Under the pieces are notes generated by a model. That model was not told the DNA's origin and ran no database searches. It saw only the letters and a list, made by a program, of their open reading frames with translations. From NCBI GenBank assembly GCA_027068795.1, contig JAMOMB010000077.1, positions 1 through 42,625 on the forward strand: a DNA stretch of 42,625 nucleotides, written 5' to 3'. Made by a program: the position numbers and the translations under genes. This document shows positions 1-42,625 of the stretch, piece by piece (positions within the stretch are counted from its first letter, which is position 1; each line of letters starts with the position of its first letter). This DNA is from Sedimenticola sp. GTDB lineage: Bacteria; Pseudomonadota; Gammaproteobacteria; Chromatiales; Chromatiaceae.

Positions 1-1208
1 TGGGTCAGCAGCACCAGAGGCACTTCCGTCTCGCCCCCAAGCGGTTCTTTCTGCTTTACCGCCTCGATGCTGATGCCCGACTCTCCCAGAATGCCGGTCA
101 CCTTCGCCAGTACCCCGGGTTTGTCTTCCACGGTAAGCCGCAGATAATAGGCGGTCTCGATCTGATCCATGTCCAGCACGGGGAAATCCGACAACTCGTC
201 CGGCTGGAAGGCCAGGTGGGGTACGCGGCTGTCCGGATCGACGGTAAGGGCGCGGGCGATGTCGATGATATCAGCCGCCACCGCAGAGGCGGTAGGCAGG
301 GAGCCCGCACCCGCGCCGTAATACAAGGTGGAGCCCACGGCATCGCCTTTTACCAGCACGGCATTCATCACCCCATCCACATTGGCGATGAGGCGGCGCT
401 CGGGAATCAGCGTGGGATGCACCCGCAGCTCCACGCCCGCATCAGTGCGGCGCGTAACCCCCAGATGCTTGATGCGGTATCCCAGTTCTTCCGCATACTC
501 CACATCCTGGGCTTCGATCTTGCCGATGCCTTCGGTGTAGCATTTGTCGAATTGCAGGGGAATGCCGAAAGCCAGCGAGGCAAGGATGGTCAGCTTGTGG
601 GCGGCGTCGATGCCCTCCACATCGAAGGTGGGATCGGCCTCGGCATAGCCCAGCGCCTGGGCCTCCTTGAGCACATCGGCAAAATCCCTGCCCTTGTCCC
701 GCATCTCGGTGAGAATGAAGTTCCCGGTGCCGTTGATGATGCCCGCAATCCATTCGATGTGGTTGGCCGCCAGCCCTTCGCGCAACGCCTTGATAATGGG
801 AATGCCCCCCGCAACCGCCGCTTCGAAGGCGACGGTGACGCCCTTTGCCTGGGCCGCGCTGAAGATTTCATTGCCATGCAGGGCGATCAGCGCCTTGTTG
901 GCGGTAACCACGTGTTTGCCCTGGGCGATGGCTTCGAGCACCAGTTCCCTGGCCGGGGAATAACCGCCGATAAGCTCCACCACCACATCCACTTCCGGGT
1001 TGCGAACCACCTCGAAGGCATCGTTGGTAATACTCACCTGATCCAGGCCGTCGATGCCCTGCGGGTCGAACTCCCGCGCCGCCGCATGACTGACGACGAT
1101 ATCACGACCGGCGCGACGGCTGATTTCCGCTGCATTCCGGTGCAGCACATTCATGGTGCCGCCACCGACGGTACCCAATCCCAGCAATCCCACTTTTACG
1201 GGTTCCAA
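1..1208 (-). CDS. hom: Homoserine dehydrogenase (3' end beyond window)
   Basis: Reduces aspartate semialdehyde to homoserine with NAD(P)H, the branch point to threonine and methionine. About 402 codons are visible. The N-terminus carries the Rossmann motif GLGTVGGG, the middle has the typical GGIPIIKALREGL and GIINGTGNFIL segments, and the visible end is an ACT domain (YYLRLTVEDKPGVLAKVTGI) expected to sense end product. The family is usually about 435 residues, so only the last few dozen are lost at the window edge. The start is a TTG at 1208-1206, preceded by AGGAG; the first ATG lies after the nucleotide-binding motif and cannot be the start. alaC ends 27 bp upstream on the same strand, so the two are probably co-transcribed. 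Whether thrC follows cannot be seen. Confidence 0.95.
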   Translation of the reverse strand, partial: MEPVKVGLLGLGTVGGGTMNVLHRNAAEISRRAGRDIVVSHAAAREFDPQGIDGLDQVSITNDAFEVVRNPEVDVVVELIGGYSPARELVLEAIAQGKHVVTANKALIALHGNEIFSAAQAKGVTVAFEAAVAGGIPIIKALREGLAANHIEWIAGIINGTGNFILTEMRDKGRDFADVLKEAQALGYAEADPTFDVEGIDAAHKLTILASLAFGIPLQFDKCYTEGIGKIEAQDVEYAEELGYRIKHLGVTRRTDAGVELRVHPTLIPERRLIANVDGVMNAVLVKGDAVGSTLYYGAGAGSLPTASAVAADIIDIARALTVDPDSRVPHLAFQPDELSDFPVLDMDQIETAYYLRLTVEDKPGVLAKVTGILGESGISIEAVKQKEPLGGETEVPLVLLT

Positions 1209-1235
1209 GCTTCTTCTCCTGTTATTTCAAATCTG

Positions 1236-2465
1236 TTACCGGGGCAACAACGCCACCCGGTTTTCCTGCAAAACGCCGTCCTTGCGGAACATATCCCGAA
1301 TACCGCGCACGGCCTGGCGGGTGCGATGTTCGTTTTCAATCAATCCGAAGCGCACATGGCTGTCGCCATATTCGCCAAAGCCGATACCGGGAGACACAGC
1401 CACCTTGGCGTCGATGAGCAATTTCTTGGAAAACTCCAAAGAGCCCATATCCAAATACGCCTCGGGAATCGGCGCCCATACGAACATGGTGGCCTTGGGC
1501 CGCTCCACGGCCCAGCCAATGTTGTTCAGCCCGTCGCAAAGCACATTGCGCCGGGATTCATACATGCCCCGGATATCCGCCACGCATTCCTGGGGGCCTT
1601 CCAGGGCGGCAATGGCCGCCACCTGGATCGGCGTGAACATACCGTAATCCAGATAGGATTTCATCCGCGCCAACGCCGCCACCAGGGTCTTGTTGCCGCA
1701 CATGAAACCGACGCGCCAGCCGGGCATATTGTAGCTTTTCGACAGGGAAAAAAACTCCACCGCAATCTCTTCCGCCCCCGGCACTTGCAGAATCGAGGGC
1801 GCTTTGTAGCCATCGAATACTATATCCGCATAGGCCAGGTCATGAATCACCCAGATGTTGTGTTCCCTGGCAATCTCCACCACCTTCTCGAAGAAGTCCA
1901 GCTCGACGCATTGGCTGGTCGGATTGCCGGGGAAATTGATCACCAGCATCTTTGGCCGAGGCCAGGAGGCCATGATGGCCTCTTCCAGCTTCTCGAAAAA
2001 ATCCACGCCTTCCACCAGGGGCACATGGCGCACATCGGCTCCGGCGATGACAAAACCCCAGGGATGGATGGGATAGGCGGGATTAGGCACCAGCACCGAG
2101 TCCCCCGGCCCCACACAGGCCAGGGCCAGGTGCGCCAGCCCCTCCTTGGAACCGATGGTGACGATGGCCTGGGTTTCGGGATCCAGTTCCACCTGGTAGC
2201 GATCCCTGTACCAGTTGCAAATGGCCCTGCGCAAACGCGGAATGCCCTTGGACATGGAATAGCGATGGGTATCCTTGCGCTGGGCGGCCTCGCACAGCTT
2301 GTCCACGATGTGCTGTGGCGTGGCCTGATCGGGATTGCCCATGCCAAAATCGATGATATCCTCACCCCGCGCCCGCGCTTCCGCCTTCAACTCATTGACG
2401 ATGGCGAAAACATAGGGCGGCAACCGCTTGATGCGGCGGAATTCTTCCATTTCAGGGGTGGACAC
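1236..2465 (-). CDS. alaC: Alanine-synthesising aminotransferase AlaC (class I/II, PLP)
   Basis: 409-residue fold-type I aminotransferase of the AlaC/YfdZ group, which makes alanine from pyruvate and glutamate in the cytoplasm. Seen: the N-terminal arm ([17 protein letters not shown]), [11 protein letters not shown], and [13 protein letters not shown], whose lysine binds PLP. Length matches the family. The start is GTG at 2465 with AGAGG a few bases upstream. It lies just upstream of hom in the same direction, a pairing common in gammaproteobacteria that couples alanine and aspartate-family synthesis. A promoter candidate lies at 2505-2533. Confidence 0.93.
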
Positions 2466-2504
2466 GGGAAACCTCTAGCAAGCTGGAAACTCGGGCAAAC
2501 GAGT

Positions 2505-2533
2505 AAAGTACATGAGCAGGAAGGAAAATTCAA
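2505..2533 (-). promoter_or_regulatory. Putative sigma-70 promoter of alaC-hom
   Basis: On the minus strand TTGAAT and TACTTT are separated by 17 bp, about 40 bp before the alaC GTG start. The -35 is good and the -10 moderate. Assignment is by pattern only. Confidence 0.45.
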
Positions 2534-2696
2534 TTGGCGCATGCCTTCCGTAGCGCATTCTTCGTGCGGAAACGATAGATGTCATATTCAGGACTTCCTG
2601 CATGCAGCGGAACAAGACGCCGGGTGAGTATGCCCCGGCTACCCCTTCCTGGTTTGCCTGTCGTACATTGACTGCGCGCAAGGTATGATAGCGGCC

Positions 2697-3065
2697 ATGA
2701 AATTCGCCCAGGAACACATCAACAGCAGATACCTCATCGAAGCCTATGAGGCCGGCTGCATACGCATCGGCAACACGGAATTCCGGCACAGTCTGTTGCT
2801 GATGCCGGAAAAACTGCGCGACCCCTGGGAATTGCAAGACCTGCAGGATCTTTCGGAACGGCATCTTTCCCAACTGGCGGCACACCAGCCGGATATCATT
2901 CTTCTGGGCAGCGGGGAAACACAACTGTTTCCCCACCCGTCGATTTTTGCGCCGCTGATGCAGGCGGGCATTGGTTATGAAGTCATGCCCACCCCTTCGG
3001 CCTGCCGCACCTACAATATATTACTGGCGGAAGACCGGCGGGTTCTTGCTGCTCTCATTCTCTAG
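2697..3065 (+). CDS. Mth938-like domain protein (DUF498 family)
   Basis: Small cytoplasmic protein of 122 residues from the ATG at 2697; an in-frame ATG at 2685 would add four residues. It matches the Mth938/Xcc1710 fold, related to mitochondrial NDUFAF3: a strand-rich N-terminus (CIRIGNTEFRHSLLLMP), the conserved PDIILLGSGETQ segment, and the end motif GYEVMPTPSACRTYNILLAEDRRVLAALI. The bacterial molecular role is not established. It is divergent from alaC across about 230 bp, and converges on the membrane protein gene at 3075. Confidence 0.85.
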   Translation: MKFAQEHINSRYLIEAYEAGCIRIGNTEFRHSLLLMPEKLRDPWELQDLQDLSERHLSQLAAHQPDIILLGSGETQLFPHPSIFAPLMQAGIGYEVMPTPSACRTYNILLAEDRRVLAALIL

Positions 3066-3074
3066 CCTGCCTCG

Positions 3075-3641
3075 TCAGGATTTCCTTTGGCTTGGCCCCA
3101 GCGCCGCCAACACCAGTCCGGCAAGAAACCAGCCGGCAACCTGATAGATCCCTGCGCCGACGACGAATTCCCACGGAAAACCATACCAGTTCCACCAGGG
3201 GATACTGGAAGTAATCCAGGAAAACAGGCCAACAGCGGTAACGAACAGCAACCGTCCCATAAAGGACAGCCTGGTGAAAGACAGCAATAGCGCAACGATC
3301 AGGCCAGCCGCGAGATCCGTGGCGAACTGCACCGCGAACAGGCGGCTGCTCATGGGCTCTCCTCCCTGGGGACGGTAAAGAATCATTCCCACCGGGCCAT
3401 CACGATAGGCCTCTTCCCAGTCTGCCAGCGCCTTTTTCGACATGTTTTCACCCGCATCCATCCAGGGAAACACATACAAGCCGGGCTCATCCAGCGCCAG
3501 ATCCAGCGCATAGCTGATGCTGGTGGAATGAGGGAGTTCCTGCATCCCCATTTTGCCTACGGGCAGCAGCAAATGAATCACTGCTCCCCAAACGAACAAC
3601 ACCATGCCCGCAAGCATTCCCCCGAGCACAATATTCTTCAT
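3075..3641 (-). CDS. Hypothetical inner-membrane protein, about 4 TM segments
   Basis: I do not recognise this family. From the ATG at 3641 (AAGGAG 10 nt upstream) it encodes 188 residues. One hydrophobic helix lies at the N-terminus (GGMLAGMVLFVWGAVIHLLL), followed by a roughly 75-residue soluble, probably periplasmic segment rich in Pro, Glu and Gly (LYVFPWMDAGENM, GMILYRPQGGEPM). Three further helices follow, with a Trp-rich loop ITSSIPWWNWYGFPWEF. A longer reading adds 11 residues (start 3674) but has a poorer ribosome site. It stands alone between the Mth938-like gene and the divergent CorB-type gene. Confidence 0.7.
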   Translation of the reverse strand: MKNIVLGGMLAGMVLFVWGAVIHLLLPVGKMGMQELPHSTSISYALDLALDEPGLYVFPWMDAGENMSKKALADWEEAYRDGPVGMILYRPQGGEPMSSRLFAVQFATDLAAGLIVALLLSFTRLSFMGRLLFVTAVGLFSWITSSIPWWNWYGFPWEFVVGAGIYQVAGWFLAGLVLAALGPSQRKS

Positions 3642-3715
3642 GGGCCATCCTCTCCTTGACAGTCTGGTAAGCAAACACAGACAATGATTCTAACTGTACT
3701 GAAGGTAAATCACCA

Positions 3716-4984
3716 TTGGACGAGATTCCCATTGGCGGACTGTTCGCCTCCCTGTTTGTTCTCATTATACTTTCCGCATTTTTCTCCGGGTCTGAAACTG
3801 CGCTGATGACCTTGAACCGCTATCGCCTGCGGCACCTGGCGGAAGAAGGGCATAAGGCGGCGCAGCTTGCCGAACGCCTGCTGAAGCGCCCGGAACGGCT
3901 CATCGGCCTGATCCTGCTGGGAAACAATTTCGTCAACATCCTCGCCTCTTCCCTGGCCACCATCCTCGCCATTCGCCTCGGGGGGGAAGGCGCCATACCC
4001 ATTGCCGCCGGCCTGCTCACCCTGGTGATCCTGATCTTCTCTGAAGTCGCGCCAAAAACCCTGGCGGCCCTGCACCCGGAAAGGCTGGCCTTTCCCGCCG
4101 CCTGGGTCTACACCCCGCTGCTGAAGATCGCCTACCCCCTGGTATGGCTGGTGAACCTTTTCGCCAATGCGCTGTTGCGCCTGTTGAAGGTATACCCGGA
4201 AGAAGGCGGCAAGGACAGGGTAACCCGCGAGGAATTGCGCACCATCGTGAATGAGGCCGGAGCCCTCATTCCCCAGAAGCACAGGAAAATGCTGCTGGGG
4301 ATTCTGGATCTGGAAAAAGCCACCGTGGAAGACATCATGATTCCCCGCCAGGAAATCGACGGCATCGATCTGGACGAATCATGGGATGAACTGCTGGAAG
4401 ATCTGCGGCAAATGCCGTACACCCAGGCGCTGGTGTACCGGGGCAGCATCGACCATGTGGTTGGCTTCATCCACGCCCGGCAGGTCATGCAGGCGCTCAT
4501 GAACGGGGAACTCAACAGGGAGATATTGCAGGATTTGATCCAGCCTCCCTACTTCATTCCCGAAGTCACCCCTCTCAACACCCAATTATTGAATTTCCAG
4601 AAGGCAAAGCGCCGCGTGGGACTGGTGGTAGACGAATACGGCGATGTATTGGGGCTGGTTACCATGAGCGATCTGCTGGAAGAGATCGTCGGGGAATTCA
4701 CCAGTGATCCTACAGACAGCATCGCCGACGTTCAACCCAAGGAGGACGGCAGCTTTTTGGTGAACGGCAGCGCCAATGTGCGTGATCTGGTAAAAACCTT
4801 TGGCTGGGAGCTGCCCACCAACGGGCCGAAAACATTCAACGGGCTGATCATCGAGCAACTGGAAAGCATCCCTGAACCGGGCACCAGCCTGCTGATCAAC
4901 GGTTATCCGGTGGAAATACTGCAAATGCAGGACAATGCGGTGAAAACCGCCCGCATCCTGCCGCTGCAAAGACGCGGCGCCTGA
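3716..4984 (+). CDS. HlyC/CorC (CorB-type) transporter, DUF21-CBS-CorC domains
   Basis: 422-residue inner-membrane protein of the CNNM/CorB/YfjD family, linked to Mg2+ (and Co2+) efflux. Order: DUF21 membrane domain (about residues 5-180) with the signature AFFSGSETALMTLNRYRLRHL and GNNFVNILASSLAT; paired CBS domains (about 205-335; IMIPRQEIDGID and VVDEYGDVLGLVTMSDLLEEIVGEF); and a C-terminal CorC/HlyC domain (about 350-420). The start is TTG at 3716 with AAGGT upstream, which gives the usual short N-terminus. It converges with the receiver gene across a large inverted repeat at 4985-5036. Confidence 0.92.
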   Translation: MDEIPIGGLFASLFVLIILSAFFSGSETALMTLNRYRLRHLAEEGHKAAQLAERLLKRPERLIGLILLGNNFVNILASSLATILAIRLGGEGAIPIAAGLLTLVILIFSEVAPKTLAALHPERLAFPAAWVYTPLLKIAYPLVWLVNLFANALLRLLKVYPEEGGKDRVTREELRTIVNEAGALIPQKHRKMLLGILDLEKATVEDIMIPRQEIDGIDLDESWDELLEDLRQMPYTQALVYRGSIDHVVGFIHARQVMQALMNGELNREILQDLIQPPYFIPEVTPLNTQLLNFQKAKRRVGLVVDEYGDVLGLVTMSDLLEEIVGEFTSDPTDSIADVQPKEDGSFLVNGSANVRDLVKTFGWELPTNGPKTFNGLIIEQLESIPEPGTSLLINGYPVEILQMQDNAVKTARILPLQRRGA

Positions 4985-5036
4985 GCCGGGTATTTCGCCC
5001 GGGCGCGCCCTTGCTCCCCTGAACGAAATACCCGGC
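4985..5036. terminator. Large inverted repeat between convergent genes
   Basis: A perfect 13-bp stem (GCCGGGTATTTCG at 4985-4997, its complement at 5024-5036) encloses a 26-nt loop that holds its own palindrome GGGCGCGCCC. It begins 1 nt after the CorB-type stop codon and lies between convergent genes. It probably ends transcription in both directions, but no strong U tract follows either arm. Confidence 0.5.
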
Positions 5037-5055
5037 CAGGTTACCGCAGCCTGCT

Positions 5056-5535
5056 TCAGGTAATCTCGTTGTTGTAAACGGCCCGTTCCAGTTGCTGAAA
5101 CAGATCACGGCGATTGAAGGGCTTGCCCATGAAATCATTGGCGCCAATGCGCTGAATCCAGAAGCTTTCCGTTGCCTCCTTGTTGCCGCTCATGATGACG
5201 ATGGGAATCTCCCGGGTTTCATCGATCTTGCGCATGCGGCGGGTAGCCTGAAAGCCGTTCAAACCAGGCATTACGATATCCATGATAATCAGGACCGGGG
5301 CGTGTTTTCTGGCCAGTTCGATGGCGTCTTTGCCATTGTCGGCTTCAAGAACCTGATATCCGCCCTGGGAGAGCATTTTTTTCAAGGCGAAACGCACGGT
5401 TTTCGAATCATCGACAACCAGCACCGCCGCGCCTTTCTTCGGCACCGTGCGGAAATTTCGCCGGCGATCCCGAATAATGTGCACGGCCCGCGCCCGGTCA
5501 CGCCGAAAAAGCTTCTTGATGCTGAAATTTCCCAT
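5056..5535 (-). CDS. Single-domain response regulator, PilH/PilG-like
   Basis: 159 residues from the ATG at 5535 (GGAGAG just upstream); a longer reading to 5583 lacks a ribosome site. The first about 35 residues are very basic (IKKLFRRDRARAV, RDRRRNFR). The rest is a receiver domain: VLVVDDSKTVRFALKKML with the acidic pair, the phospho-acceptor Asp in IIMDIVMPGLNGF, the conserved Ser in VIMSGNK, and Lys in MGKPFNRRDLF. The ending GANDFMGKPFNRRDLFQQL resembles twitching-motility regulators PilG/PilH. No kinase or pil gene is nearby, so the partner is unknown. The basic extension is an unusual addition to a stand-alone receiver. Confidence 0.85.
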   Translation of the reverse strand: MGNFSIKKLFRRDRARAVHIIRDRRRNFRTVPKKGAAVLVVDDSKTVRFALKKMLSQGGYQVLEADNGKDAIELARKHAPVLIIMDIVMPGLNGFQATRRMRKIDETREIPIVIMSGNKEATESFWIQRIGANDFMGKPFNRRDLFQQLERAVYNNEIT

Positions 5536-5637
5536 CGTCCTCTCCAATTGTTCAGTCCATCCATGGGGGGACCACGTTTTCACCCCCTCACTCCCTCAGC
5601 AAGCAGCTGCTGCAAGATCGATTATAGGCCATCTTCT

Positions 5638-6156
5638 CTACAAATTGTCATTCCGGCGCAGGGCGGAATCCAGGGGCAATTCCATGTACAGCACATCGAT
5701 CCAGCGCCGAAACTTGTAGCCCACCTCATGAAAATAGCCGGCCTCATCGAATCCCAGCTTGTGGTGTAAGGCAATACTGCTTTCGTTGGGCACGGCAATT
5801 GCTGCAATCACCCGATGAATTTTCCGGCTGGCCAGTTGCGACAACAAACTGCGGTAGAGTTGCTCACCCGTCCCCTGCCTTCTGGGAGCCTGCGGGTGCA
5901 GGTAGACGCTGCTTTCCGCCGTATGACGGTAGGCGCTTCTGGACTGCCATGCTCGCGCATAAGCATAGCCCAGCACCACGCCCCCCTCTTCCGCCACCAG
6001 CCAGGGATAGCTGGCGCAAACGCTGCGGATACGCTCCACAAACGCTTCTGTTTGCAGCGGCTGTTCTTCAAAGGTGATGGTGGTGCGTGTGATGTAGTGA
6101 TTGTAAATGGAACATAACGCCGCCGCATCTTCCAAAGTGGCATCGCGAATCAGCAT
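5638..6156 (-). CDS. GNAT N-acetyltransferase, phosphinothricin acetyltransferase-like
   Basis: 172-residue GNAT protein of the Pat/YncA group, which acetylates small amines such as phosphinothricin or methionine sulfoximine; the natural substrate is not known. Seen: the typical N-terminus (LIRDATLEDAAALCSIYNHYI, TTITFEEQP), WLVAEEGGVVLGYAYA, the acetyl-CoA loop RRQGTGEQLY, and NESSIALHHKLGFDEAGYFHEVGYKF. The last about 12 codons (LDSALRRNDNL) lie inside a dispersed repeat (5646-5676). The natural end was therefore probably at about the preceding WIDVLYMELPL segment and has been extended by repeat sequence. Confidence 0.9.
   Translation of the reverse strand: MLIRDATLEDAAALCSIYNHYITRTTITFEEQPLQTEAFVERIRSVCASYPWLVAEEGGVVLGYAYARAWQSRSAYRHTAESSVYLHPQAPRRQGTGEQLYRSLLSQLASRKIHRVIAAIAVPNESSIALHHKLGFDEAGYFHEVGYKFRRWIDVLYMELPLDSALRRNDNL
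5646..5676. repeat. Dispersed palindromic repeat arm, copy A
   Basis: Single arm of the repeat that also occurs at 28411-28482 and 36961-37040. Its core reads TCATTCCGGCGCAGGGCGGA followed by ATCCAGGGG. It overlaps the 3' end of the acetyltransferase gene and codes for that protein's last residues. Confidence 0.75.
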
Positions 6157-6163
6157 GGATCAT

Positions 6164-6796
6164 TCAGTATTCCTGAACCTGAAACAAATATTCCTGCAAT
6201 CCGTTTTTCAACAGCCTGGACTGCGACGCACGAAAACCGGGCATCAGTTTTTCCAGCACCCGTTGCGGATAACAGGGCGCTCCCACAGCGCCGCCGGAAG
6301 CGGCCTGGCGTCGCATGACATCGCTGGAAAGCACCTCGAATTGCATCGGCTGCGCCGCCATATCCCCCCGGGTGTAAATGAATGCATGCAGCCATGCGCC
6401 GGGATTGCACTGCCGGATGAGATGCCGGCTGAATTGGGGCAACAATTCCTTGTCCAGGTAGTTCAGTCCGTCCCAGGCCAGAATCAGGTCCAGCTTGTCC
6501 GCCATGTTCAAAGGCAGAATGCGCGTAAAATCCGGATCCGGCTCTTCTTCCTTCGGCGGGGACAGATCCGGCAGTACATGCAACACATCCCCGATATGAT
6601 AGCGGCAGCGAAAGCGCGAGAAGAATTCAATATGATTCCCGGACGCTGCCGCCAGATCCAGAATATGGTACTTGTGTTCCGGCTCGCGCTCCAGGGTTGC
6701 CACCAGAGAGGCGAACGCCGGGCAACCCAGCTCTTCAGACTGTGATTGCGCCGGCGCAGTATCGTTGACGTTCTTGGGCTTGGCAAAAAGAGCCAT
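6164..6796 (-). CDS. Methyltransferase-like protein, function unknown
   Basis: 210 residues, probably cytoplasmic. A short Ala/Gln-rich start is followed by a Rossmann-like SAM-binding segment: HKYHILDLAAASGNHIEFFS fits motif I (hydrophobic-D-x-A-x-x-x-G), and KLDLILAWDGLNYLDKELLPQFSRHL fits the post-II/III region of class I methyltransferases. The substrate cannot be read from sequence, and motif I is less Gly-rich than usual, so activity is uncertain. It lies 20 bp downstream of bactofilin on the same strand and 7 bp upstream of the acetyltransferase, so co-transcription with bactofilin is likely. Confidence 0.7.
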   Translation of the reverse strand: MALFAKPKNVNDTAPAQSQSEELGCPAFASLVATLEREPEHKYHILDLAAASGNHIEFFSRFRCRYHIGDVLHVLPDLSPPKEEEPDPDFTRILPLNMADKLDLILAWDGLNYLDKELLPQFSRHLIRQCNPGAWLHAFIYTRGDMAAQPMQFEVLSSDVMRRQAASGGAVGAPCYPQRVLEKLMPGFRASQSRLLKNGLQEYLFQVQEY

Positions 6797-6816
6797 GGGG
6801 GAGATCAGGTTCTGCT

Positions 6817-7287
6817 TCAGGCGGATTTGGCGCTAGGCGCGGGCTGTGATGCTTGTGACGCCGGCTTGGCCGCCTTTGCATCCATATCAATGCTGCCTTT
6901 GAAAGTGGCGCCTTCTTCCAGGATGACTTTGGGCGCAACGATATTCCCTCTTACCTTGCCTGTAGAGGTAATGGTTACCTTCTCCACTCCATTGAGGTCT
7001 CCCGTGAGCTGGCCGCGCACGGTTATGGTGCGCGCAAAAGCGTTGGCCTTGATTACGCCTTGTTCGCCAATGGTGAGATTGTGTTCCTTGAGATAGACGT
7101 TTCCTTCCACCTGGCCCTGAATCAGCAGGTCTTCATTGCCGTTAAGCTCGCCATTGAGTTTGATCGATGAACCAATGGTAGTGGTCTGCCCGCTGTTGCT
7201 CGCGGAAGCTGGCTTGGAAGCCGCCGGGGCGGCAGCTTTGGGGGCGGATGGCTTCTTTTCCGTCTCTTTCTTGGTTTTGTCAAACAT
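6817..7287 (-). CDS. Bactofilin (polymer-forming cytoskeletal protein)
   Basis: 156 residues from the ATG at 7287 (AAAGGA upstream). An Ala/Lys/Pro-rich disordered N-terminus (about 1-40) leads to a DUF583 beta-helix core (about 42-135) with regularly spaced Gly and hydrophobic residues (TTTIGSSIKLNGEL, LLIQGQVEGNV, ITVRGQLTGDL, VTITSTGKVRGNI), then a short Ala/Ser/Pro/Lys tail. Bactofilins self-assemble into non-polar filaments without nucleotide and organise cell-envelope or polar structures. No adjacent M23 peptidase, a frequent partner, is seen. A longer reading begins at 7335 but has no ribosome site. Confidence 0.92.
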   Translation of the reverse strand: MFDKTKKETEKKPSAPKAAAPAASKPASASNSGQTTTIGSSIKLNGELNGNEDLLIQGQVEGNVYLKEHNLTIGEQGVIKANAFARTITVRGQLTGDLNGVEKVTITSTGKVRGNIVAPKVILEEGATFKGSIDMDAKAAKPASQASQPAPSAKSA

Positions 7288-7476
7288 TGTGATTTCCTTT
7301 GGATAGTTACAGGAGCCCTGTTCCTGGGCGAACATACCAGCAATATCCTTTGCTGAACCATTCGATTATAGGTAGCTTGCGCGCCGGTTGCCACGCCCTT
7401 TTGGAGAACGAATAGACTTTTTCATATTTTCATCCACTACGCAAACTTCGCCGGATTGCCGGCCGTTCAGCGGACT

Positions 7477-8847
7477 TTATTCAAAAATAACCGACAACGC
7501 CTGGGAAAGGCGCTGCACCGGAATCACCTCGATGCCTTTGACCGCCTTGCGCGGCCGGTTGGCTGCCGGCAGGAGAATGCGCTTGAATCCATGTTTGGCG
7601 GCTTCGCGCACACGGTCTTCCCCGCTGGGAACCGGCCGGATCTCCCCCGCCAGCCCCACTTCACCAAAAGCGGCAAGCCCCACGGGCAGGGGGCGGTCGC
7701 GAAAGCTGGACAGCACCGACAACAGCACCGGAAGATCCGCCGCCGTTTCCGTCACCCGGACCCCGCCCACGACATTCAGAAAAACATCCTGATCCACCAT
7801 GCCGATACCGCCATGGCGGTGCAGCACCGCCAGCAACATGGCCAGGCGATTCTGCTCCAGCCCCAGGGCCACCCGCCGCGGATTGCCCAGGGAGCTTTGA
7901 TCCACCAGCGCCTGCACTTCCACCAGCATGGGGCGGGTGCCCTCGCGGGTGACCAGGATGGCGCTGCCACATACCTGTTCTTCATGGCGCGAAAGAAAAA
8001 TGGCCGAGGGATTGCTCACTTCCTTGAGCCCCTTGTCCGTCATGGCGAACACGCCCAGTTCATTCACAGCGCCAAAACGATTCTTGATCGCCCGCACCAA
8101 ACGGATCTGGCTGCCGGCCTCGCCTTCAAAATACAACACGGTATCCACCATATGCTCCAGCACCCTGGGCCCGGCCAGCGCTCCTTCCTTGGTGACATGC
8201 CCCACCAGGAACAGGCTGATGCCGGTCTGCTTGGCAAAGCGCACCAGTTGCGCGGCGGACTCGCGCACCTGGGCCACGGCGCCGGGCGCGGATTGCAGCT
8301 GTTCCGAATAAAAAGTCTGGATGGAGTCCATGACCATTACCCTGGGGCGATGCTTGTCCGCCAGCGCCAGTATGCGCTCCACACAGGTTTCCGTGAGCAA
8401 CTGCAACCTGTCCACAGGCAACCCCAGGCGCGCCGCCCGCATGCTGATTTGCTCGGCAGACTCCTCACCGCTGACATACAGGGGCTGCATATGCGCCGAA
8501 AGACTTGCCAGGGCCTGAATCAACAGCGTGGATTTTCCGATCCCGGGATCGCCGCCGATCAGCACCACGGAACCCTGCACCAGCCCACCGCCCAGCACCC
8601 GATCCAGCTCGGACAGTCCGGTGGCGGTGCGCCGGGTGTTTTCCACACCCACCGCGGACAGCGGGCGAATCATGGCGGCAGCCGCATCACCGCTGTAACC
8701 CGCGAAGCGTGGCCCTGGACTTGTCCCCGCCTGGGGCATTGTTTCTTCCAGGGTGTTCCAGGCGCCGCAGTCGGGGCATTGCCCGGCCCACTTGGGAAAA
8801 CTGCCGCCACAGTCCCGGCAGGCGTACAAGGTTTTTGTTTTTGCCAT
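7477..8847 (-). CDS. radA: DNA repair protein RadA
   Basis: 456 residues, the usual RadA length. The N-terminal zinc finger has CRDCGG and CPDCGAW; the RecA-like ATPase has Walker A GGDPGIGKST and VMVMDSIQTF; the RadA KNRFG motif (AIKNRFGAVNELG) and a C-terminal Lon-protease-like domain (LPVLLSVLSSFRDRPLP, AGEIRPV) follow. RadA is a DnaB-like translocase that drives branch migration in recombinational repair. Its ATG at 8847 overlaps the alr stop codon by one base (TGATG), so translation is probably coupled. The order dnaB-alr-radA is conserved in many gammaproteobacteria. Confidence 0.96.
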   Translation of the reverse strand: MAKTKTLYACRDCGGSFPKWAGQCPDCGAWNTLEETMPQAGTSPGPRFAGYSGDAAAAMIRPLSAVGVENTRRTATGLSELDRVLGGGLVQGSVVLIGGDPGIGKSTLLIQALASLSAHMQPLYVSGEESAEQISMRAARLGLPVDRLQLLTETCVERILALADKHRPRVMVMDSIQTFYSEQLQSAPGAVAQVRESAAQLVRFAKQTGISLFLVGHVTKEGALAGPRVLEHMVDTVLYFEGEAGSQIRLVRAIKNRFGAVNELGVFAMTDKGLKEVSNPSAIFLSRHEEQVCGSAILVTREGTRPMLVEVQALVDQSSLGNPRRVALGLEQNRLAMLLAVLHRHGGIGMVDQDVFLNVVGGVRVTETAADLPVLLSVLSSFRDRPLPVGLAAFGEVGLAGEIRPVPSGEDRVREAAKHGFKRILLPAANRPRKAVKGIEVIPVQRLSQALSVIFE

Positions 8848-9923
8848 CAGCGTTCCCTGCACTCCCTGCGCCGCACGCGTGAGGCAATGCCGCAAAACAA
8901 GGTATAAGGAAGGGTCCGGGCGGCTGCGGCAATAACCTCCACCGGCAAACCCCGCCCCCAGAGAATCACTTCATCACCAACCCGCGCCTTTGGTTGCTGG
9001 CGCAAATCCACCATCAGCGTATCCATGGAGACCCGGCCAATGACGGGGGTTCTCCGGCCATTGAGCAGTACCGGCGTCCCCGAGGGCGTTTCCCGTGGAT
9101 AACCATCACCATAACCTGCCGCCACTACGCCTACCGGCATGGACTCCGGCGCTTGCCAGATGCCACCATAGCCCACGGGCGCGCCGGCCGGAACCATTTT
9201 GACGGAAATCAGCCGCGAGCCAAAGGTCATCGCCGGTTGCAGCTCTTTCATGGGCGCGGAAAAAGGCGAGGCGCCATAGAGCATGATGCCGGGGCGCACC
9301 CAGTCCCCATGGCTGGATGGCCAGCCCAGAATACCCGCGGAGTTCGCCATGGACAAGGGAAGACCCAGCCCCGCAACCGCCGCGGAAAAACGCTGCAACT
9401 GCACCTGGGTATAGCCGTCTCCCAGATCATCGGCGTTGGCCAGATGGGTGAGAACACCTGCCACCCGGGCGACGCCAGGCAGTTGCCGCAGCCGGGAAAG
9501 CAGCTCTTCCGCCTGCTGCGGCGCGAACCCCAGGCGGTTCATGCCGGTATCGAGCTTCAGCCATACGGCCACGGGACGGGACAGACGGCTCTTCGCCAGA
9601 AGCCCAAGCTGGGCCGCATGATGCACTACCAGCTCCACCCCCAACCGGGACGCCTCGGCCAGCTCCTCCCCATCATGGGCGCCGGACAGCACCAGTATTC
9701 GTTTATCAACACCGGCGTCACACAACCGAACCGACTCATCGACCCGCGCCACGGCGAAGGCGTCGGCTTCCCCAAGAGCGGCGACAGCGGGTAACATGCC
9801 ATGCCCGTAGGCATCGGCCTTGATCACGGCCATCACCCGGGAATGCGCTGCGTGTTTTCGCACCACAGCCAGGTTGTGCTGCAACGCTTTGCGGTCAATT
9901 TCCATCCAGGGAGAAAAAGACAT
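8847..9923 (-). CDS. alr: Alanine racemase
   Basis: 358-residue PLP enzyme converting L- to D-alanine for peptidoglycan. The PLP lysine lies in MAVIKADAYGHGM near residue 35, and the C-terminal catalytic Tyr region is APVGYGGIW. VIGRVSMDTLMVDL and GDEVILWG are typical Alr segments. The ATG at 9923 is used; a TTG one codon upstream is possible. It sits between dnaB (31 bp away) and radA (1-nt overlap) on the same strand. Confidence 0.96.
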   Translation of the reverse strand: MSFSPWMEIDRKALQHNLAVVRKHAAHSRVMAVIKADAYGHGMLPAVAALGEADAFAVARVDESVRLCDAGVDKRILVLSGAHDGEELAEASRLGVELVVHHAAQLGLLAKSRLSRPVAVWLKLDTGMNRLGFAPQQAEELLSRLRQLPGVARVAGVLTHLANADDLGDGYTQVQLQRFSAAVAGLGLPLSMANSAGILGWPSSHGDWVRPGIMLYGASPFSAPMKELQPAMTFGSRLISVKMVPAGAPVGYGGIWQAPESMPVGVVAAGYGDGYPRETPSGTPVLLNGRRTPVIGRVSMDTLMVDLRQQPKARVGDEVILWGRGLPVEVIAAAARTLPYTLFCGIASRVRRRECRER

Positions 9924-9954
9924 CAATCCGCCGGCTCAGTACATGGCTCGCAGC

Positions 9955-11373
9955 TCAATGTACAGGATCGCCATACACCGGGTTGATATAGTTCTCGAAC
10001 TTGGTGAACTGCCCCAGAAAGGTCAGGCGCACGGTACCGATGGGGCCGTTGCGCTGCTTGCCGATGATGATTTCCGCCATGCCCTTGTCGGTGCTCTCTT
10101 CGTTGTAGACCTCGTCACGATAGATGAACACCACCAGATCCGCATCCTGTTCGATGGCGCCGGATTCGCGCAAATCCGACATGATGGGACGTTTGTTGGG
10201 CCGTTGCTCCAGGCTGCGGTTCAACTGGGACAGGGCAACCACCGGGACGTTCAGTTCCTTGGCCAGGGCCTTGAGGCTGCGCGATATGATGGAGATTTCA
10301 TTGGTGCGGTTCTCCCCTCCGCCAGGAATCTGCATCAACTGCAAATAGTCAATGACGATCAGGCCCAGCTTGCCGCCCTGCTCGCGCATCAGGCGCCGCG
10401 CTCTGGCCCGCAAGTCCGTGGGGCTGAGGGCCGGCGTATCATCGATGAACAACCTGGTCTGGTTGAGGATATTGATTGCAGAGGTCAGACGCGGCCATTC
10501 GTCGTCCTCCAGCTTTCCGGTGCGGATGCGATGGCCATCGATGCGCCCCAGGGAAGAAATCATGCGCATGGTCAGGGCTTCGCTGGGCATTTCCATGGAA
10601 AACACCGCCACGGGCAAATCCGTTTTGATAGCCGCATTCTCGGCGATGTTCATGGCAAAAGTGGTCTTGCCCATGGAGGGGCGTCCGGCCACGATAACCA
10701 GATCGGCCGGCTGCAATCCGGAGGTTTTCTCGTCGAAATCATCAAATCCCGTGCTGATGCCCGTAATGGGATCATCGCTGCTTTGCAGTTCCTCGATCCG
10801 GTCGATGGCCTTGACCAGCAGGCCCTTGATGGCCTGAAAGCCCTCGCCTTCTTTCTGGCGTTGCTCGGCAATCTGGAACACCTTGCTTTCTGCATTGTCC
10901 AGCAGTTCGGCGACCTTGCGTCCTTCCGGGCGGAAGCCGCTTTCCGCGATTTCCGTGCCGACGCGTATCAGTTGACGGGTTACGGAATGCTCCCGGACGA
11001 TGTCCGCGTAGGCGCGAATATTGGCGGCGCTGGGCGTATCTTCCGCCAGGGCCGCCAGGTAAGGCAGGCCGCCCACGTCTTCCAGCTCTTCCCGGCGCTC
11101 CAGCTCTTCAGCCAGGGTCACCACATCAAAGGGCTTCAGTTCTTCGGCAAGGGACTGGATCACGGAAAAAATCAATTGATGCTCGCGACGATAGAAATCC
11201 TTGGATCCAACCCGGTCGGCAATCTGATCCCAGGTGCTGTTATCCAACATCAACCCACCCACTACGGACTGCTCCGCCTGCACGGAATGGGGCGGAATGC
11301 GCAACTGCTCCACTTCCTGATCTGCTTCGGGATAATCGGGAAGAGGCTCGGACAAAGAGGTATCGAATGACAT
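9955..11373 (-). CDS. dnaB: Replicative DNA helicase DnaB
   Basis: 472 residues, normal for DnaB. The N-terminal helical domain (VQAEQSVVGGLMLDNSTWDQI) is joined by a linker to the RecA-like motor with Walker A VAGRPSMGKTTFAMN, Walker B LIVIDYLQLM, and the C-terminal LSQLNRSLEQRPNKRPIMSDLRESGAIEQDAD. It unwinds DNA at the fork as a hexamer. No intein interrupts it. It lies 3' of the rplI operon, with a terminator at 11421-11464 between them, so it is probably transcribed on its own with alr and radA. Confidence 0.97.
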   Translation of the reverse strand: MSFDTSLSEPLPDYPEADQEVEQLRIPPHSVQAEQSVVGGLMLDNSTWDQIADRVGSKDFYRREHQLIFSVIQSLAEELKPFDVVTLAEELERREELEDVGGLPYLAALAEDTPSAANIRAYADIVREHSVTRQLIRVGTEIAESGFRPEGRKVAELLDNAESKVFQIAEQRQKEGEGFQAIKGLLVKAIDRIEELQSSDDPITGISTGFDDFDEKTSGLQPADLVIVAGRPSMGKTTFAMNIAENAAIKTDLPVAVFSMEMPSEALTMRMISSLGRIDGHRIRTGKLEDDEWPRLTSAINILNQTRLFIDDTPALSPTDLRARARRLMREQGGKLGLIVIDYLQLMQIPGGGENRTNEISIISRSLKALAKELNVPVVALSQLNRSLEQRPNKRPIMSDLRESGAIEQDADLVVFIYRDEVYNEESTDKGMAEIIIGKQRNGPIGTVRLTFLGQFTKFENYINPVYGDPVH

Positions 11374-11420
11374 GCAGGAAGGTTACAGAAAAAATCTTCC
11401 TTTGAGAACAGCGGGGAAAT

Positions 11421-11464
11421 AAAAAAACAAAAAGCCACGAAAAGACAATGCCTTATCGTGGCTT
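11421..11464 (-). terminator. Rho-independent terminator after rplI
   Basis: On the minus strand a 9-bp stem (AAGCCACGA/TCGTGGCTT, 11432-11440 with 11456-11464) is followed directly by a T-rich run. It ends the rpsF-rpsR-DUF2232-rplI operon before dnaB. Confidence 0.85.
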
Positions 11465-11548
11465 CTTATAGTACAACCTTGCTTTATCGCCGAAAACGGC
11501 TCTTGGGGCGCAAGGCAAAACCGCTTCCCAGACCCGACCGCCGCGGCA

Positions 11549-12001
11549 TCACTCTTCAGCGATGATAATCACCCTCAGGTTGGCGTTCACATCCGGATGC
11601 AGGTGCAACACCACATCGAACTCCCCGGTGGCGCGCATGGGGCCGTCCGGAAGCCGGATTTCGTTCTTTGCCACAGGGACGCCAGCTTCACTGCAGGCAT
11701 TGGAAATATCCACGGTGCCCACGGAACCAAACAGCTTGCCTTCTTCACCTGCCTTGTGGCTGATGGTGACGCCGCCCAGGCCCTCCACCGCAGCTTTTCT
11801 GGATTCCGCTACCGCCAGTTTTTCAGCAGCCTCTTTCTCCAGTTCCGCACGGCGTTTTTCAAATTCCGCAAGATTGTCCCTGGTGGCGGGAATCGCCTTG
11901 CCACTGGGAATCAGAAAATTACGGCCATAGCCGGGTTTTACTGCAACCTTGTCGCCCAGATCACCCAGACCACTCACTTTATCCAGAAGAATCACTTCCA
12001 T
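11549..12001 (-). CDS. rplI: 50S ribosomal protein L9
   Basis: 150 residues, full length. The N-terminal rRNA-binding domain has the signature [24 protein letters not shown], followed by a long charged helix ([21 protein letters not shown]) and a C-terminal domain ([24 protein letters not shown]). It is the last gene of the rpsF operon, 22 bp after the DUF2232 gene and followed by a clear terminator. Confidence 0.98.
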
Positions 12002-12023
12002 TTTACTTGCACCTCATTAGGTC

Positions 12024-12938
12024 TTACTCGTCACCCTTGGGGTTGCGAGCCCGGACTCTCGCCCGAAAATTCAACCAGCCATCGGCATAACCCGCAGCGG
12101 ATACCGCTGTAAAACTCGCCGGCATGCCAATAACCAACAATACATAAAATCCGATCAACCACCCCTGATTGCCCTTGAACTCCTGTACCAGGCCATGCAC
12201 CAGGGCCACCCCCTGTAAAAAGAAGGCGGTCATACCCACCAGCGCCAGCTGTACGGAAAATCCCGGCGTGTCCGACAGGCTGCCCGCCACCAACAGCAGG
12301 GGCACCAGAACCAGCAACCAGCGCCCCAGACGCAATTGCCGAAGTTCTTCGGCGAAACCGCCCGGATTGTACAGGGCTGCCTGCCAGCTCCTGGCCAGAA
12401 ACAGGGACAGGGAAAGCTGCAAAAACCAGGCCGCTCCCATGCCACCCGCCATCCAGGGAGCCATATCCGCCACCATGGTCTTGCGGTCGGCCTCACTGAC
12501 CACCCTGGCATCCATGATCTGGGCGCTGTACTCTTCCAGCAGGCCGGACCAGAACAGAACCACATCATCGAGCAACAGATATTGCAGGCCGATAATCACC
12601 GCCCCCAGCACCACCGCCACCTCAATCACCAGCCGCAGGGAACGGGTGATGCGCAACACTTCCCCCAACACCAGCATGGGCAACCACAACAGGGCGCCCA
12701 CAATCGCCAGGGACAAGGGCTGGCCAAACAACAGCGTCCCCAGAAAGGAAAGCGCCACGACCCCCAACACCACGACCAGCAGTCCTTCCTGTACGCCTTT
12801 TCTCAGAACCACCAGGGCAACGACCGCCGAGCTGGCAATTCCCAAGGGCGTAATCAGCAGGGCCAGTACGGTAAACACGGAAGCTACCATGACGGCCTGC
12901 ATACGGCCTTTCATGATGAAGGCGGCCAGGGCTTTCAT
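12024..12938 (-). CDS. DUF2232-type polytopic membrane protein
   Basis: 304 residues with about seven to eight hydrophobic helices (for example VMVASVFTVLALLITPLGIAS, LLVVVLGVVALSFLGTLLFG, LALVGMTAFFLQGVALVHGL). It fits the DUF2232/YybS group of inner-membrane proteins often encoded between rpsR and rplI in proteobacteria. Its function is not established; an ECF-transporter S-component-like fold has been suggested for related proteins. It lies inside the ribosomal protein operon, so its expression should track S6/S18/L9. Confidence 0.8.
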   Translation of the reverse strand: MKALAAFIMKGRMQAVMVASVFTVLALLITPLGIASSAVVALVVLRKGVQEGLLVVVLGVVALSFLGTLLFGQPLSLAIVGALLWLPMLVLGEVLRITRSLRLVIEVAVVLGAVIIGLQYLLLDDVVLFWSGLLEEYSAQIMDARVVSEADRKTMVADMAPWMAGGMGAAWFLQLSLSLFLARSWQAALYNPGGFAEELRQLRLGRWLLVLVPLLLVAGSLSDTPGFSVQLALVGMTAFFLQGVALVHGLVQEFKGNQGWLIGFYVLLVIGMPASFTAVSAAGYADGWLNFRARVRARNPKGDE

Positions 12939-13127
12939 CAGGCTTTCTTTGACCTGAAACCGCGGGGTCGCCAGGGCATATGGCGCAAGCCCCGAACCCG
13001 CGGATTCAGGTTTAACACAGCACCGGCGGGCAGAGGCTCGTCAGGCTGCAAATTCCACAGAGAGTTTCTCACTCTTTCCTCTTGAACAACAAAACCATAC
13101 AAGGCTTTGTTGATTTTATATGGAAGT

Positions 13128-13355
13128 CTATTTGTGAGAATCGGTATAAGGCATCAGGGCCAGGAAACGCGCGCGCTTGATGGCTGTGGCCAACTGGCGC
13201 TGATACTTGGCGCTGGTGCCGGTAATGCGGCTGGGCACAATCTTGCCCGACTCGCTCACATACTGCTTCAGCAGGCCAAGATCCTTGTAGTCGATCTCGG
13301 TAATGCCTTCCACGGTGAAACGGCAATATTTTCTACGACGCATATAACGTGACAT
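13128..13355 (-). CDS. rpsR: 30S ribosomal protein S18
   Basis: 75 residues, standard length, with the typical [21 protein letters not shown] and [20 protein letters not shown]. It binds 16S rRNA as a heterodimer with S6. It follows rpsF by 20 bp; no priB gene lies between them, unlike in enterobacteria. Confidence 0.98.
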
Positions 13356-13375
13356 ATTCTTAATCCTCTCGGGTA

Positions 13376-13726
13376 TCAGGCTGCAGCTTCGGGAGCCGCG
13401 TCTTTCTCTTCGGCCTTGGCCAGCAGAGAGGGTTCGGTCAGGGCGTCATCACGACGGATGGTCAGATGGCGAATCACCGCATCATTGAAACGAAAAGCAG
13501 TTTCCAGGTCTTTCAGGGTGCTGCTTTCGCATTCGATGTTCATCAGCACATAATGCGCCTTGTGCAGTTTATTGATGGGGTAGGCAAGCTGACGGCGGCC
13601 CCAGTCTTCCAGGCGATGAACCTTGCCGCCATCTTCATTGATGCTGGCAATATAACGCTCGGTCATGGAGGGCACTTGCTCGCTCTGGTCCGGATGAACC
13701 ATAAAAACGATTTCATAGTGTCGCAT
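13376..13726 (-). CDS. rpsF: 30S ribosomal protein S6
   Basis: 116 residues. [43 protein letters not shown] and [18 protein letters not shown] are diagnostic for S6. An Ala/Glu-rich tail follows. The ATG at 13726 has AAGGAG upstream. It is the first gene of the operon rpsF-rpsR-DUF2232-rplI, with a strong promoter at 13812-13840 and a leader hairpin at 13752-13775. Confidence 0.98.
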
Positions 13727-13751
13727 TGTAGCTCCTTATGGCTAGTAAACA

Positions 13752-13775
13752 GCCTCCCGCATATCGCGGTGAGGC
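13752..13775 (-). promoter_or_regulatory. rpsF leader hairpin, candidate S6:S18 autoregulatory site
   Basis: The minus-strand leader folds into GCCTC-A-CCGC-GATAT-GCGG-GAGGC: two stems of 5 and 4 bp with a single bulged A and a 5-nt loop, about 25 nt before the rpsF start. In many bacteria the S6:S18 complex binds an rpsF-leader hairpin carrying a CCG element to control its own operon. This hairpin contains ACCG, but I have not aligned it to that family. Confidence 0.5.
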
Positions 13776-13811
13776 AAGGAGGATCGGCCCGAAAGCCGGT
13801 CAGGAGCGCGG

Positions 13812-13840
13812 ATTTTAGGAGAACAGCGAGGGGATTTCAA
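13812..13840 (-). promoter_or_regulatory. Sigma-70 promoter of the rpsF operon
   Basis: TTGAAA (13840-13835) and TAAAAT (13817-13812) are separated by exactly 17 bp on the minus strand, about 85 bp upstream of rpsF. The match to the housekeeping consensus is strong. Confidence 0.8.
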
Positions 13841-13915
13841 GCTTTTTCAAGTATTTGAACGGCTTCTTGCCGTCAACCAGTAAACCCGGCGGCCAATGAT
13901 GTCGTCCTCAGCCAT

Positions 13916-16765
13916 TCACGAAGCCAATGGGGCATATCCCTTGTTGGCAAACAGGTATTCCCGGATTTCCTGCGCCGGCATGGGCTTGCCCAGGAAATAC
14001 CCCTGCACTTCATCACATTCCTGGGAAAGCAACAGCTCATATTGCTCGGCGGTTTCCACGCCCTCCGCCACGACTTCCATTTCGAGATCATGCGCCATGG
14101 TGATAATGGCCGAGGTGATGGCGCGGGAACCGGAGCTGCTGTCCAGGTTGCTGACAAAGGATTTGTCGATCTTGAGCCGGTCAAAGTGGAAACGGGTCAA
14201 ATAGCTCATGGCGCTGTAGCCGGTGCCAAAATCGTCGATAACCAACCCTATACCCATTGCCTGGATCTGCCGCAAAACGGTTTCCGCCAATTGGTCATCG
14301 GACAACAGCAGATTCTCCGTAACCTCGAAATCCAGCATTCGGGGATCAAAGCCAGTATCTCCGAGGATTTGCCGGATTCTTTCAATGAGGTCGATGCTGC
14401 CCATTTGCCTGGGCGAAAAATTGTAGGAAAGACGCAACACGAAACCAAGCTTTCGCCATTGCTGCAGCTGCGCACAGGCTCTGTGCAACTGCTGGTAGCC
14501 CATTTCGGCAATCAGGCCCACCCTTTCCGCCACCTCGATGAACTCATCGGGACTCACATAAAGATTGTTGGTATCCCGCAAGCGCGCCAGGGCTTCCACG
14601 CCAATGATTTTCAGGCTGGAGGCCTGTATCAAAGGCTGGTAGAAAACCTCAAACCCTCCTGACTCCAACGCCTGGTGCAACAGGGATTCGATCTCCAGCA
14701 GGCGGCTGGCCTTGTCCTGCATACCCGCGGCATAGTAGGCGATCCGTCCCCCGCCTTCTTTTTTGCCGCGATGCATGGCGGTGCCGGCACAGCCGATCAG
14801 TAACGCCGGATTGTCGCCATGCGCCGGGTAGATACTCACCCCCAGGGTGAGCGAAATGCGCATCTCCTGACCCATAACCTGCAATGGCCGCGAAAACAGG
14901 GTAAACACCAACTCCACCATTTCCTCTATGGGGCGGTCGATCTTCCCCTCTTCCAGGATCAGCAAAAACTCGTCCGCGCCAATATGGCCAATTTCCACCT
15001 GCCCCCCGAGAAGCGTGTGCAGTTTGTACGCCACTGCCTGCAGCAACTGGTTGCCGGTATCGATGCCACGCACTTCGTTGATCCGGGAAAAATGATCGAT
15101 ATCGAAATCGATAACCGCTACCTGCATATGGGATTTGGCCGCCCTTTGCAAGGCGCTTTCCAGGTGTTTCACGATCAAATCCTGGTTTGGCAGATCCGTA
15201 AGAATATTGTGCGTCTCCCGGTGAGTGACCGCATTCGCCAAGGCATATTCCTTACTCACATCCGTCAACACCATTACACTCGTCTGGGCGCCGCCTTCCG
15301 CACCAGGTACAGTGCTCAACGCCATATGTACCTGATATTCCTCGCCCCGTGCATTTTTCAGGGCCAGGATATGATCGAACAGCGGCTGCCTGTGTCGCAG
15401 ATATTCCCGCAGGGAGAACCTGTGGCCACTGGCATTGTGCGTCAGCCGGAATACTTCGTCCACCGGTCTGCCCTCCGCCTTGCCTGCTTCCACACCGGAA
15501 AGTTTTTCCGCCATGGGGTTGCACTTGCGAATACGCCCCTGCTCATCCAGGTGAACAACGGCATCGCCGATTGCCGTCAGCGCTGTTTGCGAGAGTTGCC
15601 TTTCCTCGAACAACGCTTGCAGCAGCCTTCTCAGTTGGTGTCCATTTGCAATAAGGAAAAAAAGCACAATACTCAGCAGCATTACCCCAGGCGGATACCA
15701 ATACTGGAGCCGGGAAAGCAGCAGGTAAGCCACCCCCAGCACAACAAAGGACAACAGGGGAATGCCATAGATATACCCCCAGCCGCGGGGCCGGTACCAC
15801 AGCACCATCAGCACAACCAACAGCGCATTGAACAGGTATTGCTGATTCAGGGATGCGGGAACAATCAGCTTGTTTTGCAGCAGCGCATTCAGCACATAGG
15901 CATTGAATTCCACCCCGGCAACCGGCCGGCCGGAAGCGGAAATCGGCGTTGGAATATTGTCCCCCAAACCGGATGCGGTAGCGCCAACGAGCACATATTT
16001 GTTGTGAAACCTGCTCTCCGGCACGGCTCCGCTCACAACATCCACATAGGAAACCACTGCAAGATCCTCACTGGAGGAGGGAAAAGGAACCAGCACCTGA
16101 TGATGGCGCCGCCATACGCCGGAAACCGTTTTGGTATACACAGGCGTCTGTCCGGATTTGGGAAGAGGCTTTGCGGCTGGCCATCCGCCTCCCACCTGGG
16201 CCATGGCCAGGGGCAGCGCCGGCCAACGGGGCCTGTCCAGACCGGCCATGAGGAAGGCGGATCGGGCAATGCCATCGGCGTCCAGCTCCGTATCCACATG
16301 CCCCAGGGCGGCAGCCGCCTGATGCAGGGCAAACATGGGCAGGCTTTCTCTGAGTCCGGGTTCGGCGCTGTATTGCTCCAGCACCACGGGCAGCACCACC
16401 AAGCCGCTCTCCCGCACTGCGCGCACCAGGCGGATATCGTCGTCCGGATGTTGCAGATCCGGCTCTGCGAAATTGATGTCCATGGCAATGACCGCAGGTT
16501 GTCCCTGCATCAGCGCCTGCAGCAAATCCACATGGTAACTGCGGGGAAACGGCCAGCGCCCCAGGCTGGACAGGCTCTTGGGATCAATGGCCACAATGAC
16601 AACATCCTCCAACACCGGGATGTCCATCTGGCGGATGAAGCCGTCATAGATCAGGTTGTCCAGGTTGGACAGCCAGCCCCGCCAGGTAAAGAGCAACACC
16701 AGGCACAGCAAGACGGAACCGATGATCAGCCGCAAGCCCCAATCTGTTCTGCGTCGTTCAGACAT
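13916..16765 (-). CDS. CHASE2-PAS-GGDEF(degenerate)-EAL c-di-GMP protein
   Basis: 949-residue inner-membrane signalling protein. Order: one N-terminal TM helix; a periplasmic CHASE2 sensor (about 40-300; VVIVAIDPKSLSSLGRWPFPR and AVIAMDINFAEPD are typical); three TM helices (about 305-370); a PAS segment (about 390-500); a GGDEF domain (about 525-680); an EAL domain (about 700-945). The GGDEF signature is GADEF at 596-600, so cyclase activity is doubtful. The EAL domain keeps its key residues: EAL at 724-726, the Glu of FEVTEN, DDFGTGYS at 844, LKIDKSF, AEGVET and QGYFLGKPM. It probably degrades c-di-GMP in response to an extracytoplasmic signal. It lies alone between rpsF and rlmB, neighbours that are usually closer together. 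Confidence 0.93.
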   Translation of the reverse strand: MSERRRTDWGLRLIIGSVLLCLVLLFTWRGWLSNLDNLIYDGFIRQMDIPVLEDVVIVAIDPKSLSSLGRWPFPRSYHVDLLQALMQGQPAVIAMDINFAEPDLQHPDDDIRLVRAVRESGLVVLPVVLEQYSAEPGLRESLPMFALHQAAAALGHVDTELDADGIARSAFLMAGLDRPRWPALPLAMAQVGGGWPAAKPLPKSGQTPVYTKTVSGVWRRHHQVLVPFPSSSEDLAVVSYVDVVSGAVPESRFHNKYVLVGATASGLGDNIPTPISASGRPVAGVEFNAYVLNALLQNKLIVPASLNQQYLFNALLVVLMVLWYRPRGWGYIYGIPLLSFVVLGVAYLLLSRLQYWYPPGVMLLSIVLFFLIANGHQLRRLLQALFEERQLSQTALTAIGDAVVHLDEQGRIRKCNPMAEKLSGVEAGKAEGRPVDEVFRLTHNASGHRFSLREYLRHRQPLFDHILALKNARGEEYQVHMALSTVPGAEGGAQTSVMVLTDVSKEYALANAVTHRETHNILTDLPNQDLIVKHLESALQRAAKSHMQVAVIDFDIDHFSRINEVRGIDTGNQLLQAVAYKLHTLLGGQVEIGHIGADEFLLILEEGKIDRPIEEMVELVFTLFSRPLQVMGQEMRISLTLGVSIYPAHGDNPALLIGCAGTAMHRGKKEGGGRIAYYAAGMQDKASRLLEIESLLHQALESGGFEVFYQPLIQASSLKIIGVEALARLRDTNNLYVSPDEFIEVAERVGLIAEMGYQQLHRACAQLQQWRKLGFVLRLSYNFSPRQMGSIDLIERIRQILGDTGFDPRMLDFEVTENLLLSDDQLAETVLRQIQAMGIGLVIDDFGTGYSAMSYLTRFHFDRLKIDKSFVSNLDSSSGSRAITSAIITMAHDLEMEVVAEGVETAEQYELLLSQECDEVQGYFLGKPMPAQEIREYLFANKGYAPLAS

Positions 16766-16976
16766 TCACAAAGCCGTCAATATGGTTGCAATCACAGGCA
16801 GGCCAAAGCGGAACCATCCATCGCCTGTATTTGGAGCCTCCAGCACCAGTACCCCCAAATGTTTTTCCTTCTCCTCATGTCTTGATTGGCGCGATTTCAG
16901 GCGCATCAGAGATTATCGGACTCGGTTTACAGGCCCAAACACCTCGCTTGCGCACTCCGCCCGTAGGCGCGCCGAA

Positions 16977-17729
16977 TCAAGTCTCCCCGCGTTGGCGCAC
17001 GGCTTCAAACAAACTCGCGGCCGCGGCTACTGACACATTCAGGCTTTCCACTACTCCCGCCATGGGGATAGACGCCAGCAGGTCACACTGTTCACGCACA
17101 AGACGCCGCATGCCCTTTTCCTCGCTGCCCATCACCATCACCAGCGGCCCCTTCAGATCCACCTGATACAGGGATTGGCCGGCTTCTCCGGCCAGTCCCA
17201 CCACTCGCAAGCCACAGGCCTGGCGCAATTGCCGCAGGGTGCGCGCCAGATTGGTCACCTGGATGAAAGGCATGGATTCCGCCGCACCGCTTGCCACCTT
17301 GCAGGCCACGGGAGTGAGTCCCACGGCCCGGTCTCTGGGCGCAATGACCGCATGTGCGCCCGCTGCATCCGCCGTGCGCAGGCAGGCGCCCAGGTTGTGT
17401 GGATCTTGCACGCCATCGAGCGCCAGCAGGAAAGGCGGCTCCCGCAGTTCTTCCAGCAGCCGATCCAGGCAGTCCTCTCCCCTGGCGGCGGGCATGGCGG
17501 TTCTGGCCACCACCCCCTGATGCCGGGCGCCGGGCGCCAACTGCTCCAACTCGGCCTTGTCTGTGGCGAATATCTGCACGCCAGATTTGCGTGCTTGCGA
17601 AAGCAGTTGCCCCAGACGCCGGTCATTGCGCTTGCTGTCAAACCAGATCCCCTGAATTTGCTCCGCCCCGTGCTTCAGGGCAGCGCGCACGCTGTGAATA
17701 CCCGCAACATAGCGGGAGTTTTTGCTCAT
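16977..17729 (-). CDS. rlmB: 23S rRNA (guanosine-2'-O)-methyltransferase RlmB
   Basis: 250 residues, SPOUT (TrmH) family. The N-terminal substrate-binding domain (YVAGIHSVRAALKHGAEQIQGIW) is followed by the catalytic domain with motif 1 NLGACLRTADAAGAHAVI and the knot motifs LVMVMGSEEKGMRRLVREQCD and IPMAGVVESLNVSVAAAASLFE. It methylates the 23S rRNA peptidyl-transferase loop guanosine equivalent to G2251. Its ATG overlaps the end of rnr by 4 nt (ATGA), so the pair is translationally coupled. Confidence 0.96.
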   Translation of the reverse strand: MSKNSRYVAGIHSVRAALKHGAEQIQGIWFDSKRNDRRLGQLLSQARKSGVQIFATDKAELEQLAPGARHQGVVARTAMPAARGEDCLDRLLEELREPPFLLALDGVQDPHNLGACLRTADAAGAHAVIAPRDRAVGLTPVACKVASGAAESMPFIQVTNLARTLRQLRQACGLRVVGLAGEAGQSLYQVDLKGPLVMVMGSEEKGMRRLVREQCDLLASIPMAGVVESLNVSVAAAASLFEAVRQRGET

Positions 17730-19984
17730 TGCCGCCGCTTTCGCCGTCCGGAGCGGCGCTTCTTCCCAGTCTTTTTCTGGCTTGCCGGTTTTTCACTGCG
17801 ATCCGCCAGCGCAAGATCGATCTTGCGGTCATCCATATTGACCGCTGCTACCACGACCCGTATGGAATCGCCAAGGCGATAGGTTTTGCCGCTGCGTTCT
17901 CCCACCAGCTTGTGGGCGATGGGGTCGAAATGAAAGAAATCATGATCGAGGGAGGTGACATGCACCAACCCCGTGATGTACACGTCCTTGAGCTCCACGA
18001 ACACGCCAAAGCTGTTGACACTGACGATGAGTCCGTCAAACGGCAGGCCCACCTTGTCCAGCATGAATTCACATTTCAGGGCATCGGCGGAATCCCGGGT
18101 GGCCTCGTCCGAGCGGCGTTCGGTCATGGAGCAATGTTCGCCCATGGTGGCGATTTGCGGAAACGAATACTCGAAGGTATCCGCCCGGCCATCGATGAGC
18201 AGATGCCGGATGGCCCGGTGCACCAGCAAATCGGGATAGCGGCGAATGGGGGAGGTAAAATGCGTATAGGCGGGAAACGCCAGGCCAAAATGGCCGATAT
18301 TCTCGGACGAATAGATGGCCTGCATCATGGAGCGCAGCAATACTGTCTGGATCATGTGCGCATCCGGGCGATCCTTGATCTGTTCTATCAGCACTGCATA
18401 GTCCTTCGCCGTGGGCTTGTCACCGCCGTTGAGCCGCAAGCCCAGCTGCGCAAGAAACTGATGCAAGTCGTTGAGCTTGTCTTCACTGGGGCGCTCATGC
18501 ACCCGGTACAGCGCCGGGATCTTCTTGCGCAGCAACAGTCGCGCAGAGGCGACGTTCGCCACCAGCATGCACTCCTCGATGATGCGGTGGGCATCATGCC
18601 GCACCGTGGGGACAATGCCGCTCAGCCGGCCGTCGTCGTCAAAGACAAAGCGCGTCTCCACCGTATCGAAATCGATGGCTCCCCGCTCCTTCCTGCCCTC
18701 GTGCAAGGCGTGATAGAGACGGTTCAGTTCCTCGAGATGAGGCAGCAAGGCTGCATGTTTCTTGCGCAGCTTCTTGTCGCCGCCGAACAGCATGGACTCC
18801 ACTTCATCGTAGGTCAGGCGCGCATGAGAGCGCATCACGGCCTGCAGGAAACGCGACCGCAGGATTTTTCCTTCCTTGCTGATGTACAGCTCCGCAGCCA
18901 TGCACAGGCGGTCGACCTCGGGGTTCAGGGAACACAGGCCATTGGACAGGATTTCCGGCAACATGGGGATCACCCGGTCGGGGAAATAAGTGGAATTTCC
19001 GCGTTTGTAGGCTTCCCTGTCCAGGGCTGAATCCACCGGCACATAAGACGAAACATCCGCGATGCATACCAGCAGCTTCCAGCCCTTGCGGGTGCGTTGG
19101 CAGTACACGGCGTCGTCGAAATCCCTTGCATCCGCGCCATCGATAGTGACCAGAGGCAGCTTGCGCAGGTCGATACGCCCCTCCTTGGCCGAATCGGGAA
19201 CCTCTTCTTTCAGCGCCGCGATTTCCTGCTCCACCTCCTCGGGCCAGATCACGGGGATTTCATGCGCGCGAATGGCGACATCCGTCTCCATGCCTGGCGC
19301 AAGGTGATCGCCAATGATCTCTATCACCCGTCCAATAGGCTGACGCCATTTGGTGGGTTGTTCGATGATCTCCACCACCACCATCTGGCCTTCCTTCACC
19401 CCGTTGAAATGTTCATCCGGGATAATGACGCGGTGCGTCATACGCTTGTTGTCGGGAACCAGAAAACCCACGCCGGCTTCCACATGGATGCGCCCGACCA
19501 CCTGGGTATGGGCGCGCTCCAGGATTTCCACCACGGAACCTTCCCTGCGCCCGCGCCTGTCCACGCCGGTGACCTGCACCACCACCCGGTCATCATGCCA
19601 CAGGGGGCGCATCTCCCGCGGGGACATGAACAGATCCTCCCCCCCCTCGTCCGGGCGGAGAAAACCAAAGCCATCGGCATGGGCGATGATCCGTCCGGCA
19701 ATCAGGTCTTTCTTGTTCACCACGCACAGACCACCGCGGCGATTGCGCACGATCTGCCCGTCACGGAGCATGGCCTTGATTCGGTATGACAATGCTTCCA
19801 CCTGTTTGGGGTCTTTCAACCCCAGCAGCGGAGCAAGATCTTCGAATTTCAGGGGAATCCCATGGGCTTCCATGGTTTCAAGGATGAATTCCCGGCTGGG
19901 AATGGGATTTTCGTATTTGCGCTCTTCCCGGGCGCGATAGGGATCACGTTTTTGTGATTTGTTCTTCTTTCTCGACTTGGCCAC
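17726..19984 (-). CDS. rnr: Ribonuclease R
   Basis: 3'-5' exoribonuclease that degrades structured RNA. From GTG at 19984 it has 752 residues; a TTG at 20002 would add six. Order: N-terminal winged-helix region (NPIPSREFILETMEAHGIPLKFEDLAPLLGL), cold-shock domains, the RNB catalytic domain with the metal-binding aspartates in DGADARDFDDAVY and FTSPIRRYPDLLVHRAIRH, an S1 domain (GLIVSVNSFGVFVELKDVYITGLVHV), and a basic Lys/Arg tail. It overlaps rlmB by 4 nt, as in many gammaproteobacteria. Confidence 0.95.
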   Translation of the reverse strand: MAKSRKKNKSQKRDPYRAREERKYENPIPSREFILETMEAHGIPLKFEDLAPLLGLKDPKQVEALSYRIKAMLRDGQIVRNRRGGLCVVNKKDLIAGRIIAHADGFGFLRPDEGGEDLFMSPREMRPLWHDDRVVVQVTGVDRRGRREGSVVEILERAHTQVVGRIHVEAGVGFLVPDNKRMTHRVIIPDEHFNGVKEGQMVVVEIIEQPTKWRQPIGRVIEIIGDHLAPGMETDVAIRAHEIPVIWPEEVEQEIAALKEEVPDSAKEGRIDLRKLPLVTIDGADARDFDDAVYCQRTRKGWKLLVCIADVSSYVPVDSALDREAYKRGNSTYFPDRVIPMLPEILSNGLCSLNPEVDRLCMAAELYISKEGKILRSRFLQAVMRSHARLTYDEVESMLFGGDKKLRKKHAALLPHLEELNRLYHALHEGRKERGAIDFDTVETRFVFDDDGRLSGIVPTVRHDAHRIIEECMLVANVASARLLLRKKIPALYRVHERPSEDKLNDLHQFLAQLGLRLNGGDKPTAKDYAVLIEQIKDRPDAHMIQTVLLRSMMQAIYSSENIGHFGLAFPAYTHFTSPIRRYPDLLVHRAIRHLLIDGRADTFEYSFPQIATMGEHCSMTERRSDEATRDSADALKCEFMLDKVGLPFDGLIVSVNSFGVFVELKDVYITGLVHVTSLDHDFFHFDPIAHKLVGERSGKTYRLGDSIRVVVAAVNMDDRKIDLALADRSEKPASQKKTGKKRRSGRRKRRQ

Positions 19985-20053
19985 AGGCCTGCTTACCTTC
20001 AACGTATCTTATTCATCAAAAACACATTATACGCGCTTGCCTTGTTCAATACT

Positions 20054-20099
20054 ATTCACCCGGAGGCTGAGGGCGACATCGTTCGTTGCCGGGTGAATA
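20054..20099. repeat. Inverted repeat, also partly present at 28805-28836
   Basis: A perfect 10-bp stem (ATTCACCCGG at 20054-20063, CCGGGTGAAT at 20089-20098) lies between rnr and the divergent macro-domain gene. Its loop and right arm (20068-20099) match 28805-28836 at 28 of 32 positions. It may be a mobile palindromic repeat. It has no U run to mark it as a terminator. Confidence 0.55.
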
Positions 20100-20180
20100 A
20101 AATTATGCCTCAAATCAAGGCCGCGTCAGACAAGCTTGTTTAAAATGAAGATGTACACACAAACCCAAGGAGTAGAAAAT

Positions 20181-20666
20181 ATGATCAAGCAAGTGGAAGG
20201 CGATATCCTGCTCACCAAGGCGCAGGTGATTGCCCATGGCGTTGCCGCCATGGATCCCATGAACCAGGGGCTGGCCAAATCGTTGCATGAAAAATATCCC
20301 GCCATGCACAAGGATTTCCATCACTGGTGCCATCAGCAGCATCCCAAGCCCGGCGCGGCCTGGATGTGGGGAGGCCCTGATGGCCTGCGCATCGTCAACC
20401 TGATCACCCAGGGCGGCGGCTATGGGCATGGCGGAAAACCGGAACCGGCCACCATCCCGTACGTCAATCATGCATTGAAAGCCTTGCGCAAAATGGCGGC
20501 CAAGGAAAAGTTTACCTCCATCGCCCTGCCTCGCCTGGCTACCGGGGTAGGCGGGCTGAATTGGGCTGACGTGGAACCGCTCATCCATAAGCATCTCGGC
20601 GACCTGGATATTCCCGTCTATGTATATGCCGTTTATCGCGCCGGCATACAGGCCCGGGAAGCCTAG
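20181..20666 (+). CDS. Macro-domain protein, TARG1/DarG-like
   Basis: 161 residues from the ATG at 20181 (AAGGAG 8 nt upstream); a longer reading from 20136 has no ribosome site. It fits a single macro domain, which binds ADP-ribose and in some subfamilies removes it from protein or DNA. Seen: VEGDILLTKAQVIAHGV (strand plus adenine-site Asp), NLITQGGGYGHGGKP, and IALPRLATGVGGLNWADVEPLIHKHL (phosphate loop). The usual NxAN or HxVN-type motif reads HGVAAMDPMNQGLA, so the catalytic-site Asn is absent or shifted; it may bind rather than hydrolyse. No toxin partner is adjacent: upstream is rnr (divergent), downstream a remnant region. Confidence 0.85.
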   Translation: MIKQVEGDILLTKAQVIAHGVAAMDPMNQGLAKSLHEKYPAMHKDFHHWCHQQHPKPGAAWMWGGPDGLRIVNLITQGGGYGHGGKPEPATIPYVNHALKALRKMAAKEKFTSIALPRLATGVGGLNWADVEPLIHKHLGDLDIPVYVYAVYRAGIQAREA

Positions 20667-20694
20667 GGCCTGTAAAGTGTAACCAGGCCACGGC

Positions 20695-20862
20695 TTGCTG
20701 TCCGCCCTCACACTGATCTTGCCGTCGGGAGACGGCATCTCCTCGATCACCAATGGCTCGTTGATCCAATCGGAAATCCGCCCCTGAACAGCGATCTCAG
20801 CGTGACCATCGGACTCCCGAGTGAAACATCCGGCCAGATCGAATATTTTGACCCGAAGCATT
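20695..20862 (-). repeat. Remnant of a dispersed element, copy 1
   Basis: This part of the 307-bp gap between the macro gene and the tRNA is homologous to 40185-40325. On the minus strand it reads as a fragment starting MLRVKIFDLAGCFTRESDG and continuing to EEMPSPDGKISVRAD before running antisense into the macro gene. The shared blocks include GTTCAGRGGCGGATTTCCGA and a later CAGATCAGTG-like block. I do not recognise the protein. It looks like the start of a lost coding sequence or the end of a mobile element. Confidence 0.55.
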
Positions 20863-20908
20863 TACCCATGGCAAAACTCTGTGGGATCGCTTACTGCTGA
20901 AGCAGAGG

Positions 20909-20937
20909 TTGACAGCCACGGTCGCAACTTGTACAGT
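20909..20937 (+). promoter_or_regulatory. Sigma-70 promoter of tRNA-Leu
   Basis: A perfect -35 TTGACA (20909-20914) and a -10 TACAGT (20932-20937) are 17 bp apart. Transcription would begin about 30 bp before the mature tRNA. Confidence 0.85.
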
Positions 20938-20973
20938 GCGCGCCTCAAGTAGAAGGTCAAGGCCTTCACTCTT

Positions 20974-21060
20974 GCCGAGGTGGTGAAATTGGTAGACACG
21001 CTAGCTTCAGGTGCTAGTGGGGGCAACCCCGTGGAGGTTCAAGTCCTCTCCTCGGCACCA
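20974..21060 (+). tRNA. tRNA-Leu (anticodon CAG)
   Basis: 87 nt including encoded CCA. Acceptor GCCGAGG pairs with CCTCGGC; the D arm holds AATTGGTAGA; the anticodon stem CTAGC/GCTAG encloses the loop TTCAGGT, giving CAG, which reads CUG. A long variable arm (GGGGGCAACCCC) marks a class II tRNA, and the T loop is TTCAAGT. It has its own promoter and terminator and is monocistronic. Confidence 0.98.
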
Positions 21061-21070
21061 CTAGACAAGC

Positions 21071-21101
21071 AAAGGGTTACGTGAAAGCGTGGCCCTTTTT
21101 T
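21071..21101 (+). terminator. Rho-independent terminator after tRNA-Leu
   Basis: AAAGGG-TT-ACG pairs with CGT-GG-CCCTTT and ends in six Ts, 10 bp after the tRNA CCA end. Confidence 0.85.
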
Positions 21102-21104
21102 GTT

Positions 21105-21536
21105 TCAGACACACAAAACCCGCAGCCTCCTCCTTTCCCGGCGCATGCTTGAGGGGGTTTCTCTGACATGAAGAAAGGACGCCAACCGTGGAATCCCGTT
21201 GCGGGAGAACCCTTGGTACTTGAAGGCAATCCGGCTGCCAATAGCCGGTGGCGAGGCGCGCTCCCGGTCGGTCAGACCGGAACCGATATAAAAACGCTTT
21301 CCTCCTTCGATTTCCACCCACAGGGCGCCGATCATGCCCTCAAGCCGGCCCTTCCATGTCATCAAACCGCTTTCTCTTGATGGCGTTGGCGCTGCGGCCT
21401 GTTTCACATGGGAGATCAGGGCGCCTCAGCACCAGCCCCTCGCCACCGGCAGCAACAGAAGTTCCGGCTCCACGCCCTGCGCGAACAGGGGAAACAACAG
21501 CGATGGCCAGAACAGGCGGCTCCTCGTATTTTTCAT
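21105..21536 (-). pseudogene. Decayed periplasmic ATP-dependent DNA ligase
   Basis: Pieces of one gene in different frames on the minus strand. (1) ATG at 21536 with AAGGAG, then a signal peptide (MKNTRSRLFWPSLLFPLFAQ) and EPELLL, the usual beginning of Haemophilus-type ATP-dependent ligases. (2) In another frame, AAGGEGLVLRRPD, then ETGRSANAIKRKRFDD, the late nucleotidyltransferase motifs. (3) In a third frame, GRLEGMIGALWVE, RFYIGSGLTDRERASPPAIGS and FKYQGFSRNGIPRLASFLHVRE, the OB-fold end. The catalytic KxDG region and about 170 residues are deleted between pieces 1 and 2, and about ten residues plus frame are lost between 2 and 3. It cannot encode an active ligase. Confidence 0.82.
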
Positions 21537-21641
21537 TGATCACTTCTCCTTGTAGATCGCTTCTGCATTCCATCCGGGAATAGTGTACTGCGCCAGGATA
21601 GGCTATGCTATGGATGCACTTTATCCCGGGAGCATTCAATC

Positions 21642-22193
21642 ATGCAGCGATCAACCAGTATTGTCTTGAGCAGCCTGCTCATTTTTTGCGCGCAATCCGG
21701 CATGGCGTTGGAGCTGTCGAGTCCGGACATCTCCGATCAGACACGCATGGCGAAGCAGCAGGAATACCAGGGCTTCGGCTGTGATGGCGAAAACATCTCT
21801 CCCGCCCTCAGCTGGAAGGATGTTCCCCCTGAAACCAAGAGCTTCGCCCTGACGGTCTATGATCCCGACGCGCCCACCGGCAGCGGCTGGTGGCATTGGG
21901 TGGTGTTCAACATTCCTGCGGATACCAGAGCCTTGCCCAAAGACGCCGGCAACCCGGCACGCAAGCTTCTGCCCGCCCAGGTGGTGCAGTCGCGCACGGA
22001 TTTCGGCACGCCCGGCTACGGAGGCCCCTGTCCGCCCAAAGGGCATGGCACACATCATTACCACTTTACCCTGTATGCCCTGGATGTGGAAAAACTGCCT
22101 CACGGCGAGGATGCGCCCGCCGCCCAAATCGGGTTTTTCATCAATCAGCACAAGCTGGCGGAAAGCACCATCACCGGCCTGTACTCGCGCTGA
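21642..22193 (+). CDS. Periplasmic YbhB/YbcL-type PEBP (Raf-kinase-inhibitor-like) protein
   Basis: 183 residues with a signal peptide (SIVLSSLLIFCAQSGMA) cleaved near residue 22. The PEBP fold shows in GFGCDGENISPALSWKDVPPETKSFAL, the conserved VYDPDAPTGSGWWHWVVFNIPADT (anion-binding site) and GTPGYGGPCPPKGHGTHHYHFTLYAL. The bacterial homologues YbhB/YbcL bind phosphorylated ligands; the function here is unknown. It is convergent with the membrane gene at 22198, 4 bp away. Confidence 0.93.
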   Translation: MQRSTSIVLSSLLIFCAQSGMALELSSPDISDQTRMAKQQEYQGFGCDGENISPALSWKDVPPETKSFALTVYDPDAPTGSGWWHWVVFNIPADTRALPKDAGNPARKLLPAQVVQSRTDFGTPGYGGPCPPKGHGTHHYHFTLYALDVEKLPHGEDAPAAQIGFFINQHKLAESTITGLYSR

Positions 22194-22197
22194 AGCC

Positions 22198-22638
22198 TCA
22201 GGCAGGGTGCGCTTCTCCCGAGAAAAAACGCCGGGAAACACTACGCCCGGCAAAGGCCGTAAGAACAAACGCCAGTAGAACCATCGAGCTTTCCAGGGCA
22301 TAGATGGTCATCATTTCGATTGCAACCCCGCTGCTGACCACAACATAGGTTTGCACCAGAACCGCCGGCAGGGAAAACAGGATCCCCATCAGCAGCGGGC
22401 GATACCCGCCCCCTGCCATTTCAAACAGAAAAACGCTGAAAAACCCGCCGATGAGGGCGGCGAGAAAGGAAATCACCACCAGCACCATGGCTATCATTTG
22501 ATCCGTCTGTTCAGGATCGAGATCCTGCAGCAGGGGAATCGCCAGCACATTCAGAAAAGCAGAGGCGGAAAAGTACAGCAGTACACCCAAAGACATGAGT
22601 ACAACTGTGGCGGCAATGGTCCAAAATCCAGATTTCAT
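22198..22638 (-). CDS. Hypothetical four-helix membrane protein
   Basis: 146 residues, not recognised. Four hydrophobic segments are clear (FWTIAATVVLMSLGVLLYFSA, MIAMVLVVISFLAALIGGFF, PLLMGILFSLPAVLVQTYVVV, YALESSMVLLAFVLTAFAG), with short loops and a basic C-terminus (GRSVSRRFF). The acidic loop LLQDLDPEQTDQ lies after helix 1. The about 180 bp between this gene and rimI hold no recognised gene; a GGAAAGC/GCTTTCC hairpin is present there. Confidence 0.65.
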   Translation of the reverse strand: MKSGFWTIAATVVLMSLGVLLYFSASAFLNVLAIPLLQDLDPEQTDQMIAMVLVVISFLAALIGGFFSVFLFEMAGGGYRPLLMGILFSLPAVLVQTYVVVSSGVAIEMMTIYALESSMVLLAFVLTAFAGRSVSRRFFSGEAHPA

Positions 22639-22815
22639 ATATTTCGCTACGACTCGATTTGTGTTCAGGGGAAAGCAGGAGCGCTTTCCACAGCAATTGT
22701 TGCCGGCCTTCGGGGCAGGGACTGCGAAGCCGGCGGCGCACGCTTCCGGTTGCCTTCGGCAGAACCGCGACCAAAGCCAGGTGGCGCCATCCTGTCGCCT
22801 GTTCTCGAACCTACG

Positions 22816-23259
22816 CTACAACAAAGGCAATGCAAATACCAGGGCATCCTCCCGGCCGTTGTCTGCGGGATAATAGCCGAAGCGCTGTCCAATTTCATTG
22901 AAGCCCTCCGACTCATACAGACGGCGCGCAACTTGGTTCGATACCCTGACCTCCAGGAACAGGGTGTCCGCAGGCTTTTCCCTTGCGCGCTGGATCACCC
23001 GCCGCAATACCTGCCTGCCCAGCCCGTTTCCCTGCTGTTGCGGATGCACGCTGAGGTTCAGCAGATGCGCCTCCCCCGCAGCCGCAGACATCACCGAGTA
23101 GGCAAGGATTTCTTGCGACGCCTCATAGACCAGGCACTCGTAACCGGTGCGCAGACAATCATGGAAGATTTTTCTGCTCCAGGGATGTGGATAAACTTGT
23201 TCTTCAATACGCATGACGGCGGGCAAATCAGCATCCGCCATGGGCCTGTCGCTCAGCAA
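22816..23259 (-). CDS. rimI: Ribosomal protein S18 alanine N-acetyltransferase
   Basis: 147-residue GNAT enzyme, usual RimI length. Seen: the N-terminal MRIEEQVYPHPWSRKIF, the acetyl-CoA loop HPQQQGNGLGRQVLRRVI, and LFLEVRVSNQVARRLYESEGFNEIGQRFGYYP. It acetylates the S18 N-terminus. Its ATG follows the uracil-DNA glycosylase stop by 3 bp on the same strand, so the two are co-transcribed. S18 itself is encoded at 13128-13355. Confidence 0.93.
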   Translation of the reverse strand: MLSDRPMADADLPAVMRIEEQVYPHPWSRKIFHDCLRTGYECLVYEASQEILAYSVMSAAAGEAHLLNLSVHPQQQGNGLGRQVLRRVIQRAREKPADTLFLEVRVSNQVARRLYESEGFNEIGQRFGYYPADNGREDALVFALPLL

Positions 23260-23262
23260 TGC

Positions 23263-23985
23263 TCAGTCTCCGTGCAGCATTCCATGGAGTTTTTGCAGAT
23301 CCTGCCAGACCTTGGCTTTTTCCTCCGGGCGCCGCAGCAAGTAGGCCGGATGGTAGGTGACCAACAACGGGATACGGTCTTCTCCGTAAGAATGGATACG
23401 GTTACGCAGGCGCCCCACGGCTTCATCCGTATGCAGCAGGTTGTGGGCGGCAACCCCGCCCACCGCCAGCATGACCTTGGGTTTGACCAGGGATAGCTGC
23501 CGAACCAGGAAAGGCTGGCATTTTGCAACCTCTTCCGCGGTGGGATTGCGGTTTCCGGGAGGGCGGCATTTCAGGATGTTGGCGATATACACGGCTTCCC
23601 GCGCCAAGCCGATGGCATGCAGCATGGCATTGAGCAATTGTCCCGCCCTGCCGACAAAAGGCTCCCCCTGGCGATCTTCTTCCGCACCAGGCGCCTCGCC
23701 GACAATCATCAGCTGCGCCGATTCGTTCCCGACGCCAAACACCGTCTGGGTGCGGCTGGCATGCAGCTCGCAGGCGGTGCAGGAGGCCACTTCAGCCCGG
23801 AGTGCCGCCCAGGCGGATTGCCGTTCGGTAGCGTCTGCTCCGGGATTTCCCGATTCAGGCGCAGCCGGCGTTGATTCTCCGGCCCCGGCAGCGCCGGAAG
23901 ACGGGTCAGCCGCCGGCGGCTCCCGCATGACATAGCGGGGAATGCCCATGGCGTCGAGATATTGCTGGCGGCGGCTGGCGTCCAC
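23263..23985 (-). CDS. Uracil-DNA glycosylase, family 4 (Fe-S)
   Basis: 240 residues. A Pro/Ala/Gly-rich linker (about 20-58) precedes the UDG domain. The four cluster cysteines are C69, C72, C140 and C156; the active-site motif is GEAPGAEEDRQGEPFVGRAGQLL, and the second motif is VTYHPAYLLR. It removes uracil from DNA. The start is GTG at 23985, 3 bp after the leuA stop, so it is read from the leuA transcript and is followed by rimI. Confidence 0.95.
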   Translation of the reverse strand: MDASRRQQYLDAMGIPRYVMREPPAADPSSGAAGAGESTPAAPESGNPGADATERQSAWAALRAEVASCTACELHASRTQTVFGVGNESAQLMIVGEAPGAEEDRQGEPFVGRAGQLLNAMLHAIGLAREAVYIANILKCRPPGNRNPTAEEVAKCQPFLVRQLSLVKPKVMLAVGGVAAHNLLHTDEAVGRLRNRIHSYGEDRIPLLVTYHPAYLLRRPEEKAKVWQDLQKLHGMLHGD

Positions 23986-23988
23986 GGC

Positions 23989-25536
23989 TCAAACGTCTCC
24001 ACCCTGGGGGTGCTCCCGCTCCACCGGCGTCATCAAACGGTTGGCGGCATTGATATAGGCTTTGGCGGAAGCAATGACAATATCCGTATCCGCCCCCTGG
24101 CCATTCACCATTTGCTCATCTTTTTCCAGGCGCACTGTTACCTCCCCCTGGGAATCCGTGCCGCTGGTAATGTTGTTTACCGAATACAGGGTCAGCTTTG
24201 CACCGGTATCGAGCACCGATTCGATGGCCTGAAAGGCCGCATCCACGGGCCCCGCGCCGGAAGCGGATACTGCCTGCTCCACACCATCGATGCTGACCAC
24301 GATATCCGCCGTGGGAATTTCGCCGGTTTCACTGCAAACTTTGAGGGAAACCAGCTTGATGCGCGGATCCCGCAATTCATGCACGGACTCCGACACCACC
24401 GCCTGCAAATCTTCATCGAATATCTCGTGTTTCTTGTCCGCCAGATCCTTGAAGCGGGAAAAGGCCGCATTGAGTTTTTCTTCAGAGCTGAACTCGATGC
24501 CCAGTTCCTTGAGCCGGGTGCGAAACGCATTGCGGCCGGAATGTTTGCCCAGCACCATGCGGTTGTGCGACCAGCCGACATCCTCGGCGCGCATGATCTC
24601 GTAGGTTTCACGATTCTTGAGCACACCATCCTGATGAATGCCGGATTCGTGGGCAAAGGCGTTTGCGCCGACAATGGCTTTGTTTGGTTGCACGGGAAAG
24701 CCGGTAATGCTGGACACCAGTTTGGAGCAGGATAAAATCTGGGTGGTATCCAGGTCGACATTGCAGGGAAATACATCCTGGCGGGTGCGCACCGCCATCG
24801 CCACCTCTTCCAAAGAAGCATTTCCCGCCCTTTCCCCCAGGCCATTGATGGTGCATTCCACCTGGCGCGCGCCATTGAGCACCGCGGACAGGGAATTGGC
24901 CACCGCCAGTCCCAGGTCGTTATGGCAGTGCACGGAAAACACCGCCTTGTCCGCGTTTGGCACGCGCTCCATGAGCGTATGGATGGCTTCGCCAAACTGG
25001 TGGGGCAGATTGTAGCCCACAGTATCCGGAATATTGATGGTAGTGGCGCCGGCGTCGATGGCCGCCTCGACGATACGGCACAGAAAATCCATTTCGGAAC
25101 GCCCGGCATCCTCGGCGGAAAACTCCACGTCATCCGTATATCTGCGGGCGCGCTTCACCGCCCATACCGCCTGCTCCACCACCTGATCGGGCTGCATGCG
25201 CAGCTTCTGCTGCATGTGAATGGGAGAGGTTGCGATAAAAGTATGGATGCGTGCGGAATTGGCCGGCTTGAGGGCTTCTCCGGCACGGTCAATATCCTTT
25301 TCCAGGGCCCTGGAAAGCCCACAGATAGTGGAATCCCGCACCGATTCCGCCACGCTTTTCACGGCCTCGAAATCACCCTCACTGGCAATGGGAAAACCAG
25401 CCTCGATGACATCCACCCGCATCAGCTCCAGCTTCTTGGCGATACGGATCTTTTCTTCCCGCGTCATGGACGCGCCGGGGCTTTGCTCCCCATCGCGCAA
25501 GGTTGTATCAAAAATAATCAATTTGTCACTGCTCAT
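23989..25536 (-). CDS. leuA: 2-isopropylmalate synthase
   Basis: 515 residues from the ATG at 25536 (GGAG upstream). It condenses acetyl-CoA with 2-ketoisovalerate, the first committed step to leucine. Seen: [35 protein letters not shown], the metal-binding [48 protein letters not shown], and a C-terminal regulatory domain (about 385-505) that binds leucine for feedback control. A leucine-rich leader ORF lies upstream, with a promoter at 25754-25782. In many gammaproteobacteria leuA directly follows pssA; here a c-di-GMP gene lies between them. Confidence 0.97.
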
Positions 25537-25633
25537 CACATAGCTCCATCCCGTTGTATCGGGACTTCCAGGTTTGGTTCGGTATGTTGCGTTGCTTTTG
25601 CCCTCGCCAGGGCGGGTGTGATTTGATTGCCCA

Positions 25634-25726
25634 TCAGGGCAGCAGTGGTCCGGCAGGCAGGAGCAAACCCCGGAAGAGAACAACCGGTTCATCAAAGCGG
25701 AGATGAAGCAGGGCTTGCCGATTCAT
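25634..25726 (-). CDS. Candidate leucine-rich leader peptide upstream of leuA
   Basis: 30 codons with nine leucines, including LLHL, GLLLP and PLLP. It starts 15-21 nt after the predicted start of transcription and ends about 97 nt before leuA. Small stems follow: TGCCC/GGGCA over its stop (25628-25641), GCCCT/AGGGC (25600-25613), and TCCCG/CGGGA (25549-25564) next to the leuA ribosome site. No hairpin is followed by a U run and the leader ORF lacks a clear ribosome site, so classical attenuation is not proven. Confidence 0.35.
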
Positions 25727-25735
25727 GATCATATT

Positions 25736-25754
25736 TCGAAAAAAGTTTTTTCGA
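25736..25754. other. 19-bp AT-rich palindrome at the leuA transcription start
   Basis: A 9-bp inverted repeat around one central base: a TCGA end, A6, then T6 and TCGA. It directly follows the stop codon of the PAS-GAF-GGDEF-EAL gene. It could end that transcript on the minus strand or act in control of leuA. Confidence 0.5.
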
Positions 25755-25782
25755 CTATAGCGCAGTACCGCCGTTCTGCCAA
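25754..25782 (-). promoter_or_regulatory. Sigma-70 promoter of leuA, inside the upstream gene's 3' end
   Basis: TTGGCA (25782-25777) and TATAGT (25759-25754) are 17 bp apart on the minus strand. The whole promoter lies in the last codons and stop of the upstream c-di-GMP gene. The predicted transcript start is near 25747. Confidence 0.65.
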
Positions 25783-28271
25783 GCATGTTTGCTGCTCTGG
25801 ATGTACTGTTCGCATTCCCTGGCATCCATGGGGAATCCAAAATAGAACCCTTGCATATGCTTGCACCCCTGCCGCAGCAGAAACTCCACTTGCGCGCTGG
25901 TTTCCACCCCTTCCGCAATAACCCGGATGTCCATTTCCCTGGCCATGCCTATAATCGCGGGAACGATACAGGCAGCGCTCCCCTCCTTTTCCAATTGCCC
26001 CACGAAGGAGCGGTCGATTTTCAGGGAATCGACTTCCACATAGCTCAGTTGCCCAAAAGAGGAATAGCCGGTGCCAAAATCATCCATGGCCAGTTTATAG
26101 CCGCGCTCGGAAAGCACTTTGAGCAGGGGCACGGTTCGATCCGGGTCTTGCATCAACATGCTTTCAGTGATCTCCAGAACAATCTGTGACGGGTCGACAT
26201 CGTAGTCGGCAACCGCTTTGTCCAGGACGGTAATCAGGCCTGCTCGCTCGAGCTGGCGCATGGAGAGATTCAGCGCCAGGGCATCTATGGCTACGCCCCG
26301 CTGCCGCCAGTCCTGAAGTTGCTGGCATACCTGCTCGATGACCCATTCCCCAATGGGGACAACCAGCCCGGTCTCCTCGGCCAGGCTCATGAATTCATCC
26401 GGCATTACCAGCCCCAACTTCGGGTGCTGCCAGCGTAACAGCGCCTCGAACCACATGACCTCACCACCGGGCACATCAACCACAGGCTGAAAATGCAGCT
26501 TCAACTGATTCCGGAACACCGCCGAGCGCAACTCGCTTTCCATGCGACTGCGCTTCTCGGCAATTTCATTCATATGCGCATGGTAATATTCGTACCGGTT
26601 TCGCCCCTTGTCCTTGGCCTGATACATGGCGATATCGGCATTTCTTACCAAATAATCAATGTTATTCCCATCCAGGGGATACACCGTGATCCCGATACTC
26701 ACGGACACATAGAATTCCATGGAGTCGATATAAAATGGCTGGGCGATGGCTTCGACCAGCTTGTCCGAAAGCTCACTGGTGGCGCGCAGCAATTGCTTTT
26801 CCGTGCCAAAATCCGAAAGCAGCACGATGAATTCATCGCCGCCGGTTCGTGCGACTGTATCCGATTCCCGCACACAGGATTTGAGCCGGCTTGCAACCTC
26901 GTTCAGGAGCACATCGCCCCCGGCATGTCCGATGCTGTCGTTTACGTGCTTGAAGCGATCCAGATCGAGAAACAACAGCGCAACATATTGGTTGTTACGC
27001 GCTGCATGGGCAATGACCTGCTCCAGACGGTCATGAAAAAGCAGCCGGTTCGGCAATCCGGTCAATACATCATAGTGCGCAAGCTGATAGATGTTTTCCT
27101 CGGCATTCCGGCGCTCCAGCTCGCCACTGATGCGATCCGCAAACACATGCAGGATGGTTTGACTCCATTTCGGCAAATGCATGGGCTGCACATCCATGAC
27201 CGCAATCACGCCGATATTGTTGTTGCTGCTATCTTTCAGACAAGTGCCAAAATAGCTTTCCACCTCCAGCTTGCGGAGCAACTCGTCTTCAGGATACTGT
27301 TCCCGCAACCCCTGTTCGACCAGCTCCAGCTTTCCGTGCAAAACATCCTGGCAAGGCGTACCGGCAAGACCGTAAACCATGTCACTCAGAAGCGTTTCCC
27401 CGTCCCACAATGCCAATATACGCATGGATTCCTCTGTCTCATCGGCATATACCGCATAAAAGGCGAATTTGCATGCATACGCCTGCGCCAGGTGGCGCAT
27501 GGTATCCCTGAGCATGTCTTTCTTTCCCTGTGCATATCCAATGGACGACGCAAGCTCATACAGGGCATTCTCCACGCGCTTTCGCTCCGTCATGTCCACG
27601 CCAATGGACAGCAGTTCCGGCTTGTCATCGTACCCGGCATCGATATAGGCATTTCTCCAGGCCAGCCAGATATGTTGCCCGCTTCGGGTGACATACTCGC
27701 TTTCCAGATGCCTGTGGGCATCCGGATTGGACTGGATTCCGGCAATCAACTGCTCCACATCCACATTTTCCGAATCCTTTTCTTCCATGATCGTACCCAG
27801 CACCGGCCGCCCCTCCAACTCCTCCTTGGAATAACCAAACAGCTCCTCGCCAAACCGGTTGATGGAAATGATCTTCCCGTTCCTGTCCCAACGCAAAAAA
27901 ACGCTGTTCGCTTCCTCTACCAGTTTTCGGTACAGGCGGGCCTTGCGTTGGCTGTCACGCTGAACGGAAAGTATCAACGGATACCATTGCCGCAAACCAT
28001 TGAGAACCAGCACCATCGCCAGGGCGTAACATAAGGTTTTCAACACGAGGTTGAGTTCCGTAGGCCCCAGCACATACAGATTGGACAGCGCCGGAAAATC
28101 GCGCGTCAGGTTGAGCACCAGACCGACATTGGCGGAAAACATGCCAAAAGCTACATTCAGCCAGCTGGTTCTGTATTCCCTGGAAATGGCAGGAGTATTT
28201 CTGACAAGCAGCAAGGTGCATACTGTCGCCACGATGACAAGAGAAATATTGGTGATCAGATTGATGCTCAT
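25755..28271 (-). CDS. Membrane PAS-GAF-GGDEF-EAL c-di-GMP protein
   Basis: 838 residues from the ATG at 28271; the start is uncertain, as longer in-frame readings exist to 28358 without a better ribosome site. Order: two N-terminal TM regions with a short loop (about 8-25 and 70-95), PAS (about 115-232; GKIISINRFGEELFGYSKEEL), GAF (about 238-385), GGDEF (about 395-560) with an intact GGDEF at 477-481, preceded by the product-inhibition site RESD, and EAL (about 585-825) with EAL at 609-611, EITESM, DDFGTGYSSF, LKIDRSFVG and AEGVET. Both catalytic sites look complete, so it may make and degrade c-di-GMP. It lies between pssA and leuA, usually neighbours. Confidence 0.92.
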   Translation of the reverse strand: MSINLITNISLVIVATVCTLLLVRNTPAISREYRTSWLNVAFGMFSANVGLVLNLTRDFPALSNLYVLGPTELNLVLKTLCYALAMVLVLNGLRQWYPLILSVQRDSQRKARLYRKLVEEANSVFLRWDRNGKIISINRFGEELFGYSKEELEGRPVLGTIMEEKDSENVDVEQLIAGIQSNPDAHRHLESEYVTRSGQHIWLAWRNAYIDAGYDDKPELLSIGVDMTERKRVENALYELASSIGYAQGKKDMLRDTMRHLAQAYACKFAFYAVYADETEESMRILALWDGETLLSDMVYGLAGTPCQDVLHGKLELVEQGLREQYPEDELLRKLEVESYFGTCLKDSSNNNIGVIAVMDVQPMHLPKWSQTILHVFADRISGELERRNAEENIYQLAHYDVLTGLPNRLLFHDRLEQVIAHAARNNQYVALLFLDLDRFKHVNDSIGHAGGDVLLNEVASRLKSCVRESDTVARTGGDEFIVLLSDFGTEKQLLRATSELSDKLVEAIAQPFYIDSMEFYVSVSIGITVYPLDGNNIDYLVRNADIAMYQAKDKGRNRYEYYHAHMNEIAEKRSRMESELRSAVFRNQLKLHFQPVVDVPGGEVMWFEALLRWQHPKLGLVMPDEFMSLAEETGLVVPIGEWVIEQVCQQLQDWRQRGVAIDALALNLSMRQLERAGLITVLDKAVADYDVDPSQIVLEITESMLMQDPDRTVPLLKVLSERGYKLAMDDFGTGYSSFGQLSYVEVDSLKIDRSFVGQLEKEGSAACIVPAIIGMAREMDIRVIAEGVETSAQVEFLLRQGCKHMQGFYFGFPMDARECEQYIQSSKHAWQNGGTAL

Positions 28272-28410
28272 GATGTACTGAAACCCGCCGGACAACCTCC
28301 GGGGCATCGCTTCACAAGATTCTCCTCTCAGCAATAAACATATGCCCTCCAGAAACACAAAAATACATGTGTTCTTTCTTCTGTATGGGCGCTTCGAACA
28401 ATTTGGTTTT

Positions 28411-28482
28411 TGTCACATCGGCGCAGGCCGGCATCCAAAGTCTTCAAGAATCTAAGGGTTCCGCCCTGCGCCGGAATGACAA
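28411..28482. repeat. Dispersed palindromic repeat, copy B (paired arms)
   Basis: Two facing arms, TCGGCGCAGGCCGGCATCCA and, inverted, TTCCGCCCTGCGCCGGAATG, flank a spacer of about 25 nt. It is the same family as copies at 5646 and 36961. Confidence 0.75.
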
Positions 28483-28804
28483 TGTACAGAGGCGTCCTTA
28501 TGCCATTAACCCGGCGACCAACAATATCTTCCTCGGTCACCCCGAGCGCATTCATGGCAAGGCGCCGCGCCGCCAGCGCGACATTCCCTGCCAAGGTGCG
28601 GCAACCCTGTCTGCGGATGCGCCCGGGGCGGCCGAACATCCGATTTGTCAACAAGCTCGGAATATTCGATGCAAACCCTGCCTTTGTTGCGCTTCCCGGC
28701 TTTGACATCCCGCATCGCTCTACCTCCTGCACCCATGCAGTCGTTGCCATTGGAACGCGCATTGGCTGTGAAGCGCATTGCGGCCTGGCTCGCGTCTGAC
28801 GCCT

Positions 28805-28836
28805 TGAGGACGACATCGCTAGTTGCCGGGTCAATA
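28805..28836. repeat. 32-nt repeat shared with 20068-20099
   Basis: 28 of 32 positions match the right half of the inverted repeat near 20.07 kb. The left arm is not conserved here. Confidence 0.5.
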
Positions 28837-28903
28837 TTGGAGCCTGTTCACTCGGGAACCAAGAAAAAATCCGACTCCATGGATTCACAGGGAAAGAACC
28901 CCC

Positions 28904-29653
28904 TCAGTGCTGAAAGAATGACCGCGCCGCGCCGGCCAACCCGGATAACGCATACAGTGCGAAAACCAGAAACAGGATCAGCGGGGGTTGCATCAATATG
29001 ATCGCAAACACCAGAGCGATACCGACCACTGTAAAAAACGGCACCTTTCCCTTCAAATCGATGTGCTTGAAGCTGTTATAACGCACGTTGCTGACCATCA
29101 GCAAACCACATAAACCAGTGATCAGGCCGGCAACAACGGCCAGATTTTCCCCCGAAATATCATGGTCTACCGCCACCCAGACGCTTGCAGCCACAATCGC
29201 GGCAGCCGACGGACTTGGCAGCCCCTGAAAATAGCGATCATCCGCCACATCCAGTTTGGAATTAAACCGCGCCAGGCGCAAAGCCGCTCCGGCAGTATAG
29301 ATGAAAGCCGCCAGCCAACCCGGTTTTCCCAGGGTATACAGCGCCCATTCGTACATGACAAGGGCCGGAGCCAGGCCAAAGGCCACCATGTCGGAAAGGC
29401 TGTCATATTCCGCGCCAAAAGCCGTCTGGGTATTGGTCATGCGCGCCACCCGGCCATCCAGCCCATCGAGGATCATGGCAATGAAAATCGCCACTGCGGC
29501 CTTTTCGAACTGGGCGTTCATGGCCGCCAGCACCGCATAAAAACCCGAGAACAGCGCAGCAGTCGTGAACAGATTGGGCAACAGATATATCCCCCTGCCA
29601 CGCTTGTGGGAGTGAGCATCCAGCTCTACTACATCTTTTTTCGATTCGTTCAT
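28904..29653 (-). CDS. pssA: CDP-diacylglycerol-serine O-phosphatidyltransferase
   Basis: 249-residue inner-membrane enzyme making phosphatidylserine, the precursor of phosphatidylethanolamine. The CDP-alcohol phosphatidyltransferase motif is complete: DGLDGRVARM, then G, then the D...D pair in AEYDSLSD. About eight hydrophobic helices follow the basic N-terminus. The ATG is at 29653. In related genomes pssA follows ilvC; here the plus-strand transporter pair intervenes. Confidence 0.95.
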   Translation of the reverse strand: MNESKKDVVELDAHSHKRGRGIYLLPNLFTTAALFSGFYAVLAAMNAQFEKAAVAIFIAMILDGLDGRVARMTNTQTAFGAEYDSLSDMVAFGLAPALVMYEWALYTLGKPGWLAAFIYTAGAALRLARFNSKLDVADDRYFQGLPSPSAAAIVAASVWVAVDHDISGENLAVVAGLITGLCGLLMVSNVRYNSFKHIDLKGKVPFFTVVGIALVFAIILMQPPLILFLVFALYALSGLAGAARSFFQH

Positions 29654-29969
29654 GAAGCTAAGTATAGCCTGATAAATTAAGGAAACCCAAAGCTGTATTA
29701 CCGCAAATACCGAGGAAGCTCCGATCAGGGTCTGTCAATACGATTCCAACAGACGCTGCCGGGACGGTTTTTCACCCGGCAAGGCGGAAGGAGTGAAGTG
29801 TAGTGACACTACAGGAACGAAGATAACGCCACTGGGCGGAAAACCACCCCAGACCCGGGGGCTGCGCCCATTGGATTGGTGCCACTAACCCGGTGGGATT
29901 CATGGCGGCTGTGGCCTATACTGGTATGCTTATATTCGCTTGCCATCAACCACCACCGTTCTTGCACCC
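29654..29969. other. Intergenic region with two hairpin-forming motifs
   Basis: About 316 bp between divergent pssA and the transporter. TGCCGGG/CCCGGCA (29757-29763 with 29775-29781) is followed by a GGCGGAAGGAG segment and the 15-bp palindrome TGTAGTGACACTACA (29799-29813). The arrangement looks like a repeat element. I see no convincing promoter pair for the transporter. Confidence 0.5.
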
Positions 29970-32729
29970 ATGAACCGAATCCTCAGCTATTTTTCCAATC
30001 ACCCCTGGATCGGGCTGGGAATCATTCTGTTCATCTCCATCATTGCCGGCTCCCAGATCGACAAACTGGAAGTCCGCATCTCCGCTGACGAAATGCTGGT
30101 GCAAAACAATGAGGAGCAGGATTTCTACCGCGAGGTGCGCCGCCTGTTTGGTGATGAACAAATCAGTCTGCTCTATTTGCAAGCAGATGATCTTCTTGCC
30201 CGGAACAAGCTGGAAGCCTTGAAAACAGCCATCCTGAAGCTGGAAAAGCTCCCCTTCGTCAGCCGGGTGGAAAGCCTGTTTTCCATTCCCTGGGTCAAGA
30301 CCGTCGATGGCTACCTGGACAAGAAACCCTATCTCGACAAGCTACCGGAAACCCCGGAACAAGCACAAAGCATTCTTGCGGAAGCGCGGAAGAACCCCTT
30401 TCTGAGGAATCTGTTGCTTTCCCCCGACAAAGACGTCATGGCCGCAGCCATCGTGCTGAAAAAAACAGATTCACCGGAAGCGGACTGGAATGATGAAACC
30501 ATTACCAATGCACTGAACGATATTGCAGCGGAACTGGCCCCCTTCTACAGCACAGCATTTTCCGTAGGGTTTCCCCAGGTTCGCACGGAAATTGCCGAAC
30601 GCATCCGCGCAGAACAGGCCCGGCTGTTCCCCCTGGCAGTGGCTGCGCTGCTGATTGCCCTGTTCTTGCTGTTGCGCCAGCTTATCGACATCCTGCTGCC
30701 CGTTCTCACCGCCGGCTTCAGCATCCTCTGGACATTCGGCTTCATGGGAGCCGTCGATATTCCCATCAATGTGGTCACCTCCATCATTCCGATTCTGCTG
30801 ATCATCGTCGGCTCGACGGAAGATATTCATCTTTTGTCAGAGTTCCGGCATGGACAAAAGGCCGGCCTCGATTCCCAGGCGTCTCTCAAACACATGTCCC
30901 GACGCATGGGCAGCATCGTGCTGCTAACTTTTATCACCACCTATCTGGGCTTTCTTTCTGTCGGCCTGAGTCGCATAGAAGTGCTATGGCAGTTCGGTCT
31001 GGTCGCCTCCACTGGCCTGGCATTGAATTTTCTGGCCACAATCATTCTCATTCCATCGGTTCTGGCCCTGGCGGGCAAGTGGCAACTGGATGGAAAATCC
31101 AGGATATACAGCAACAGGAGCCGCCTATTGGCAAAACGCTATTGGGACTGGCTATGGCGGCACCGGCGCGCCGTCATCGGCTTCTTTGTCGCTTGTACGC
31201 TGATCGCCATCATTGGCATACCCCGTATTCATATCAACCACAATGCCATCGACAGCCTGGGAGCCGATTCCGAGGTGCGCCAGAAAATCGAATTGATCAA
31301 CCAAAACCTCGCTGGCCTGGAGTCCCTCTCCATCATTGTGGATTCCGGCATCGAAGATACTTTTCTCAAGGTTCGCTACCTGGAAGAACTGGAAGCAATA
31401 CAAAAACACATCCACAAGAAAGGCTGGTCAGAATCCAGCACTTCGTTTGCCGACTATCTTTCTCTGCTCAACGCCGCATTTCAGGAACTGGATGATCCTG
31501 TAATGCCGGAATCGGATGATATTGTCACGGAGTTGATGATCTTTCTCGATCACAAGGACGTGAAAGCCTATATTTCGCAAGACTTCAGCCGCGCCCGAAT
31601 CCTGGTGCGCCACAGTATCGAGTCCAGCGAACAACTGCAGCTTGTCATCTCCGAATTACAGCAATTCATCGATCAGAATCTCGATACCGGGCTCCGCGCC
31701 AGAATCACCGGAGATTCGGTGCTGACACTATCGGCCACCAACGCCATGATCAGTGGCCAGCTGCAATCCATCGCCATCCTGCTGGTGATCATCGTATTGA
31801 TCATCGGATTGCTGTTTACCGAGCTGAAAGTCGGCCTGCTGGCGGCCTTGCCGAACTTCTTTCCCGTTATCACCATGTTCGGCTTCATGGGCTATATGCA
31901 AATCCCCCTGAACATCGGCACCACCATGGCCGCCGCAATCGCCATCGGCATCGCAGTGGATGACACCCTGCATTTCATGTTGCGTTACAACCGCGAGCTA
32001 AAAGCCAGAAAAAGTCACGACAGCGCCATGGAACACACCATCTATGGCGAGGCACTTCCCGTGGTCTCCACTTCCGTTGCTTTGATTGCCGGATTTCTGG
32101 TTTTCACCCAGGCCAGCTTTGAACCCATCATCCAGTTTGGCATACTCGGCGCCCTGGTGATCGCCACGGCCCTGATCGCGGATTTCATCATTACGCCCCT
32201 GGCCGTGTCTTCCCTGCGCCTGGTCACCATCTGGGACGTGCTTTCCCTGCGCCTGCGAAAAAAGGTGCTGGAAAAAAGCCCGTTGTTCAGGGGACTCAAG
32301 CCCTGGCAAATCCGCCAGTTCATTCTGTCTGGAAGAATGGTGGAATACTCCAGAGGGGACTTCGTATTTCGCCGCGGCGAGGTGAGCACGGAGCTGTATG
32401 TTCTACTCACGGGAAAGGTGGACATTTGCCTTCCGGGGCAGGAGGGCAGTTGCAATCGGCTGGAACAATTTCATCCGGGAGATGTTTTCGGGGATGTCGC
32501 CCTGTTCGCCAACATTCCCAGAAAAACCGACGCCATGGTGGTCGAGCACAGCACGGTGCTGGTGCTCACCAGAGAAGGCATAGAACGCACCATGCGCCAC
32601 AGGCCTCTCATCTCGGCCCGGATTTTTTCCAATCTCACTGCCGATCTGAGCCGGCGCATGATCAAATTGATCAGCAAGCAGCAACTCAAGGCCAAATCCG
32701 GCAACAGCGACAAAGGAGGAAACCCATGA
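29970..32729 (+). CDS. MMPL/RND-type transporter fused to a cyclic-nucleotide-binding domain
   Basis: 919 residues from the ATG at 29970 (a TTG at 29940 is less likely). It is an internally duplicated RND/MMPL protein: TM1, a periplasmic domain (about 35-215), a sterol-sensing-like helix bundle (about 220-390), TM7, a second periplasmic domain (about 425-605) and a second bundle (about 610-770; IAIGIAVDDTLHFMLRYNREL). The C-terminus (about 778-900) is a cNMP-binding domain: LFRGLKPWQIRQFILSGRMVEY, ELYVLLTGKVDI, and phosphate cassette FGDVALFANIPRKTDA at about 840, where the canonical Glu is Asp. It would export a lipid-like or hydrophobic substrate with cytoplasmic gating by a nucleotide; both are inference. 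It overlaps the next gene by 4 nt (ATGA). Confidence 0.88.
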   Translation: MNRILSYFSNHPWIGLGIILFISIIAGSQIDKLEVRISADEMLVQNNEEQDFYREVRRLFGDEQISLLYLQADDLLARNKLEALKTAILKLEKLPFVSRVESLFSIPWVKTVDGYLDKKPYLDKLPETPEQAQSILAEARKNPFLRNLLLSPDKDVMAAAIVLKKTDSPEADWNDETITNALNDIAAELAPFYSTAFSVGFPQVRTEIAERIRAEQARLFPLAVAALLIALFLLLRQLIDILLPVLTAGFSILWTFGFMGAVDIPINVVTSIIPILLIIVGSTEDIHLLSEFRHGQKAGLDSQASLKHMSRRMGSIVLLTFITTYLGFLSVGLSRIEVLWQFGLVASTGLALNFLATIILIPSVLALAGKWQLDGKSRIYSNRSRLLAKRYWDWLWRHRRAVIGFFVACTLIAIIGIPRIHINHNAIDSLGADSEVRQKIELINQNLAGLESLSIIVDSGIEDTFLKVRYLEELEAIQKHIHKKGWSESSTSFADYLSLLNAAFQELDDPVMPESDDIVTELMIFLDHKDVKAYISQDFSRARILVRHSIESSEQLQLVISELQQFIDQNLDTGLRARITGDSVLTLSATNAMISGQLQSIAILLVIIVLIIGLLFTELKVGLLAALPNFFPVITMFGFMGYMQIPLNIGTTMAAAIAIGIAVDDTLHFMLRYNRELKARKSHDSAMEHTIYGEALPVVSTSVALIAGFLVFTQASFEPIIQFGILGALVIATALIADFIITPLAVSSLRLVTIWDVLSLRLRKKVLEKSPLFRGLKPWQIRQFILSGRMVEYSRGDFVFRRGEVSTELYVLLTGKVDICLPGQEGSCNRLEQFHPGDVFGDVALFANIPRKTDAMVVEHSTVLVLTREGIERTMRHRPLISARIFSNLTADLSRRMIKLISKQQLKAKSGNSDKGGNP

Positions 32730-33511
32730 ACAAGACGATCCGCTATCTTGCGCTGCTCATGATCCTGATCCTCCCTGTCAGGACTCTTGCCACTGAGGAT
32801 ATCAGGCCCTATTTCAGCGCTCCGTACACGGGAGAAAAGGTGCAGCAATACAGCATCACCCTCCCTCTTTCCCGTCACGAAAAAGCCACCTTCCACATTC
32901 CCAAAGACTGCGGAAAACTCAACAGCCATCTTCTGGAAGGCAGCGGGCGCTGGGGCACCCGCATCGAAAGGCGTTTATGGATAAAAGCAGATGACGACTG
33001 CCGCTATCTGAATTTTTTGCGGCAATACCCCAGAAATGCGGAACGGGATTTCGTCAGCACCTATGACTTTTACAATGCAAGAATCAGCGACCTGCCCCTG
33101 CGCCCCGGCTGTGACCTGGATCTGCTGTTGCGCAACCCCTCTGCATGTCCTCCTTCCCTGCCGGGAATGCCCAATTTCTCCATGTTCATGAACAACATGC
33201 CCTCGCACCAGGAACAACCCAGGGAGCTGCAAGACTGCCGCTTTGAAAACGGCGTGTTTCGCGGCTACATCTACCACACGGGCATGGGGCTGCAATGCAG
33301 AAAAGACCCGAAGGCGCCGGGCTACCGCATTCTGTCCGTGGATTTCGCCAACGTAAATGGCGATCAATGCCAGGACGCGGTTCTGCGCATGGTGCCCATC
33401 GGGCGGGGAGGACGCCCTTCCCTGCTGATCCTGCCCCTGACCCGTTGCAGTGAAACCGAAAAGTTTTCCCTGCCTTCGGACAGCAACTATCCCAGGTTCG
33501 GCCCCTATTGA
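32726..33511 (+). CDS. Secreted Cys-rich protein of unknown function, coupled to the transporter
   Basis: 261 residues from the ATG at 32726, with GGAGG in the end of the transporter gene. A signal peptide (YLALLMILILPVRTLA) is cleaved near residue 22. The mature protein has eight cysteines (in PKDCGK, DDDCRY, RPGCDL, SACPPS, LQDCRF, LQCRKD, DQCQDA, LTRCSE), suggesting four disulfides, and a Pro/Met-rich middle (PSLPGMPNFSMFMNNMP). I recognise no domain. The 4-nt overlap with the transporter implies a shared process, perhaps as substrate, periplasmic carrier or adaptor. A bidirectional terminator follows. Confidence 0.8.
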   Translation: MNKTIRYLALLMILILPVRTLATEDIRPYFSAPYTGEKVQQYSITLPLSRHEKATFHIPKDCGKLNSHLLEGSGRWGTRIERRLWIKADDDCRYLNFLRQYPRNAERDFVSTYDFYNARISDLPLRPGCDLDLLLRNPSACPPSLPGMPNFSMFMNNMPSHQEQPRELQDCRFENGVFRGYIYHTGMGLQCRKDPKAPGYRILSVDFANVNGDQCQDAVLRMVPIGRGGRPSLLILPLTRCSETEKFSLPSDSNYPRFGPY

Positions 33512-33522
33512 TCCAGCAACAA

Positions 33523-33549
33523 AAAAGCCGGCGGATTCCGCCGGCTTTT
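33523..33549. terminator. Bidirectional rho-independent terminator
   Basis: A perfect 12-bp stem (AAAAGCCGGCGG, loop ATT, CCGCCGGCTTTT) with A and T runs on both sides, between the convergent secreted-protein gene and ilvC. Confidence 0.9.
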
Positions 33550-33567
33550 CCACAACCCTGGTGTTGC

Positions 33568-34599
<1,032 letters not shown>

Positions 34600-34656
34600 T
34601 CAATCGTTAGAATTTGGCTGCCCGGCGCCTTCTTCATCATGCCAGGCAGAAGCTGT

Positions 34657-35148
34657 TTATAGGCCCAGCCCTTTCACGCCCCTGGATATTCCAAGCGGGC
34701 CGGAGCGCACCACTTCCATGATCAGGTCTTCATTGACCGCCTTGAGAAAAGCATCCAGCTTGTCGCCGGCGCCGGTCAGTTCGATGGTGTAGCTACAGTC
34801 TGTGACGTCGATGATATTGGCGCGAAAAATATCCGCCATGCGCTTCATTTCCTCGCGGTTGCTCTTCTCGGCCCTGACCTTCACCATCATCAGCTCCCGT
34901 TCGATATGCGGGCCATCCGACAGATCCAGCAACTTCACCACATCCACCAGCTTGTTCAGCTGCTTGATGATTTGCTCGATGATCATCTCGTCGCCATAGG
35001 TGACCAGGGTCATGCGCGACAGGGTGGCGTCTTCCGTAGGGGCCACGGTCAGGGACTCGATGTTGTAGCCGCGGGCGGCGAACAGCCCGGAAACCCGGGC
35101 CAGGGCGCCGGATTCGTTTTCTATCAGTACGGAAATAATATGTCTCAT
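34657..35148 (-). CDS. ilvN: Acetolactate synthase small (regulatory) subunit
   Basis: 163 residues (IlvH-like length). The N-terminal ACT domain begins RHIISVLIENESGALARVSGLFAARGYNIESLTV; a second ferredoxin-like domain ends GPLGISRGVKGL. It confers valine feedback inhibition on the large subunit. The start overlaps the ilvI stop by one base (TGATG). Confidence 0.97.
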   Translation of the reverse strand: MRHIISVLIENESGALARVSGLFAARGYNIESLTVAPTEDATLSRMTLVTYGDEMIIEQIIKQLNKLVDVVKLLDLSDGPHIERELMMVKVRAEKSNREEMKRMADIFRANIIDVTDCSYTIELTGAGDKLDAFLKAVNEDLIMEVVRSGPLGISRGVKGLGL

Positions 35149-36881
35149 CAGGCCAGCTCCCGTTCTGCGGAAAGATGCGGGGACATGTGCATTTCATGAT
35201 GCCCCTTGCCCGCTTCGATCATGGGATAAACATTCTCTTCCGGATCGATGATCACGTTCATGAACACCAGGCGGTCTTTCAGGCTGAAGGCTTCCTTGTA
35301 CGCCGCTTCCAGATCACCCGGGCTCTCTATGGTCATGCCCACATGGCCATAAGTCTCCGCCAGTCTGGCGAAGTCCGGCAAGGCATCTACATAAGAATGG
35401 GAGTAACGCTTGTCATAGAAAAACTCCTGCCACTGACGCACCATGCCCATATAACCGTTGTTCAGCAGAACGATCTTGATCGGCAGATCGTACTGGGAAC
35501 AGGTGGCCAGTTCCTGTATGCACATCTGGATGCTGGCTTCACCGGTCACACAGGCGACGGATGCCTTGGGAAACGCCTGCTGTACGCCCATGGCGGCGGG
35601 CAGACCGAACCCCATGGTGCCCAGGCCGCCGGAATTGATCCAGCGACGCGGCTTTTCGAAAGGATAGAACTGGGCCGCGAACATCTGGTGCTGACCCACA
35701 TCCGACGTCAGGTAGAAATTCCTGCGCCTGGTAACCTTGTGCAAGGTTTCGATGGCGTACTGGGGCTTGATCACCTTGTCCGAGTTTGCATAGTTCAGGC
35801 AATCCACGCTGCGCCAGGCGTTGATGCGCCCCCACCATTCCTTGAGCGCCGCCGCATCGGGCGCTGTCTTGCGCTCCTGCAGAAACTTGAGCATGTCCTT
35901 GAGCACGGGCTTGACCTGGCCCACGATAGGCACATCCACCCGCACATTCTTGGAAATGGACGCCGGATCCACATCCACATGCACGATCTTTGCATTGGGG
36001 CAGAACTGCGCCAACTTGCCGGTCACCCGGTCATCAAAGCGTGCGCCTATGGCGATGATGAGATCCGCCTCGTGCATGGCCATGTTCGCTTCATAGGTGC
36101 CATGCATGCCCAGCATGCCCAGAAAATGCTTGTCGGAGGCAGCCACGGAACCCAGTCCCATGAGCGTATTGGTCACCGGGAAGTTGGTGTGCTTGATCAG
36201 CTTGCGCAATTCATCAGAGGCGTCACCGAGCACCACGCCGCCGCCGGTATAGATAACCGGGCGCTGCGCCTTGACCATCAGATCCACCGCCTTGCGCACC
36301 TGGCGGACATTGCCCTTTTCCACGGGCTTGTAGGAGCGCATGCTGACCTTTTTCGGATACGCATAAGGCACACGAACGCTCGGATCGGTTACGTCCTTGG
36401 GAATGTCCACCAGCACCGGACCGGGACGGCCGGTTTTGGCGATATAGAACGCCTTGGCCATGGTTTCGGCAATGTCCTCCACCCGCTTGACCAGAAAGTT
36501 GTGTTTGACGCAGGGACGGGTGATGCCGGTGATGTCCACTTCCTGGAAAGCATCACTGCCGATGAAAGGCACGGGCACCTGGCCGGTGATGACCACCATG
36601 GGAATGGAGTCCATATACGCCGTGGCGATGCCGGTGACGGCGTTGGTGGCCCCGGGGCCGGAAGTAACCAGCGCCACACCTACATTTCCGGTGGCCCGGG
36701 CATAACCGTCGGCCGCATGGGTCGCCGCCTGTTCGTGGCGCACCAGAATATGCTGCACTGCTTTCTGCTGAAAGATTGCATCATAGATATGTAACACAGC
36801 GCCGCCAGGATAACCCCAGACGAACTCAACACCTTCATCTTTCAGTGCCTGGACGACAATTTCCGCGCCAGTCAATTCCAC
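35148..36881 (-). CDS. ilvI: Acetolactate synthase large (catalytic) subunit
   Basis: 577 residues from GTG at 36881. TPP-dependent enzyme condensing pyruvate (or pyruvate plus 2-ketobutyrate). Seen: FVWGYPGGAVLHIYDAI, the catalytic Glu in LVRHEQAATHAADGYARATG, SGPGATNAVTGIATAY, and the TPP-diphosphate motif TGEASIQM...LLNNGYMGMVRQWQEF (GE in place of GD, a variant that occurs in this family). Start choice: GGAGG lies 8 nt before the GTG at 36881 but only 2 nt before the ATG at 36887, so GTG is favoured; it also matches the E. coli IlvI N-terminus. First gene of ilvI-ilvN-ilvC. Confidence 0.96.
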   Translation of the reverse strand: MELTGAEIVVQALKDEGVEFVWGYPGGAVLHIYDAIFQQKAVQHILVRHEQAATHAADGYARATGNVGVALVTSGPGATNAVTGIATAYMDSIPMVVITGQVPVPFIGSDAFQEVDITGITRPCVKHNFLVKRVEDIAETMAKAFYIAKTGRPGPVLVDIPKDVTDPSVRVPYAYPKKVSMRSYKPVEKGNVRQVRKAVDLMVKAQRPVIYTGGGVVLGDASDELRKLIKHTNFPVTNTLMGLGSVAASDKHFLGMLGMHGTYEANMAMHEADLIIAIGARFDDRVTGKLAQFCPNAKIVHVDVDPASISKNVRVDVPIVGQVKPVLKDMLKFLQERKTAPDAAALKEWWGRINAWRSVDCLNYANSDKVIKPQYAIETLHKVTRRRNFYLTSDVGQHQMFAAQFYPFEKPRRWINSGGLGTMGFGLPAAMGVQQAFPKASVACVTGEASIQMCIQELATCSQYDLPIKIVLLNNGYMGMVRQWQEFFYDKRYSHSYVDALPDFARLAETYGHVGMTIESPGDLEAAYKEAFSLKDRLVFMNVIIDPEENVYPMIEAGKGHHEMHMSPHLSAERELA

Positions 36882-36960
36882 CGCCATAACCTCCAAAATT
36901 CACGCAAAATCAGGCCCTTGCCCAACCCAAATGGCGCTTACCCAAGCAAGAAAACCACGC

Positions 36961-37040
36961 TCATCCCGGCGCAGGCCGGGATCCAGGACGGCGACTTATT
37001 TCCCGAGTCCCTGGATTCCGGCCTGCGCCGGAATGACGAA
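36961..37040. repeat. Dispersed palindromic repeat, copy C (paired arms)
   Basis: TCATCCCGGCGCAGGCCGGG and, inverted after a spacer, TGGATTCCGGCCTGCGCCGG. It lies in the 399-bp gap between ilvI and the cytochrome gene, which otherwise holds only the terminator at 37171-37201. Confidence 0.8.
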
Positions 37041-37170
37041 TAACGGGGCCTTCGACAGTAAGCCAATTCCCATTGCTTGCCCAACCCTTTTGGGACGAAA
37101 CAAAGAGCAAAAACCAAACATTGTAAAATACTGATATTCCTCCTGCAGGTCAATGAAAAACTGCGCTACA

Positions 37171-37201
37171 AAAAAAACCCGCACTGAATTCACAGTGCGG
37201 G
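37171..37201 (-). terminator. Rho-independent terminator after the cytochrome gene
   Basis: On the minus strand CCCGCACTG, a 6-nt loop, CAGTGCGGG, then a run of seven Ts, about 80 bp after the cytochrome stop codon. Confidence 0.88.
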
Positions 37202-37280
37202 CCAGCTGGGGGGCTGAAAAAACTTAGAGATGACAGCTTGATCAGAGGCTTCCTCGGGCCTGAATAAGTCCCGGGATACG

Positions 37281-40064
37281 TCAAAGCTTGTTCTTGTGGC
37301 AAAGCGTACAGGTTACCGGCTCGCCTTTGGCTACGAAAACCGTCTTTTCACCGTCATCATCCTTGTCGAGGACACGATCCACCGCAGCCCGTGACAGTAC
37401 GCTGCCCTCGCCATTCTGCCCATGGCAGGCTCTGCAGGCATCCTTATCACGCTCGGCCAGTTGCTCGTGCCCACCGGCAGAGAACCGGGTATTGCCGACG
37501 GGGTGCATACCGTGCGGCCCGTCCAGGGTATTTCCCAGATCCCCCGTATGGCACACGGAGCATTCGGTGATGGTTCCCGCATGCCCCTGCAGGTCAATCG
37601 CCGCCTTGTTGTCGTTGGAGAAGGGGTTCTTGTTCGGCCAGATGGCATGGGTGCTGCCATGGCAGCTGCTGCAAGCCAACTCGCCATGCCCCTTGTCATC
37701 ATTTGCGCCGCTGAGGCGATACAGCGCTTCATCCGAGGCAAACCGTGAGTTGGGAAAATCGAGCAGCGCCAGATTGGCGCCGCCGCCATTGGCAATATGA
37801 TCCGACAGCCTGTAGGTCATGCGCAACCGCAACCCATCGGGATTGCCCTTGCTGTCCACGGCGTTTACCAGCACATCCTGCAAACGACCATCGCGTTTCA
37901 GCTTTGCAACCTGCATCACATCACCAATGTGACAGGACTGGCACTTGGGCTCGGAAGCCCAGGGAACGCGCTTGGCCATATTCGCGCCTGCCGGGAAAGG
38001 CATGCTGGCAAAGTTTTCGGAAAAATCATCACCCACCTGGGTCATCTGGCCATGGCAGTCCTGACACACGACTCCGGCGCCGCCCATGGCGCCGCGCAAG
38101 CATTTGCTGCGCTTGCCGGGATGGCAGGCATAGCAGGTTGCCCCCAGCAGGGCTTCCACATCCAGACTCCCGCGTTGGTCGGGCGGCGGCATCACCGGGA
38201 ACAGATCGCCATACAGCGCCGGGTCGGCATTCGGCAGATTCCCGTGAACGCTGTGCATGGCGCGGGACATGCTGATATGCTGCGTTTGCTTCTTGCCATT
38301 GTCATCATTGGGGCCAAGATGGGCCAGATCCAGTGCTGCGGAATAATGGCAGTTGGCGCAAACCACATTCGGGGTACTGCCATCCGCATTGGTGCCGTCA
38401 TCATTCAGGGGCGCGAGATTGGTGCCGTTCTTGTAATCATGCAGGCGCATGATATTAATCTTGGCGGCATTGATCACCTGCTGTTCCGGCGTATCGCCCA
38501 GCACCATGCTGGCGTCGGTGAGAAAATCCACACTGGAGTATTTGAAGTTGGCAATATCATCACATACCAGGGTATTGGTCTGATCATAGTCACAAACGCT
38601 TTGCGAGGCGTGACAAATGGCGCAATCCGCCTCTGATGCAACCGGCGTCACCACATCGATGGAAGCCAGCACCCTGCCACTGCCGTCTTTTGCTTCCACC
38701 CGCATCAGCGGATAGGCATTGGTGCGCCCCTCATCGTCGATATAACCGGTAGGAATGCCTTCTGCGGCAAATCGCTGGAAATCCCTGACGGTATAGCCAA
38801 AAGGAAAATTGACGAAGAACGGGTAGTCTTCCACGAAACCATGGAAAGGCTTGGCCTGGTTCACCGCATAGGGCGCACCCTTGCCTGGCATTTCCGCCTG
38901 CTCTGCGATCAGGTTTCCGGGATTCCGCAGATAGAACTCCTCCACATTGGGCGCAGGCAGGCCCAGATCCGGCTCAAATGGAAAGGCGGCCAGAACGCCC
39001 GGCGGATACAGCTTCTCATAGGCAAGAAAACCAATGGCCAGACCAGTGGGGCCACTGGCGATATCCCAGAAATTGGACTTGAAAATGCCCTTGGGCAAAT
39101 CGTTCTGATTGGTGCTGGTCACCGAATCCGTGGCGATAGGCGGAAGATGCGGTTGGTTTGCATCGACAATATTGGAAGGCACCGCCCTGTAGGTAAGATG
39201 AATTCCATCTTTCGGCTCCAACAATTCTGGCTCCTGACCTTTCCTCAACACCTGCGCATTCAGCACATTGTAGGGCGGCAGGATGCTGAACATGCGGAAG
39301 TCCTGGTCGGCGCAGTGCATGCCCAGATCATTTGCCGCAAGCACGGTGTAGCTTCCTGTTACGGGAGGCGGCGGATTGCTTCCCCCGGCATCACAGTTCC
39401 GGGGCGCTTTTTCCACATCTTCTTCATCGAAAGAGCCGTCCGCCAACTGGGCGCGCACCCGGCAAGGAACCACACCTTCGAGGGTTACCTTGATCTTCCA
39501 TTTTCCGGATTCGATGCTTGCCTCACCCAGCTTCTGGCCGGAGGCCACGGACAGCAGGGTGACCTTTTGCCCGCTCTCGCCCTTTCCTTCCGCCTTGAGC
39601 TGGGATTTATCCTCTTTCCACTTGGCTTCTTTGATGCTTACAAAAGAGGAGGATGGCGGATCGTCGCCTCCCAGGTCACAATTCCGGGGCGCGTTCTTCA
39701 CTTCTTCCTCATCATAAGCGCCGGGCGATTCAGCACGCACACGACAAGGCACCACATCCTTGAGCGTTACCTTGATTTTCCATTTTCCGGATTTGATTGT
39801 TGCTTCTCCCAGAACCTGGCCGGAGGCCACGGACAGGAGCATGACCTTTTGCCCGCTAATGCCTTTTCCTTCCACCTTGAGCTGGGACTTGTCTTCTTTC
39901 CACTCGGCCTCCTTTATGCTCAAGGCGTATTCGTCATCATCATCACTATGGCTGTATGGCGTCGCAGCAAGAGAAGCGGCCTCTGCCAATACAGATCCCG
40001 GCATCACCAGCCCCAATAATAAAATTACCAGGTAAAATGCTCGACGGTGCGGTAGAAGTTTCAT
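37281..40064 (-). CDS. Nonaheme c-type cytochrome with duplicated N-terminal module
   Basis: 927 residues, exported (signal peptide about 1-28, VILLLGLVMPGSVLA). Residues 49-130 and 143-225 are a near-identical tandem repeat (SIKEAxWKEDKSQLK ... SGKWKIKVTL ... CRVRA ... PRNCD), each with two cysteines and probably a beta-sandwich. A YTVLAANDLGMHCADQDFR domain follows at about 239. Nine CxxCH heme sites begin at residues 481, 569, 644, 667, 708, 798, 835, 877 and 919. It probably carries electrons in the periplasm or at the cell surface; the donor and acceptor are unknown. No cytochrome-maturation or partner oxidoreductase gene is adjacent. AGGAG lies 11 nt before the ATG. Confidence 0.9.
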   Translation of the reverse strand: MKLLPHRRAFYLVILLLGLVMPGSVLAEAASLAATPYSHSDDDDEYALSIKEAEWKEDKSQLKVEGKGISGQKVMLLSVASGQVLGEATIKSGKWKIKVTLKDVVPCRVRAESPGAYDEEEVKNAPRNCDLGGDDPPSSSFVSIKEAKWKEDKSQLKAEGKGESGQKVTLLSVASGQKLGEASIESGKWKIKVTLEGVVPCRVRAQLADGSFDEEDVEKAPRNCDAGGSNPPPPVTGSYTVLAANDLGMHCADQDFRMFSILPPYNVLNAQVLRKGQEPELLEPKDGIHLTYRAVPSNIVDANQPHLPPIATDSVTSTNQNDLPKGIFKSNFWDIASGPTGLAIGFLAYEKLYPPGVLAAFPFEPDLGLPAPNVEEFYLRNPGNLIAEQAEMPGKGAPYAVNQAKPFHGFVEDYPFFVNFPFGYTVRDFQRFAAEGIPTGYIDDEGRTNAYPLMRVEAKDGSGRVLASIDVVTPVASEADCAICHASQSVCDYDQTNTLVCDDIANFKYSSVDFLTDASMVLGDTPEQQVINAAKINIMRLHDYKNGTNLAPLNDDGTNADGSTPNVVCANCHYSAALDLAHLGPNDDNGKKQTQHISMSRAMHSVHGNLPNADPALYGDLFPVMPPPDQRGSLDVEALLGATCYACHPGKRSKCLRGAMGGAGVVCQDCHGQMTQVGDDFSENFASMPFPAGANMAKRVPWASEPKCQSCHIGDVMQVAKLKRDGRLQDVLVNAVDSKGNPDGLRLRMTYRLSDHIANGGGANLALLDFPNSRFASDEALYRLSGANDDKGHGELACSSCHGSTHAIWPNKNPFSNDNKAAIDLQGHAGTITECSVCHTGDLGNTLDGPHGMHPVGNTRFSAGGHEQLAERDKDACRACHGQNGEGSVLSRAAVDRVLDKDDDGEKTVFVAKGEPVTCTLCHKNKL

Positions 40065-40430
40065 GGGAAAGTTTCTCCTGATTCGCTAATCCCCTGCGAC
40101 AAGTATGTACTAGCCACCTGACGTCAAGCTGAAGCAGCCGCGGGTTTTGCAAAAAAATCTCCCCTACAGTCCATTGGCGTGAATCCGGATATTTCATCCA
40201 GGAATCCGACGATTGTGCTGGAATGGTCGTTCAGAGGCGGATTTCCGAATAGCCCAAACTATTGATGATTGAGGAAATATCGTCTCCGGGCGGCCAGATC
40301 AGTGCGAGGGCGGATGCGAGCCGGGGGATGCCTACTAACTATATTTCCCGGTGGCCGGGTGAAATTTCCGGGTTAGAATACGTCCACCGTCACATCACCC
40401 TGACAACACCCCCCCTGGGAGAACACCGTC
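40065..40430. other. Divergent intergenic region with element remnant
   Basis: 366 bp between the cytochrome gene and gloA. It carries the second copy of the remnant (40185-40325) and several CCGGG/CCCGG motifs near 40345-40375. No strong promoter pair is evident. Confidence 0.6.
40185..40325 (+). repeat. Remnant of a dispersed element, copy 2
   Basis: Homologous over about 140 bp, with small indels, to the minus strand of 20695-20862. Aligned blocks: CCGGATATTTCATCCAGGAA / CCGGATGTTTCACTCGGGAG; GTTCAGAGGCGGATTTCCGA; and a CGTCTCCxGxCGGCxAGATC segment. The frame is broken here. Confidence 0.6.
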
Positions 40431-40826
40431 ATGCGCATACTGCACACCATGCTGCGGGTTGGAGACCTGCAAAAATCCATTGATTTTTATACAAATATCC
40501 TGGGCATGCAGCTAATCCGCCAACAGGATTACCCGGATGGCAACTTTACCCTGGCCTTTTTGGGCTATGGCGACGAACGCCGGAATACGGTTCTGGAACT
40601 TACCTACAACTGGGGGGTAAGCCAGTATGACCTGGGCAACGGTTTCGGCCATATCGCCATCGCCGTGGACGATGTATATGCAGCCACCGAAAAAGCCCGT
40701 GCCCAGGGGGCAAAAATACTGCGCGATGCAGGACCGATGAATGCCGGCACCACCATCATCGCCTTCCTCGAAGACCCCGATGGCTACCAGATCGAATTGC
40801 TGAACGACCGCTGGACAGAAGAATAA
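40431..40826 (+). CDS. gloA: Lactoylglutathione lyase (glyoxalase I)
   Basis: 131 residues, usual length. It detoxifies methylglyoxal as its glutathione adduct. Metal ligands are seen in the two halves: His5 (RILHTMLRVGDLQKSIDFY), the Glu of TVLELTYNWG, the His of GFGHIAIAVDDVY and the Glu of DPDGYQIELL. GGGAG precedes the ATG. It converges on the CBS gene with 11 bp between. Confidence 0.96.
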   Translation: MRILHTMLRVGDLQKSIDFYTNILGMQLIRQQDYPDGNFTLAFLGYGDERRNTVLELTYNWGVSQYDLGNGFGHIAIAVDDVYAATEKARAQGAKILRDAGPMNAGTTIIAFLEDPDGYQIELLNDRWTEE

Positions 40827-40837
40827 CGGGAAAGCGT

Positions 40838-41269
40838 TCAGGAATAGTAAACATACTGTTCCAACTGCTCGATCACCATCTGCTGTCCGGCAATGATATC
40901 TTTAACGATATCGCCAATGGACACCAACCCCACCAACTGATCGCCCTCCACCACGGGCAAATGGCGGGTGCGCGCCTGGGTCATCAGCATCATACAATCA
41001 TCGACTGGCGTATCCGGACCCACGACCACCAGTTTCTGGCTCACGACATCACCCACCGCCGTGGTTTCCGAACGCCTTCCCGTCAGTACCACCTTACAAA
41101 TATAGTCCCGCTCCGAAAACAGGCCTGTAGTCTTACCCTCCTTCTGTATCACTACCGCACCGATGCCCTCATCCGCCAGCATCTGGATTGCCTCCAGCAC
41201 GGCCTGACCGGCATCGATGGTAAAAACCTTGCGCCCTTTTTGGTCAAGAATCTCTTTTACCGTCTTCAT
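40838..41269 (-). CDS. Tandem CBS-domain protein
   Basis: 143 residues from the ATG at 41269 (AAAGGAG 8 nt upstream); a longer reading to 41293 is less likely. Two CBS domains make up the whole protein: VFTIDAGQAVLEAIQMLADEGIGAVVI then GLFSERDYICKVV, and LVVVGPDTPVDDCMMLMTQARTRHLPVV then LVGLVSIGDIVKDII. Such proteins bind adenine nucleotides and regulate partners; none is evident here. Confidence 0.92.
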   Translation of the reverse strand: MKTVKEILDQKGRKVFTIDAGQAVLEAIQMLADEGIGAVVIQKEGKTTGLFSERDYICKVVLTGRRSETTAVGDVVSQKLVVVGPDTPVDDCMMLMTQARTRHLPVVEGDQLVGLVSIGDIVKDIIAGQQMVIEQLEQYVYYS

Positions 41270-41357
41270 GGCATACGCTCCTTTCCCCTTCATGGATCAC
41301 AGGGGATATGCATAAAGCATAGTACGCTCCTTGGATATTGCTGGCATTTCAAGACCT

Positions 41358-41969
41358 TCAGCTCCGGGCGACATCTGCCCGCGCAAGGATCGCAGCATAG
41401 TGATACGGGCCTACATCAACTACTTCTTTGTGCCGGAATCCGGCGGGCTCCACTACGGATCGTACATCCTCCGGATCCATGCGCAGCTCGGTATCCGGCC
41501 CGCGGGGCTGGCCCAGCACCATGGTTTCTTCCCGGGGAAGAGGATACCAATTAATCACCGCAAAGCGCCCTTCCGGCTTCAAGACCTCATGCACCACACT
41601 GGACAGGGCCGTTTTTTCCGGTACGCCATGGAAAGCATTGGCAATAAAAACGAAATCCACTGGCGCATCAATCTGTACCGGCAGTTCCCGCGCATCACCA
41701 AGAATCGCATGGAAATTCGGGTGCCGGGCGCAAGCCTGCCTCGCCTCATCAAGTAATTTGGCATCCAGATCCACCGCCCACACCTGGCCCGATTGCACCA
41801 GGGAACAAAGAGGAAGGGTAAAATGCCCGTCGCCACAACACAGATCTACCACATCCATCCCCGCCTTGATGCCAATGGCGCTGAGTACCGCATCCGGATC
41901 AGGCCAGAGCACATGCCACCAGTCCTTGTCCGGCATGACAGTAGCGGGGAAAAACTTTTCATCATTCAT
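41358..41969 (-). CDS. Class I SAM-dependent methyltransferase
   Basis: 203 residues. Motif I is VVDLCCGDGHFTLPL, motif II VWAVDLDAKLLDEAR, then GDAREL, FVFIANAFHGVPEK and LKPEGRFAVINWYP. The substrate is unknown; arsenite methylation is not supported, as the conserved Cys set of ArsM is not seen. The gene is divergent from an ArsR-type regulator, with CATATG boxes between them, which suggests control by that regulator. GAGGAGG precedes the ATG. Confidence 0.88.
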   Translation of the reverse strand: MNDEKFFPATVMPDKDWWHVLWPDPDAVLSAIGIKAGMDVVDLCCGDGHFTLPLCSLVQSGQVWAVDLDAKLLDEARQACARHPNFHAILGDARELPVQIDAPVDFVFIANAFHGVPEKTALSSVVHEVLKPEGRFAVINWYPLPREETMVLGQPRGPDTELRMDPEDVRSVVEPAGFRHKEVVDVGPYHYAAILARADVARS

Positions 41970-42031
41970 AACCTGCCCCTCCTCATTGACAGCCTGCCGG
42001 CCATCAGTGATTATCTCAACGAGTCACCGCA

Positions 42032-42069
42032 CATATGAGCAAACACACATATGAGTATTAACACATATG
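42032..42069. promoter_or_regulatory. Three CATATG boxes at exact 16-bp spacing, candidate ArsR operator
   Basis: CATATG occurs at 42032-42037, 42048-42053 and 42064-42069, each as CACATATGA. The second contains the ArsR start codon and the third lies in its coding sequence. A repressor bound here would block the ArsR start and could reach the divergent methyltransferase promoter. Confidence 0.6.
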
Positions 42070-42359
42070 AATATGATGAAGTCAAGGAGCTGAGCCGCCT
42101 GTTCAAACTGCTTGCAGAACCAAACCGGCTGAATATTCTCTGCAATCTGGGCATGGAATGCCGCCCTGTTTCCGACATCATTTCCGCTACCGGCCTCTCA
42201 CAGACAAACGTATCCTTCCATTTGCGCACACTGCGGGAAGCCGGGCTGGTACGCCCGGAACGGCGGGGTTCATTTGTCTATTACTGCTTGCCGGATGTAA
42301 AGCTGCTGTCGCTGCTTGAACAAACAAAGGAATGGATCAAGCTTCGCCGGGAAGCATGA
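42051..42359 (+). CDS. ArsR/SmtB-family transcriptional regulator
   Basis: 102 residues. Winged helix: LFKLLAEPNRLNILCNLG, recognition helix LSQTNVSFHLRTLREAGLV, wing ERRGSFVYYCL. Cysteines are C31 and C37 near the DNA-binding helix and one in YYCLPD; the classical ELCVCDL metal site is not present (ECRPVSDI), so the signal may differ from arsenite. No ribosome site is visible before the ATG, which lies inside a CATATG box, so leaderless translation is possible. The remaining 266 bp to the window end show no gene. Confidence 0.88.
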   Translation: MSINTYEYDEVKELSRLFKLLAEPNRLNILCNLGMECRPVSDIISATGLSQTNVSFHLRTLREAGLVRPERRGSFVYYCLPDVKLLSLLEQTKEWIKLRREA

Positions 42360-42625
42360 GCCTCTGGACATACCTTCATTGCATCCATTGGTTCGTTTGC
42401 ACAAACACAGGGAAGACGTTGGCAAGCCGCATGGGAACGGATACGCAAATAGTACCCCGCAAAGAATGAAGATGGGGCCAACCGCCCCCTAGTCGCTTTG
42501 TGCATGCCACACCCTTTGAAATCAAGGGCAACAGTTACAGAGGAAACAACAGAGGAAAATTATAGCCATCCAGAATATCTCAGCCAGTCACCATAATTTT
42601 TGCGAGACTGAAGCCAGAATCGCAA

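Follow-up and report, generated by a model that had tools for sequence, protein, structure and literature searches.

A CNB-fused MMPL transporter of Sedimenticola and related genomes is directly followed by a gene for a secreted cysteine-rich protein

In the window analysed here, the whole 42,625-nucleotide stretch of DNA from Sedimenticola sp. (assembly GCA_027068795.1, contig JAMOMB010000077.1, positions 1 to 42,625, forward strand), an MMPL/RND transporter fused to a cyclic nucleotide-binding (CNB) domain is followed by a gene for a secreted cysteine-rich protein, and in all 31 loci that could be read this gene comes directly after the orthologous transporter and runs in the same direction. 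The two proteins probably work together. The reading we favour, with modest confidence, is that they make up one envelope machine composed of an RND pump, a periplasmic partner and a CNB module for regulation or docking. The features of the locus are as follows.

29970..32729, plus strand: MMPL/RND transporter of 919 aa, two MMPL repeats and a C-terminal CNB domain (Pfam matches, translation)
32340..32597, plus strand: CNB domain of the transporter (Pfam cNMP_binding), presumed cytoplasmic from the family topology
32487..32534, plus strand: phosphate-binding cassette FGDVALFANIPRKTDA, with Asp842 replacing Glu and Arg851 retained (translation, ortholog alignment)
32726..33511, plus strand: secreted partner of 261 aa, with a signal-peptide-like start (by eye) and eight Cys, six of them family-wide
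33350..33376, plus strand: FG-GAP-like loop signature NVNGDQCQD, partner residues 209-217 (DVNGD...D in most relatives)
33523..33549, no strand assigned: 12-bp hairpin past the pair, a possible two-way terminator

The partner reading frame begins within the transporter stop at an ATGA junction, a 4-nt overlap with a gene whose product has eight cysteines in the window, as a preliminary description of this DNA had stated. The duplicated MMPL/RND transporter with a C-terminal CNB domain claimed there is likewise borne out: Pfam MMPL matches in two stretches (E 1.8e-31, 109.7 bits against a curated cut-off of 20.5) and cNMP_binding matches residues 791-876 (E 3.5e-17, 62.6 bits against 27.5). Transporter orthologs align starting at the same first Met and retain, in TM4 and TM10, the acidic and His motif residues, which we take to be functional. 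A sequence search of the PDB matched MmpL4 structures to the transporter. The best NCBIfam match is HAE3 (TIGR00921), at 205.9 bits below the cut-off of 351.9, while the HpnN models (89.8 against 751.85 and 39.7 against 1100) and the BstA model (28.4 bits against 1400) are missed by far more. The locus does not have the make-up of a tripartite RND efflux pump, as the gene beside the pump has no family match and the genes beyond it are on the opposite strand.

The convergent neighbour on the minus strand is ilvC-like, named from its translation. The segment at 33512-33556 folds with -21.1 kcal/mol (z -5.95, none of 200 shuffles equally low), and the hairpin within it has outer A-U pairs and a short T-run. 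Termination at this hairpin is likely, judged from its sequence. The strong bidirectional terminator described earlier is upheld as a stable hairpin but not as an entry in our terminator scan (13 found against 3.8 expected), which leaves it unlisted because it demands five T. A promoter scan found 2 against 2.6 expected, and no Rfam family scored over its gathering score at 29500-33700.

Among the 31 readable loci, two have broken-looking genes (G030, G474) and two are cut by a contig end (G014, G561); the two genes overlap by 4 nt in 16. Genome searches, whose counts are lower bounds with few candidates scored per genome (2, 4 or up to 12), found the orthologous transporter at E<=1e-90 in 32 family genomes and the partner in 30, the contig stopping at or inside the transporter in the remaining two (G050 and G477). 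The partner was found in none of the 24 family genomes that have only more distant transporter matches. Conversely, 30 of the 31 family genomes with the partner carry it behind the transporter, one (G011) is unreadable, and there are no stray copies. The window's genus is represented by 15 genomes, two of which are without the pair: one, 84% complete, has no transporter match (G005), and the other, 92% complete, has only a 36% paralog (G012). Across 15 regions the flanking genes vary between genera while the pair persists, in agreement with the self-contained unit proposed earlier.

The pairing belongs to a single branch of a larger group. CNB-MMPL fusions are found across the phylum, at 27-43% identity, and the partner was not found beside 32 other loci of this kind (31 distinct), although three of these say little because they have less than 400 nt downstream (L050, L148, and L054, which has none). 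The idea that the secreted gene follows every CNB-MMPL is thus false (0/32), and the idea that it always follows the orthologous transporter held. All transporters with the partner group in a single clade (SH-aLRT 100), to which the pairing is specific, in a tree that includes 5 of the 11 CNB-less loci and leaves out fragments (L048, L053, L055, L105, L106, L151) and internal-stop rows (L057, L136). Alignment A1 holds 18 of 21 matches, leaving out L025 (G030, interrupted) and the fragments L028 and L029; alignment A2 leaves out L048, L053, L054, L055, L057 and L058. In a mirror-tree analysis of 24 of the 31 pairs, confounded by rate differences between domains, secreted-protein distances track periplasmic domain 1 best (partial r 0.68 with the membrane parts allowed for), followed by the second periplasmic domain (0.50) and the CNB domain (0.24).

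The cysteines of the window partner are at residues 62, 92, 129, 141, 171, 191, 215 and 241; the claimed eight are present, but only six are common to the whole family, C215 and C241 belonging to the window's close relatives. The protein had also been described as having no recognised domain, and neither Pfam nor NCBIfam gives it a match at E<=1; this stands for the window protein, which matches neither FG-GAP_3 nor FG-GAP, but is qualified by the DxNGDxxxD loop and by weak matches in relatives. FG-GAP_3 and FG-GAP match 6 and 3 of 18 family members at E<=0.1 (best 0.0018 and 0.0016), with scores below the gathering scores, so the family is not placed in FG-GAP. The loop may bind Ca, to judge from its signature. 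A membrane-fusion protein or BstB/BstC-type partner was considered and rejected, since the secreted protein matches no family. The PDB returned nothing at E<=10 for the window partner, and a partner-family profile found three chains at E 0.87-1.6, which we attribute to chance; on this basis we regard it as a predicted secreted family without a convincing solved relative. AlphaFold models built from window and close related-locus sequences, with more diverse relatives left out, are poor for both the transporter (8-row alignment, mean pLDDT 38.7) and the secreted protein (7-row alignment, mean pLDDT 49.8); they were too poor for a fold search and lend no structural support to the complex of the two that we infer.

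RND pumps of the MMPL type carry lipids and other hydrophobic molecules out of the inner membrane. In the envelope machine that we favour, the transporter would be a proton-driven inner-membrane pump of the MMPL/HAE3 kind, extracting or exporting a cargo that is hydrophobic and probably lipid-like, a class suggested by the family alone, with the HAE3, HpnN and BstA cut-offs all missed. The small disulfide-bonded periplasmic protein would work with the periplasmic domains of the pump, perhaps by accepting cargo or by acting as a chaperone or lid. On the cytosolic side, the CNB domain would serve in regulation or docking and would descend from the much wider CNB-MMPL family; its ligand pocket is altered in the partner-bearing clade, and it possibly binds no ligand.

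The cassette FGDVALFANIPRKTDA reads as quoted in the preliminary description, complete except for Glu to Asp. The cassette Glu contacts the ribose and the Arg the phosphate; of these two residues expected of a cAMP/cGMP-responsive CNB domain, the window has the Arg and lacks the Glu. Asp replaces Glu in 26 of 28 partner-bearing rows but in none of the 29 partner-free rows (28 distinct, because L049 and L125 represent one gene), 25 of which have Glu and four no Glu (L052, L054, L122, L124), and the Arg is retained in 28/28 partner-bearing rows. Given the Glu to Asp change, ordinary cAMP is probably not what the domain binds, at least within the window's genus, where class I and class III cyclases were each found in 0 of the 10 genomes searched (of 15). 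A mechanism in which cAMP or cGMP opens the exporter by binding to its CNB domain, and in which the secreted protein is a dedicated partner, is therefore unlikely, and the nucleotide gating suggested earlier is not supported, though not closed off, because a CRP equivalog stays in 10/10 genomes of the genus. The same reading draws on the high Pfam score and the retained Arg, and on a class I or III cyclase in every one of 11 partner-bearing genomes from outside the genus (those searched among 19 readable ones; the search also took in 4 partner-free family genomes). CYTH proteins, present in 8 of the 10 genus genomes, are ambiguous in function, being indistinguishable here from triphosphatases, and G008 and G013 have no CYTH-type candidate either. 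We also consider it unlikely that the domain binds c-di-GMP, which would link lipid or envelope export to the switch between motile and sessile life. Each of four genomes of the genus has 15 to 27 GGDEF matches, against no class I or III cyclase in the genus search; in the paralogous transporters L051 and L052 the CNB domain is directly followed by a GGDEF domain (29.8 and 50.8 bits, cut-off 23.8); and in Xanthomonas the CRP-like Clp, whose cassette is changed, binds c-di-GMP; a literature search on Clp/CRP-like c-di-GMP binding found nothing. Against this, such bacteria commonly have many GGDEF proteins, we identified no c-di-GMP motif, and the cassette Asp also occurs in genera having class I or III cyclases.

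A ligand-free CNB domain, serving as a structural or docking module in an ordinary constitutive exporter, is a possibility we take seriously while leaning against it. The domain is dispensable, since one transporter that lacks it, L058, falls within a CNB-bearing part of the tree, and further relatives, 36-39% identical, end before the CNB domain; the four partner-free rows without Glu point the same way, as does an identity to the window's CNB domain of 37-46% in orthologs outside the genus, where the second membrane block reaches 61-72%. The invariant Arg and the 80-89% CNB identity among the eight closest orthologs argue against this reading. That the two genes are merely neighbours, linked by descent and sharing no function, is very improbable: the pair has one shared origin and its interaction no direct support, but adjacency holds while flanks change between genera, and no partner copy strays from the transporter. 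A chance neighbour is rejected by the same 31/31. Such synteny is selection for linkage, not proof of contact.

The two-repeat MMPL architecture is shared with the HAE3/MMPL family (TIGR00921, PF03176; MmpL4, MmpL3, HpnN), but the window transporter also has a CNB domain and its own partner. BstA-BstB-BstC sterol transport in methanotrophs follows a similar logic of inner-membrane RND protein plus soluble envelope proteins; in that system BstB is similar to the phosphonate-binding protein PhnD, and BstC falls among the TatT-type proteins (PMC10942540), whereas the secreted protein here matches no family. Other membrane transport proteins share a cytosolic CNB domain, and the solved CNB domains matched by the window's include SthK and CNG channels besides CRP/FNR regulators, PKG and PKA, but the fold here is RND/MMPL rather than MFS or channel; the CNB fusions named in the accessible portion of PMC10710835 are MFS, not RND. 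The wider CNB-MMPL proteins of the phylum, for which we found no name, have the same MMPL-MMPL-CNB order but differ in their cassette, in the absence of the partner and, in two cases, in the added GGDEF domain. A literature search found nothing on an MMPL/RND transporter fused to a cyclic nucleotide-binding domain, and the partner family and its exclusive pairing look undescribed.

To our knowledge, little is known of the periplasmic partners and regulation of MMPL-type RND pumps. The boldest version, a c-di-GMP-controlled RND lipid exporter with a pocket retuned by Glu to Asp and an obligate disulfide-bonded, calcium-loop periplasmic partner, is quite unlikely; if true, it would be a two-gene route coupling cytosolic second-messenger state to periplasmic lipid hand-over. 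The clades themselves offer a natural experiment: one CNB-pump clade has the partner (31/31) and a changed pocket, acquired on the same branch or near it, and related clades have neither, so that the role of the partner and the ligand of the CNB domain become directly testable by clade comparison.

The window is contig 77 of a source genome of 2.29 Mb that is 84% complete. The pair and its neighbours are laid out as follows.

29970-32729, plus strand: MMPL/RND transporter, 919 aa, with two MMPL stretches (Pfam)
Transporter residues 791-876, plus strand: cNMP-binding (CNB) domain (Pfam match)
32726-33511, plus strand: secreted partner, 261 aa, with a signal-peptide-like start as judged by eye
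Upstream of the pair, minus strand: pssA-like neighbour, named from its translation
Downstream of the pair, minus strand: ilvC-like neighbour, named from its translation

The end of the transporter gene and the start of the secreted gene have 4 nt in common and, with the Pfam matches and ORF coordinates, this overlap confirms the anatomy given in the preliminary description. The strong bidirectional terminator it placed after the pair is less certain: the 45 nt 3’ of the secreted gene have a stable fold (-21.1 kcal/mol, z -5.95, an energy that none of 200 shuffles reached), but the site is not among the terminators listed by a scan of the window. The spacer 5’ of the transporter (29654-29969) is long, and a second copy was not found within the window. 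Two direct repeats of 220 nt, 79% identical (39419-39638 and 39701-39920), lie inside a minus-strand ORF at 37281-40064 (927 aa).

Seven transporter loci at 78-88% identity come from Sedimenticola, Chromatiaceae and Thiolapillus MAGs. The secreted protein was present in 21 of 141 relatives by protein search, and profile searches placed its family in 31 of the 210 genomes of the window's family and, class-wide, in 2 of 369 genomes, the window's own and G100. Transporter matches at E<=1e-90 occur in 56 of the 210 family genomes, which we sorted into 32 holding an ortholog (at least 52% identity) and 24 whose matches are all more distant; 30 of the former hold the partner and none of the latter does. 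In the two exceptions the contig stops at or inside the transporter (G050, G477), which in G477 is also frameshifted. The 31st partner-holding family genome, G011, shows just 107 residues of the transporter, and these lie on a different contig. At all 31 readable loci, 30 within the family plus G100 (another family, 49% identity), the partner lies directly downstream of the transporter on the same strand, with the 4-nt overlap seen in 16, G043 among them. Flanking genes, read by eye in 15 partner-bearing regions, vary between genera, and together with this adjacency they bear out the proposal that the pair is a self-contained unit.

The pair is missing from 2 of the 15 genomes of the window's genus (G005 and G012, both incomplete), its genes appear broken in G030 and G474, and the partner is cut by the contig in G014 and G561. 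In G030, an identical 300-nt sequence occurs twice, within the transporter gene (L120, 6177-6476) and at the secreted gene's start (8208-8507), so that both genes look interrupted by copies of one element, unless the repeat is an assembly error. The G474 secreted gene (L093) is seemingly split by a frameshift, its first part continuing into the next gene; a sequencing error could explain this.

CNB-MMPL fusions are not uncommon. Paralogs at 33-43% identity occur in the family, and nearly full-length proteins at 27-32% identity in at least 18 of 397 other genomes of the phylum, all outside the class; one of these 18 carries an internal stop. The secreted-family profile found no member beside 32 other CNB-MMPL loci (31 of them distinct), the lowest chance E being 0.96, and each of four positive controls gave E<=1e-73; at three of the 32 the downstream sequence was too short to judge. 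The expectation that the secreted gene always follows such a transporter thus holds at the readable ortholog loci and fails for CNB-fused MMPL proteins at large. In a tree of 62 transporters, built by a quick method with SH-aLRT support and no bootstrap, the 28 with a partner form one side of a single branch (SH-aLRT 100), so the partner was probably gained once. A transporter lacking the CNB domain (L058) groups among CNB-bearing rows; the domain can therefore be lost.

Two paralogous transporters, L051:1057-4194 (G019) and L052:1006-4188 (G076), have a GGDEF domain added at the C-terminus (29.8 and 50.8 bits against a cut-off of 23.8), so that a single chain combines a transporter, a CNB domain and a cyclase-type domain; the GGDEF signature motif is degenerate by eye. 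Beside two distant CNB-MMPL genes, neighbours named by eye were a DUF3450-like secreted protein (L059, G110) and a NorQ/CbbQ-like AAA gene (L056, G119).

The Glu-to-Asp change noted earlier in the phosphate-binding cassette extends well beyond this gene. Asp842 aligns opposite the Glu of solved PKG and CRP-type domains, and the position is Asp in 26 of 28 partner-bearing rows (Glu in L044 and L047) versus none of 29 partner-free rows (25 have Glu and 4 a different residue). The change is thus a mark of the partner-bearing clade and not a peculiarity of the window's gene, although the rows are related and so represent few change events, not many. The cassette Arg (Arg851) is retained in 28/28 and 28/29 rows, respectively.

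The proposed nucleotide gating is unlikely to involve cAMP or cGMP in the window's genus. Cyclase families were sought in a selection of 25 genomes (10 of the genus, 11 partner-bearing outside it and 4 partner-free from the family). Class III (PF00211) and class I (PF01295) cyclases were each found in 0 of the 10 genus genomes; at least one occurs in all 11 partner-bearing genomes outside the genus and in 3 of the 4 partner-free ones. CYTH proteins, which may be triphosphatases, occur in 8 of the 10, and in 14 of the 16 genomes searched for them; in G008 and G013 no class I, class III or CYTH protein was seen. Loss of cAMP signalling is not proved, since a CRP equivalog scores above cut-off in 10/10 genus genomes, which thus have CRP without an obvious cAMP source. 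Four of the genus genomes contain 18, 27, 15 and 17 GGDEF matches. In this genus, c-di-GMP is a possible ligand; a CNB domain without any ligand is likewise possible.

The secreted protein had been described as having eight cysteines and no recognised domain. No Pfam or NCBIfam match was found at E<=1, but six cysteines (62, 92, 129, 141, 171, 191) are the ones invariant or nearly so in an 18-row alignment, and relatives carry an FG-GAP-like loop. Only 8 of 24 rows, all closely related to the window, have C215; all but one of these also have C241, which suggests that the two form a fourth, recent disulfide. In the DxNGDxxxD loop, D213 and D217 are present in 24/24 rows and N211 in 22/24. Among 18 members, FG-GAP_3 (6) and FG-GAP (3) match weakly, with printed scores below the gathering score; the window's degenerate loop, NVNGDQCQD, matches neither. 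The loop may bind calcium.

Distances between secreted proteins were compared with those of transporter parts (24 pairs, partial r given the membrane parts, 2000 permutations). Partial r was 0.68 for the first periplasmic domain and 0.50 for the second (0/2000 permutations as high for each), and lowest for the CNB domain (0.24; about 18/2000 as high). Because domains evolve at different rates, these correlations lend weak support to a partner that may touch the pump in the periplasm. AlphaFold yielded a usable model for neither protein.

Fusions of CNB domains to MFS transporters are described in PMC10710835; no description of an MMPL/RND-CNB fusion was found in the literature searched, mostly outside subscription journals. 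Pump type and sensor domain are both of known kinds. The secreted family, for which no match to any described family was found, is exclusive to one clade.

As a family, RND pumps are powered by the proton gradient, and MMPL members often move lipids, as published abstracts state for MmpL3 and MmpL7. The acidic motifs of TM4 and TM10 are conserved in the transporter orthologs. What the data show is the genetics; beyond that, we propose that the pump would raise a hydrophobic cargo to its own periplasmic domains, where the secreted protein would take over the cargo or license its release, and that the CNB domain would tune or anchor the pump from the cytosol.
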